NCBI GenBank assembly: GCA_025462755.1
Contig: JAOAPF010000463.1
Coordinates: forward strand, 1 to 44,157
Source: Edaphobacter sp.
GTDB lineage: Bacteria; Acidobacteriota; Terriglobia; Terriglobales; Acidobacteriaceae
Length of the DNA stretch: 44,157 bases
Direction of reading: 5' to 3'
The notes beneath the pieces were generated by a model, which saw only the letters and a list, made by a program, of their open reading frames with translations, did not search any database and was not told where the DNA came from. Shown here one piece after another: positions 1 to 44,157 of the stretch. The stretch's first letter is position 1; every line of letters begins with the position of its first letter. The position numbers and the translations under genes are program-made.

Positions 1-1881
1 TACGCACAGGCTGTCGAACCCTTCACGCAAATCGCACACGAACAGCCGACTGTCGAAAACCTATACCCACTCGCAATGTGCCTGCTTCAAACCCGGAAGC
101 CGGATGACAAAGTACGAGCAGCGGCGGCGTTCGAGCAGATGAAGCAGACAGCAGGAGACAGTGGGTCGTTGCATGTCCTTTTTGGACGCGCCTACCGCGA
201 TGCGGATGACATGCCTGCCGCGATCCGCGAGTTCCAGCGCGCGGTGGCGATCGACCCGCGAACTCCTCACGCCCACTATTTTCTCGGCCTCGCGCAACTC
301 TTCCTCAAGGACTGGAAACCAACTCCCGAGGCAGAAGCTGAGTTGAAGAAGGAAGTGGAGCTATACCCGCACGACTACCTCGCCAACTACATGCTCGGGT
401 TCCTCATCTCGGGAGAGCGCCGCTATGACGAGTCCAACATGTATCTCAAGGCCGCAGCAGAGATCAATCCCTCCGCGCCCGAGCCTTTTCTCTACCTGGG
501 CCTGAATGCCTACTCCCAAGACGACATGAAGCGTGCCGAGGAAATGCTGCGGAAAGCAGTTGTGCTCACCGGTAACGATGAGACGCGCTCCAACTACCAA
601 ATCCGGCGGGCGTATGTGGATCTCGGTCGAATCCTGGCAACCAGCGGGCGAAAGGATGAAAGCGAAATTTACCTTACAAAGGCGCGCAATCTCCAGAACA
701 AGACGATGGAGCAGAGCCAACAGCAAGTTGCTTCGATCGCCGGTTCGGGATCCATCGCGGGCGTCGTGCCGCTCAGCCGCCAACAGGAGAACCAATCCGC
801 GCCCCTTCCGCAGACAAGCGTCGACCTCGTAGCCAGAGTCGACCCTGCCGCCATATCAGCAAGCAACCTCACCTCCGAGCAGCGCGCCGCGGTCGAAGCA
901 GAGGAAAACCAATTAAGGTCGGTATTGGGACTGGCGTTCAATGACCTCGGCACCTCGGAGGCAATCCGAAGGCAATATCCACGCGCCTTGGGCTACTATC
1001 AGCAGGCAGAACGATGGGACAGCACCCTTCCCGGTCTCGAAAAAAATCTCGGCCAATGCGCCTTCCGAGCAGAAGACTATCCTGAAGCGGTTCGCGGACT
1101 CTCAAAAGCATTGAACCAGGAGCCCGAAAAGGCCGCTCTACGCGCCCAGCTTGGCATGTCGTACTTCGCCACGAACCAGTATGCTCAGGCCGCGCGAACC
1201 TTCGCGCCTCTGGGAATCCGAGGAATGCATGATAGCGCGACAGGCTATGCCTGGGCCGCCTCATTGGCACATACAGGAGACGTGAAGAACGCATCCGAAG
1301 TGTTGGTCGCGTTTGAATCTGAAGCGCGTCCGGACGATACGCTCCTACTCATCGGCCGGCTTTGGACAGAGATCGGCGACTACACTCGCGCAGTATTGAC
1401 GCTGCAACGAGCGCTTGCCTCCAATCCGTCCCTGGCGAAAGCGCACTTCTATTCAGGACTCGCCTTTATTCGCTGGGAGCACTGGCCAGAGGCGGCCAAA
1501 GAGTTCCAAGCGGAACTGAGTCTCTCGCCAGGTGATCCCGACGCGCAGTATCACCTCGGCTTCGTCTATATGCAGCAGTCAAAAACCGACGAGGCTGCCG
1601 CACTGTTTCGGCAGGTCGTCGCTGCGCATCCAGACTACTTCAATGCCCAATATCAGTTGGGAAAGATACTGCTGGACCGGGGACAGCCGTCGGACGCTGT
1701 CACATACCTTGAAGCTGCTGCCCGTCTCCGACCCCAGAACGACTATCTCCACTATCAGTTGCAGGTCGCCTACCGAAAAGAAAACCGCATTGCCGATGCC
1801 GACCGCGAGCTGGAAATCTACAAGCAGATCAAAGCAGCATCGCGAGACCGCGCCGCCGAAGCAGTAAAATCCAACCCGTAG
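1..1881 (+). CDS. TPR-repeat protein (5' end outside window)
   Basis: The reading frame is open from base 1, and the residues before the first Met (codon 26, base 76) continue the same TPR-like helix pattern, so the gene starts upstream and 626 residues are visible. Degenerate tetratricopeptide repeats fill most of it: a block at about residues 20-215, a linker at about 225-300 rich in Gln, Ser and Ala, and a second block at about 300-610 with typical pairs such as AKAHFYSGLAFIRWEHWPEA and DAQYHLGFVYMQQSKTDEAA. TPR arrays are protein-protein scaffolds; no catalytic motif is visible. The stop codon overlaps the GTG start of the following CRTAC1 gene by one base (TAGTG), so the two are probably translationally coupled and their products may act together, presumably in the cell envelope. 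The substrate or partner is unknown. Confidence 0.88.
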   Translation, partial: YAQAVEPFTQIAHEQPTVENLYPLAMCLLQTRKPDDKVRAAAAFEQMKQTAGDSGSLHVLFGRAYRDADDMPAAIREFQRAVAIDPRTPHAHYFLGLAQLFLKDWKPTPEAEAELKKEVELYPHDYLANYMLGFLISGERRYDESNMYLKAAAEINPSAPEPFLYLGLNAYSQDDMKRAEEMLRKAVVLTGNDETRSNYQIRRAYVDLGRILATSGRKDESEIYLTKARNLQNKTMEQSQQQVASIAGSGSIAGVVPLSRQQENQSAPLPQTSVDLVARVDPAAISASNLTSEQRAAVEAEENQLRSVLGLAFNDLGTSEAIRRQYPRALGYYQQAERWDSTLPGLEKNLGQCAFRAEDYPEAVRGLSKALNQEPEKAALRAQLGMSYFATNQYAQAARTFAPLGIRGMHDSATGYAWAASLAHTGDVKNASEVLVAFESEARPDDTLLLIGRLWTEIGDYTRAVLTLQRALASNPSLAKAHFYSGLAFIRWEHWPEAAKEFQAELSLSPGDPDAQYHLGFVYMQQSKTDEAAALFRQVVAAHPDYFNAQYQLGKILLDRGQPSDAVTYLEAAARLRPQNDYLHYQLQVAYRKENRIADADRELEIYKQIKAASRDRAAEAVKSNP

Positions 1882-3686
1882 TGCCGGACAGGACTCGATT
1901 GCGTCATCGCCACTTTTACTTTAGCCTTCTCCAATCTATTGCAACAGCTTTTTGTATCTTCACCTTTGCAAAGGCACAGAGCGGCCACCCCACGGCTCCG
2001 CCGCCACCCTCTGGCGCAAAGTTGTCAAACTGTAGTGGACGCCCGGTCCCACAACTCGAAGACATCACTTCCACGACCGGCATCACCTTCAAACACACCT
2101 CCGACCCGGCCAAGAAATACATCGTAGAATCCATGAGCGGCGGAGTGATCCTGCTGGATTACGATCGCGACGGCTGGCCGGACATCTATTTCACCAATGC
2201 TCCAACGGTCGAGATGGCTGTCAAAGGCACAAAGAGCCTGGGCGTTCTCTACCACAACAATCACGACGGCACGTTTACCGACGTGACGGCAAAGTCCGGT
2301 CTCTCCACGCGCTGCTTTGCCATGGGTGGAGCCATAGGAGACTACAACAACGACGGCTGGCCAGATCTCTACGTCACCTGCCTGGGCGGCAATATTCTCT
2401 ATCGCAATAACGGTGACGGCACCTTCACCGACGTAGCAGCCAGGGCCGGCGTTGCCGACGGGCGATGGTCTACGGGTGCCGCATTCGGCGACTACGACGG
2501 TGATGGATTCGTCGACCTCATGGTTACCAATTATGTCGACTTTCATCTCGACGATCTGCCCGGTTTTGGAAGCGCTCCCTTCTGCAAATATCGCGGCATC
2601 GACGTGCAGTGCGGCCCTCGCGGGCTGCGCGGTGCCGGCGACTCGCTCTTCCACAACAATGGTGACGGCACCTTCACCGAGGTATCCAAAGCAGCCGGCG
2701 TAAACGATCCCAACGGATACTATGGGCTTGGGGTGATCTGGGCCGACTTCAACAACACCGGGCGCCCGGATATCTATGTCGCCAACGATTCCACGCCGAA
2801 GTTTCTTTATAAGAACGAAGGGAACGGCAAGTTCAAAGACATTGGTCTCGAGTCCGGCACCGCAGTCAGCGACGACGGCTCCGAGCAGGCTTCCATGGGC
2901 ATCGCGATCGGCGATTACAATCACACCGGCCGTCCGTCGATTTACGTCACGAACTTCTCAGACGAAAACGATCTGTTGTATCGGAACGAAGGTGATTGGA
3001 ACTTCAAGGAGGTTTCGTACCCGGCCGGGGTTGCCCTGCCATCCTTGCCCTGGGTGAAATGGGGCACCGCTTTTGTGGACCTGGACAACGATGGATGGCT
3101 GGACCTGATCGCTGTAAGCGGTCACGTCTATCCGCAGGTCGATTCGCTGCCTTCAGGCGGCGGTTATCGAGAACCAAAGTTGCTTCATCTCAATCAAAAG
3201 GACGGCACATTCTGCGATGCAAGCGAGATGGCCGGTAAAGCCTTGCAGGAACGTCATGTGTCTCGGGGCCTTGCGGTCGGCGACTTGTTCAACGACGGAA
3301 AGGTGGACGTTGTCATCGGAGACATCGATGGTGGCCCGATGATCCTGCGCAATCGAGGGATTCCAGGACGTCACTGGGCGAGCTTTGAACTAACCGGATC
3401 CAAGAGTAATCGCCTCGCACTGAACGCCCGCATCACAATCGTGGCCGGCGGCATGACGCAGACCGACGAGGTTCACAGCGGAGGCAGCTATTTATCGCAA
3501 AACGACCTGCGAATACATTTCGGCTTGGCGAACGCAACCAAGATCGATAAAGTCGAGATTCACTGGCCATCCGGTCACAGCGAAGTTCTGACGAATCTCG
3601 CGGTCGACCAGCACTATGCTGTCGTCGAAGGGAATGGGATAGTCCCTCCTGAACGGGCCAGACCTCTCGCACCGAAACACCCATAG
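1881..3686 (+). CDS. CRTAC1-family secreted protein with FG-GAP repeats and ASPIC/UnbV domain
   Basis: 601 residues from a GTG start that shares one base with the upstream TAG stop. A basic N-terminus and hydrophobic stretch (about residues 10-32, ending near AKAQ) look like a Sec signal peptide. At least seven FG-GAP/VCBS-type calcium-binding loops follow (about residues 85-490), for example LLDYDRDGWPDIYFTN, GDYNNDGWPDLYVT and VDLDNDGWLDLIAV, which fold as a beta-propeller. The C-terminus (about 505-590, with VEIHWPSGHSEVLTNLAVDQ) matches the ASPIC/UnbV domain. This architecture is that of the CRTAC1 family, common as TPR-CRTAC1 pairs in Acidobacteria and Planctomycetes; its biochemical role is not established. 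An extracytoplasmic, calcium-dependent binding function is inferred. It converges on the dehydrogenase gene with only 22 bp between the stops. Confidence 0.92.
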   Translation: MPDRTRLRHRHFYFSLLQSIATAFCIFTFAKAQSGHPTAPPPPSGAKLSNCSGRPVPQLEDITSTTGITFKHTSDPAKKYIVESMSGGVILLDYDRDGWPDIYFTNAPTVEMAVKGTKSLGVLYHNNHDGTFTDVTAKSGLSTRCFAMGGAIGDYNNDGWPDLYVTCLGGNILYRNNGDGTFTDVAARAGVADGRWSTGAAFGDYDGDGFVDLMVTNYVDFHLDDLPGFGSAPFCKYRGIDVQCGPRGLRGAGDSLFHNNGDGTFTEVSKAAGVNDPNGYYGLGVIWADFNNTGRPDIYVANDSTPKFLYKNEGNGKFKDIGLESGTAVSDDGSEQASMGIAIGDYNHTGRPSIYVTNFSDENDLLYRNEGDWNFKEVSYPAGVALPSLPWVKWGTAFVDLDNDGWLDLIAVSGHVYPQVDSLPSGGGYREPKLLHLNQKDGTFCDASEMAGKALQERHVSRGLAVGDLFNDGKVDVVIGDIDGGPMILRNRGIPGRHWASFELTGSKSNRLALNARITIVAGGMTQTDEVHSGGSYLSQNDLRIHFGLANATKIDKVEIHWPSGHSEVLTNLAVDQHYAVVEGNGIVPPERARPLAPKHP

Positions 3687-3708
3687 CGTTATTCGGTCTT
3701 CAAACGGA

Positions 3709-4770
3709 CTATGTTCCGGATTTGAGTGACGCCATATCGATGACGAAACGGTATTTGACGTCGGCCTTCACGAGCCTTTCGTAGGCTTCGTTAACCTTCT
3801 GGATGGGAATGATCTCGACGTCGGCGGTGATGTTGTTTCTGCCGCAGAAGTCGAGCATCTCCTGCGTCTCGGCAATGCCTCCGATCGGCGACCCGGACAA
3901 ACTGCGCCGGCCGAAGAGAAGATTGAACGCAGCGACAGACAGCGGCTTTTCAGGTGCGCCCACCAGGCAGATGTTGCCGTCGCGGCGAAGAAGATTGAGA
4001 TAGACATTGATGTCGTGATCAGCGGAGACAGCATCGAGGATGAAGTCGAAGCTGCCCGCGTGCTTGGCCACCTCGTCGGCGTTGCGGGAGACCACAACCT
4101 CATCGGCGCCAAGGCGGAGAGCGTCTTCCTTCTTGTTGGGCGATGTGGTGAACAGCACGACGTGGGCTCCAAGAGCGTGAGCGAACTTAACGCCCATGTG
4201 GCCCAGTCCGCCGAGGCCGACGACGCCGACCTTCTTGCCCTTGGCGACCCCCCAGTGGTGCAGCGGCGAGAACGTGGTGATGCCGGCGCAGAGGAGCGGC
4301 GCGGCCCCAGCGAGGTCGAGGTTCGAGGGGACCTTCAAAACGAATCTCTCGGTGACGACGATGCTGTCGGAGTAGCCCCCGTAGGTCACGCCGCCAGTGT
4401 GCTTGTCGGGAAAGTTGTAGGTAAGGATGAGGTTGGGGCAGAACTGTTCGAGGCTCTCCTTGCACTCCGGACAGGTGCCATCGGAGTCGACGAGGCACCC
4501 GACCGCGGCAATGTCGCCGACTTTGAATTTTGTCACAGCGGGGCCCACTTTGGTGACGCGGCCGACGATCTCATGGCCCGGAACGCAAGGATAGACGGTC
4601 GGCATCACGCCGCTCCACTCATTGCGGACCTGGTGCAGGTCGGAATGACAGATGCCGCAGAAGAGGATTTCAATCTGCACGTCATTCTCGGTCGGATCGC
4701 GCCGCGCGATCGTAGTCGACGCAAGCGGCGATTTCTCACTTGTGGCGGAGTAGGCTTTTGAGCTGTACAT
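3709..4770 (-). CDS. Zinc-dependent NAD(P) alcohol dehydrogenase, YahK/cinnamyl-alcohol type
   Basis: 353 residues from the ATG at 4770; an upstream in-frame extension to 4851 exists but its product is unlike the family N-terminus and the length from 4770 fits. A medium-chain dehydrogenase/reductase: the catalytic zinc ligands are seen in GICHSDLH (Cys41), PGHE (His66, Glu67) and LLCAG, and the Rossmann motif is GLGGLGHMG. TTSPNKK after beta-2 suggests NADPH preference, as in YahK-type aldehyde reductases. It should interconvert aldehydes and primary alcohols in the cytoplasm. The structural zinc loop reads DSDGTCPECKESLEQFC, where relatives usually have a Cys at the second Asp, so the site is Asp-Cys3 here. 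It lies 134 bp downstream of, and in the same direction as, an ECF sigma gene, with its own candidate promoter between. Confidence 0.93.
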   Translation of the reverse strand: MYSSKAYSATSEKSPLASTTIARRDPTENDVQIEILFCGICHSDLHQVRNEWSGVMPTVYPCVPGHEIVGRVTKVGPAVTKFKVGDIAAVGCLVDSDGTCPECKESLEQFCPNLILTYNFPDKHTGGVTYGGYSDSIVVTERFVLKVPSNLDLAGAAPLLCAGITTFSPLHHWGVAKGKKVGVVGLGGLGHMGVKFAHALGAHVVLFTTSPNKKEDALRLGADEVVVSRNADEVAKHAGSFDFILDAVSADHDINVYLNLLRRDGNICLVGAPEKPLSVAAFNLLFGRRSLSGSPIGGIAETQEMLDFCGRNNITADVEIIPIQKVNEAYERLVKADVKYRFVIDMASLKSGT

Positions 4771-4803
4771 GGATCGAGTATGAACCCCTTGACTTGAATT
4801 AAG

Positions 4804-4833
4804 ATATGCAGAACACGCCGCAGTATATGCAGA
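4804..4833. repeat. Direct repeat ATATGCAGA x2, candidate operator
   Basis: ATATGCAGA occurs at 4804-4812 and 4825-4833, exactly 21 bp (two helical turns) apart. One copy overlaps the predicted -10 element of the dehydrogenase promoter and the other the predicted transcription start. Such spacing places both copies on one face of the helix, as expected for a dimeric or cooperative repressor. Which protein binds is not known. Confidence 0.4.
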
Positions 4834-4851
4834 GCATGCCATGCTTCGCAA
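4822..4851 (-). promoter_or_regulatory. Candidate sigma-70 promoter of the alcohol dehydrogenase
   Basis: Read on the minus strand, TTGCGA (4851-4846) and TATACT (4827-4822) are separated by 18 bp, close to the TTGACA/TATAAT consensus. Transcription would start near 4815, giving a leader of about 45 nt before the ATG at 4770. Two direct repeats overlap the -10 element and the start region, which suggests repression. Prediction from sequence only. Confidence 0.4.
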
Positions 4852-4904
4852 CGTAACGGCTTCTCAGGTGGTTTACTCCACAGCGGATAGCCAAACGCGG
4901 TCAC

Positions 4905-5546
4905 TTACACTGCCGGTCGAAGCGACCGGCGCAGCACAGTTCTAGCGCGCAACAAACGCGATTTGGCGGCCGCAACCGAAATCCCTGCAACTTCGGATAT
5001 TTCCTTAACGGAACCTTCATGCGCTTGCTGGATTTCAATGATGCTACGCAGGGCAGGCCGTAACCTGTGTATCGCTCGCTTCAAGTGCCTTTCTGTTTCC
5101 TTCCTAACGTAATGCTCTTCAATGTTTGCTTTCTTATCCGCCATCTCCCATTGCTGCCACGTCTCGCCATCGGCGCTCCAATCCATCGAAGTCTCTGGAT
5201 GAGCACGTTTCCTGCGTAACGTCATGAGTGCCGAATTGATTGCGATTCGCGTTAGCCAGGTCGAGAATTTCGCTCTTCCATCGAAGGTCTTCAAATGCAT
5301 ATACGCTTTCATCCACGCATCCTGAATCGCATCTTCTGCATCGTCCCGGTTTCCCGTGATCCGATAGACCGTCTTAAATGCTCTATTCGAGTGCCGCGTC
5401 CATAGCTCCACAAACGAGGGGTGATCCCCTCGTTTGGACGCCGCAACCAGCACTTCATCGGTTGCAACAGAATCAATGTAGTTCACTTTGCTTTCGCTCT
5501 GCAGTCCGCTCGATTCCATGAAAAGTCCTTCTTGCAAAATACTCAT
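4905..5546 (-). CDS. ECF-type RNA polymerase sigma factor (orphan)
   Basis: 213 residues. Sigma region 2 is clear at about residues 45-110 (ITGNRDDAEDAIQDAWMKAY, FDGRAKFSTWLTRIAINSAL), and region 4 at about 150-210 contains the helix-turn-helix EISEVAGISVAAAKSRLLRA. It directs RNA polymerase to alternative promoters. Two starts are credible: ATG at 5546, preceded by AAGAAGGAAAG, and ATG at 5519 (residue 10), preceded by AGAAGGA with 6 nt spacing. I use the longer form. No anti-sigma gene is adjacent on either side, so its control is not visible. The only co-directional neighbour is the alcohol dehydrogenase downstream. Confidence 0.93.
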   Translation of the reverse strand: MSILQEGLFMESSGLQSESKVNYIDSVATDEVLVAASKRGDHPSFVELWTRHSNRAFKTVYRITGNRDDAEDAIQDAWMKAYMHLKTFDGRAKFSTWLTRIAINSALMTLRRKRAHPETSMDWSADGETWQQWEMADKKANIEEHYVRKETERHLKRAIHRLRPALRSIIEIQQAHEGSVKEISEVAGISVAAAKSRLLRARTVLRRSLRPAV

Positions 5547-6100
5547 TTCGTCTTTCCTTCTTGGTTACAGATCGCCGCAAAACACTGCACGCCACCGGAC
5601 AGTAGTGGCGGATAGCAGCTGGGTTGAGTGGGCGTGCACAATGCCGGTCACGTTACAAAGCCGCTTGGGTCGGAAGAGAGGGATAAGGCTGTATTTGCAA
5701 TGTATTCGGCATCGCGCACATCACTTGGGTCCAAGACTATGATTTGTGCCGAACGCCCGAAACCCCAAATCGAGCGTAAAACGTCAAACACTTTTGAGGT
5801 ATTCGGATTACACCGATTCGGGTGTAGCTCCAATCCATCAATGGCACAAGTCCGCTCCAAGACAAACCTGAGATATCCTTAACGGCCAAGGCCGACAAGA
5901 GAATCTTCGGGCAAATCCGGACCTCGAACTCATCGCCTGCCAAAGGTGGTACAGCGACAGCACGTTGTGCGATGCTGTGACTATAGGATTTAAGATTATG
6001 GTCGGGGTCTGACCACGCCCTGTTGGGTGCAGGCTGGGCAGAACTTGCAGGCAGCGCCGCCGCTGAACATTCCCCCAACGGCGGGAGCAATTGGAGATAT
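5547..6100. other. Intergenic region between divergent sigma and lipoprotein genes
   Basis: About 550 bp with no convincing gene. It holds a hairpin CGCCAC/GTGGCG (5590-5595 with 5605-5610, 9-nt loop) about 45 nt upstream of the sigma factor start, on its leader side. A 70-codon minus-strand frame (5860-5648, TTG start) has fairly protein-like composition but a weak ribosome-binding site and no family I recognise, so it is not called. Promoters for both flanking genes must lie here; I could not single them out. Confidence 0.5.
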
Positions 6101-7192
6101 ATGAGGTCTATCGCTGATACCTCTTGCGTCAGACAACAATGGCCGGACATCATTCTGGTTTTTATGGCCGTTTTACTGGTTGGTTGTCACTCCACGAATT
6201 TGACGCCCCGTAAACCGTCCCTTCAACTGACTCGCGTACCAGTGGCCAACCCTGGAGGCCCGGAGCAGTTGGATTATATTGAGGGGCGAGCCATCGATGC
6301 GAAACCCGGCCAGCAGATCATTCTGTATGCCCATAGCGGCCTCTGGTATATACAACCCTTTGCCAACCGGCCCTTTACTGAGGTCCAGGAAGACTCCACA
6401 TGGAAGAACTCGACGCATCTCGGCACCGACTACGCCGCGCTGCTTGTAGAAGCTGGATATCACCCGGAATCGAAGGTCGAGACACTTCCCAAAGAAGGGA
6501 ATGGGGTAGTGGCCGTCGCGACAGTAACGGGCAAAGCTGCTACACCCATCATCTCGAAGCTCCTCCATTTCAGCGGCTATGATTGGATGGTTCGGTCCGC
6601 AGCAAGCGACCGCGGCGGGGAAGCGAACTCGTACGATCCGGCGAACGCGTGGGTCGATCAAAAAGGCTATCTGCACCTTCAGATGGCGGTACACGACGGC
6701 CGGTGGTCCTGTGCGAACGTGCGGCTAACCCGCAGTCTCGGATACGGCACTTACAGATTCGTTGTACAGGATAGCGCCGATCTCCAGCCGTCCGCAGTCC
6801 TGGGAATATTCACCTTGGACGAAGCGAAACCTGATGAAACTCGAAATGAGCTGAACATAGAACTGAGCCGCTGGGGAGATCCCAGCAAGAAGAATGCGCA
6901 ATACGTCGTTCAGCCATACTATGTCCCCGAAAATATCTCTCGGTTTATAGTGCCTGCGGGTGTTCTTACCCACACATTGCGTTGGGAACCTGGTGTTGCG
7001 TCGTTCAAGACAATCCGTGGTCCGGTAGTGAGCACCGCTTCCAAAAGTATTAGCGAACATGTCTTCACCTCAGGCATTCCTACTCCCGGGGGGGAGACCG
7101 TCCACATTGAGCTCTATGAATTCCATCACTCTAAGAACATCTCGCAACTCCCTGCCGAGGTTGTGATTGAGAAGTTCGAATATCTTCCGTGA
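6101..7192 (+). CDS. Lipoprotein with GH16-like (concanavalin fold) domain
   Basis: 363 residues from ATG 6101, with GGAG just upstream. The hydrophobic segment ends in the lipobox LLVGC (Cys29), so it should be lipid-anchored in the envelope. Residues about 50-160 form a beta-rich domain (GQQIILYAHSGLWYIQPFAN, LGTDYAALLVEAGYHP). Residues about 180-360 resemble glycoside hydrolase family 16-type proteins: the region around residues 250-258 reads NELNIELSRWG, where GH16 enzymes carry E-x-D-x-E; here Glu250 and Glu254 are kept but the middle Asp is Asn252. It may therefore bind rather than cut beta-glucans. The stop lies 4 bp before the ATG of the sensor kinase, so the two are likely co-expressed and the lipoprotein may supply or present the signal. 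Fold call moderate; ligand unknown. Confidence 0.75.
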   Translation: MRSIADTSCVRQQWPDIILVFMAVLLVGCHSTNLTPRKPSLQLTRVPVANPGGPEQLDYIEGRAIDAKPGQQIILYAHSGLWYIQPFANRPFTEVQEDSTWKNSTHLGTDYAALLVEAGYHPESKVETLPKEGNGVVAVATVTGKAATPIISKLLHFSGYDWMVRSAASDRGGEANSYDPANAWVDQKGYLHLQMAVHDGRWSCANVRLTRSLGYGTYRFVVQDSADLQPSAVLGIFTLDEAKPDETRNELNIELSRWGDPSKKNAQYVVQPYYVPENISRFIVPAGVLTHTLRWEPGVASFKTIRGPVVSTASKSISEHVFTSGIPTPGGETVHIELYEFHHSKNISQLPAEVVIEKFEYLP

Positions 7193-7196
7193 TCCA

Positions 7197-10100
7197 ATGA
7201 ATTGGCTACGTGGTTGTCTGCTGGCCGGGGTCGCGGGGATTTGTCTCGTGAACGCGGCTTGCGCTCTGGACCCCGCCAGGGCAGTGTCGCAGTACGTTCA
7301 CGATAAGTGGGGAGCAAGCCGAGGATTCCTCGGGGGAACGGTCTATGCAATCTGCCAATCGGATGATGGCTACCTCTGGATCGGAACGGAGCGGGGGTTG
7401 GTCCGCTTCGATGGTTTTGCTTTCACCCTGATTCAGCGACCCCTTCCGGACTCTCCTCCCATCGGGGCTGTGCGCGGACTTGTATCAGATGCTGAAGGAA
7501 ACCTCTGGATCCGCCTCGACGGGCCGCATCTGCTCCGTTATCGCCAGGGAAAATTCGAGGATGCCGCTGTTCGTAATGGTCTGGAGGGGGGCGCCTTCAC
7601 CGCGATGTCAATCGATGGTGAAGGTCATCTGCTTCTGTGGGGAATTGAGAGCCGCACAGTCCGTTATCGGAATGGAAAATTCCAGAGTCTTGAAACCTCG
7701 GAAGATATGGACGGTATAGCCATTTCGGTGGCCGAGACACGCGACCACAAGATCTGGTTGGGCACGCGGGACCTGGGGCTATTTCGCATCGAGCAAGGGA
7801 GCTTGTCCAAGGTCTCGAATAGGTTCGGCGACAGAAGTATTAACGCACTGCTCCCGACGAACAATGGAGGTTTGTGGATCGGGACAGACGCCGGAATAGA
7901 ATTCTGGGACGGAAACGCGCTTGTCGACAAAGGACTCCCATCGTTCCTCAATCACCTTCAGATTCTGGCTTTGACGAAAGATTCTGAAGGGAGCGTGTGG
8001 ATTGGAACCAATCACGGTCTCTTCAGGTTGACTCCCGATGGCGCCATTTCGCCCGATCGCGACTCGGATGGAGAGGTGACAACTATTTACCAGGATCGCG
8101 ACGGAGATATCTGGTTTGGAGGCTTGAGGGCGATTGAGAACCTGCGCGATGGAACATTTACAACCTACTCGACGGCCCAGGGTCTCCCTTCAGAAAGCAA
8201 CGGTCCCGTCTACGTCGACCCCGAAGGACGCACCTGGTTCGCGCCTCTCTCCGGAGGCCTTTACTGGCTGAAGGACGGGCACGTAGGCCACATTACCAGT
8301 ACCGGTCTGGATAGCGACGTCGTCTATTCCATCAGCGGCGGCGGCGGTGAAGTCTGGATCGGCAGGCAGCATGGCGGCCTGACCGTGTTGACCAAAAACG
8401 CCGATTCGTTCGCGGTACAGACCTATACGCAGGCAGACGGCCTGGCCCAGAACAGCGTCTATTCGGTTCATCGGAATCGTGATGGAACGGTGTGGGCGGG
8501 AACGGTCAGTGCCGGCGTCAGCAGACTGAGGGGCGGTAAATTCACAAATTATTCAACGGCCAACGGACTCGCATCGAATTCAGTCAACTCGATCGTCGAG
8601 GGCCACGACGGGACCATGTGGCTCGCCACGCCAAGCGGCCTCGCCTCATTCGCCGGTGAACGTTGGACCAATCACTCTGCGTCAAATGGTCTGCCTTCGT
8701 CAGACGTACGCTCAATCTTCGAAGATAAGAAGCAGGTACTCTGGATCGCAACCTCCGGCGGCCCCGCGTACCTTCTATCCGGCCACATCGCAGTGCCGCG
8801 TGCTCTCCCGGAGTCATTGCGCGAGGAGATCTTCGGAATCGCAGAAGACAAGAGAGGTTTTCTGTGGCTCGCTACCTCAGATCATGTGCTCGAGGTGGAT
8901 CGTGATCGACTGCTGACGGGAACGCTCGATAGCTCGAATGTTCAGAGCTACGGAACAGCCGATGGTCTTCAAAGCGTCGAGGGAGTAAGACGCGAGCGCT
9001 CCGTGATAACGGATCCATCCGGCCGGGTCTGGATCTCCCTTAGCCGCGGACTGGCCGTCGCCGATCCCGAACTCATCCTCCGCACCTCTGCACCGGCGAC
9101 GGTTCGAATCGAATCGATCTCGGCAGGAGGAATCCAGGTCAATCTGAATGATTCGCTGAAGTTCTCCCCCGGCAGTCAAAGCATCGACTTCAACTACGCA
9201 AGCACCAGTCTTTCGACGCCGGAAGTCGGCAGGTTTCGCTATAAACTTGATGGCTACGACCAGGACTGGAGCCATGTAGTCACCTCGCGGCAGGCTATCT
9301 ACAGTCATCTGAGCCCAGGTTCCTACCGCCTTCACATCGTCGCCTCCAGCCGCGAAGGTCTGTGGAATGGCCCGGAGACAACCATCCCCTTTGTGATTGA
9401 ACCGGCGTTCTGGCAGACTCGATGGTTTCGAGCTTTGTGCGCGGCATTGTGCGCCCTTCTGCTCGTGGCGCTCTACCGTCTCCGCATGTACCACCTGACG
9501 CGGCAATTAAACCTCCGTTTCCAGGAGCGGCTCGCGGAGCGGACACGCATCGCACAAGAGCTGCACGACACGCTCTTGCAGGGTTTTGTCAGCGCCTCAA
9601 TGCAACTGGATGTGGCAGAGGATCAATTGCCCGACGACTCCCCCGCCAAACCTCTCTTAAGACGCGTATTGCAATTGATGGGGCGGGTCACCGAGGAAGG
9701 GCGAAACGCACTCCGTGGTCTGCGAACCGCGGACACCGATAGCCGCGACCTCGAGTTGGCTTTCTCTCGCATCTGGCAGGAGCTAGCCATAGACGAAAAA
9801 ATTAGTTATCGCGTCATCGTTCACAGCGTAAGGCGTCCTCTGCGACCCGCAATACGCGACGAGGTATACCGCATCGGCCGCGAGGCCGTAGCAAATGCAT
9901 TTTTGCATGCACAAGCGAATACTGTAGAAGTAGAACTAGAATACGCCAGCAGGTATCTTCGAATCATGGTGCGCGACGACGGTTGTGGAATCGACCCTCA
10001 CGTATTGGAGACCGGTCGCAAGGGTCATTGGGGATTACCCGGCATGCGGGAACGCTCCGAACGCATCGGCGCTAATCTAAGACTCCGGAGCCGGATCGGT

Positions 10101-10244
10101 GCCGGTACTGAAGTCGAGCTAACCATTCCCAGTGCCATCGCCTTCGAGAGCCAATCTCCTCGTCCCGTATCTCAGTGGTTTACCTGGTTCAATCGGGAGA
10201 AGTTCGAGCCACAATCCGGCGAAAGGAAACGAGAACGCAAATGA
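7197..10244 (+). CDS. Beta-propeller hybrid-type sensor histidine kinase (Reg_prop / Y_Y_Y / HisKA_3)
   Basis: 1015 residues from ATG 7197; an in-frame TTG at 7167 inside the previous gene is an alternative. A signal peptide (about 1-26, ending CALDPARA) is followed by about 12-14 propeller repeats (DGYLWIGTERGLVRFDG, EGSVWIGTNHGLFRL, DGTVWAGTVSAGVSRLRGG) to about residue 640. Then come a Y_Y_Y domain (about 655-725, FRYKLDGYDQDWSHV), one membrane segment (about 743-762), a HisKA_3 dimerisation domain with the phospho-acceptor His790 in AQELHDTLLQGF, and an HATPase domain (EAVANAFLHAQ, DDGCGIDP, GLPGMRERSERIG). Family knowledge: such kinases sense ligands, often saccharides, in the periplasm and phosphorylate a LuxR-type regulator. 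No receiver domain is fused; the partner regulator overlaps the 3' end by 4 bp (ATGA). Confidence 0.95.
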   Translation: MNWLRGCLLAGVAGICLVNAACALDPARAVSQYVHDKWGASRGFLGGTVYAICQSDDGYLWIGTERGLVRFDGFAFTLIQRPLPDSPPIGAVRGLVSDAEGNLWIRLDGPHLLRYRQGKFEDAAVRNGLEGGAFTAMSIDGEGHLLLWGIESRTVRYRNGKFQSLETSEDMDGIAISVAETRDHKIWLGTRDLGLFRIEQGSLSKVSNRFGDRSINALLPTNNGGLWIGTDAGIEFWDGNALVDKGLPSFLNHLQILALTKDSEGSVWIGTNHGLFRLTPDGAISPDRDSDGEVTTIYQDRDGDIWFGGLRAIENLRDGTFTTYSTAQGLPSESNGPVYVDPEGRTWFAPLSGGLYWLKDGHVGHITSTGLDSDVVYSISGGGGEVWIGRQHGGLTVLTKNADSFAVQTYTQADGLAQNSVYSVHRNRDGTVWAGTVSAGVSRLRGGKFTNYSTANGLASNSVNSIVEGHDGTMWLATPSGLASFAGERWTNHSASNGLPSSDVRSIFEDKKQVLWIATSGGPAYLLSGHIAVPRALPESLREEIFGIAEDKRGFLWLATSDHVLEVDRDRLLTGTLDSSNVQSYGTADGLQSVEGVRRERSVITDPSGRVWISLSRGLAVADPELILRTSAPATVRIESISAGGIQVNLNDSLKFSPGSQSIDFNYASTSLSTPEVGRFRYKLDGYDQDWSHVVTSRQAIYSHLSPGSYRLHIVASSREGLWNGPETTIPFVIEPAFWQTRWFRALCAALCALLLVALYRLRMYHLTRQLNLRFQERLAERTRIAQELHDTLLQGFVSASMQLDVAEDQLPDDSPAKPLLRRVLQLMGRVTEEGRNALRGLRTADTDSRDLELAFSRIWQELAIDEKISYRVIVHSVRRPLRPAIRDEVYRIGREAVANAFLHAQANTVEVELEYASRYLRIMVRDDGCGIDPHVLETGRKGHWGLPGMRERSERIGANLRLRSRIGAGTEVELTIPSAIAFESQSPRPVSQWFTWFNREKFEPQSGERKRERK

Positions 10245-10870
10245 GTAACCCCACGCCAATTCGTGTCTTCAGCATCGACGACCATCCGCTCATGAGGGAA
10301 GGAATCGCAGCCATCATCCGCAATGAACCGGACATGCTCCTGGTCGCCGAAGCGTCCAATGGCCGCGAGGCCATCCAGGGTTTCCGCGAGCATCGCCCAG
10401 ACATCACCCTCATGGACCTCAGGCTGCCCGATATCAGCGGCATCGATGCAATGGTCGCCATCCGCACCGAGTTCCCGGATGCCCGCATTATCCTGCTTAC
10501 CACCTTCGAAGGAGATGTGGAGATCCGTCGCGCACTCCAGGCAGGCGCCGTAGGCTACATGCTTAAGACCATGCCCCGCCGGCAACTTGTAGATATGATC
10601 CGCAAAGTGCATGCGGGAAAGAAGCACATTCCCCCCGAAATCGCGGCCCATCTTGCCGAGCATATGGCTGAAGAATCCCTGAGCAAGCGCGAAGTGGACG
10701 TCTTGCAGAAGATAGCCGGAGGAAATCGAAATAGCGATATAGCGGCGCTCCTCTTCATCTCCGAAGAAACGGTCAAAGGCCACGTCAAGCACATCATGGA
10801 AAAACTCGGAGCCGGCGACCGCACCGAAGCTGTCGCGATCGGAATACGCCGCGGGATAATCCATCTATAG
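10241..10870 (+). CDS. NarL/FixJ-family response regulator
   Basis: 209 residues. The start ATG overlaps the kinase stop (ATGA), so the pair is translationally coupled; the in-frame extension upstream is kinase sequence. The receiver domain (about 1-120) has the acidic pocket in SIDDHP, the phospho-acceptor Asp59 in LMDLRLPD and Lys109 in MLKTMP. The C-terminal LuxR helix-turn-helix (about 142-205) contains LSKREVDVLQKIAGGNRNSD and ISEETVKGHVKHIMEKLG. It should bind DNA as a dimer when phosphorylated by the upstream kinase. The DoxX gene 98 bp downstream is a possible target: its upstream region has an ACTAG/CTAGT inverted pair. Confidence 0.96.
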   Translation: MSNPTPIRVFSIDDHPLMREGIAAIIRNEPDMLLVAEASNGREAIQGFREHRPDITLMDLRLPDISGIDAMVAIRTEFPDARIILLTTFEGDVEIRRALQAGAVGYMLKTMPRRQLVDMIRKVHAGKKHIPPEIAAHLAEHMAEESLSKREVDVLQKIAGGNRNSDIAALLFISEETVKGHVKHIMEKLGAGDRTEAVAIGIRRGIIHL

Positions 10871-10968
10871 GTTGCCTCTCGCAAAACATAGTTTTGAAAG
10901 CGAACGGAGAAAAACCACTAGATTTAGGGGTCCATTCCCATCCGGAAAAGCCTAGTCTCTGAAAACTG

Positions 10969-11418
10969 GTGCGCATTCCGTGCCCGAGGAGGCTCTCGCT
11001 GCAAAAGCTCTTCTCAACATTTCCGGAAGGATGGCCCGGCCTTGGTCTTGTGGTTCTCCGTCTGACAGTTGCCCTCAGCGCGATCGTTCAGGGTATAGGC
11101 ACGTTCATGGAGTCACCTGCTCAGATACTCAGCTGGACCATTGGATCGCTGGAAGCGCTTGTCGGCGCGTCCCTTCTGATTGGCTTCCTGACTCCAATTG
11201 CCGGCGCGTCCGCATCACTCGTCAACCTGGCAATCGGCGTCTCATGGTTCATGACACCCGGCGAGCGCGCACATGACAGGGCCGTCGCCGACTTCTATTT
11301 GGTCGTGATATCCATCGCCATCACCGTCCTTGGCCCAGGCGCATTCTCTCTGGATGCCCGTCTGTTCGGGCGCCGCGAAATCATCATTCCTGAAGCCTCC
11401 CGGCGACCACTTCCCTGA
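10969..11418 (+). CDS. DoxX-family membrane protein
   Basis: 149 residues from a GTG start. Four hydrophobic segments are visible at about residues 24-45, 52-72, 77-95 and 108-125, with the DoxX-like features LGLVVLRLTVALSAIVQGIGTF and SLLIGFLTPIAGASASLVNLAIG. DoxX/SURF4-like proteins sit in the inner membrane; roles in redox or sulfur chemistry are proposed for some members, but this one has no specific assignment. It follows the two-component pair in the same direction after 98 bp that contain the palindrome CAAAAC-ATA-GTTTTG (10882-10896) and a wider inverted pair ACTAG (10917-10921) / CTAGT (10952-10956). Confidence 0.8.
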   Translation: MRIPCPRRLSLQKLFSTFPEGWPGLGLVVLRLTVALSAIVQGIGTFMESPAQILSWTIGSLEALVGASLLIGFLTPIAGASASLVNLAIGVSWFMTPGERAHDRAVADFYLVVISIAITVLGPGAFSLDARLFGRREIIIPEASRRPLP

Positions 11419-11825
11419 CGCACAGAATGCGCTACCCAATGATATTGAAACCGGCAATAGTAGTAACGGTTGGCCGCAGTAACGGTTCGGTGCGTATCTC
11501 GGCCCCGTGCAGAGCTTTACGATCCACACTTCCCCGTACGTCGGCGGCAAAGCTGACCGAGGAAACCGACGGCAAAGTTCCGCGCCTTTATCAGGCACTC
11601 CTACAGGACCCTCCGCAACCGTCTTCCGACCGAGACAAATTCGTCCTGGGCCACGAGGCCTTAGTCCTGAATTTTCCACACCGCTGGTCACTTGGTAAAA
11701 AAATCAGCCCATTGGGCGTCACGAGCCGTCATCTCTGCATCACATGAGACATCTAGAGGTTGATGCTGTCGTATTTTCACTGCGCTTCACGGAGCAGTTT
11801 TCTGCCAAGTTTACTAAGTGAGAAT
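11419..11825. other. Intergenic region, no gene seen
   Basis: About 400 bp between the DoxX gene and the methyltransferase. Open frames on both strands here (for example 11427-11747 plus) lack a good ribosome-binding site and have no protein-like pattern. If the methyltransferase starts at the ATG at 11763 instead of 11826, the gap shortens by 63 bp. Confidence 0.5.
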
Positions 11826-12497
11826 ATGACAATGTCGATCCGCGGTTTAGCCAAAAAAGCTCTGAAAATTGACTCATGGAACTCGGACGACGACCAGGCT
11901 CGCCTGGTCGCCGATGCTCAGGTTGTCTTCGACGTAGGCGCCAATGTCGGCCAGTCCGCGAAGACCTACCGCCGTCTCTACCCGCACGCTGAGATCTGGT
12001 CCTTCGAGCCATTTCCCGTTACTTACGAACATCTTTGTCGCTCCCTGGCAGACGACAGGTTCCATCCCGTCTCCTTGGCTCTTTCCGACCGGATTTCGAA
12101 AGCCAAACTCAACATCGGGTCGGTAAGCATCACCAATTCTCTTCTCCGCAGAGAGACGGATACCGGCCAGGCGGTCGAGGTTCAGACAGACACGCTCGAC
12201 CATTTCTGCAACGAGCACGGTATCTCCAATATCGACATCTTGAAAGTTGATGTCGAAGGTGCTGAGGACCGCGTCTTCAGGGGCGCAAATGAGATGCTCT
12301 CTCGCCGCGCCATTCGCTCTGTCTTCGTCGAGGTATATTTTCGTCCCGTGTATGACGGTATGCCGATGTTCTGGGATTTGAACGCTCACCTGAACAACTT
12401 CGGGTTTGGACTCTGTGGGCTATATTCTCTGAGTTCTTCTCACGACGGCCTTCTGAGCTTTGGCAACGCACTCTACCTGCAGCGATCTAACTCTTGA
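11826..12497 (+). CDS. FkbM-family SAM-dependent methyltransferase
   Basis: 223 residues from the ATG at 11826; longer in-frame starts at 11763 (ATG) or 11760 (TTG) add a Ser/Leu/Cys-rich segment unlike the family, and their AGAGG sequence sits too close to the start. The SAM-binding motif VVFDVGANVGQSAKTYRRLY (about residues 32-51) is followed by WSFEPFP and, further on, DILKVDVEGAEDRVF, the signature of FkbM methyltransferases. These enzymes O-methylate sugars or other hydroxyls in polysaccharides and natural products; the substrate cannot be read from the sequence. It stands alone, converging on the dehydrogenase gene, with no glycosyltransferase next to it. Confidence 0.88.
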   Translation: MTMSIRGLAKKALKIDSWNSDDDQARLVADAQVVFDVGANVGQSAKTYRRLYPHAEIWSFEPFPVTYEHLCRSLADDRFHPVSLALSDRISKAKLNIGSVSITNSLLRRETDTGQAVEVQTDTLDHFCNEHGISNIDILKVDVEGAEDRVFRGANEMLSRRAIRSVFVEVYFRPVYDGMPMFWDLNAHLNNFGFGLCGLYSLSSSHDGLLSFGNALYLQRSNS

Positions 12498-12526
12498 CCC
12501 CGTGCAGCCCATGACACCTCGCGGCC

Positions 12527-13639
12527 TCACGCAAGTACCTGCACCGGCGCGAGCGCATTGGCAACAGCTTTGCCAGCGGTGGAGGTATCAGCTGTGCCGC
12601 CCACGTCGCGCGTGCAGAGGGATTTGTCGACCAGCGTAGTCTCAATCGCTTTCAGGACGGCTGCGCCCGCTTCGACCTCGCCCAGATGATCGAGCATCAT
12701 CGCCGCTGACCAGATCTGACCGATCGGATTTGCGATGCCTTTCCCCGCGATGTCTGGAGCGGACCCATGTACAGGTTCAAAGAGGGAAGGGAAGCGCCTT
12801 TCCGGATTGATGTTGCCCGATGGAGCGATCCCAATCGTTCCCGTGCAGGCTGGCCCAAGGTCGGAGAGAATGTCGCCAAAGAGGTTTGAGGCGACAACGA
12901 CGTCGAAGTGGTCAGGCTTCAGGACAAAGTGCGCAGTGAGGATATCGATGTGGAACTTGTCCCACGTGATGTCCGGGAAGGCCTTGGACATCTCCACCAC
13001 ACGTTCGTCCCAATAGGGCATCGTGATCGAAATCCCGTTAGATTTGGTGGCGGAGGTAAGGTGTTTTCTCTCCCGCCGCTGCGCAAGATTGAAGGCGAAT
13101 CTCAGAATGCGGTCAACGCCCGTACGCGTCATCACGGTCTCCTGGACCACAACTTCGCGCTCAGTTCCAGGAAAAATTTTGCCGCCAATCGACGAATACT
13201 CGCCTTCAGTATTCTCGCGGACCACGAAAAAGTCGATATCCCCAGGCTTGCGGCCCGCCAGCGGGCAAGGTACCCCGGGCATCAGCCGAACTGGACGCAG
13301 GTTCACGTACTGATCAAACTCCCGGCGAAACAGGATTAACGATCCCCAGAGTGAGATGTGGTCAGGAACCTTTTCCGGCCAGCCTACCGCTCCGAAAAAG
13401 ATAGCGTCGTGTCGGCCAATCCGTTCCTTCCAATCGTCCGGCACCATCTTGTTGTGCTTCAGGTAATAGTCGCAGGAGGCGAAGTCGAACTCATCGAGCT
13501 GCAGCTTGAAGCCAAACTGCTTAGCCGCGGCCTCGAGAACCCGCACGCCTTCGGGGACAACTTCTCTGCCGATTCCATCGCCCGGAATTACAGCAATTTT
13601 ATAAGTCCGATTAGAATCACTCTCACTGGCATAGGGCAT
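12527..13639 (-). CDS. dmlA: D-malate/tartrate dehydrogenase (decarboxylating)
   Basis: 370 residues from the ATG at 13639 (a TTG six bases upstream is also possible; AAAGG precedes both). It belongs to the isocitrate/isopropylmalate dehydrogenase family: IAVIPGDGIGREVVPEGVRV at the N-terminus, RENTEGEYSS in the substrate loop, the TSATKSNG segment, and NLFGDILSDLGPACTGTIGI at the metal and NAD site. The blocks RENTEGEYSSIGG, TSATKSNG and MPYWDERV agree closely with DmlA/TtuC (tartrate or D-malate dehydrogenase), which oxidises and decarboxylates D-malate, and tartrate in some members, using NAD and Mn2+. It lies 27 bp downstream of an ACS-family transporter, a typical uptake-plus-oxidation pair. 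D-malate versus tartrate preference cannot be told from sequence. Confidence 0.9.
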   Translation of the reverse strand: MPYASESDSNRTYKIAVIPGDGIGREVVPEGVRVLEAAAKQFGFKLQLDEFDFASCDYYLKHNKMVPDDWKERIGRHDAIFFGAVGWPEKVPDHISLWGSLILFRREFDQYVNLRPVRLMPGVPCPLAGRKPGDIDFFVVRENTEGEYSSIGGKIFPGTEREVVVQETVMTRTGVDRILRFAFNLAQRRERKHLTSATKSNGISITMPYWDERVVEMSKAFPDITWDKFHIDILTAHFVLKPDHFDVVVASNLFGDILSDLGPACTGTIGIAPSGNINPERRFPSLFEPVHGSAPDIAGKGIANPIGQIWSAAMMLDHLGEVEAGAAVLKAIETTLVDKSLCTRDVGGTADTSTAGKAVANALAPVQVLA

Positions 13640-13666
13640 TGTCAAAGCGCCTTTCTTGTTTGAAGT

Positions 13667-14974
13667 TTACTCAACATCGCCTCGCGCAACCACGAGACGC
13701 ATAATGATGATCGTGATAGCCGACACGATTAGCGTACCGCCGACCAGGTAGAGTCCGCGAGTGTAGTTTCCGCTGGTCCCCTGAGTCGAGCCAATCATAT
13801 AAGGTCCAGCGAAGCCGCCCAGGGTTCCCAACGAATTGATCAGTCCAATAGAAGCGGCCGCGGCAGTCCCGGCGAAAAAAGTGGTCGGCAGGCACCACAG
13901 CGGCGGTTTGGCCGCGCTGACGCCGAAAGCGGTAAGCGAAAGTCCGGCGATTGCCAGAAAGGCAGACGACCCAGCCTGGGCGGCCAAAGCCATCCCGACA
14001 GCGCCGATCAGACACGCAATCGCAGCATGCCAATAACGCTCTCCCGTGCGGTCGGAGTTGCGCGACCACAGCACCATACCGACAACGGCAATAAGGTTCG
14101 GTATGGCCACAAGGAGACCCACATTGAAGACCGAGAACCCAAGCCCCTTCACGATCATCGGAGCCCAAAACCCTATCGTATACAGCCCCGCAGAGGTGCC
14201 GAAGTAGGCGAGCGAAAGCGCCAGAACCTTCCAGTCCGCCAAAGCACGCCAGGCGCTATGTCTGCGTGGATCTTTGATTCCAGCCTGCTCCTGCTCGATC
14301 GCAGACGAGAGCCAGTCGCGTTCGTCCGCAGTGAGCCAACTCGCAACGGCGGGACGGTCGGTAAGAAACCGAAAGGTAATAAAGCCCAGCACCAATGCCG
14401 GGATTCCCTCGAGGAGGAATAGCCACTGCCACCCGCGCAACCCGAGCAGGCCATTGAGCTCCATCAAAGCGCCTGAGACAGGCGAGCCAATGAATCCCGC
14501 AGCCGGAGCCGCAGCCATAAACATCGCGGTTACCCCAGACCGGTGATTCGAAGGAAACCAGTAGCTGAGATAAAGAATAATCCCCGGAAAAAATCCGGCC
14601 TCAGCAAGCCCAAGCAGAAATCTCAGAACATAAAAACTTATCGGGCCGCGAGTAAATGCCATCGCGACCGACACAAGCCCCCATGTGATCATCACCCGGC
14701 CGATCCAGAAACGCGCTCCCACTTTGTGCAGGATGACCGTGGACGGCACTTCGAAAAGAAAGTAGCCAACAAAGAAGATGCCCGAACCAAGTCCGAACAT
14801 CTGCGGCGTCAGGCCGACATCCTTGTTCATCGTCAGTGCGGCGAACCCTACGTTGATCCGATCGAGAAAGGCAACGAAATAAAGCAGCATCAGAAACGGA
14901 ATGAGTCGCCAGGTGACCTTGCGAATCGCACGTTCTTCGAGGACGCTGGAAGCAGTCGTTGCCGTGTCGCTCAT
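13667..14974 (-). CDS. MFS transporter, anion:cation symporter (ACS) family
   Basis: 435 residues with an AAGGGAG ribosome-binding site 3 nt before the ATG. Twelve membrane segments are apparent. The first contains LMLLYFVAFLDRINVGFAAL, the ACS-family (phthalate/tartrate/hexuronate permease) signature, and helix 4-5 has FLLGLAEAGFFPGIILYLSY. ACS transporters import organic acids with protons. Its direct linkage to a D-malate/tartrate dehydrogenase suggests that it imports that substrate, as TtuB does for tartrate. The nucleoside hydrolase gene upstream is in the same direction (84 bp gap) and may share the transcript. Confidence 0.93.
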   Translation of the reverse strand: MSDTATTASSVLEERAIRKVTWRLIPFLMLLYFVAFLDRINVGFAALTMNKDVGLTPQMFGLGSGIFFVGYFLFEVPSTVILHKVGARFWIGRVMITWGLVSVAMAFTRGPISFYVLRFLLGLAEAGFFPGIILYLSYWFPSNHRSGVTAMFMAAAPAAGFIGSPVSGALMELNGLLGLRGWQWLFLLEGIPALVLGFITFRFLTDRPAVASWLTADERDWLSSAIEQEQAGIKDPRRHSAWRALADWKVLALSLAYFGTSAGLYTIGFWAPMIVKGLGFSVFNVGLLVAIPNLIAVVGMVLWSRNSDRTGERYWHAAIACLIGAVGMALAAQAGSSAFLAIAGLSLTAFGVSAAKPPLWCLPTTFFAGTAAAASIGLINSLGTLGGFAGPYMIGSTQGTSGNYTRGLYLVGGTLIVSAITIIIMRLVVARGDVE

Positions 14975-15058
14975 ACTCTCCCTTGATGGTAAACGGAGCT
15001 TAGAACTCCGAGCATACTAGCTCCGAACCCGATAGCTCTCGGCAAGCAAGCGTCCACC

Positions 15059-15994
15059 CTAAGACGACCGCGGCATAAAGACATCAAAGAACTCGGCTGC
15101 CGTCGAATGCAGACAGACATTCGCATTCGCAGCCCCATCTACCTTCCTCGTAAATCCCTTGTCATCCACCTCGATCCGCATCGGTGTAGTAGGACAAACC
15201 TCCGGCTTCACCGCATACGCTGCCGCAACCGCATCGAACAACGTCGGCGACTTACGATTCCCCGCCGCGCTCCACTCCGCCGTCAACTCCTGCAGTGCCT
15301 TGGTCATTCCTGTCTGCTTTCCAAACAACTGCCCCTGCCGCGTCAGATCGAGCTGGATCTGCGTCGAATCGAGCGGCATCATATATAGCGGCACCCCCGA
15401 TGCAAACAGCGCCTTCGCCGCCGCAACATCGTTCACGATGTTCCACTCCGCATCAGGCTGCTCTTTCGCTCCATAACCATGCGCAACTGATCCACCCATG
15501 ATGACGACCCGCTTCAGCTTGCCAAAAGTCTTCGGATCCTTCGCGATCAACGCCCCCACATTCGTCAGCGGAGCCACCGCCACCAGTGTGATCTGCCCCG
15601 GATCTCTGCGAATCGTATTCAGCATGAACTCGATCGCATCCGGATAGCTCCGATCGGGTGAGCCCTCCGCCCACTTGCTCTGCGAAAAATGCGTCTTCCC
15701 CGCGGTCTTCGGCCCCTCGTACACCGGAACATCCCTGCGGCCAGCCGAATCCAGGAACCGCGTCGCAAGCCGAGCCCGCAGATGGGTGTCTTCAAAAGCA
15801 GTCGTCACGCCGACCACCTGCACCTCGGGACTCCTCAGCAAAAACCCAAGAGCATACGCATCATCGATATCATCGCCAATATCCGTATCGAAGATAACCT
15901 TCGCAGCCGCGGCCTGCGGCGTCGCAGAATGAGTTCTGCCAACCAGCAGCAGAAGACACATCAACAAAGCGAGCGTCTTAATCATGGTCCCCAT
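15059..15994 (-). CDS. Exported nucleoside hydrolase-like protein
   Basis: 311 residues from ATG 15994 (ATG 15985 also possible); the longer open frame to 16216 is not protein-like. A signal peptide (about 4-24, LALLMCLLLLVGRTHSA) is followed by the family hallmark KVIFDTDIGDDIDDAYALGF, which binds Ca2+ and ribose, and by LVAVAPLTNVGALI, VVIMGGS and EWNIVNDVAAA. Members hydrolyse the N-glycosidic bond of nucleosides to base and ribose. In the C-terminal motif, where classical enzymes have His-Asp-Pro, this protein has LFDAVAAAY, so the catalytic His is Phe; activity or specificity may differ. Export to the periplasm points to scavenging. It could be the first gene of a unit with the transporter and dehydrogenase downstream. 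Confidence 0.85.
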   Translation of the reverse strand: MGTMIKTLALLMCLLLLVGRTHSATPQAAAAKVIFDTDIGDDIDDAYALGFLLRSPEVQVVGVTTAFEDTHLRARLATRFLDSAGRRDVPVYEGPKTAGKTHFSQSKWAEGSPDRSYPDAIEFMLNTIRRDPGQITLVAVAPLTNVGALIAKDPKTFGKLKRVVIMGGSVAHGYGAKEQPDAEWNIVNDVAAAKALFASGVPLYMMPLDSTQIQLDLTRQGQLFGKQTGMTKALQELTAEWSAAGNRKSPTLFDAVAAAYAVKPEVCPTTPMRIEVDDKGFTRKVDGAANANVCLHSTAAEFFDVFMPRSS

Positions 15995-16072
15995 GCTACA
16001 AGACTGGCTGCACCCCCAGCCCGACATACACGGCAAAGGCAGCTCCCTTTTGGCCCTGAGAACTGCCCTGCC

Positions 16073-16098
16073 GTAACCTGGAGAACCGACGCGTCTAT
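16073..16098 (+). promoter_or_regulatory. Candidate ECF-type promoter of the small acidic protein
   Basis: GTAACC (16073-16078) and CGTCTAT (16092-16098) are 13 bp apart, resembling ECF sigma promoters (an AAC-containing -35 and a CGT -10). The arrangement, including the CC before GTAACC and the G before CGT, recurs with one extra base upstream of the second ECF sigma gene at 29779-29805. The leader to the ATG at 16252 would be about 150 nt. Inference. Confidence 0.3.
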
Positions 16099-16251
16099 CA
16101 AAATAGATGATGCATTGCCTCGTCCGGGATGCCTGGTACTCATCGGCGCCCGGACGCACCGGACACGCGTGGATTTCCAACATTCCAGGTTTTCTTAGCA
16201 TCCTACTTCCAGGCAAAACCAGTCCTCCAGTCAGAACCAGGAGAGTGCATC

Positions 16252-16494
16252 ATGGCTGCAAGCCACGAAAACACCAGCAGCAACATGGGCAAGCCCGCCA
16301 TACCGGCCGTCGAATCTAATCCGCCTTCCAAAATAGATCCCACAGCACCTGCCGGCAGCGAAAACTCGCTGGGTGCGGAGAGCGTACGTGACGGTCGCCC
16401 CGCAAGCGACGACAGCACGGTCGAAGCAATGGACGAAGAGAGTCCCGACATCACCGGCACGTTGGACACCGCTACATCCAACGGCAGCGACTAA
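16252..16494 (+). CDS. Small acidic, probably disordered protein of unknown function
   Basis: 80 residues starting at ATG 16252, preceded by CAGGAGAG with about 8 nt spacing, one of the best ribosome-binding sites in the window. The sequence has almost no hydrophobic runs; it is rich in Ser, Pro, Ala, Asp, Glu and Gly, with no Cys or Trp (for example STVEAMDEESPDITGTLDTA), so it is predicted soluble, acidic and intrinsically disordered. I recognise no family. A candidate ECF-type promoter lies at 16073-16098, and an inverted repeat follows the stop. Small hydrophilic proteins under ECF control are often stress-related, but that is only a guess here. Confidence 0.6.
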   Translation: MAASHENTSSNMGKPAIPAVESNPPSKIDPTAPAGSENSLGAESVRDGRPASDDSTVEAMDEESPDITGTLDTATSNGSD

Positions 16495-16503
16495 TCTATC
16501 GAA

Positions 16504-16541
16504 GGCTCGGGACACAGAACAATAAGAACAAGCCCCGAGCC
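16504..16541. repeat. Inverted repeat GGCTCGGG / CCCGAGCC
   Basis: An 8-bp perfect stem (16504-16511 with 16534-16541) and a 22-nt A-rich loop, 10 bp after the stop of the small acidic protein. No T-run follows, so it is not a classical intrinsic terminator; it may be a transcript-end stabiliser, an attenuator or a protein-binding site. Confidence 0.4.
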
Positions 16542-16595
16542 ATGTGGCGCCCGCCAAAATGCCAAGGCCTGACGTCGCAAGTACCATAGAGACTA

Positions 16596-18245
16596 ATGCG
16601 CCGCCTCGCTCCCTCTAATCCAGTCTCTCTGCTCCTCCTCGTCACTGCTCTCTTCACCTTCCTCATCCAGTCCGGCGAGCTCGGCACCTCCGACACCACC
16701 CACCGTCTGCAAGTAGCCCACTCCCTCTGGACGGGTCAGCCTCAGGTCTTTCCCAACGAATACCCCGAGTTCGGGCTTCACGGACGCGGCGGCCGCCTCT
16801 ACGCCTGGTACGGTATCGGCCAATCCTTGCTCATGTTTCCACCCGACCTCGTCGCTTCCGCCGCAACCCATCTGCCGCTTTGGAGCAGCTACGCAAGCAC
16901 TCACGAACACCCATCCATCCGCAGCATCATCGTCAGCATCAGCACCAACATCCTCGTCAACGTCCTCACCGCCTTTGCCGCCTTCCACCTTCTCGGCCTG
17001 CTCGGCTTTTCAACGCGAGAATCCGTCGCCGGCACCCTGGCTCTGCTGTGCGCGACCACCCACCTCCACTACGCGCAGAACATGACGGAGAACAACTACA
17101 TACTGCTGCTCACCCTCACCGGCTTCGCCCTGCAATACAAATGGCTGGTGACCGGCAGCCGGCGCGCCCTCCTCTGGGGATCGGCAGCGCTGGGCCTCAA
17201 CCTCCTCACACGCCTCACCACCGCCCTCGACATCTTGGCCGCGGCCTGCTTCATCCTGCTTACGGTCCTGTTCGTTCGCCAGGAAAAATCTCAACACAAG
17301 GACATCTCCGGCGCGTCTGGACAAAAAGCCGCCACCACCGCAAACCCCGCCGATCACCACACCATCCGCACCTATCTGCGCACTGCTCTTCCCATCTACG
17401 CCGTCTTCTTCCTCCTCGATCGTCTCTATCAATTCATCCGCTTCGGCTCCTGGACCAACACCTACGTCGATATCTTCGCCCGCGAGCAGCGGCAGATGGA
17501 CCCATCGCTTCCCGCCAGCTTCCCATTCAACGGAGAATGGATTCGCACCGGCATCGACTCCGGCATCCTCGGTCCATTCCTCTCCCCCGTGAAGTCCGTC
17601 TTCCTGTTTGACCCAATGCTCCTGCTGGCTTTATCTCTCACCCCTCTTCTATGGAAGCGCCTGACGCCCGCGGTACAAGCATTTCTAGCTGCCACCTTCG
17701 TAATGCTCGGCGCCTACATCATCTTCTACGCCCGTTACTTCTGGTGGGCCGGCGACTTCGCCTGGGGCGATCGCTACATCTCAAGCGCGGTTGAACTCAC
17801 CACTCTGCTCGCCATCCCTCTCCTGCTCCGTTACCGAAAGGCTCTCGGCCGAACAATCTGGTATGCCGGGCTCACCATCACCGCCGTCAGTGCAGTCATC
17901 CAATGTGCATCTCTCGCCTTCTGGTTGCCGCTCGAGATCTACCAGCTGGAAACCTTCGGACCGCATACCTTTACCGTCCTTCTGCGTTTCAAGAACATCG
18001 CCGCATTCGCGCTGGGTCGGCGAGCCGCCTGGGGCCTCAACACCCCCGCCATGTTTGAGGACCCCTGGGATGCAGCCCACATCACTACATGGAATTTCCT
18101 GCCGTCCATGTTGCGCCACATCGGCGTCGCTCCACTTTGGGCGGTACACGTTCTCTATGGAGTCTGGCTCGCCATAGCCATTGCCTTGGTCTTCGCCTCA
18201 CTCAGGCTCGTCCGCCTCCTCCACCCCTCCGAAACAGACCGGTGA
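16596..18245 (+). CDS. Multi-pass membrane protein, GT-C glycosyltransferase-like
   Basis: 549 residues with about ten hydrophobic segments. After the first segment (about 8-24, VSLLLLVTALFTFLIQ) comes a loop SGELGTSDTTHRLQVAHSLW, which resembles the acidic first periplasmic loop of GT-C enzymes (ArnT/PMT type), and a second loop LHGRGGRLYAWYGIGQSLLM leading into further helices. The C-terminal third (KNIAAFALGRRAAWGLNTPA, TTWNFLPSM) has no motif I know. GT-C enzymes transfer sugars from polyprenyl-phosphate donors on the periplasmic side. The assignment is by topology and loop pattern, so it could also be an uncharacterised membrane protein. It is monocistronic, converging on the degenerate receiver gene. 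Confidence 0.7.
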   Translation: MRRLAPSNPVSLLLLVTALFTFLIQSGELGTSDTTHRLQVAHSLWTGQPQVFPNEYPEFGLHGRGGRLYAWYGIGQSLLMFPPDLVASAATHLPLWSSYASTHEHPSIRSIIVSISTNILVNVLTAFAAFHLLGLLGFSTRESVAGTLALLCATTHLHYAQNMTENNYILLLTLTGFALQYKWLVTGSRRALLWGSAALGLNLLTRLTTALDILAAACFILLTVLFVRQEKSQHKDISGASGQKAATTANPADHHTIRTYLRTALPIYAVFFLLDRLYQFIRFGSWTNTYVDIFAREQRQMDPSLPASFPFNGEWIRTGIDSGILGPFLSPVKSVFLFDPMLLLALSLTPLLWKRLTPAVQAFLAATFVMLGAYIIFYARYFWWAGDFAWGDRYISSAVELTTLLAIPLLLRYRKALGRTIWYAGLTITAVSAVIQCASLAFWLPLEIYQLETFGPHTFTVLLRFKNIAAFALGRRAAWGLNTPAMFEDPWDAAHITTWNFLPSMLRHIGVAPLWAVHVLYGVWLAIAIALVFASLRLVRLLHPSETDR

Positions 18246-18267
18246 TTTAACGGAGGCCGCCAACATG

Positions 18268-18297
18268 GTTATCCCACTGACCGTTATCCCACTGACC
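18268..18297. repeat. 15-bp tandem duplication at the end of the receiver-like gene
   Basis: GTTATCCCACTGACC occurs twice head to tail (18268-18282 and 18283-18297). On the minus strand each copy carries the codons for the C-terminal residues and a TAA stop; the first stop met is at 18286-18284, so the second copy is untranslated. Confidence 0.85.
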
Positions 18298-18694
18298 CAT
18301 ACGTGTCAGATTCAACCTGATCACCGATTGAATCGCCCTGCTGTCCTGGGCTCTCCAGGATCAGGCGGCAGTTCGCTACAAACTCGCGAGGAGGCACACT
18401 GCTTGATCTGTATTCGTTCTTTGATAGCTGCTGGAGCGAAAGCAGCTCGCTGGTCAAAAACAGAATGCGAATCCCGGGCCACCGTCGCCGAAGTTCCTCG
18501 ACAATCGCCTTCTTGTCTCCTTCCGCCAACGACCGTCCGATGACGCCAAGGCCAAAAGCGGACTCGTCGGGCAACGATGCAATCTCCTCCGGAGTGCACG
18601 TCGAGACAACAGCAAATCCAGCCCTGACCAGCACGAAATAACGTGTTTGCAACAGCGAAGGTTCATCCCCACAAATCAAAATGCGACCTGACAT
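18284..18694 (-). CDS. Degenerate response-regulator receiver domain protein
   Basis: 136 residues, with GAGG 7 nt before the ATG. A single CheY-like fold is suggested: RILICGDEPSLLQTRYFVLV (beta-1 with an Asp-Glu pair), FGLGVIGRSLAEGD (beta-3) and GIRILFLTSE (beta-4). At the end of beta-3, where receivers carry the phospho-acceptor Asp, this protein has Gly53, and no clear conserved Lys follows beta-5. It is probably a phosphorylation-independent pseudo-receiver acting by protein contact. There is no output domain and no adjacent kinase. It is divergent from a 62-residue small gene, sharing a 189-bp intergenic region, which suggests joint control. Confidence 0.75.
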   Translation of the reverse strand: MSGRILICGDEPSLLQTRYFVLVRAGFAVVSTCTPEEIASLPDESAFGLGVIGRSLAEGDKKAIVEELRRRWPGIRILFLTSELLSLQQLSKNEYRSSSVPPREFVANCRLILESPGQQGDSIGDQVESDTYGSVG

Positions 18695-18815
18695 GCCCAG
18701 CCCTCAATAACCGCAGATTTGCTACAAAGCTTCCGAACCGTATCCATCGTTCTTAGGTTGAGCAGATAACTCTAAAACACCGTCCAACTCATAATCTGTC
18801 GGCTGCATCACATAA

Positions 18816-18835
18816 CGGCGGCAGGACAGCCGCCG
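18816..18835. repeat. GC-rich hairpin upstream of the 62-residue small gene
   Basis: CGGCGGC (18816-18822), loop AGGACA, GCCGCCG (18829-18835): a perfect 7-bp stem about 48 nt before the GTG at 18884. No T-run follows. A flanking direct repeat GCATCACA lies near 18805 and 18848. It could be a leader structure or a binding site. Confidence 0.5.
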
Positions 18836-18883
18836 CCACCTCTTGCCGCATCACAGCATGCATTCTTCGGCGCGGAGGCGCTT

Positions 18884-19072
18884 GTGTCTTCTGAAAAAAA
18901 ACCAGAGCTAATCTACAACATCTCAAATGGAATAGAGGCTTTAGGAAATCTAATTTACCTTATTTGTGAAGAGGCCGACCACCCACCCCAAGTCCGCCAC
19001 TATGCAACCATGTGTGAAGAACGCCTCCGATTCATGGCCAGCCTCGTGAACGCAACACACGAACAACCCTGA
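18884..19072 (+). CDS. Small conserved-looking protein of unknown function (62 aa)
   Basis: The GTG start is preceded by GGAGG with 5 nt spacing, a near-perfect ribosome-binding site that fixes the start. The protein is helical and amphipathic in appearance: an N-terminal basic/acidic stretch, a hydrophobic helix about 11-28 (YNISNGIEALGNLIYLICEE) and a second helix about 36-57 (VRHYATMCEERLRFMASLVN). It has two Cys (28 and 44) but no CxxC. The codons are more AT-rich than in neighbouring genes, which may reflect selection near the start or transfer. I recognise no family. It is divergent from the degenerate receiver gene and convergent with topoisomerase IB. Confidence 0.6.
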   Translation: MSSEKKPELIYNISNGIEALGNLIYLICEEADHPPQVRHYATMCEERLRFMASLVNATHEQP

Positions 19073-19138
19073 TTCCGGCGTGCTAAATACCAGTAAAACC
19101 CAGAACTAGCCCGGCCCTGCGCGGCACAGGGGGAAGCT

Positions 19139-20227
19139 TTACGCAACGGCCTTCTCCACCTGCCGCCGCAGCAATTTAAGCAGCGCCTCCTCGTGAAGCC
19201 GCAGAGCCGTCCGTTCCGCCGCTTCCTCCTCCTCCTGCACCCGCCGCTTCATTCCCTCCAATATCGCTCCACTCATATAACAATCCAGCACCACCGGATG
19301 CACATAACACTTCCGGCAGATCGACGGCGTATTCCCCAGCCGGGCCGCCACCTGCTTGATCGCCTGCACCACGTTCTTCTTGGCCTGGGTCTCCGACTCG
19401 AACCTCTCAAAATCCCACAGGATCTCGCATGCCAGCACCGTCCCCGCCCAGGTCCGAAAGTCCTTCGCCGTAAACTCCTGCCCCGAAACCTCCCGCAGAT
19501 ACTCATTCACATCTGCCGAATCCACCGAGTGCCGTGTCCCGTCCCTGTCAACATACTGAAACAGCTCGTACCCCGGAATATCATGGCACCGTTGCACAAT
19601 CCTCGCCAGCCGCCGGTCCCTGATGTCGACCGTATGCTGCACCCGGCTCTTCCCCTGAAAATGAAACGTCACGGTAGACCCATCCACATCCACATGCTTG
19701 TTCCGCATCGTCGTCAGCCCGTACGATCCGTTCTGCCGCGCATACTCCTCGTTCCCCACCCGAATCAGAGTCGTCTCCATCAGCCGCACAATGGTCGCCA
19801 GCACCTTCGCCCGCGGCAGCCCTGGCAACCCCAGGTCCTCCTCGACCCGTTCGCGAATCGTCGGCAGCGCCGCCCCGAAGATCATCATGCGTTCGTACTT
19901 GGTCTCGTCCCGCACCTCGCGCCACCGCGGATGATACCGGCTCTGCTTCCTCCCCCGCGCATCCCGCCCGGTGGCCTGCAGGTGTCCCTTCGGATTGCTG
20001 CAGATCCAAACTCCCGTCCATGCCGGAGGAATCACCAGCGACTTGATCCGCGCCAGAGTTTCCTTATCCCGAATCCGTTTCCCGTCCGCGTCCACGTAGT
20101 AAAAGCCCTTCCCCGCCCGCTTCCTTCGAATACCAGGCTGGGTATCGAACACATAACGCAATCCCGCCGCCTTTGCCGATTCAACAGGGTCAGTAACAAT
20201 CTCTATGGTTTGCTTTGTTCGCGGCAA
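19139..20227 (-). CDS. DNA topoisomerase IB (poxvirus-like)
   Basis: 362 residues from a TTG start with GGGGAA about 7 nt upstream. The N-terminal domain (about 15-90, with DADGKRIRDKETLARIKSLV and PPAWTGVWIC) and the catalytic domain (about 95-330) match bacterial homologues of the vaccinia enzyme. Visible elements include LIRVGNEEYARQNGSYGLTT (first catalytic Arg), FHFQGKSRVQH (Lys), DFRTWAGT (second Arg) and the nucleophile Tyr308 in CRKCYVHP. It relaxes supercoils by a transient 3'-phosphotyrosyl nick without ATP or metal. The C-terminal tail (about 325-362) is a charged helix rich in Glu and Arg. No operon partner. Confidence 0.95.
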   Translation of the reverse strand: MPRTKQTIEIVTDPVESAKAAGLRYVFDTQPGIRRKRAGKGFYYVDADGKRIRDKETLARIKSLVIPPAWTGVWICSNPKGHLQATGRDARGRKQSRYHPRWREVRDETKYERMMIFGAALPTIRERVEEDLGLPGLPRAKVLATIVRLMETTLIRVGNEEYARQNGSYGLTTMRNKHVDVDGSTVTFHFQGKSRVQHTVDIRDRRLARIVQRCHDIPGYELFQYVDRDGTRHSVDSADVNEYLREVSGQEFTAKDFRTWAGTVLACEILWDFERFESETQAKKNVVQAIKQVAARLGNTPSICRKCYVHPVVLDCYMSGAILEGMKRRVQEEEEAAERTALRLHEEALLKLLRRQVEKAVA

Positions 20228-20564
20228 CGTCGTTTCCCCAGGGCCTCTCTGAGACCCTTGGATGCAAATATTGCCCCCGCGTCTCCCCGCCGATCAATGA
20301 AGTGGGAATCGCGAAAATCACCGGCGTATTTTTCATTCAAGAAAAGAAGACCGTCGATTCACCGCACCGTTCCCCGCAAACTCACCGCGGAAGTACGATG
20401 TTCTGCGAGCCATCTTCCCCCAGCCTGATAGAAATAGAAAGACCCAGCCCCAGCCCTAAAAAAATACCAGTTCCGCGCCTCGCCCAAGGCAAGTCGGCAG
20501 GGAACGCATATAAGTGTGTTAGCGTACCAGTCAATCCAATCTCAAGCTCCTCGAGGCTATTGAA
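20228..20564. other. Intergenic region between divergent topoisomerase and membrane-protein genes
   Basis: About 340 bp that must hold both promoters. I see no gene and no strong repeat, apart from the palindrome CCTCGAGG (20549-20556), which contains the GAGG ribosome-binding site of the downstream membrane protein. Confidence 0.5.
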
Positions 20565-21272
20565 ATGTCAAAGGATAGACAGACAGTCGGAACTGATGGA
20601 CTCCCCCTTCCCATCCTGCCGGCCGAACGCGATGCGCGCGTCTGGGCTCGCCTGGTGCGCGTCATGTTCTACACCCCCGGTTTCATGGGCCTGTTGCTGA
20701 TCAAAACTGGAGAGCCCGCAAGCTTCGGCATCACCGTCGAGCTGCTCATGCTGTCCAGTGCAGCCGCGATCGTCGGCGGCCTGTTCATTGGCGCCGAATC
20801 AACCGGGGCCGGTGCCGACACCTCCTCCAAAATCGGCGTATGGAGCGGATGCCTCGTGCTCGAGCTGCTCGCCGTCGTGCCCTTCCTCAGCGCTATACCC
20901 GCGCTCTTCCATGAACTCGCATCTAGTAATCTCCTGCACTCCCATGCGCCAGGTGCTGTCGACGTCGCCCTGGGAGCCTCCGAACTGCTGCCAATGATCG
21001 CCATCCTGCCGTTCCTCCTCTATCAGCTCTCAGGCTTCGGCACCCTGCACTTTGTCGTCTCAAAGGCGGCGAACTGGATCATCAACACCGTGATTCTCCT
21101 CTTGATCATCGCCAGCTACGTCTTCTATCGCCAAGGCGACTACGGCCTGGAAAAGAAGTTCGCCGGAGCCTTGGTAATCATCATGGCGTTCACCGTCTTG
21201 TATGGAGTCCTGAAGCTCAAGCAGATGCAGGCGAACTACGACGCCCGCGCCCCGCAAAAAGCTCCGAAGTAG
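20565..21272 (+). CDS. Membrane protein of unknown function
   Basis: 235 residues, with GAGG 8 nt before the ATG; the site lies inside the palindrome CCTCGAGG. About six hydrophobic segments: near 30-47, 55-77, 92-115, 143-162, 170-188 and 198-217. No catalytic or binding motif is visible; the loop after segment 2 is Gly/Thr/Ala-rich and the C-terminus is short and basic (ARAPQKAPK). I do not recognise the family. It is a single gene between topoisomerase IB and the long region upstream of the TonB-dependent receptor. Confidence 0.65.
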   Translation: MSKDRQTVGTDGLPLPILPAERDARVWARLVRVMFYTPGFMGLLLIKTGEPASFGITVELLMLSSAAAIVGGLFIGAESTGAGADTSSKIGVWSGCLVLELLAVVPFLSAIPALFHELASSNLLHSHAPGAVDVALGASELLPMIAILPFLLYQLSGFGTLHFVVSKAANWIINTVILLLIIASYVFYRQGDYGLEKKFAGALVIIMAFTVLYGVLKLKQMQANYDARAPQKAPK

Positions 21273-21897
21273 CCGGCAGCCAGACCTGAGCCCGCAGCCC
21301 GACGCAGAAGGACACAACACCAGGCAGCACGACATAGAGGCGCGTGCACAAAAGCCACGTGGACGGTACCTCCCGCGAACACCTCTCCTCTCAATCAGGA
21401 GATCGGCGCAACAATACCAATTTCAATAGACAAGCTGATCTCTCAGGAGATCCGACAAACTTCCACCGTCTACTGGTCACCGTTCACACTAGGTTCATCC
21501 CCATAAAGTAAACATTCGTCACAGGCTATAGTTAACCAAAGAAGGGGTCGGTTGATTCTCTAAATAAATGGAGATCGTTAGAATTTGTGCTGGCGTTCTG
21601 TTATTTCGTCACGCATGGCCTTCACATCTCCTCTCCGTCACAATACCTTCCGTCACAGGCTCATGCCTTCTCGTCACATATATCGATCTCCATCGCTCTT
21701 CGGACACTCACTTGCACAGTTCATTCGCACTGAGGCCAGTGAAGTCTCTGCAGAAACGCATGGGAAGCCGGCGAATACAACTCCGTCTCTTGGGGGAGGC
21801 AGGACCGAGAGTTGAAGCGCGATTCCAGCCGCCGCCGGCTCCATCATGCAGGTAATCGCGCCACATGCTTGTTTGCAAAAATTTCAAGGAGAAGAAA
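21273..21897. other. Long leader region of the TonB-dependent receptor gene
   Basis: About 625 bp without a credible gene; short open frames at 21568-21855 lack a ribosome-binding site and family resemblance. Its striking content is a run of CGTCAC hexamers (listed separately). The receptor gene's promoter is presumably here, giving a long untranslated leader if it lies near the repeats. Confidence 0.5.
21517..21677. repeat. Cluster of CGTCAC hexamers upstream of the receptor gene
   Basis: CGTCAC occurs at 21517, 21607, 21635, 21651 and 21672 (first bases), the last four within 71 bp. The copies at 21517 and 21651 extend to CGTCACAGGCT. Such clustering of one hexamer in a single orientation suggests a multi-site operator, although chance is not excluded. 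Confidence 0.4.
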
Positions 21898-24800
21898 ATG
21901 AAGTTGAAGGGAATTGTTGTATCTGCCTTAACATTGTTTCTGGTCTTGGCATCTATCGTTCCAGCTACCGCACAAACCAGCAAAGGAATCCTCGCCGGCA
22001 TCGTGCGCGACAAGACCGGCGCTGTCATTCCCGGCGCGAAGGTCACCCTCACCTCGCAGGACACCAGCGAGGCCCGCGGCGTCGTAGCCGACGAGCGTGG
22101 AGCTTACCGCATCGACGCAGTCAACCCCGGCCGCTACACCATCAGCGCACAAGCCGGCGGCTTTCAAACCGCGAATACCCACGACATCAACATAGTCCCA
22201 TCGATTGTCACAACCTACGATCCAGTCCTCGCCGTCGGCGAAGTGTCGCAAGCCGTAAACGTCGAGGCTAATAGCAACAACATCAACACCGAAAACGGAC
22301 AGCTATCCAGCACCATCAGCACCTCTGAGCTCGCAAATGTCCCCATCGTCACATTGAATCCAATCGAATTGCTGCAGACAGTGCCCGGCGTTCAAATCGT
22401 CGACCAGAACCTCGGCATCGGCGGTGTCGGCGGCAACTTCTATCAGATTGAGGTGAATGGAGCGCGCCCGCGCAGCAACAACTTCATGATGGACGGCCAG
22501 GACATCAACGACGTCGGCATAGGGGGCCAGGCTTTCAGTATCAACATCCCCGACGCCTACCAGAGCATCACCGCCCTGACGAACTCCTCTTCGGCAGAGT
22601 ATGGCCGCTCAGGGGGTGCCGTGGTCAATCTCATCACCAAGGCCGGCACCCACCAATATCACGGCAATGTATGGGAGCTCTACACGGGCTCCGGTCTCGA
22701 CTCCCTCGACGGCATTACGCGTCAAGGCAAGCCCTACACCTCCAATCCCAAGGCGCGTTATGACCAGCACCAGATCGGCTTCACCATCGGCGGCCCCATC
22801 TGGAAAAATAAAGTTTACGGATTCGGCGCAGCCCAGTTCTCGCGCTTCTACGGCAATACCCAGCCCGGTTCCGTCGAACTCCCCGACGCCGCCGGCTACG
22901 CGCAGTTGACAGCCATCGGCGGGCCACAGGTCGCTCTGCTCGACAGCTACCTCTCCGGAGGGAAATACCTCACCTCCTACACCAACGTCGGCGCAGCCAA
23001 TGCTTACAAGATCAGCCCGCGACCCGGTTGCACCGCAGGCTGCTCCATTTCAACTTCCTTGTTTGAGCGTCCTCCCGTGCCGCTACAGCAACCCGACACC
23101 CAGTGGCTCTATCGCATCGATTTCATCCCTTCAGCGAAAGACTCATTCAGCTTCCGCTATCTGCACGACCGCTCCAACTTCAATCCCTATCTCGGGCTGA
23201 ACTCCTCAGGCCTGCCCGGCTTCGATGCTGAAGTAGGCGGACCCGCCGAAGTCGCCCAGGGAACATGGACGCACGTGTTCACGCCGCGTATGCTCAACGA
23301 GCTGCGCGCCTCCGAAACCCGCGTCAATTTTCTCTTCCAGCCCACGCCGGAAACCCTGGCCAATCCGCTGTCGAAGAACTCCAACATCACCTTCAGCGGC
23401 CAGGGTTTCGGTGGAACCAACCCCCTCGGCATCTCGCAGAACATGCCGCAGGGAACCAACGAAGAGCTCTACCAGTTTCAAGACACCGTCAGTTGGACGC
23501 ACGGTCGCCATACGCTTCGCTTCGGTGCCGACGTAGGGCGTCAAATTGAAACCGACATCGTCGCGCAGAACGCTCTCGGCGGCCTCCTCTTCGCCAAAGG
23601 CGGCGCCTTGTCTGCTCTGGATAACTTCCTCGACAACTACCTCGGCGCATCCGGTTCAGCCGGAAAAACCTTCGGCCCAACCCGCATCGATCCGCATACC
23701 TGGAAGAGCGCATTCTTCATTCAGGATGACGTCAAGCTGACATCCGACCTGACCATCAACGCCGGCTTCCGCTATGACTATCTCACTCCTCCGGAAAACT
23801 CCCTGCCGTACCCGGCTCTTGATCTCAACAATCCATTCGCTCCAGTCAATACCGTCGTCAAAGCGAAGAGCGACACCAACAACGTAGCCCCGCGCTTCGG
23901 CTTCGCATGGAACCCTCACGGCGCCTTCTTCAACGACGGCAAAACCGTCTTCCACGGTGGCATCGGCGCTTTCTACGACACCGACTTCACCAATATCGCC
24001 ACCAACGGAGCACAGTCTTCGCCGAACGCTCCCACAGGCCTCCTCACCTCCACCACCGGTCGCGGTCTCGCGAATGCAACTTCATTGATAGGCACTATCT
24101 CACCCGTCCTAAGTCCCACGTCGTCCGTGCTGAGCATCTCCAGCAACCTGGTCAATCCTCTTACATGGCAGTGGAACGTCGGCATGGAGCGCCAACTCCC
24201 CGCGCAGATCAAGCTCACCGTCAACTACGTCGGCAATCACGGCGAGAAGCTCTACGCCAATCAACAGCTCAACTACTTCATCAACGGATCACGCATCAAC
24301 CCGACGCGCAATGCCATCAACGTGCGCGCCAACCGCGCCGATTCCGAATACAACAGTCTTCAGACGGAAGTCTCCCGCCAGTTCTACCGCGGCGTATTCT
24401 TCCGCGTAGCCTACACCTACGGAAAGGCCCTTGACGACGCCTCGGATGTATTTGCAACCTTCGCATCGCCCACATCCTACTCGGCAAACCTCTCACCCAA
24501 CGGCCTGAGGCAGGATTGGGGCCCCTCCGTCTGGGACCACCGTCATTACGTGTCATTTAGTTACGTCTGGTCCCCCGCAGGATTCCACTCCAGCAACGCC
24601 GCGGGAGATCTGTTCCTGAGCGCCTTCACGCGTCACATCACGATCTCCGGAACCACCCAGTTGCAGTCCGGCTATCACAGCACGTTCAACGTCAGCGGCC
24701 AGGATATGAACCTTGACGGCAGCACGGCCAACGACCGTCCACTCGTTGGCAATACAGGCAGACCGATCGACACCGCCGGCTTTGACGGATACTACTTTGG

Positions 24801-25170
24801 CCCCGGCTTCAAACCCGGTGTCTACTACGACGCCGTAACCGGCGACCCGACCACAGCGGACAAAGTACATTGGCTCGTACCCCACGGACCGCAATTCACA
24901 ACCCAGGAAGTGGGACGCAACAGCTTCGTCAACCCCAGCGCACAGTATTGGAACATTTCCGCAGAGAAGGATGTTCCGTCGACATGGCTGCACTTTGAGC
25001 GAGGCATGTTCGTCTTCCGCGCCGAGGCGCAGAACTTTACCAACCACAACAACATCGCTCCGCTCGACATCAACCTGTTCGATATCGGCACCAGTAGCTA
25101 TCTCAATAAGCAGAATGCGGTCGAACCAACCTTCCGTCACCTGCTGCTGTGGGCGAAGTTCCAGTTCTAG
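21898..25170 (+). CDS. TonB-dependent receptor, Oar-like, with carboxypeptidase regulatory domain
   Basis: 1090 residues; AAGGAG 6 nt upstream fixes the ATG at 21898, and the in-frame ATG at 21865 lacks such a site. A signal peptide (about 1-26, ending ATAQ) precedes a CarboxypepD_reg domain (about 28-110, GILAGIVRDKTGAVIPGAKV). A plug region follows (about 140-240, VPGVQIVDQNLGIGG, MMDGQDINDVGIGG, SSAEYGRSGGAVVNLITKAG), then a long beta-barrel ending in the aromatic C-terminus WAKFQF expected for outer-membrane insertion. These Oar/SusC-like receptors import large ligands, often glycans or siderophores, using TonB energy; the ligand is not evident and no SusD partner is present. Downstream lie an intrinsic terminator, a Sel1 protein and a LytS/LytTR pair. 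Confidence 0.95.
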   Translation: MKLKGIVVSALTLFLVLASIVPATAQTSKGILAGIVRDKTGAVIPGAKVTLTSQDTSEARGVVADERGAYRIDAVNPGRYTISAQAGGFQTANTHDINIVPSIVTTYDPVLAVGEVSQAVNVEANSNNINTENGQLSSTISTSELANVPIVTLNPIELLQTVPGVQIVDQNLGIGGVGGNFYQIEVNGARPRSNNFMMDGQDINDVGIGGQAFSINIPDAYQSITALTNSSSAEYGRSGGAVVNLITKAGTHQYHGNVWELYTGSGLDSLDGITRQGKPYTSNPKARYDQHQIGFTIGGPIWKNKVYGFGAAQFSRFYGNTQPGSVELPDAAGYAQLTAIGGPQVALLDSYLSGGKYLTSYTNVGAANAYKISPRPGCTAGCSISTSLFERPPVPLQQPDTQWLYRIDFIPSAKDSFSFRYLHDRSNFNPYLGLNSSGLPGFDAEVGGPAEVAQGTWTHVFTPRMLNELRASETRVNFLFQPTPETLANPLSKNSNITFSGQGFGGTNPLGISQNMPQGTNEELYQFQDTVSWTHGRHTLRFGADVGRQIETDIVAQNALGGLLFAKGGALSALDNFLDNYLGASGSAGKTFGPTRIDPHTWKSAFFIQDDVKLTSDLTINAGFRYDYLTPPENSLPYPALDLNNPFAPVNTVVKAKSDTNNVAPRFGFAWNPHGAFFNDGKTVFHGGIGAFYDTDFTNIATNGAQSSPNAPTGLLTSTTGRGLANATSLIGTISPVLSPTSSVLSISSNLVNPLTWQWNVGMERQLPAQIKLTVNYVGNHGEKLYANQQLNYFINGSRINPTRNAINVRANRADSEYNSLQTEVSRQFYRGVFFRVAYTYGKALDDASDVFATFASPTSYSANLSPNGLRQDWGPSVWDHRHYVSFSYVWSPAGFHSSNAAGDLFLSAFTRHITISGTTQLQSGYHSTFNVSGQDMNLDGSTANDRPLVGNTGRPIDTAGFDGYYFGPGFKPGVYYDAVTGDPTTADKVHWLVPHGPQFTTQEVGRNSFVNPSAQYWNISAEKDVPSTWLHFERGMFVFRAEAQNFTNHNNIAPLDINLFDIGTSSYLNKQNAVEPTFRHLLLWAKFQF

Positions 25171-25190
25171 TTCTTCTCCTTTTTCTTAAG

Positions 25191-25228
25191 AGGGTCAGAA
25201 GTTCCACTCCTGGCCCTATTCGTTTTTT
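25191..25228 (+). terminator. Intrinsic terminator after the TonB-dependent receptor
   Basis: AGGGTCAG (25191-25198) pairs with CTGGCCCT (25210-25217) as an 8-bp stem with one G-U pair and an 11-nt loop, followed after five bases by six T (25223-25228). It begins 21 bp after the receptor stop, so the Sel1 gene probably has its own promoter. Confidence 0.65.
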
Positions 25229-25417
25229 AATAGTGAAAATTTGTGACGAATGAACAGATTGCTTCTGCCAGCGGCACGTAAGCGGGGTATAGCGTCCGCT
25301 TTTGGTGGTGGGCCTCCCGGCATGGCGGAACTATCGCGATGACCACTGCGTAGCGCTTACGTCTAGCAGGCACCGAATTCGCTCTCGGTCGGCCCCTCAC
25401 AAATCAAAAGTAAGACC

Positions 25418-25441
25418 GCCTCGAGATGCACTGCCTCGAGA
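25418..25441. repeat. Direct repeat GCCTCGAGA x2 upstream of the Sel1 gene
   Basis: GCCTCGAGA at 25418-25426 and 25433-25441. Because CTCGAG is palindromic, the two copies can also pair as a 6-bp hairpin with a 9-nt loop, just before the AGGAGG ribosome-binding site at 25446-25451. It could modulate translation or be an operator. Confidence 0.4.
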
Positions 25442-25456
25442 CTCTAGGAGGCAATC

Positions 25457-26596
25457 ATGACGCACACCACCTGGACGATCATCCGCCGCTCCGGACTCCC
25501 CGTTCTACCCCTTGCAGTCGCGCTCTGGGCCGCCATGCCTGTCTACCCTGAAGCTACCGGCACGGCAGACCTGACAACGATTCGTGCGCATGCAGAACAG
25601 GGATCGATTCTCGATGAGATCCTGCTCGCCGGAGACTACTTCACCGGCACCGGCGTGGAAAAGGACCCGAAGATGGCAGCTTATTGGTACGAGAAAGCTG
25701 CCGGACACGGAAGCCCCGAGGCGCAAAACCAGATCGGCTACTTCTATCAGGCGGGAATCGGAGTATCAAAAGATCCCAAGCGAGCCGCCCACTGGTATCA
25801 ACTAGCCGCCGCTTCCGGCTTCCCCAAAGCCAAGGTCAACCTGGCCGTCGCCTATCTGCGTGGAATCGGTGTCCAGCAGGAAAATGAACTGGCAGTGCGG
25901 CTCTTCAACCAGGCTTTTCAGGCCGGCAACGGCACCGCCGCCACTTACCTCGGGCTCCTCTACTACTTTGGCATCGCGGTCAAACAGGACAAGGAAGCAG
26001 CGGAAAAATGGTTTGAAGCAGGGTTGAAGCTTCACGACCCCCTCGCCGCCTACGATCTCGGGTCGATGTATTCGATAAATCCCGACCATGCCCATGATCT
26101 ACGCAAGGCGGCGTCGCTGCTGCGTCAGGCAGCCGACGGTGGATATGTGCCCGCAATGCATTCGCTCGGACTTCTGTTGGTCAACCACCCCGAAGTAAAG
26201 CAGGCTAACCCTCAGGAATGCCGCATGCTTCTGGAGACGGCGGCCAACGCCGGTAGCTGGAAATCTTCTATCGTGCTCGGTATTCTGGCTCGCGACGGCC
26301 GCGGCACTCCCGTCGACTACAAAACGGCGTACTATCATTTCCGCGTCGCTCTTTTGCAGGGAGGAGCAGATGCAGAAAAAGTAATAAAGAAGGACGTCGA
26401 GATTATGGCCGCGAGAATAAGCGCAGAGGATGGCCAGACAGCTCTCTCGGCTGCGAACACCTGGTTCGAGCATCACTCTCTTTCTCTAATTTACGTCTAT
26501 AGAGAGGGATCTCCACGGCGCGATTTCCCGATGACCGGCATAGCCTTGGCGCCCGATGGATCTGCTGGCCAATTGCTCCCTCCCTCCGGCTCCTGA
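25457..26596 (+). CDS. Sel1-repeat protein, exported
   Basis: 379 residues from an ATG with AGGAGG 5 nt upstream. The N-terminal hydrophobic stretch (about 13-32) looks like a signal peptide or anchor. Residues about 50-310 consist of six or seven Sel1-like repeats, e.g. AAYWYEKAAGHGSPEAQNQI and AAHWYQLAAASGFPKAKVNL, which form TPR-like alpha-solenoids for protein-protein binding. The last 60 residues have no recognisable domain. Sel1 proteins often link signalling or envelope-stress pathways. It lies between the receptor and a LytS-type kinase, 47 bp upstream of the kinase start, so co-transcription with the two-component genes is plausible. Confidence 0.88.
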   Translation: MTHTTWTIIRRSGLPVLPLAVALWAAMPVYPEATGTADLTTIRAHAEQGSILDEILLAGDYFTGTGVEKDPKMAAYWYEKAAGHGSPEAQNQIGYFYQAGIGVSKDPKRAAHWYQLAAASGFPKAKVNLAVAYLRGIGVQQENELAVRLFNQAFQAGNGTAATYLGLLYYFGIAVKQDKEAAEKWFEAGLKLHDPLAAYDLGSMYSINPDHAHDLRKAASLLRQAADGGYVPAMHSLGLLLVNHPEVKQANPQECRMLLETAANAGSWKSSIVLGILARDGRGTPVDYKTAYYHFRVALLQGGADAEKVIKKDVEIMAARISAEDGQTALSAANTWFEHHSLSLIYVYREGSPRRDFPMTGIALAPDGSAGQLLPPSGS

Positions 26597-26643
26597 AACT
26601 TGGGTTACAGTTCGCTCAGAAAGTACAGGGTCCCTCACTGAAA

Positions 26644-27786
26644 TTGTTCACAACAATTAAAGGCCGAACCGTACCACCATTCCTGCACCCTGTCGTCTTC
26701 GTGGGAGCATTCACCTTACTGGGCCTCTTGTTCGGATTGCAGGAGTGGGTCAGCATGCACTCCTGGGACAGCCACATTCGCATCACCTTCCAGCTTTTGA
26801 TGGCAGCCTGGTGCGTCCACTATTTTCTTCTCGGAACCATCGGCTGGATACTCTGGTGGCTGCTCGGACACTATATCCAACGGGCAAGCCTGTTCACCAT
26901 GGCAACCCGCGTCCTGCCATTGAGCCTGGCGGTAAGTGTCTTCGAAGAGATGATTTGGGTCGCAATCTTCCCAGGATTGCCGATCGGCCTGCCTCACATG
27001 ACCTACTGGCATCGCCTCGCATTCCATCTGGATTCAGACATCGTCGATAGCCTGGTCATGTTCTGGGCCGTCTTCTTTCTGCTTCGCGGCATCGGCTACT
27101 ACCAGCTCTATCGCGAGACCGCCTATGCGGCCGTTCAACTGGAGACCCAGTTCGCCAACGCCCAACTCCGCGCACTGCGCATGCAGTTGAACCCGCATTT
27201 TCTTTTCAACACGATGAACAGCATCTCCAGCCTCATGCAGATCGACATCGCGGCCGCCGACAAAATGTTGGAACAACTCAGTAGCCTTCTGCGTATCACG
27301 TTGGAGCGCGGCGACGTGCAATTGATCCCCCTCAGCGATGAGATGGAGTTCATCGAGATGTATCTCGCGATGCAGGACCGCAGGTTCACCGGCCGCGTAC
27401 GTCAGGAAGTATCCGTCGAACCGAATCTCTACGATGCATTGGTTCCAGCCATGATTCTGCAGCCGGTTATCGAAAACGCGTACGCTCACGGTCTTTCCAA
27501 GTTAGATAGTGATGGCTTGATCGCTATCGATGTGCGCCGCGACAATGCAACGCTCGTCGTCAGCGTGATCAACAGCGGGCTCGGCCTTCATCCAGAGAGT
27601 TCCAATGGCGCTGGACGGCGCGGTGTCGGGCTCGCCAACGTAAAGGACCGCTTACGGTTGCACTACGGGAACAGCCACGCTTTCACCATCGAGGAGCTGG
27701 CAAACGGTAAAGTCCGGGTGGCGTTATCGCTGCCCCTGCAGTTCTCAGAACGTCCAACCAGGCAACTCACAGGATATGGTGTGTGA
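26644..27786 (+). CDS. LytS/YehU-type sensor histidine kinase
   Basis: 380 residues from a TTG start, the only start codon in a suitable place; the upstream frame stays open into the Sel1 gene and the ribosome-binding site is weak, so the start is uncertain. About four hydrophobic segments lie in residues 15-160 (for example HPVVFVGAFTLLGLLFGLQ). The His_kinase domain follows, with the phospho-acceptor His185 in RMQLNPHFLFNTMNSISSLM, then an HATPase domain with ILQPVIENAYAHGL and GVGLANVKDRLRLHYG. It autophosphorylates and passes the phosphate to the LytTR regulator whose start overlaps its stop. The small membrane-embedded sensor has no recognised ligand domain. Confidence 0.93.
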   Translation: MFTTIKGRTVPPFLHPVVFVGAFTLLGLLFGLQEWVSMHSWDSHIRITFQLLMAAWCVHYFLLGTIGWILWWLLGHYIQRASLFTMATRVLPLSLAVSVFEEMIWVAIFPGLPIGLPHMTYWHRLAFHLDSDIVDSLVMFWAVFFLLRGIGYYQLYRETAYAAVQLETQFANAQLRALRMQLNPHFLFNTMNSISSLMQIDIAAADKMLEQLSSLLRITLERGDVQLIPLSDEMEFIEMYLAMQDRRFTGRVRQEVSVEPNLYDALVPAMILQPVIENAYAHGLSKLDSDGLIAIDVRRDNATLVVSVINSGLGLHPESSNGAGRRGVGLANVKDRLRLHYGNSHAFTIEELANGKVRVALSLPLQFSERPTRQLTGYGV

Positions 27787-28541
27787 TGATTCAAACTGTT
27801 TTGGCCGATGATGAAGTGCTGGCTCGACAAAAGCTGCGTCAGCTCCTGCGCAACGAACCCGAAATAGACGTCGTTGGGGAAGGCGCCACCGCCGGCGAGA
27901 CCATCGATCTGGTGCGCGCCACTAAACCGCAACTCCTTTTTCTTGATATCCAGATGCCCGGCATGGATGGCTTCGATATCGCGACAGAGATCTGTTCCAG
28001 CAACATCTCGCCCAAACCGCACATTATCTTCACTACCGCGCATGATCAGTACGCCCTGCGCGCCTTTGAAATCCATGCAATGGACTATCTGCTCAAGCCC
28101 TTCACGCAGGAGCGCCTCTCTTCTGCCGTCGAACGAGCGCGCAAGGAGATTCTTTCCAGCAATCAGCACCCCGCCAGCAGCGGCGCTGCAGGTCAGACCG
28201 GAAGCCACTACACCACCCGCATTGTCTTCAAATCGCGCGGAAGAATCGTCTTCCTACCCGTGTCCGACATTCGCTGGATCTCTGCCGAAGAAAACTACGT
28301 GCGCATCTGCACCCAGAACGAGACGCATCTCCTCCGCGAGACCATGGCCCGCCTCGAAGAGAAGCTCGACCCGGACATGTTCCTCCGCGTCCATCGCTCC
28401 TCCATCGTCAACCTGCAGCATGTGAAAGAGGTGCGCACCGAAGCCGACGGCGAATACGCTGTAGTGCTGGTCAATGGCGAAAAGCTCACCATGAGCCGAG
28501 GCTACCGCTCTCGCATCAACGGCTGGCTCACCCACAACTAA
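27786..28541 (+). CDS. LytTR-family response regulator
   Basis: 251 residues from the ATG that shares one base with the kinase stop (TGATG); a GTG three bases earlier is an alternative, and AGGA lies 8-11 nt upstream. The receiver domain (about 1-120) has the acidic pair in LADDE, phospho-acceptor Asp54 in LFLDIQMPGMDG and Lys in LLKPF. A short linker rich in Ser, Ala and Gly leads to a LytTR DNA-binding domain (about 140-245) with ISAEENYVRICT and FLRVHRSSIVNL. LytTR proteins bind direct repeats upstream of target promoters. Kinase and regulator form one translationally coupled pair. Confidence 0.95.
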   Translation: MIQTVLADDEVLARQKLRQLLRNEPEIDVVGEGATAGETIDLVRATKPQLLFLDIQMPGMDGFDIATEICSSNISPKPHIIFTTAHDQYALRAFEIHAMDYLLKPFTQERLSSAVERARKEILSSNQHPASSGAAGQTGSHYTTRIVFKSRGRIVFLPVSDIRWISAEENYVRICTQNETHLLRETMARLEEKLDPDMFLRVHRSSIVNLQHVKEVRTEADGEYAVVLVNGEKLTMSRGYRSRINGWLTHN

Positions 28542-29028
28542 CGCCCTCCCCTAACATCAGGTGCCTCGAAATGGGTGGCCCATGGACGTTGAGTGGCCCA
28601 CATAAATAGGTGGCCCATCTTCGCAGTCTCACCGCGAAGGGTGGGGTTATTCGCACTACGCGAACCTTTCTCTTCCCACTCGGAAACATACACATTTCTG
28701 CATTCAAAACCGTGATGGACAAACCATCCCGCGCCGAACCATGTAGCACACGCACCGTCTCCCGCCATTCTCCCCGACCGGCGGCGCTTCACCTCACAAT
28801 CTCAAATTATGGACGGGCTCACACACCGGCTTCTGCAAATTCATAGAAAACAGCCCTTCCCCGTCACCATGACCATCCGCGAATTAACCGCCACCACCGG
28901 TGGTCCCATCCGCAAATCCATTCATCCCTCATCCCTGCATTGTTGTCACATTGTTCCTTGGTCACGGCCATCATCGAGCCGTTGGGAACGTAAAATGCTT
29001 TCTCCTCCTGCATCCGAGGTGAGATGAA
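28542..29028. other. Intergenic region with REP-like repeat
   Basis: About 490 bp after the LytTR gene. The first part carries three GTGGCCCA copies and a hairpin (listed separately). The rest (28650-29010) shows no gene with a proper start; the promoter of the SRPBCC gene should lie near its end. Confidence 0.5.
28573..28646. repeat. GTGGCCCA triple repeat with CTTCGC/GCGAAG hairpin (REP-like)
   Basis: GTGGCCCA occurs at 28575, 28593 and 28610 (18- and 17-bp periods). The last copy runs into CCCATCTTCGC, which pairs with GCGAAGGGTGGG (stem 28619-28624 with 28634-28639, 9-nt loop, extended with mismatches). From memory, CCCACCCTTCGC-type hairpins are dispersed between genes in Terriglobia genomes; that needs a search. 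Confidence 0.55.
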
Positions 29029-29556
29029 GTGAACGCACTGACCGGCACAAAACACGACACCTCCATTGATCCCGCACTCGATCCGGGCGCACTCAACCCC
29101 GGAATGATCGCCAGGATTCCCGGCCGCCACGAGAGAGACGTCGCTCTCTCGTTCCAATTCAAGGCCGACAGCAGCCGCGTCTTCTACGCGCTCAGCCTCC
29201 CGGAATACATCGAAGCGTGGCTGCAGGCCCCAGACACCGACGACCTGCACTTGGTCTTCAATCAGATAGCAGAAGAGACCTTCCGCATCGATCTCTATCG
29301 CGGCGAAACCCTCCACGCACGCGTCGATGGCTCCTGCTGGGTCGTCGGCGCCAATCAGGTCCGATATATCTGGAAGACCACCTCACCCTTCGACACCACC
29401 GAAACCCTCGTCGACATGAAGCTTCTATCCGGTTCAGGCGGATGTGTCCTCGCCCTGAAGCACAGCGGATTCAACGACCCGCAAGAAAGCGCCCGCTGCC
29501 GCAGGATGTGGCAAGAGTCCCTCGAACGCCTCTGCCGCCTGATGGAAAGGAATTAA
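29029..29556 (+). CDS. SRPBCC/AHSA1-like domain protein
   Basis: 175 residues from a GTG start with GAGGTGA about 8 nt upstream. The core (about residues 38-172) fits the START/Bet v1-like SRPBCC fold: FQFKADSSRVFYALSLPEYI at its start, a middle of beta strands (RIDLYRGETLHARVDGSCWV, VRYIWKTTSPFDTTETLVDM) and a C-terminal helix (MWQESLERLCRLMER). AHSA1-type proteins bind hydrophobic ligands in a deep pocket; no catalytic residues can be named. It stands alone upstream of an ECF sigma factor and is separated from it by an A/C-rich region that may terminate transcription. Confidence 0.75.
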   Translation: MNALTGTKHDTSIDPALDPGALNPGMIARIPGRHERDVALSFQFKADSSRVFYALSLPEYIEAWLQAPDTDDLHLVFNQIAEETFRIDLYRGETLHARVDGSCWVVGANQVRYIWKTTSPFDTTETLVDMKLLSGSGGCVLALKHSGFNDPQESARCRRMWQESLERLCRLMERN

Positions 29557-29619
29557 ACGAAGCAATCTGCAACGCAGGAACCTGAGCCCGCTCTAACCTC
29601 GAAGAATTTCTCTGCGCCA

Positions 29620-29760
29620 AAAGCGCCATACAAATCCACCACATCAACCACACAATTCACCACAAACTCACCATCAAAACACCACAACCTGCACCGCCAT
29701 TTCCGCACAAAAACCCCGCAAAACCACACAAAAACAACCGAACCCCGCCGCGGCAAAAAA
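29620..29760 (+). other. G-poor, A/C-rich tract; candidate rho-utilisation region
   Basis: From about 29627 to 29727 the plus strand has only a handful of G in about 100 bases, with many CACCACA-like words (CCACCACATC, CACCACAAAC, ACACCACAACC). It follows the SRPBCC stop and precedes the sigma factor promoter. A C-rich, G-poor, unstructured transcript is the hallmark of Rho loading sites, so Rho-dependent termination is a reasonable inference. Confidence 0.4.
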
Positions 29761-29778
29761 ACCTGCCACCGATTTCCC

Positions 29779-29805
29779 GTAACCAATCCGCCACCCAGCG
29801 TTCTA
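29779..29805 (+). promoter_or_regulatory. Candidate ECF-type promoter of the sigma/anti-sigma operon
   Basis: GTAACC (29779-29784) and CGTTCTA (29799-29805) are 14 bp apart, preceded by CC and G respectively as in the element at 16073-16098. A start near 29811 gives a leader of about 40 nt before the sigma ATG. ECF sigma operons are commonly autoregulated, which fits. Inference. Confidence 0.35.
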
Positions 29806-29851
29806 ACATAATGCAAACAATGACGCTCGAACCACTAGCGATTGAGAAGCC

Positions 29852-30475
29852 ATGACCGGAATCTCCGGCACCACCGACGAGGCGCAGATCATAACCTCCA
29901 TACTCGCCGGCAACACGCATCTGTTTCACGACCTCATTCGCCCGCACGAGCGAAGCGTCTACGCCATGGCGCTCTCCCTGCTCCACAACGAAGCCGACGC
30001 CGAGGACGTCGCACAGGAAGCCTTCCTCAAAGCCTTTCGCAACCTCGCAAACTTCCGCGGCGAATCGAAATTCAGCACATGGCTCATCAGCATCACCCTC
30101 AACGAAGCCCGTGGCCGTCTGCGCAGCAAAAAGAACGTAAAGATGGAGTCCCTCGACGAACCCCCAGAGGGCCACGCAACCGTAACCCCCGCCCTCCTCC
30201 GCGACTGGCGCGAAATCCCTTCGGAGGCATTGGAGCGGCAAGAGATCCGGCAAATGCTCCAGCAGGCAATCACCGACCTGCCCTTGATCTACCGCGAAGT
30301 ATTCCTGCTCCGCGATGTCGAAGACCTCAGCGTAAACCAGTCCGCCCAGGCGCTCGGTATCTCCGTCGCATCCGTCAAAGTACGGCTGCACCGAGCCCGC
30401 ATCATGTTGCAGAAAAAGCTCGTCCCGCAGTTGAAGCGGGCAAACCCGAAACGGAGGTGGTTCTCATGGTCATAG
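29852..30475 (+). CDS. ECF-type RNA polymerase sigma factor (with anti-sigma partner)
   Basis: 207 residues, GAGAAG just before the ATG. Region 2 (about 22-95) includes LLHNEADAEDVAQEAFLKAF and FRGESKFSTWLISITLNEAR; region 4 (about 130-190) includes DLPLIYREVFLLRDVEDLSV and the helix-turn-helix SAQALGISVASVKVRLHRAR. The pattern is RpoE/SigW-like. Its last 10 bases overlap the anti-sigma gene, so the two are made in a fixed ratio. A candidate autoregulatory promoter lies at 29779-29805. Confidence 0.95.
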   Translation: MTGISGTTDEAQIITSILAGNTHLFHDLIRPHERSVYAMALSLLHNEADAEDVAQEAFLKAFRNLANFRGESKFSTWLISITLNEARGRLRSKKNVKMESLDEPPEGHATVTPALLRDWREIPSEALERQEIRQMLQQAITDLPLIYREVFLLRDVEDLSVNQSAQALGISVASVKVRLHRARIMLQKKLVPQLKRANPKRRWFSWS

Positions 30476-30732
30476 AGTGCAAGCACGTTTGGGAGCACAT
30501 CTCCGGCTACCTCGACGGCACCCTCTCCCCAGAGGTGCTGGAGCAGGTGCAAAAACATCTGGAGCATTGCGAAATCTGTTCAGCGATCCTCGACTCGACG
30601 CGAAACATCCTCATCCTCACCGCGGACGAACGCGTCTTCGAGCTCCCCCTCGGTTTCAGCGAGCGCCTCCACGCCAGGCTCGAGGACGAAATCCGCGGCA
30701 TCGCGCCCGCACCCTCCGACATCAAGGAATAG
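30466..30732 (+). CDS. Zinc-finger anti-sigma factor, soluble (zf-HC2)
   Basis: 88 residues from the ATG at 30466, with GGAGG 8 nt upstream inside the sigma gene; the reading frame upstream is only an out-of-frame shadow of the sigma factor. The N-terminal anti-sigma domain shows HISGYLDGTLSPEVLEQVQK and the zinc motif HLEHCEICS (His31-x3-Cys35-x2-Cys38, with Cys5 or His7 as fourth ligand). Such domains wrap the sigma factor and block RNA polymerase binding. There is no membrane segment: the C-terminal part (NILILTADERVFELPLGFSE) is short and charged. It is therefore likely a cytoplasmic anti-sigma, possibly redox-sensitive through its Cys residues, rather than a transmembrane sensor. Confidence 0.88.
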   Translation: MVIECKHVWEHISGYLDGTLSPEVLEQVQKHLEHCEICSAILDSTRNILILTADERVFELPLGFSERLHARLEDEIRGIAPAPSDIKE

Positions 30733-30795
30733 CAACGAGAACAGTAACGAAACAAGCGGGCCTTACTTTTTTTGAAATAGTCCGTCCTGCTTGGT

Positions 30796-30858
30796 GTACG
30801 GCTTCAGCCGTGCCGAAAGCACTTCATTCTGCAACGCTGCTTTAGCCGCTGAGGTACG
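30796..30858. repeat. REP-like hairpin element between convergent genes
   Basis: GTACGGC-TTCA-GCCGTGC (30796-30813) forms a 7-bp stem (one G-T pair) with a tetraloop. A partner sequence TTTAGCCGCTGAGGTAC (30841-30857) ends the element with a partly inverted copy. It sits between the anti-sigma gene and a minus-strand gene, the usual place for REP/BIME elements. I recall similar CTTCAGCCG...TTTAGCCGCTGA units in Terriglobia genomes; not checked. Confidence 0.5.
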
Positions 30859-30893
30859 TTTCTTATTTCGCCAGATAGTCGCTCGGTAGTAAC

Positions 30894-31349
30894 TTACCGA
30901 ACCCGATGAACCATTGGATGAGTAATCCACTCTGCCGCCAGCAGAACCAGCGTAATGATCGAAAGCAAAATCTGAAACAGTTCGGATCGCCGCTGCTTCG
31001 GAGTCACAGGCTGCACGCGCCACTGCGAAGAAGGCCGCGCACGCAACATACGAATGCGCCAGATCACGTACAGGTTGATCCCCGACCCCGCCAGCGCCGC
31101 GATCATCATCGGAATGCGAATCGCATCGCGATGAAAGCCATGCGCCGGCGCGTGAATCCCAAACGTTGCCGCGGCCAGCCCACTCAGACCAATCGCCACG
31201 CGAATACCGCTGATAGCAATCACCGCCGTGCACGCACTCTGCAGGACGATAAACACCAGACTCGTCATGCTGACGAGCCACGCCCCTCTGCCTACAGGCT
31301 CTTCCGCAGCGGGCGCAGGATTCAGGGAACGCCTCGTTTCAAGGGCCAT
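30894..31349 (-). CDS. Small membrane protein of unknown function
   Basis: 151 residues. Four hydrophobic segments at about residues 25-48, 52-68, 78-96 and 123-143 (for example LVFIVLQSACTAVIAISGI and LFQILLSIITLVLLAAEW). The loop between segments 3 and 4 is basic (RIRMLRARPSSQWR, TPKQRRSE). No motif is recognised. It lies 47 bp downstream of the DUF4870 gene on the same strand and is probably in the same transcript; it converges on the sigma/anti-sigma operon. Confidence 0.65.
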   Translation of the reverse strand: MALETRRSLNPAPAAEEPVGRGAWLVSMTSLVFIVLQSACTAVIAISGIRVAIGLSGLAAATFGIHAPAHGFHRDAIRIPMMIAALAGSGINLYVIWRIRMLRARPSSQWRVQPVTPKQRRSELFQILLSIITLVLLAAEWITHPMVHRVR

Positions 31350-31396
31350 CTCTGTACCAACTTATCGCCGCACAGAACCCATGTCGAGTACCGCCG

Positions 31397-31819
31397 CTAC
31401 TTTGCCGCCTGCTCCGCGAAGTTTCCGATAAACGGAATCTTGTAGCGCTCTCCCTTGCTCGCCTTGATCATCACAAAGATCCAGAGAATGAGAAATGCGA
31501 GCCCTACCGGGACCATCAGAATCCATCCCAGAATCGGAATCACCCCGAGCACAAAATGCACGACCGCCACCGCGATCCCCAGGAAGATGGACTGCCATGC
31601 ATGGAAGCGGATAAACGAACTGCGGTTATACGGCTCCATCACCAGAAAGATGATCGCCGGAATAATCGTGATGTAAGCGATCACACCCGCAGCAGTCTCA
31701 GACAAACCGCCCTGTTGGGCAGGCAGCGCAGCGGCCACACCCGTTGTTGTATTCGCACCGCAGTGCGGGCAAAATTGCGAGTCGCTCCCTGTTTCGTTCT
31801 TGCAGGCTGGGCAAACCAT
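31397..31819 (-). CDS. Zinc-ribbon DUF4870 membrane protein
   Basis: 140 residues from the ATG at 31819, fixed by AAGGAG 9 nt upstream; the longer open frame to 32023 is not used. The N-terminus is a zinc ribbon (MVCPACKNETGSDSQFCPHC, two CxxC pairs). From about residue 38 it matches DUF4870: LSETAAGVIAYITIIPAIIF, SFIRFHAWQSIFLGI and ILGWILMVPVGLAFLILWIF, giving three membrane segments. The function of the family is not known. Divergent from the penicillin-acylase gene, with a 764-bp region between. Confidence 0.85.
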   Translation of the reverse strand: MVCPACKNETGSDSQFCPHCGANTTTGVAAALPAQQGGLSETAAGVIAYITIIPAIIFLVMEPYNRSSFIRFHAWQSIFLGIAVAVVHFVLGVIPILGWILMVPVGLAFLILWIFVMIKASKGERYKIPFIGNFAEQAAK

Positions 31820-32189
31820 CGCGGTGCACTCCTTGGCTGGAAGGTATAAGTTCGAGGCGGTTTCGCGCCTGTCGCTTCGGGGCCCGAGTAACTGCCGGCG
31901 CCTATCCAGGAGTCCGATGCCGGAGGCTGATAGCGTAGCACCTGCCGAGGTCGCCCGGAACCGAAAAATCTCCACCTCTCCCGCGATCCTGCACCCGCCC
32001 TTCGGACGCTTCTTTATCCACATTCCTTCAAAACCGAGTGCTGGCTCCCAGCCCTTGATTTTGCTGTGCTTTTGTTGCCATCTTTCGCCGTAGGCGGAGG
32101 ATCTGCTTTGGCTTCTCCCTTTCCTCTGCTTTTCTTGTTGTAATCTCGAAGCGATCTGCTTTTATTTGTTGATCTTGCATTTATTTTTC

Positions 32190-32490
32190 GCGTTTTCACC
32201 CCAAAAATCGCATGTCAAGCCCCTAAGACACATAACCCCTTACCAATCAATCACTTCCATTTGGCATGTTAGTTATACCCAAACCGATATACTGGATATA
32301 GATAGAAAAATGGAAAACCAGGAAGCCAAAGACGGCATTCGTCGGAGGCTAACTTATTTCGATGCAATATTTTGCGGGCAACTCATTTGCTTTGAATATT
32401 TTACAGGGAGTGACACCCCGCAAACCACTGAATATAAATATCTTATGCCCAAAATACCCCCCGGGGGGGGGAGGGGGTACCCCCAAGAAA
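32190..32490. repeat. Structured AT-rich intergenic element, possible dispersed repeat
   Basis: Starts near CGCATGTCAAGCCCC (32209-32223) and ends at a G/C homopolymer block. Inside, AATATTTT recurs at 32366 and 32395 as part of an imperfect 29-bp tandem repeat. TTTGCGGG (32371-32378) pairs perfectly with CCCGCAAA (32417-32424), enclosing a smaller GGGAGTGACACCC hairpin. The composition is unlike flanking DNA. I recall similar blocks (ATGTCAAGCCCC ... ACCCCGCAAACC ... CCCCCCGGGGGG) between genes in other Terriglobia, so a dispersed non-coding element is likely; a genome search would decide. Confidence 0.5.
32457..32484. repeat. C6-G9-A-G5-TA-C5 palindromic homopolymer block
   Basis: Six C, nine G, A, five G, TA, five C. 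GGGGGTACCCCC (32473-32484) is a perfect palindrome, and the G-runs can also pair with the first C-run. It could form a very stable hairpin or G-rich structure, and as a long mononucleotide run it is prone to slippage. It closes the structured element. Confidence 0.8.
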
Positions 32491-32583
32491 AGGAGAATCA
32501 GGCAGGTAAACTGTTCGCACCGCCCTACCAACAGACAAAGCGGCACCAAAAAGTGACGTCCTGAACGGAGAAAAAAGAAGCGC

Positions 32584-34806
32584 ATGAAGAGCTGCCGTTG
32601 CCTGAAGAACCTTGTTCTCCTCCTTCTTTTTATCTCCTCCTCTTCCGCGCTGCTCCACGCCAACGGAGACCCGGAGGTCGCACGCTGGGAGCGAGAGGCG
32701 GCCAACGTCACCATCATCCGCGACGACTGGGGAATCGCCCACATCTACGGCAAAACCGACGCCGACGCCGTCTTCGGCATGGAGTACGCCCAGGCCGAGG
32801 ACGACTTCAATCGCATCGAGACCAACTACCTCAACGCAATGGGCCGCCTCGCCGAGACCGAAGGCGAATCCAGGATCTACCTCGACCTACGCATGAAGCT
32901 CTTCATCGACCCCGAGACGTTGAAGACGCAATACGCATCCAGCCCCGCCTGGCTGAAGAACCTGATGAACTCCTTCGCCGACGGCCTGAACTTCTACCTC
33001 TACAAGCATCCCGAAGTAAAACCACGAATCATCCAGCACTTCGAGCCATGGATGGCCCTCTCCTTCACCGAAGGCAGCATCGGCGGCGACATCGAGCGCG
33101 TCAACCTCAACCAACTCGAAGCCTTCTACAGCAAACCTCCCGTCATCCAGGCCCGCACCGACGCTGCTCCCATTATCCAAACCGCCTACATTCACGACAG
33201 CGATCCCGCAGAGCCAACAGGCTCGAACGGCATGGCCATCGCACCCTCGAACACCGTCGGCCACCACCCTCTGCTTCTCATCAACCCCCACACCTCCTTC
33301 TTCTTCCGCTCTGAACTCCAGATGTTCAGCGATCAGGGGCTGGACGCCTACGGTGCCGTCACCTGGGGCCAGTTCTTCATCTATCAGGGCTTCAACGAAC
33401 ACACCGGCTGGATGCACACCTCAAGCGGCGTCGATGCAGTCGATGAGTATCTCGAAACCGTGGAGAAAAAGGGCGACGGCTTCTGCTACAAGTACGGCAA
33501 CGAAGAGCGCCCCCTAATCGCAAAGCAGATCGCCGTCCCATACAAGACCGCCACCGGCATGGCCGAAAAGAAGTTCACCGTCTACTTCAGCCAACACGGC
33601 CCCATCATTCGCAACGACAACGGCAAATGGGTCAGCATTCGCCTCATGAACGAGCCCGTCAAAGCCCTGACACAGTCCTACATCCGCACCAAGACGAAGG
33701 ACTACAAATCCTTCCGCAAAACGCTGGAGTTGAAAGCCAACTCGTCCAACAACACCATCTTCGCCGATTCCAATGGCGACATCGCCTACTTCCACGGCAA
33801 CTTCATCCCCCGCCGCGACACCAGCTTCGACTTCACCAAACCGGTCGACGGCAGCAATCCGGCCACGGACTGGAAGGGCCTCCTCACCGTCGACGAACTT
33901 CCGCAATTGCTAAACCCCAAAAGCGGCTGGCTCTACAACAGCAACAACTGGCCATGGTCCGGCGCCGGCGAGAGCAGCCTGCGCAAGCAGGATTACCCCG
34001 CCTATGTCGAGTCCGGCACAGAAACCGCACGCGGACTTCACGCTATCCGGGTGCTAAGGGATAAAAAGGACTTCACCCTCGACTCGCTGATCACCGCGGC
34101 CTACGACAGCTTTCTTCCCTGGTTCGAGAAGCCGCTCCCGGCGCTCATCAAGGCATGGGACGATGCTCCCGCCTCCGATCCTCTGAAGGCCAAGCTCACC
34201 GATCAGATCGCCGCACTGCGAACTTGGGACTACCGCTGGGGAGTAACCTCCATCCCCACATCTCTCGCAGTCTTCTGGGGCGAGGACGCCCGCCGCCACG
34301 CAATCGACGACGCCAAAAAAGCCGGCATATCCGCCGAAGAATACATCGCCACCCGAACCCTCCCGCACCAACTCCTGCAATCTCTCGCCGCAGCCTCCGA
34401 CCGGCTCACCGCAGACTTCGGAACCTGGAAGACACCCTGGGGCGAAATCAACCGCTTCCAGCGCCTAACCGGCGACATTGTCCAACCGTTCAACGATGCC
34501 GGCCCAAGCATACCCGTCGGCTTCACCTCTTCACTCTGGGGTTCGCTCGCCTCCTTCGGAGCACGACCCTACCCCGGGACAAAAAAGTGGTACGGCACCA
34601 GCGGCAACAGCTTCGTAGCCGTAGTCGAGTTCGGAGAAAAAGTGCGCGCAAAGGCCGTCACCGCTGGTGGCGAAAGCGGCAACCCGTCCTCGCCTCACTT
34701 CAACGACCAGGCTAAACGCTACAGCACCGGCGATCTGCGCGATGTCTACTTCTACCGCTCCGACCTCAAGAACCACATCGAGAGGGAGTACCATCCGGGC
34801 AAGTGA
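32584..34806 (+). CDS. Penicillin-acylase-family Ntn hydrolase (acylase)
   Basis: 740 residues with a signal peptide (about 1-26, LVLLLLFISSSSALLHA). The alpha-chain region begins VTIIRDDWGIAHIYGKTDAD. The nucleophile is expected at Ser214 in PTGSNGMAIAPSNT, which becomes the N-terminus of the beta chain after autoproteolysis. The following INPHTSFFFRSE and the later SSNNTIFADSNGDIAYFHGN are typical of the S45 family. Members cleave amide bonds of penicillins, acyl-homoserine lactones or cyclic lipopeptides in the periplasm; the substrate here cannot be fixed, though a quorum-quenching type acylase is plausible. The stop overlaps the next gene (GTGA), implying coupled translation with a GT39 glycosyltransferase. 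Confidence 0.93.
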   Translation: MKSCRCLKNLVLLLLFISSSSALLHANGDPEVARWEREAANVTIIRDDWGIAHIYGKTDADAVFGMEYAQAEDDFNRIETNYLNAMGRLAETEGESRIYLDLRMKLFIDPETLKTQYASSPAWLKNLMNSFADGLNFYLYKHPEVKPRIIQHFEPWMALSFTEGSIGGDIERVNLNQLEAFYSKPPVIQARTDAAPIIQTAYIHDSDPAEPTGSNGMAIAPSNTVGHHPLLLINPHTSFFFRSELQMFSDQGLDAYGAVTWGQFFIYQGFNEHTGWMHTSSGVDAVDEYLETVEKKGDGFCYKYGNEERPLIAKQIAVPYKTATGMAEKKFTVYFSQHGPIIRNDNGKWVSIRLMNEPVKALTQSYIRTKTKDYKSFRKTLELKANSSNNTIFADSNGDIAYFHGNFIPRRDTSFDFTKPVDGSNPATDWKGLLTVDELPQLLNPKSGWLYNSNNWPWSGAGESSLRKQDYPAYVESGTETARGLHAIRVLRDKKDFTLDSLITAAYDSFLPWFEKPLPALIKAWDDAPASDPLKAKLTDQIAALRTWDYRWGVTSIPTSLAVFWGEDARRHAIDDAKKAGISAEEYIATRTLPHQLLQSLAAASDRLTADFGTWKTPWGEINRFQRLTGDIVQPFNDAGPSIPVGFTSSLWGSLASFGARPYPGTKKWYGTSGNSFVAVVEFGEKVRAKAVTAGGESGNPSSPHFNDQAKRYSTGDLRDVYFYRSDLKNHIEREYHPGK

Positions 34807-36353
34807 TTCCCGTCGCATACCTCATGGACAACAGCACGGCCGGCACAACACGATCGTCCAGTCTCCGCGATCTCCTCAAGCGAAACCGGCAAACTGCTTC
34901 AACATTTCTAGCCGTCCTGCTGGCGTGCATTGTGCTCCTGCCTCTACTCGGCCACAAGCCACTCACCAATTGGGACGAAGGCATCTACGCCGAAATATCG
35001 CGCGAGATGCTTTCACTCGGACCGCTCGTCCCCCACTGGAACTATCAACCCTGGTTCGAAAAGCCTCCCCTGATGCTCTGGATCACCGCCGCCTTCTTCA
35101 AGATATTCGGTGTCACCGAGTTCTGGGCCAGAGCAGGCTCCGCTCTCTCCGGCGTCGGCATCGTCGCTCTCCTGCACGCATGGTTGGCCCGCAGGGACAT
35201 CCTAGCCGCATGGCTCAGCACCTTGATCCTCCTCGGCACATTCGGCTTCCTTCACATCTGCCGCGTCGGCGAGATGGATGTTCTCCTCTCCCTCGGCTGC
35301 TGCATCGCGCTCTGCGGCCTCACCGCGATTCAGGATCGCCAACTCAGCGGATGGTATCTCTTCTGGATCGGCCTCGCGATCGCTCTGATGACCAAAGGTG
35401 CAGCCAGCACTGTCCTGATCGTCGCCGCTCTCCTCTTCGCCGCCCTCGAACGCTGGAACACAACTCGTCTTGGCAGATCCTTCTGGCTCGGCCTCCTGCT
35501 CTTCCTCGCCCTCGTTCTTCCCTGGCACCTCTACATGTTCCGCAGGTTCGGAGCCACCTTCCTCACGGAATATCTCGGCTTCCACGTCCTGGCGCGAGCA
35601 ACCCACCAGATCGAAGAGCACAGCACCCACTGGTGGTATTACCCTTGGGTGCTTCTAATCTCAGCCGCCCCCTTCGCCCTCCTCTATCCGTTCGCCATCG
35701 TAGAGTCCTCCAGACGGAAGGAACTTCGCGTCTGGGCAATCTTCGCTCTTGTCGTCATCATCTTCTTCACAGTGGTTCAGACTCGTCTGCCCCACTACAT
35801 CGCACCCGCCTATCCAGCGCTCGCTCTGCTCACCTCGGTCTTCCTCGCAAACCGTCTCAGAGAGTTCCAGCGCAGACGCCGGCAGTCGCTTACTTCGTTT
35901 TTGACCACATTCACCATCATCGCTACTTCCATCTGCATCGCCGCCGCATTCCTGACCAGCGCACCGCGACGAAAACTCCACGAAGCAAAGGTCAGCCCCG
36001 ACGTCGTCTACGCCGAGAAGGAGTCGATCCAACTCCTGCGCGAGGTCTTCAGCCGACCACAGCCAATCCAAGGCCCGCTCCTCGTCTGGTGGGAGGGCAA
36101 CGCGAGGTCAATTGCAACCAGCGTCTTCTACGCCAGGCGTCCCGTCCAGCAAGTCCAGCTACGGCCTCTACCCACCGGCGTTCCCACCGACAGATACCTC
36201 TTCCAGCCTGAAACGCTACAAGAGGCCGTCACCGATGGACCAAGACTTATCCTGCTCGACAAATATCTCGTTCACCAGATTCCCGGCGAGTTTTCCTACA
36301 AGCCAATCCTCTCAGGACGCTCGATGGAAGTAGGTGTGATCGCGCAAAACTGA
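34803..36353 (+). CDS. GT39-family (ArnT-like) membrane glycosyltransferase
   Basis: 516 residues from a GTG overlapping the acylase stop by 4 bp; ATG 34824 (residue 8) is an alternative. The first membrane segment (about 35-51) is followed by the PMT/ArnT signature NWDEGIYAEISREML with its catalytic acidic pair, then WFEKPPLMLWITAAFFKIFG. About 10-11 further hydrophobic segments reach residue 390, and a soluble domain follows (about 395-516). Such enzymes transfer a sugar from a polyprenyl-phosphate donor to lipid A or another envelope acceptor on the periplasmic face. The donor is not evident and no arn genes are nearby. Confidence 0.9.
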   Translation: MIPVAYLMDNSTAGTTRSSSLRDLLKRNRQTASTFLAVLLACIVLLPLLGHKPLTNWDEGIYAEISREMLSLGPLVPHWNYQPWFEKPPLMLWITAAFFKIFGVTEFWARAGSALSGVGIVALLHAWLARRDILAAWLSTLILLGTFGFLHICRVGEMDVLLSLGCCIALCGLTAIQDRQLSGWYLFWIGLAIALMTKGAASTVLIVAALLFAALERWNTTRLGRSFWLGLLLFLALVLPWHLYMFRRFGATFLTEYLGFHVLARATHQIEEHSTHWWYYPWVLLISAAPFALLYPFAIVESSRRKELRVWAIFALVVIIFFTVVQTRLPHYIAPAYPALALLTSVFLANRLREFQRRRRQSLTSFLTTFTIIATSICIAAAFLTSAPRRKLHEAKVSPDVVYAEKESIQLLREVFSRPQPIQGPLLVWWEGNARSIATSVFYARRPVQQVQLRPLPTGVPTDRYLFQPETLQEAVTDGPRLILLDKYLVHQIPGEFSYKPILSGRSMEVGVIAQN

Positions 36354-36488
36354 CATTTTTTCGGTTGGCGGTTGACTTCAAGCGGCGACACCTGAAACTC
36401 AGCCGAAAGTCTGCAAAAATTAACTACTTTGCTTTCCGTGCAGCAATCCCTACCTTCCAGTCGTGTAAAATCCACGAAACCTATATCA

Positions 36489-37139
36489 ATGATGATTAAG
36501 CTCGCAAAAATTCCGAATCTTACCGAACTCACCTATCGCAGCATCAAGCAGAACCTGCTCGATGGAACCTTAGGCGAACTCTCTCGCCTGACCGAGGAGT
36601 CCCTCGCCACGCAGCTTGGAATCAGCAAGTCTCCCGTCCGCGAGGCGCTGAATCGGCTGGAAGCCGAAGGTCTCGTCTGTATCGAACCCAGGCGCGGCGC
36701 CTACGTCCGGCAGTTCTCCGCCAAGGAGATTCGCGACCTGTACGAACTTCGCGAGATCCTCGAAGTCCACTCCATCGATGCGGCCAACGTCACCCCAAAG
36801 CTGCTCAATGACCTTTCTGCCAGCATTAACCGCACCAAGAAGTTTCTCAAAGACGGTAACAAGCTGGAACACATCGAAGAGGACATGCGCTTTCATGCCA
36901 TGATCACCGCCGCAACCGGCAACGAGGAACTTTGCCGCGTGCTCGAAAATATTCAGCAAAAGACCCTGTTGTGCCGATCCAAATCCTACGAGCTCTCCGC
37001 AACAACCGCGCCTGTTGCCCATATGAAGATCTACCAGGCTCTGAAGAAGGAAACCAAGCGAGAGGCGAGGCTTGCCATGCGCGAACATATTGTCTTTGTT
37101 CGCGAACGGCTACTGGCTTCTTTCAAAACCGTGAGCTAA
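36489..37139 (+). CDS. GntR-family (FadR/FCD subfamily) transcriptional regulator
   Basis: 216 residues from ATG 36489; an in-frame upstream ATG (36429) adds 20 residues not typical of the family. The winged helix-turn-helix (about 12-77) contains ESLATQLGISKSPVREALNR and GLVCIEPRRGAYV. The C-terminal FCD domain (about 85-210) is all-helical and has the metal/ligand residues in DMRFHAM, APVAHMKIYQ and MREHIVF. FCD regulators bind small acids or acyl compounds and usually repress neighbouring catabolic genes. Its targets are not obvious: the flanking genes are GT39 and a MutS-like protein. Confidence 0.93.
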   Translation: MMIKLAKIPNLTELTYRSIKQNLLDGTLGELSRLTEESLATQLGISKSPVREALNRLEAEGLVCIEPRRGAYVRQFSAKEIRDLYELREILEVHSIDAANVTPKLLNDLSASINRTKKFLKDGNKLEHIEEDMRFHAMITAATGNEELCRVLENIQQKTLLCRSKSYELSATTAPVAHMKIYQALKKETKREARLAMREHIVFVRERLLASFKTVS

Positions 37140-37228
37140 TCCTCGGCTCAGAAAACTCCCAGTTCCCTTTGAATCACCTGTCCTGATCGCGTCGCCCGCA
37201 GGCAGCAGGGGTAAGCGATAATACCTCT

Positions 37229-39022
37229 GTGCCTCCGTCCAGTCCCTCCCCGTCCGAGGAGTACAAAAAGCGCCAGCAAGCCCGCGAGATGCAGGTAGCG
37301 CACTTCGAAAACGTGCACCGCCGCTTCGGAAATATCCGTCTTCTCCTGGTCATCGCAACGCTGATCGCCGCCTGGTTCTCCCTCCATCGCGAAGCCTTCT
37401 CCCCATGGTGGCTGCTTCTCGCTGTCGTCCTATTCCTCGCAATCGCCATTCTCCACGCAAAGGTATTGCGCCAGCGCGCATGCGCCGAACGTGCCGTCGA
37501 CTTCTATCGCAAGGGACTGGCCCGCATCGAAGATCGCTGGCTCGGCACGGGACAGACCGGCGAGCGCATAGACGTTCACTCCAGCCTCTACGCCACCGAC
37601 CTAGATCTCTTCGGACAAGGCAGTCTCTTCCAGCTCCTGTCCCTCGCCCGCACCCGCATGGGAGAAGACACCCTTGCCGCATGGCTCCTCTCCCCATCAT
37701 CTGTCCCGCAGCTTACCCAACGTCACGCGGCCGTAGCCGAACTCCGCAGCCGCCTCGACCTTCGCGAAGACATCGCCATCCTCGGCGACGGCCTTAAAGT
37801 GGGCATCCACCCCGATGCGCTCACCCAGTGGGCCGAAGCCCCCAATCAACTTACCCATCGCTGGCTCCGTTGGCTTTCTCTCCTGCTCGCCATCGCAGCC
37901 ATAGCGGCGGCCATCGTCTGGGCTGAGTTCGGAACCAAAGCTCCCTTCTTCGCCATCGTCATCATCGAAACCATCATTACCGCGCTCCTGCGCAAGCGCA
38001 CCGATGCCGTCTTTCACGCCACCGAACACGCCCTCGAGGATCTGCAGCTCCTCTCATCGCTGCTCGCCCGCCTCGAACGCGAACAGTTCGAAGCCCCGCG
38101 TCTGCAGGCCCTCAAGGCCGAGCTCTCCTCTCACCATCTCCTCGGCTCTCAAGCCATCGCTCGTCTGCGAACCATCGTCGAATACATCCGTTCTCTCGAC
38201 AACCCGCTCATGCGCATTCTCAACATCCCGCTACTCTACGTCGTTCAGGTCGCCTATGCGGCCGAGGCCTGGCGCACCGCTCACGGAGCCGCGCTCCGCT
38301 CTTGGTTGAACGCAATCGGCGAAGTAGAAGCTCTCCTCTTCCTCTCCGCCTACAGCTACGAGCATCCATCCGACCCCTTCCCGGAGTTCCTCGAAGGTCC
38401 CCCTTGCTTCCATGCCGAGCAGCTCGGGCACCCCCTCATCCCAGCCGCAAAATGTGTCCGCAACGACATCAGCGTCTGCGACGAAACGAAAGTCCTCCTC
38501 ATCAGCGGCTCCAACATGTCCGGCAAGAGCACGCTCATGCGCGCTGTAGGGGTAAACACCATCCTCGCCATGGCCGGCGCTCCCGTACGCGCACAACGTC
38601 TGCAACTCACACCGTTACAAATAGGCGCAAGCATTCTCATCAACGACTCCCTCCAGGAAGGCAACTCCCGCTTTTACGCCGAGATCACCCGCCTTCGCCA
38701 CATCTGCGACCTCGCCGAAAAGCATCCCCCTGTCCTCTTCCTGCTCGACGAACTCCTTCAGGGCACAAACTCGAAAGACCGCCTCATCGGTGCAGAAGGC
38801 GTCGTACGCGCTCTGCTGGCAAGCGGTGCCATCGGCCTCATCAGCACCCACGATCTGGCGCTTACCAAGATCGGGGGACAACAAGACAACCGCCTCCGAA
38901 ACGTCCACCTCCAGGACGAAATTCAGGACGGCAGGATGACCTTCAATTTCAAGCTGCACGAGGGCGTCGTCACCAAAAGCAACGGCATCGAACTCATGCG
39001 GCTCATCGGACTCGAAGTTTAG
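37229..39022 (+). CDS. Membrane-anchored MutS-family ATPase
   Basis: 597 residues from a GTG (weak ribosome-binding site; ATG 37289 is an alternative). It lacks the mismatch-recognition domain I of MutS. Two hydrophobic segments lie near the N-terminus (about 35-52 and 58-80, NIRLLLVIATLIAAWFSL and WWLLLAVVLFLAIAILHA) and two more in the middle (about 212-231 and 236-250). The lever/core part (about 255-400) resembles MutS domain III. The ATPase domain V is complete: Walker A SGSNMSGKSTLMRA (Lys433), Walker B LFLLDELLQGTN and the switch GLISTHDLAL. Family knowledge: such MutS-like proteins with membrane segments exist in Bacteroidetes and Acidobacteria and have no proven repair role. No mutL is adjacent. 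Confidence 0.9.
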   Translation: MPPSSPSPSEEYKKRQQAREMQVAHFENVHRRFGNIRLLLVIATLIAAWFSLHREAFSPWWLLLAVVLFLAIAILHAKVLRQRACAERAVDFYRKGLARIEDRWLGTGQTGERIDVHSSLYATDLDLFGQGSLFQLLSLARTRMGEDTLAAWLLSPSSVPQLTQRHAAVAELRSRLDLREDIAILGDGLKVGIHPDALTQWAEAPNQLTHRWLRWLSLLLAIAAIAAAIVWAEFGTKAPFFAIVIIETIITALLRKRTDAVFHATEHALEDLQLLSSLLARLEREQFEAPRLQALKAELSSHHLLGSQAIARLRTIVEYIRSLDNPLMRILNIPLLYVVQVAYAAEAWRTAHGAALRSWLNAIGEVEALLFLSAYSYEHPSDPFPEFLEGPPCFHAEQLGHPLIPAAKCVRNDISVCDETKVLLISGSNMSGKSTLMRAVGVNTILAMAGAPVRAQRLQLTPLQIGASILINDSLQEGNSRFYAEITRLRHICDLAEKHPPVLFLLDELLQGTNSKDRLIGAEGVVRALLASGAIGLISTHDLALTKIGGQQDNRLRNVHLQDEIQDGRMTFNFKLHEGVVTKSNGIELMRLIGLEV

Positions 39023-39056
39023 TCAACGAAAAGCTCTTGCCCCGCCCCCATCCAGT

Positions 39057-39071
39057 CCTGAGACAATCAGG
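39057..39071. promoter_or_regulatory. Inverted repeat CCTGA-N5-TCAGG before the TetR gene
   Basis: A perfect 5-bp inverted repeat ending 2 bp before the TetR start codon. A looser copy of the half-sites, CTGA-N8-TCAG, lies between the TetR gene and etfB (39795-39810). TetR proteins usually bind palindromes in their own and their target's promoter, so these are candidate operators; the match is short. Confidence 0.3.
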
Positions 39072-39073
39072 TC

Positions 39074-39790
39074 ATGAAAGAAGCATCGAAGCGCGCTCAC
39101 GAACCCTGGAAGGCCTTTCAGGCTCGACAGCGCAATCAAGACATCAAGCGCGATGCCGTCCTGCAGACCGCCGCGCACATGTTTCTTGAGCAGGGCTATC
39201 GCCGCACCTCGATGAGCGAGCTGGCAAAGCGGCTGCAGATCACAAAGCCCGCGCTCTACTACTATTTTCACAACAAAGAGCAGATCCTGGTCGAGTGCTA
39301 CCGCGCCGGCATCACTCTCATCGAAACCCTACTCGACAAGGCGCTCGTCAGTCGCGGCACCGGTCTCACCAAGGTCAAAGCCTACATCGAAGCCTACGCA
39401 AAATCCGTCGTCCTCTACGACTTCGGCCGCTGTGTCGCCATGCTCGACGAGAATGAACTCTCCACCGAAACCCGAAAAGAAGTGCGAGCCCTCAAGCGTC
39501 GCATCGACGCCTCGATCCGCGGCTATATCGAAGAGGGAATCGCCGACAAATCCATCGCTCCCTGCGACGCCAAACTCGCCTCCTTCGCCATGTCCGGAGC
39601 CATCAACTGGATCGGGACCTGGTACAAACCATCAGGCCCTCTCAGCGGTGTAGAAATCGCGGGACGCTTCACGCATCTGCTCACCGAAGGCCTCCATGCC
39701 CGAACCTCAACCGCCTCGCGTCAAAACACAATCACGCGTACAACGCCACGCAAAACATCGGCAACCAAAGCAGGAAAGGCTTCGCGTTGA
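39074..39790 (+). CDS. TetR/AcrR-family transcriptional regulator
   Basis: 238 residues. The N-terminal helix-turn-helix (about 25-72) reads DAVLQTAAHMFLEQGYRRTS and ELAKRLQITKPALYYYFHNK. The C-terminal ligand domain (about 75-205) is helical; the last 30 residues are basic and disordered (TTPRKTSATKAGKASR). It is immediately upstream of etfBA in the same direction (117-bp gap). In many bacteria TetR regulators of this type sit beside ETF or acyl-CoA dehydrogenase genes and respond to acyl-CoA, so control of fatty-acid oxidation electron flow is the best inference. Confidence 0.93.
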   Translation: MKEASKRAHEPWKAFQARQRNQDIKRDAVLQTAAHMFLEQGYRRTSMSELAKRLQITKPALYYYFHNKEQILVECYRAGITLIETLLDKALVSRGTGLTKVKAYIEAYAKSVVLYDFGRCVAMLDENELSTETRKEVRALKRRIDASIRGYIEEGIADKSIAPCDAKLASFAMSGAINWIGTWYKPSGPLSGVEIAGRFTHLLTEGLHARTSTASRQNTITRTTPRKTSATKAGKASR

Positions 39791-39907
39791 CTTTCTGACC
39801 CAGCGTTCAGTAAACTTCTCGCCAGCGTAACCCCACCAATCGCCTGCAACGCCGGACAGCTACCAGGAGGCAAACCACAAACATGCAACGGGTGAGAGAG
39901 TGAATAC

Positions 39908-40666
39908 ATGCGGATACTGACCTACCTTCGCCAGGTCCTTGACGCCGAAGAAAGCGTACACGTCGCCAACGGCGCAGTTGCGCTCGAAAACAGCAAGCTT
40001 GTCATGGACACAATGGACGAGTACGGCGTCGAAGAAGCCCTCCGTCTCCGCGAGAGCGGCGTCGAAGCCGAGATCGTCGCCATCGCCATCGGCCCCGCCC
40101 GCGTACAAGACGTTCTCCGCACCGCGCTAGCCATGGGCGTCGACCGCGCCATCCACGTCGAAACCGACATCCGCCTCGACGCCGTCACCCTCAGCAAAGT
40201 CCTCGCCCAACTCGCGACGCAGGAAGACGCAAGCCTGATCTTCTCCGGTGGCCAGCAAGCCGACTGGGACAGCCACGCCCTCGGAGCAGCCACGGCAGAA
40301 CGTCTCCAATGGCCCCAGGCCACCTGGACCTCGGCCCTCGAACTCAAGGGCACCACGCTCACCGGCAGGCACGACGCCGACGAAGGCAGCGAAACCTTCA
40401 CCCTCGAGCTGCCCGCCGTCATCACCACCCAGCAGGGCCTCAACGAGCCCCGCTACCCCACCCTCCCCAACATCATGAAGTCGAAGAAAAAAGAGCTCCG
40501 CAAAGAATCGCTCGACCAATTCAACGTCTCCCCAAAGCTGAAGTTCGTCAGCGCCGAGATCCAGGTCAAAAATCGCGTCAACAAAGTCCTCGATGGCAAA
40601 GACGCACCCGCCGCCGCTGCACAACTCGTCGATCTTCTCCGCAACGAAGCAAGGGTGATCGCATGA
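39908..40666 (+). CDS. etfB: Electron transfer flavoprotein, beta subunit
   Basis: 252 residues. The family is clear from [19 protein letters not shown] at the start (the KQV position is RQV here), [14 protein letters not shown], the [20 protein letters not shown] segment that helps bind AMP, and the conserved [20 protein letters not shown] with NIMKSKKKE. EtfB pairs with EtfA to carry electrons from acyl-CoA dehydrogenases. Its stop overlaps the etfA start by 4 bp (ATGA). Confidence 0.97.
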
Positions 40667-41625
40667 TTCTCATCGTCGCAGAGCACGCCATCGGAAAAGT
40701 AAGCAAGAGCACCTGGGAGATGGTCACCGCCGCCCGCGAGCTGGCCCAGGGGATGGGCCGCGAAGTCCCCATCACCGCGCTCGTACTAGGCAGCAACATC
40801 GCGCCCATCGCAGCCGAAATCGCCCGCGCTGTCGACCAGGTTCTAGTCGCCGATCTTCCGGCACTCGCTCAATACGACGCCGAGCTCTGGTCCGCCGCTG
40901 TCGCTCAAGTCGCCACCGAAGGCGAAGCGTCTGTCATCCTCATCGGAGGCAGCCGCAGCGGCCGAGAGTATAGCCCCCGCGTCGCCGTCAAACTCGAAGC
41001 CCCTCTCCTCGAAGACGTCATCAGCCTCAAAACCAGCGGCGAAACTCTAACCGCGCAACATTACATCCATCTTGCCCGTGTGACGGAGACCATCGAAACC
41101 GCGAGCCCCGTCACAGTCGTCACCATCAAGCCCGGCGTCTTCAACCCAGCGACACCACGCGTCGAAGCAGCCGAACAATTCGACGTCGACCTCAAGCTCC
41201 CGACCCCGCGCCTCAAGGTCACCGGCAAGACCGTCGAGCGCAGCTCCCGCGTCGGGCTCGCGGAAGCAGATATCGTCGTCTCCGGCGGCCGCGGCGTCGG
41301 CAGCGCCGAAGGCTTCACCCAGTACGTAGAAGCTCTCGCCGACCAGCTCGGTGCCGCAGTCGGAGCCACCCGTGCCATCGTCGACGCCGGCTGGCGCCCC
41401 TACTCCGAGCAAGTCGGCCAAACCGGCAAGACCATCCAACCCAAGCTCTACATCGCCATCGGTATCTCCGGCGCCGTCCAGCACCTCTCCGGCATGAACA
41501 AGAGCAAAACCATCGTCGCCATCAACCGCGACGCCGAAGCCCCGATCTTCAAAATTGCCGATTACGGCATCGTCGGCGACGTTCCCCAACTCCTCCCCGC
41601 CATCCTCGCGGAACTCAAAAAATAA
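40663..41625 (+). CDS. etfA: Electron transfer flavoprotein, alpha subunit
   Basis: 320 residues from the ATG overlapping etfB, with AAGGG 7 nt upstream; the frame is open well before this point but those codons lie within etfB. The N-terminal domain runs to about residue 190. The FAD-binding C-terminal domain has [54 protein letters not shown] and [20 protein letters not shown]. EtfAB accepts electrons from acyl-CoA dehydrogenases and delivers them to a membrane oxidoreductase, very likely the product of the gene that follows. Confidence 0.97.
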
Positions 41626-41684
41626 TCGCAGCGGGACCTTAACCCGATCGTCCGTGATCCTACTGAAACCGCAGCGCATAAAAA

Positions 41685-41755
41685 CGTCTGTCATTCTGAG
41701 CGGAGCGAAGAACCCCCGCATTTGCTTTTGTTCTTGCTGTTGCTGTTATTGCTCG
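41685..41755. repeat. Intergenic element with TGTCATTCTGAGCGGAGCGA motif
   Basis: Lies between etfA and the oxidoreductase gene. It begins TGTCATTCTGAGCGGAGCGA (41689-41708), continues with CCCCCGCATTTGC and ends in a T/G/C-rich stretch (TTGCTGTTGCTGTTATTGC). I recall this opening as a dispersed intergenic sequence in Terriglobia; no second full copy is in the window. It separates two functionally linked genes by 204 bp. Confidence 0.5.
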
Positions 41756-41829
41756 ACGACATCAACTCAAAGTTGTTCTAGTCTGAAGCAGTTATGTACT
41801 AACCAACCAGATCAAGCGGTGCCGGATCA

Positions 41830-44157
41830 ATGCTGCCACTCCCTCAGAAGATCGCCTTCCTCCTCTTCGCGCTCATCACCCTCGCGCTGGGCTTCGAAGG
41901 TTTCTACCGTCTCTATCTCCGCATCCGCCGCGGCACACCCGACCCCGAACCCCGCTTCAACAATCTCCCTCGCCGCCTCGCCTTCTCTCTCGCCACCACT
42001 CTCACCCAACGGCGCACCTTCAAAAAACGCCCAATCATCGGCCTATTTCACTCCTTCATCTTCTACGGCTTCATCTTCTACGGCCTCGTCAACCTCGTCG
42101 ACGCCGTCGAAGGCTACCTCCCAATCGCCGTCTCCTCCGCGAATCCTATCGGCGCAACCTACAACCTCCTCGCCGACATCCTCAGCTTCCTGGTCCTCCT
42201 CGGCGTCATCGCGCTCGTCATCCGCCGCTTCGTTCTCCCCAGCCGCCGCGACTTCAGCTTCAACGCCCGTACCCTCCTCCACAAGGACGTCCAGCACTCC
42301 AAGATCACCCGCGACTCCCTCATCGTCTCCGCCTTCATCCTTTTCCACGTCGGCAGCCGCGCCATCGGGGCGGGCGCCCGTATCGCAGCCGAAGGCCCCG
42401 ACCCAGTCCAACCCTTCGCCACCGCACTCTCCCGACTCTTCACTCCCGTCAACGCCGAAGCCTTCCGCATCTTCGGCTTCTGGGGAGCGCTAGGCAGCGT
42501 CCTCGCCTTCCTCGCCTACTTCCCCTACACCAAACACATCCACATCTTCGGCGCACCGGCCAAATACCTCGTCGCCCGCGAACCCACCTCCGGCGTCCTC
42601 CCGCCGGTCACGCTTAATCTGGAAAACGAAGCAGAAGCCGAAACCCAAACCATCGGCGCCAACAAGCTCGAAGACCTCGCCTGGCCGCGCCTGCTCGATG
42701 CTTACGCCTGCATCCAGTGCAACCGCTGCCAGGACGTCTGCCCCGCCACGGCCACCGGCAAGTCTCTCTCACCCGCCGCGCTCGAGATCAACAAACGCAT
42801 GGAACTCAACGATCTCGCCGCCCAGCAAAGTCCATTCAGCTTCAACCCCGCCCCCTTCGAAACAAATACCCCCAGCCCTCGCCCTCTTCTACAATTCGCA
42901 CTCTCCCCCGAAGCCGCCTGGGCCTGCACCACCTGCGGCGCCTGCATGGAAGTCTGCCCCACCCAGAACGAGCAGATGCTCGACATCATCGACATCCGGC
43001 GTAATCAAGTCATGATCGAAGGCGAGTTCCCCACGCAACTCCAAAGCGCCTTCCGCGGCATGGAGCGCGCCCAAAATCCCTGGGGCATCAACCACGAGCA
43101 GCGCCTCGCCTGGGCCGACGGCCTCAACGTCAAAACCACCGACGAAAATCCCACCCCCGACGTCCTCTACTGGGTAGGCTGCGCCGCCAGCTACGACCCG
43201 CAGGCGCAAAAGACTGCCCGCGCCTTCGTCGAGCTCCTCAACCACGCCGACGTTAACTTCGCCGTCCTCGGCAAAAAAGAGTGCTGCACCGGCGACAGCG
43301 CCCGCCGCGCGGGCAACGAATACCTCTACCGCCAACTAGCCGACAAAAACGTCTCTACCCTCAACACCGTCCAGCCCAAGCTCATCGTCGCCAGCTGTCC
43401 TCACTGCATGAACACCATTGGCCACGAATACAAGCAAATCGGCGGCAACTACAAGGTCATCCACCATACCGAGTATCTAGAAACCCTCGTCGCCAACAAA
43501 AAACTTACTCCCGCGCCGAGCGAAGCCACCATCACCTACCACGATCCCTGCTACCTCGGCCGCCACAACGGCGTCTACAATGCCCCCCGCAACCTCCTCC
43601 ACATCCTCTCGAACACCGCCACCCCCGAACTCCCCCGCAACCGCGAAAACGCCTTCTGCTGCGGCGCCGGCGGAGCCCAATTCTGGAAAGAAGAAGAACC
43701 CGGCGACGAGCGCATCTCCGACAACCGCTTCCGCGAAGTCCAGCAAACCCTCGCCCCCGCAACCGGAGAAAAAATCCTCGCCGTAGGCTGCCCCTTCTGC
43801 AAGAGCATGCTCGGCAGCACCCCCGGCAAAGCCGCCTCTGAAGACATCGCTATCAAGGACGTCGCCGAACTCCTCCTCGAAGGTGTCCGCCGCAGCAAAG
43901 GCCTCACCACTCCGGTCGCCCAAACCGAACCCACTCCAACCGCGATCGCCACACCGTCAGCCGCCGCCGCCGTTTCGGTTCCGCCCACCGCACCAGTCGA
44001 AATAATCTCTATCCACGAACCCGCCACTCCCACCGCACCCGCACCAGAAAGACAGAAGTGGCAACCGAAAGCTACCCCCTCTACTTCGCCGCCTGCATCC
44101 CAGCTCGAAGAACAACCCGTCGCCGCTGCGCCTGCAAATCAACAGTCCTCGGCAACC
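41830..44157 (+). CDS. ETF:quinone oxidoreductase-like membrane Fe-S protein, EMO/HdrD type (3' end outside window)
   Basis: 776 residues visible, no stop before the window ends. Only ATG 41830 is available after an in-frame stop at 41800; its ribosome-binding site is weak. The N-terminal part (about 1-245) has five or six membrane segments like the nitrate reductase gamma/cytochrome b domain, with candidate heme ligands His74 (GLFHSF), His173 (LFHVGS) and His236/238. Two 4Fe-4S motifs follow, CIQCNRCQDVCP (from Cys294) and CTTCGACMEVCP (from Cys366). Two CCG cysteine domains come next (CC then CPHC; CC then CPFC), as in HdrD and GlpC. This is the layout of membrane ETF:menaquinone oxidoreductases, and the etfBA genes upstream support that role. 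The last 80 or so residues are a Pro/Ala/Thr-rich tail. Confidence 0.92.
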   Translation, partial: MLPLPQKIAFLLFALITLALGFEGFYRLYLRIRRGTPDPEPRFNNLPRRLAFSLATTLTQRRTFKKRPIIGLFHSFIFYGFIFYGLVNLVDAVEGYLPIAVSSANPIGATYNLLADILSFLVLLGVIALVIRRFVLPSRRDFSFNARTLLHKDVQHSKITRDSLIVSAFILFHVGSRAIGAGARIAAEGPDPVQPFATALSRLFTPVNAEAFRIFGFWGALGSVLAFLAYFPYTKHIHIFGAPAKYLVAREPTSGVLPPVTLNLENEAEAETQTIGANKLEDLAWPRLLDAYACIQCNRCQDVCPATATGKSLSPAALEINKRMELNDLAAQQSPFSFNPAPFETNTPSPRPLLQFALSPEAAWACTTCGACMEVCPTQNEQMLDIIDIRRNQVMIEGEFPTQLQSAFRGMERAQNPWGINHEQRLAWADGLNVKTTDENPTPDVLYWVGCAASYDPQAQKTARAFVELLNHADVNFAVLGKKECCTGDSARRAGNEYLYRQLADKNVSTLNTVQPKLIVASCPHCMNTIGHEYKQIGGNYKVIHHTEYLETLVANKKLTPAPSEATITYHDPCYLGRHNGVYNAPRNLLHILSNTATPELPRNRENAFCCGAGGAQFWKEEEPGDERISDNRFREVQQTLAPATGEKILAVGCPFCKSMLGSTPGKAASEDIAIKDVAELLLEGVRRSKGLTTPVAQTEPTPTAIATPSAAAAVSVPPTAPVEIISIHEPATPTAPAPERQKWQPKATPSTSPPASQLEEQPVAAAPANQQSSAT

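Follow-up and report, generated by a model that had tools for sequence, protein, structure and literature searches.

A MutS-type ATPase with predicted membrane hairpins in Edaphobacter and other bacteria

What would an ATPase of the MutS type do at a membrane? The question is raised by a gene in a 44,157-nucleotide stretch of Edaphobacter sp. DNA (contig JAOAPF010000463.1 of assembly GCA_025462755.1; the whole stretch is referred to here as the window). A first-pass annotation had described its product as a complete MutS-type ATPase that sits behind four predicted membrane segments and lacks the mismatch-recognition domain. In MutS and MutS2, a pair of ATPase domains binds ATP at composite sites, and the core, levers and clamp move to act on DNA or ribosomes. 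We found no functional study of a membrane-bound MutS in the literature searched, which did not include the classification of Krishnan et al. 2020, where the clade may be described; the available parts of PMC8297831 and PMC12419801 hold nothing on a membrane MutS. The gene and its features are as follows.

37229..39022, plus strand: whole gene, 597 aa, GTG start
37328..37384, plus strand: predicted membrane segment TM1, residues 34-52, within modelled helix 8-54 (hydropathy, model, hydrophobic in homologues)
37412..37468, plus strand: predicted membrane segment TM2, residues 62-80, within modelled helix 61-100 (hydropathy, model, hydrophobic in homologues)
37616..37777, plus strand: first piece of MutS core domain III, residues 130-183 (Pfam MutS_III; family profile 128-171 matches E. 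coli MutS 289-333)
37862..37930, plus strand: predicted membrane segment TM3, modelled helix 212-234, hydropathy peak 216-234 (hydropathy, model, homologues)
37940..37996, plus strand: predicted membrane segment TM4, residues 238-256, first part of modelled helix 238-283 (hydropathy, model, homologues; weakest of the four by family hydropathy)
37997..38275, plus strand: family-specific helical region, residues 257-349, at the place of the MutS levers and clamp (MutS_IV not matched in sequence)
38237..38362, plus strand: long helix 337-378 that runs into the ATPase and whose second half is equivalent to the end of the MutS core (model, family profile)
38411..39019, plus strand: MutS domain V ATPase, about residues 395-597 (Pfam MutS_V 424-595; Pfam and family profile)
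38507..38533, plus strand: Walker A GSNMSGKST, residues 427-435, with K433 (invariant in 14 of 14 aligned members)
38645..38683, plus strand: ABC-signature-like stretch DSLQEGNSRFYAE, residues 473-485 (D473, S474, L475, G478, S480, F482 and E485 invariant in 14)
38735..38752, plus strand: Walker B LFLLDE, residues 503-508 (D507 and E508 invariant in 14)
38849..38851, plus strand: switch histidine H541 (invariant in 14)

The ATPase, the core and the DNA-handling domains

The open reading frame was confirmed, and its start codon lies at the same place in two close relatives, L034 (85% identical) and L035 (79% identical). Pfam placed MutS_V at residues 424-595 with an E-value of 1.4e-26 (94.1 bits against a cut-off of 30.2), and all 14 aligned family members matched this domain at E <= 0.01. 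G512 and T513 are invariant in the same 14 sequences, in addition to the motif residues listed above. In the family-profile alignment, residue 511 is Q where E. coli MutS has R697; the R697A 'ATPase-asymmetry mutant' is named among the MutS structures listed by Foldseek.

For the core, the evidence came from MutS_III, which in the window protein gave a partial domain match at residues 130-183 with 32.4 bits, just below the Pfam cut-off of 34.1. All 14 members matched it at E <= 0.01, and the Bacteroidota members scored 59.7 and 48.5 bits. When the family profile was compared with E. coli MutS, residues 353-592 aligned with 541-780, and a weak second stretch paired 128-171 with 289-333. With MutS_V above its cut-off and core domain III in 14 of 14 members, the protein belongs, as judged from its sequence, to the MutS branch of the ABC ATPases.

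None of the 14 members matched MutS_I, MutS_II or MutS_IV at E <= 0.01, and a Pfam search of the window protein gave no match to these three families even at E <= 1. Smr and KOW were absent from the 11 Pfam families listed for it up to E 1. The available part of PMC12292046 places the MutS domains at 1-115 (I), 116-266 (II), 267-443 plus 504-567 (III), 444-503 (IV) and 568-800 (V). By these limits the window protein keeps the start of the core and the ATPase, with domains I, II and IV undetected and the C-terminal helix-turn-helix cut short.

The region between the two conserved parts was followed with profile alignments, which agreed with MutS1 over residues 130-182 and with both MutS1 and MutS2 from about residue 350 on. 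Across residues about 183-350 they gave no trustworthy alignment to MutS1 or MutS2 and no convincing similarity to levers or clamp; some of the MutS1 and MutS2 profiles included the wrong-frame rows L122 and L133, and L122 was left out of one repeat. When two Bacteroidota homologues were scanned in pieces, the part ahead of TM3 matched MutS_III positions 18-72 and the part beyond TM4 matched no MutS family; scanned whole, the same two matched MutS_III from 18/19 to 193/194. An equation of residues 272-298 with the 'DLERIL' helix of MutS was dropped; the structure alignment instead starts by pairing residue 191 with MutS 344.

Set beside known systems, the window protein resembles MutS1 (E. coli MutS, TIGR01070) in its core domain III and in a domain V ATPase with Walker A, signature-like stretch, Walker B and switch histidine. 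Unlike MutS1, it has no detectable domain I, connector domain II or clamp domain IV, has two predicted membrane hairpins added, and ends near E. coli residue 785, with the second half of the C-terminal helix-turn-helix missing; its TIGR01070 score is 118.7, against an NCBIfam equivalog cut-off of 641.7. It shares with MutS2 (TIGR01069) the absence of domains I and II, a homologous ATPase and a fold match to 7vuf_D. It differs from MutS2 in that no Smr was found, no clamp is recognisable, membrane hairpins are predicted and its place in the tree is separate, and it scores 77.7 where the NCBIfam equivalog cut-off is 400. KamC, the lysine 5,6-aminomutase reactivase ATPase (NF052383), likewise has a MutS-type ATPase and is named for work outside DNA repair, but here the best stretch is limited to residues 415-541 and reaches 76.1 bits against an NCBIfam equivalog cut-off of 300. 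According to the available part of a review, MutS-like proteins occur in operons with adenosylcobalamin-dependent enzymes (PMC9164220).

The genome encodes three MutS_V proteins, a MutS1 (contig C277, 937 bits), a MutS2 (contig C438, 719 bits) and the window protein, and a MutL (contig C518, 542 bits); MutS1, MutS2 and MutL all score above their cut-offs. These results bear out the annotation on several points: the MutS-type ATPase is complete, the mismatch-recognition domain is absent (and the clamp undetectable as well), and mutL lies on another contig. The annotation had also found such a protein hard to reconcile with mismatch repair, and we agree that it is unfit for the classical pathway, since it lacks the domain that reads the mismatch and the genome has canonical MutS1, MutS2 and MutL genes at other sites. 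A role in mismatch repair itself is very unlikely. This anatomy is well supported and contradicts the database label 'MutS family DNA mismatch repair protein', which is misleading; the label is carried by two Bacteroidota homologues (602 and 604 aa) that lie amid housekeeping genes. What is new is the architecture, which is unlike that of MutS; the ATPase is that of an ordinary MutS, and the family is already in databases.

Predicted membrane hairpins

Hydropathy peaks at residues 34-52, 62-80, 216-234 and 236-254. Along the chain, hairpin 1 (TM1-TM2) is followed by the core piece 130-183 and then by hairpin 2 (TM3-TM4), which lies inside domain III. To follow these segments through the family, we used 85 members, a set in which repeated loci were skipped, the identical proteins L011 and L036 removed and the distant sequences L083-L086, L109 and L110 excluded. 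The best 19-residue windows had median Kyte-Doolittle values of 1.85, 2.03, 2.06 and 1.74 for TM1 to TM4, and a value of at least 1.6 was reached by 0.81, 0.88, 0.95 and 0.66 of the members. The lowest value for TM4 was 0.39, and in the Parabacteroides homologue TM2 falls below the 1.6 threshold. At least three segments of 1.6 or more, anywhere in the protein, were present in 76 of the 85 members versus 0 of 16 MutS1 and 1 of 16 MutS2 control rows, each control set containing one wrong-frame row.

The segments also carry few charges, with means of 0.98, 0.26, 0.38 and 0.96 per 19 residues for TM1 to TM4. Three other helical stretches of the same proteins had 2.65-2.82 charges and Kyte-Doolittle values of 0.76-1.2. 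A fourth comparison stretch, the P-loop helix, had a hydropathy of 0.96 and 1.05 charges, so a low charge is not by itself proof of a membrane helix. Windows free of any charge were found for TM1 to TM4 in 10, 65, 54 and 30 of the 85 members, versus 5, 0, 0 and 0 for the four comparison stretches.

The flanks of hairpin 1 and, more weakly, those of hairpin 2 follow the positive-inside rule. On average, 6.4 lysines and arginines precede TM1 (with 4.5 acidic residues, D plus E), 0.6 lie in the TM1-TM2 loop and 5.4 follow TM2. The corresponding means around hairpin 2 are 1.1 before TM3, 0.6 in the TM3-TM4 loop and 3.4 after TM4; since the 1.1 before TM3 is accompanied by 1.2 acidic residues, the charge bias is weak there. 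Together with hydropathy and a monomer model, this bias leads to a predicted topology in which both ends and the ATPase would be cytoplasmic. Conserved polar residues within the segments are few, namely H76 in TM2 and, where TM1 begins, N35 and R37, both nearly invariant, with none in hairpin 2, which favours an anchor over a transport path.

An AlphaFold2 model built from 14 sequences (mean pLDDT 81.6, pTM 0.81) contains helices at residues 8-54, 61-100, 212-234, 238-283 and 337-378, and the best Foldseek matches listed for it are MutS-family structures. With VIA-align, the model matched E. coli MutS (3zlj_B) at Z 28.5 (rmsd 4.3, 386 aligned, within model residues 115-586) and MutS2 (7vuf_D) at Z 25.6 (rmsd 4.9, 354 aligned). 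Of the alignment rows, a fifth or more cover model residues 114-586, with hairpin 1 outside. Residues 186-384 were also modelled separately (pLDDT 86.6). In isolation this piece aligned to MutS at Z 6.1, below unrelated helical proteins (PA28 and vinculin-like bundles), so the site of hairpin 2 in the MutS fold is approximate.

Membrane anchoring, as the annotation proposed, therefore holds at the level of prediction, the hydrophobic hairpins recurring across the 85 members. Its description of an ATPase behind four segments stands in part: the four hydrophobic segments are there, but just two are N-terminal, and the other two interrupt domain III. It had named burial of these stretches as core helices as the finding that would count against a membrane protein; judged by structure model and alignments, this objection is well answered in the case of hairpin 1 and less firmly in that of hairpin 2.

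Purifying selection over the whole gene is clear, with dN/dS values of 0.092, 0.156, 0.188 and 0.112 against four relatives. By region (saturation left one region of one pair without a ratio), constraint is strongest on the ATPase (0.086-0.118) in three of four pairs; in the closest pair the middle (0.061) and TM1-TM2 (0.074) lie below it. Residues 210-258, which hold TM3 and TM4, gave 0.109, 0.603, 0.591 and 0.464 and are looser in three of the four pairs, a pattern that a membrane anchor would be expected to show.

Phylogeny, distribution and recurring neighbours

The ATPase tree set the family alone with a support of 98/93, and the family plus a sister group with 100/99, apart from MutS1 and MutS2; it was built from 30 of the 45 family rows, 12 MutS1 rows and 12 MutS2 rows, without the MutS1 of the window genome (L126), and is to be read with caution, as long branches come together in it and its bootstrap was not yet fully stable. 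An earlier, larger tree, which included L126 and the two wrong-frame rows (L122, L133), agrees (98/86 and 100/100). The distant sister group consists of four Acidobacteriota sequences, Spirosoma and Staphylococcus. We refer to the family by the working name TM-MutS clade; its ATPase stands apart from those of MutS1 and MutS2, and most of the 85 members have hydrophobic hairpins before and inside domain III.

Matches to the family (E <= 6.4e-58) were found in 127 of 396 sampled genomes of the phylum Acidobacteriota, a count that includes fragments and excludes weaker matches (8e-42 and up). Edaphobacter lichenicola and Acidobacteriaceae bacterium KBS 89 are among the relatives that bear names. 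Four genomes of the genus (G249, G202, G036 and G352) encode a second protein type (L065-L068), 36-38% identical to the window protein and with common neighbours of its own, which indicates two lineages within the genus.

Bacteroidota copies nest inside the Acidobacteriota diversity. WP_009276804.1 and WP_022275341.1 from this phylum have the same length as the window protein, MutS_III plus MutS_V, hydrophobic segments at corresponding places and a position in the same clade; they differ from it in sequence (28-31% identity) and in being annotated by name for mismatch repair. The Bacteroidota proteins L107 and L108 group with L070, L072 and L077 of Acidobacteriota, through either interphylum transfer or assembly contamination. 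In a plasmid collection 40 records were matched, most by the ATPase only, with Bacteroidota homologues among them; the two Bacteroidota 'plasmids' carry a ribosomal-protein operon and argC and look like chromosomal fragments. Distant relatives are encoded on staphylococcal plasmids, among them L110 (536 aa, three hydrophobic segments). A further one lies at positions 4001-4558 of L146, a record deposited as phage PhiSepi-HH3, whose flanks (yheS, tsaD, tsaB, tsaE, ilvD) look chromosomal.

Neighbouring genes were clustered over 64 loci. The two largest raw clusters proved to be antisense frames of the gene itself; with overlaps removed, 168 clusters with at least two loci were left, and the 60 largest were checked. 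Fourteen of these 60 extend beyond two groups of close relatives. Representatives of seven of the 14 were named by eye: ABC-transporter ATPases (7 loci, on mixed sides and strands), a glycosidase, an NtrC-like regulator, a PQQ-type dehydrogenase, an FAD oxidase, an acyl-CoA dehydrogenase and a VPS10-like protein. All seven are generic superfamilies, and across the 64 loci no specific partner gene common beyond close relatives was found among the named clusters. The gene looks like an orphan.

Candidate functions

Since domains I, II and IV are undetectable and the hairpins stand before and inside the core, the most likely job of the protein is that of a membrane-coupled, ATP-driven switch. We give a probability of about one in two to an integral inner-membrane ABC ATPase of the MutS branch that would switch or remodel a membrane or membrane-associated partner. 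Each chain would hold two hairpins, that is four TM helices, in the membrane, with both ends in the cytoplasm and short loops outside, and would carry the core domain of MutS and, in the cytosol, a MutS ATPase whose composite active site is intact. Two chains may pair through their ATPase domains, by analogy with MutS1 and MutS2; ATP binding and hydrolysis could then change the spacing of the two core domains and thereby move the attached hairpins. The parts that grip DNA would have been lost or replaced, with hairpin 1 ahead of the core and hairpin 2 within domain III. In principle such a machine would be comparable to MutS relatives that work off DNA, namely MutS2 on ribosomes and KamC. We suggest more tentatively that the clade as a whole may have left DNA, exchanging mismatch reader and clamp for membrane hairpins, and that in many bacteria, under a mismatch-repair label, it may use ATP to work on membrane proteins or the membrane, which would make it a MutS-derived counterpart of mechanotransducing ABC systems.

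The annotation had considered DNA uptake, recombination control or chromosome anchoring at the membrane, or action on something other than DNA. A membrane-bound MutS could still handle DNA if its core and ATPase surfaces replaced the clamp and held recombination intermediates, incoming DNA or the nucleoid at the membrane; MutS ancestry and the intact composite ATPase site speak for this, and MutS2, also without domains I and II, binds branched DNA according to the available part of PMC12292046. We regard it as unlikely, because clamp domain IV was matched in 0 of 14 members, the middle region has no convincing similarity to levers or clamp, MutS1, MutS2 and MutL are encoded separately, and no specific neighbour family recurs beyond close relatives in the 64 loci, whose clusters were partly named. 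DNA work at the membrane has lost its main structural basis, and the DNA roles first proposed gain nothing from our results. A target other than DNA is the better fit, but we found no partner. That the MutS branch is not bound to DNA follows from B. subtilis MutS2, which, as stated in the available part of PMC10897456, splits collided ribosomes with the same type of ATPase. A similar action on stalled ribosomes making membrane proteins would suit the Bacteroides finegoldii homologue, a single case, which lies three genes from a ribosomal-protein operon with secY. The Parabacteroides homologue has no such neighbour, and none recurs among the named clusters of the 64 loci; with no Smr or KOW among the Pfam matches up to E 1, no recognisable clamp and a MutS2 also in the genome, a link to translation seems improbable.

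An anti-phage or conflict protein, with the ATPase as sensor and the hairpins as membrane effector, has a comparably low probability in our view. The presence of the family is patchy, 17 of 22 genomes in the genus (the window genome included) versus 8 of 22 from other genera of the taxonomic family, and distant relatives are found on staphylococcal plasmids. Against this stand weak PADLOC matches (three families, best E 0.0086, in the P-loop region), metabolic and regulatory neighbours, downstream ETF genes kept in 5 of 64 loci, and purifying selection. It is also conceivable, at long odds, that the protein is a soluble MutS paralogue with its hydrophobic stretches buried, given that the domain in which hairpin 2 lies, domain III, is soluble in MutS, and that TM4 is only moderately hydrophobic in some members (down to the 0.39 given above). 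However, helices 8-54 and 61-100 fall outside the MutS match, uncharged windows are far more frequent in TM1-TM4 than in the comparison stretches, and median hydropathy stays high despite the fast change of residues 210-258 in three of four pairs. If the protein does work at the membrane, surveys of repair genes count mismatch repair too often in Acidobacteriota and Bacteroidota, and evolution has made a membrane device out of the MutS fold.

Around the gene itself, the regulators and ETF genes reported by the annotation were all seen: a GntR/FCD regulator upstream, and TetR followed by ETF beta and alpha downstream; a PMT_2 glycosyltransferase and a penicillin amidase are also nearby. TetR, ETF beta and ETF alpha occupy window positions 39074-41625 on the same strand, TetR starting 51 bases past the gene, and co-transcription with these downstream genes is possible. 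ETF beta and alpha are found downstream on the same strand in five of the 64 other loci (L034, L035, L036, L087 and L088; 85-90% identical), so in the closest relatives the gene lies just upstream of an ETF pair. No TetR match was nearby in four of these five, and the TetR and GntR neighbours are common to one locus of the 64 (L034). A link to ETF is conceivable in the closest relatives and is not kept elsewhere. The penicillin-amidase family protein (window positions 32584-34806, E 2.1e-118) has an N-terminal hydrophobic stretch.
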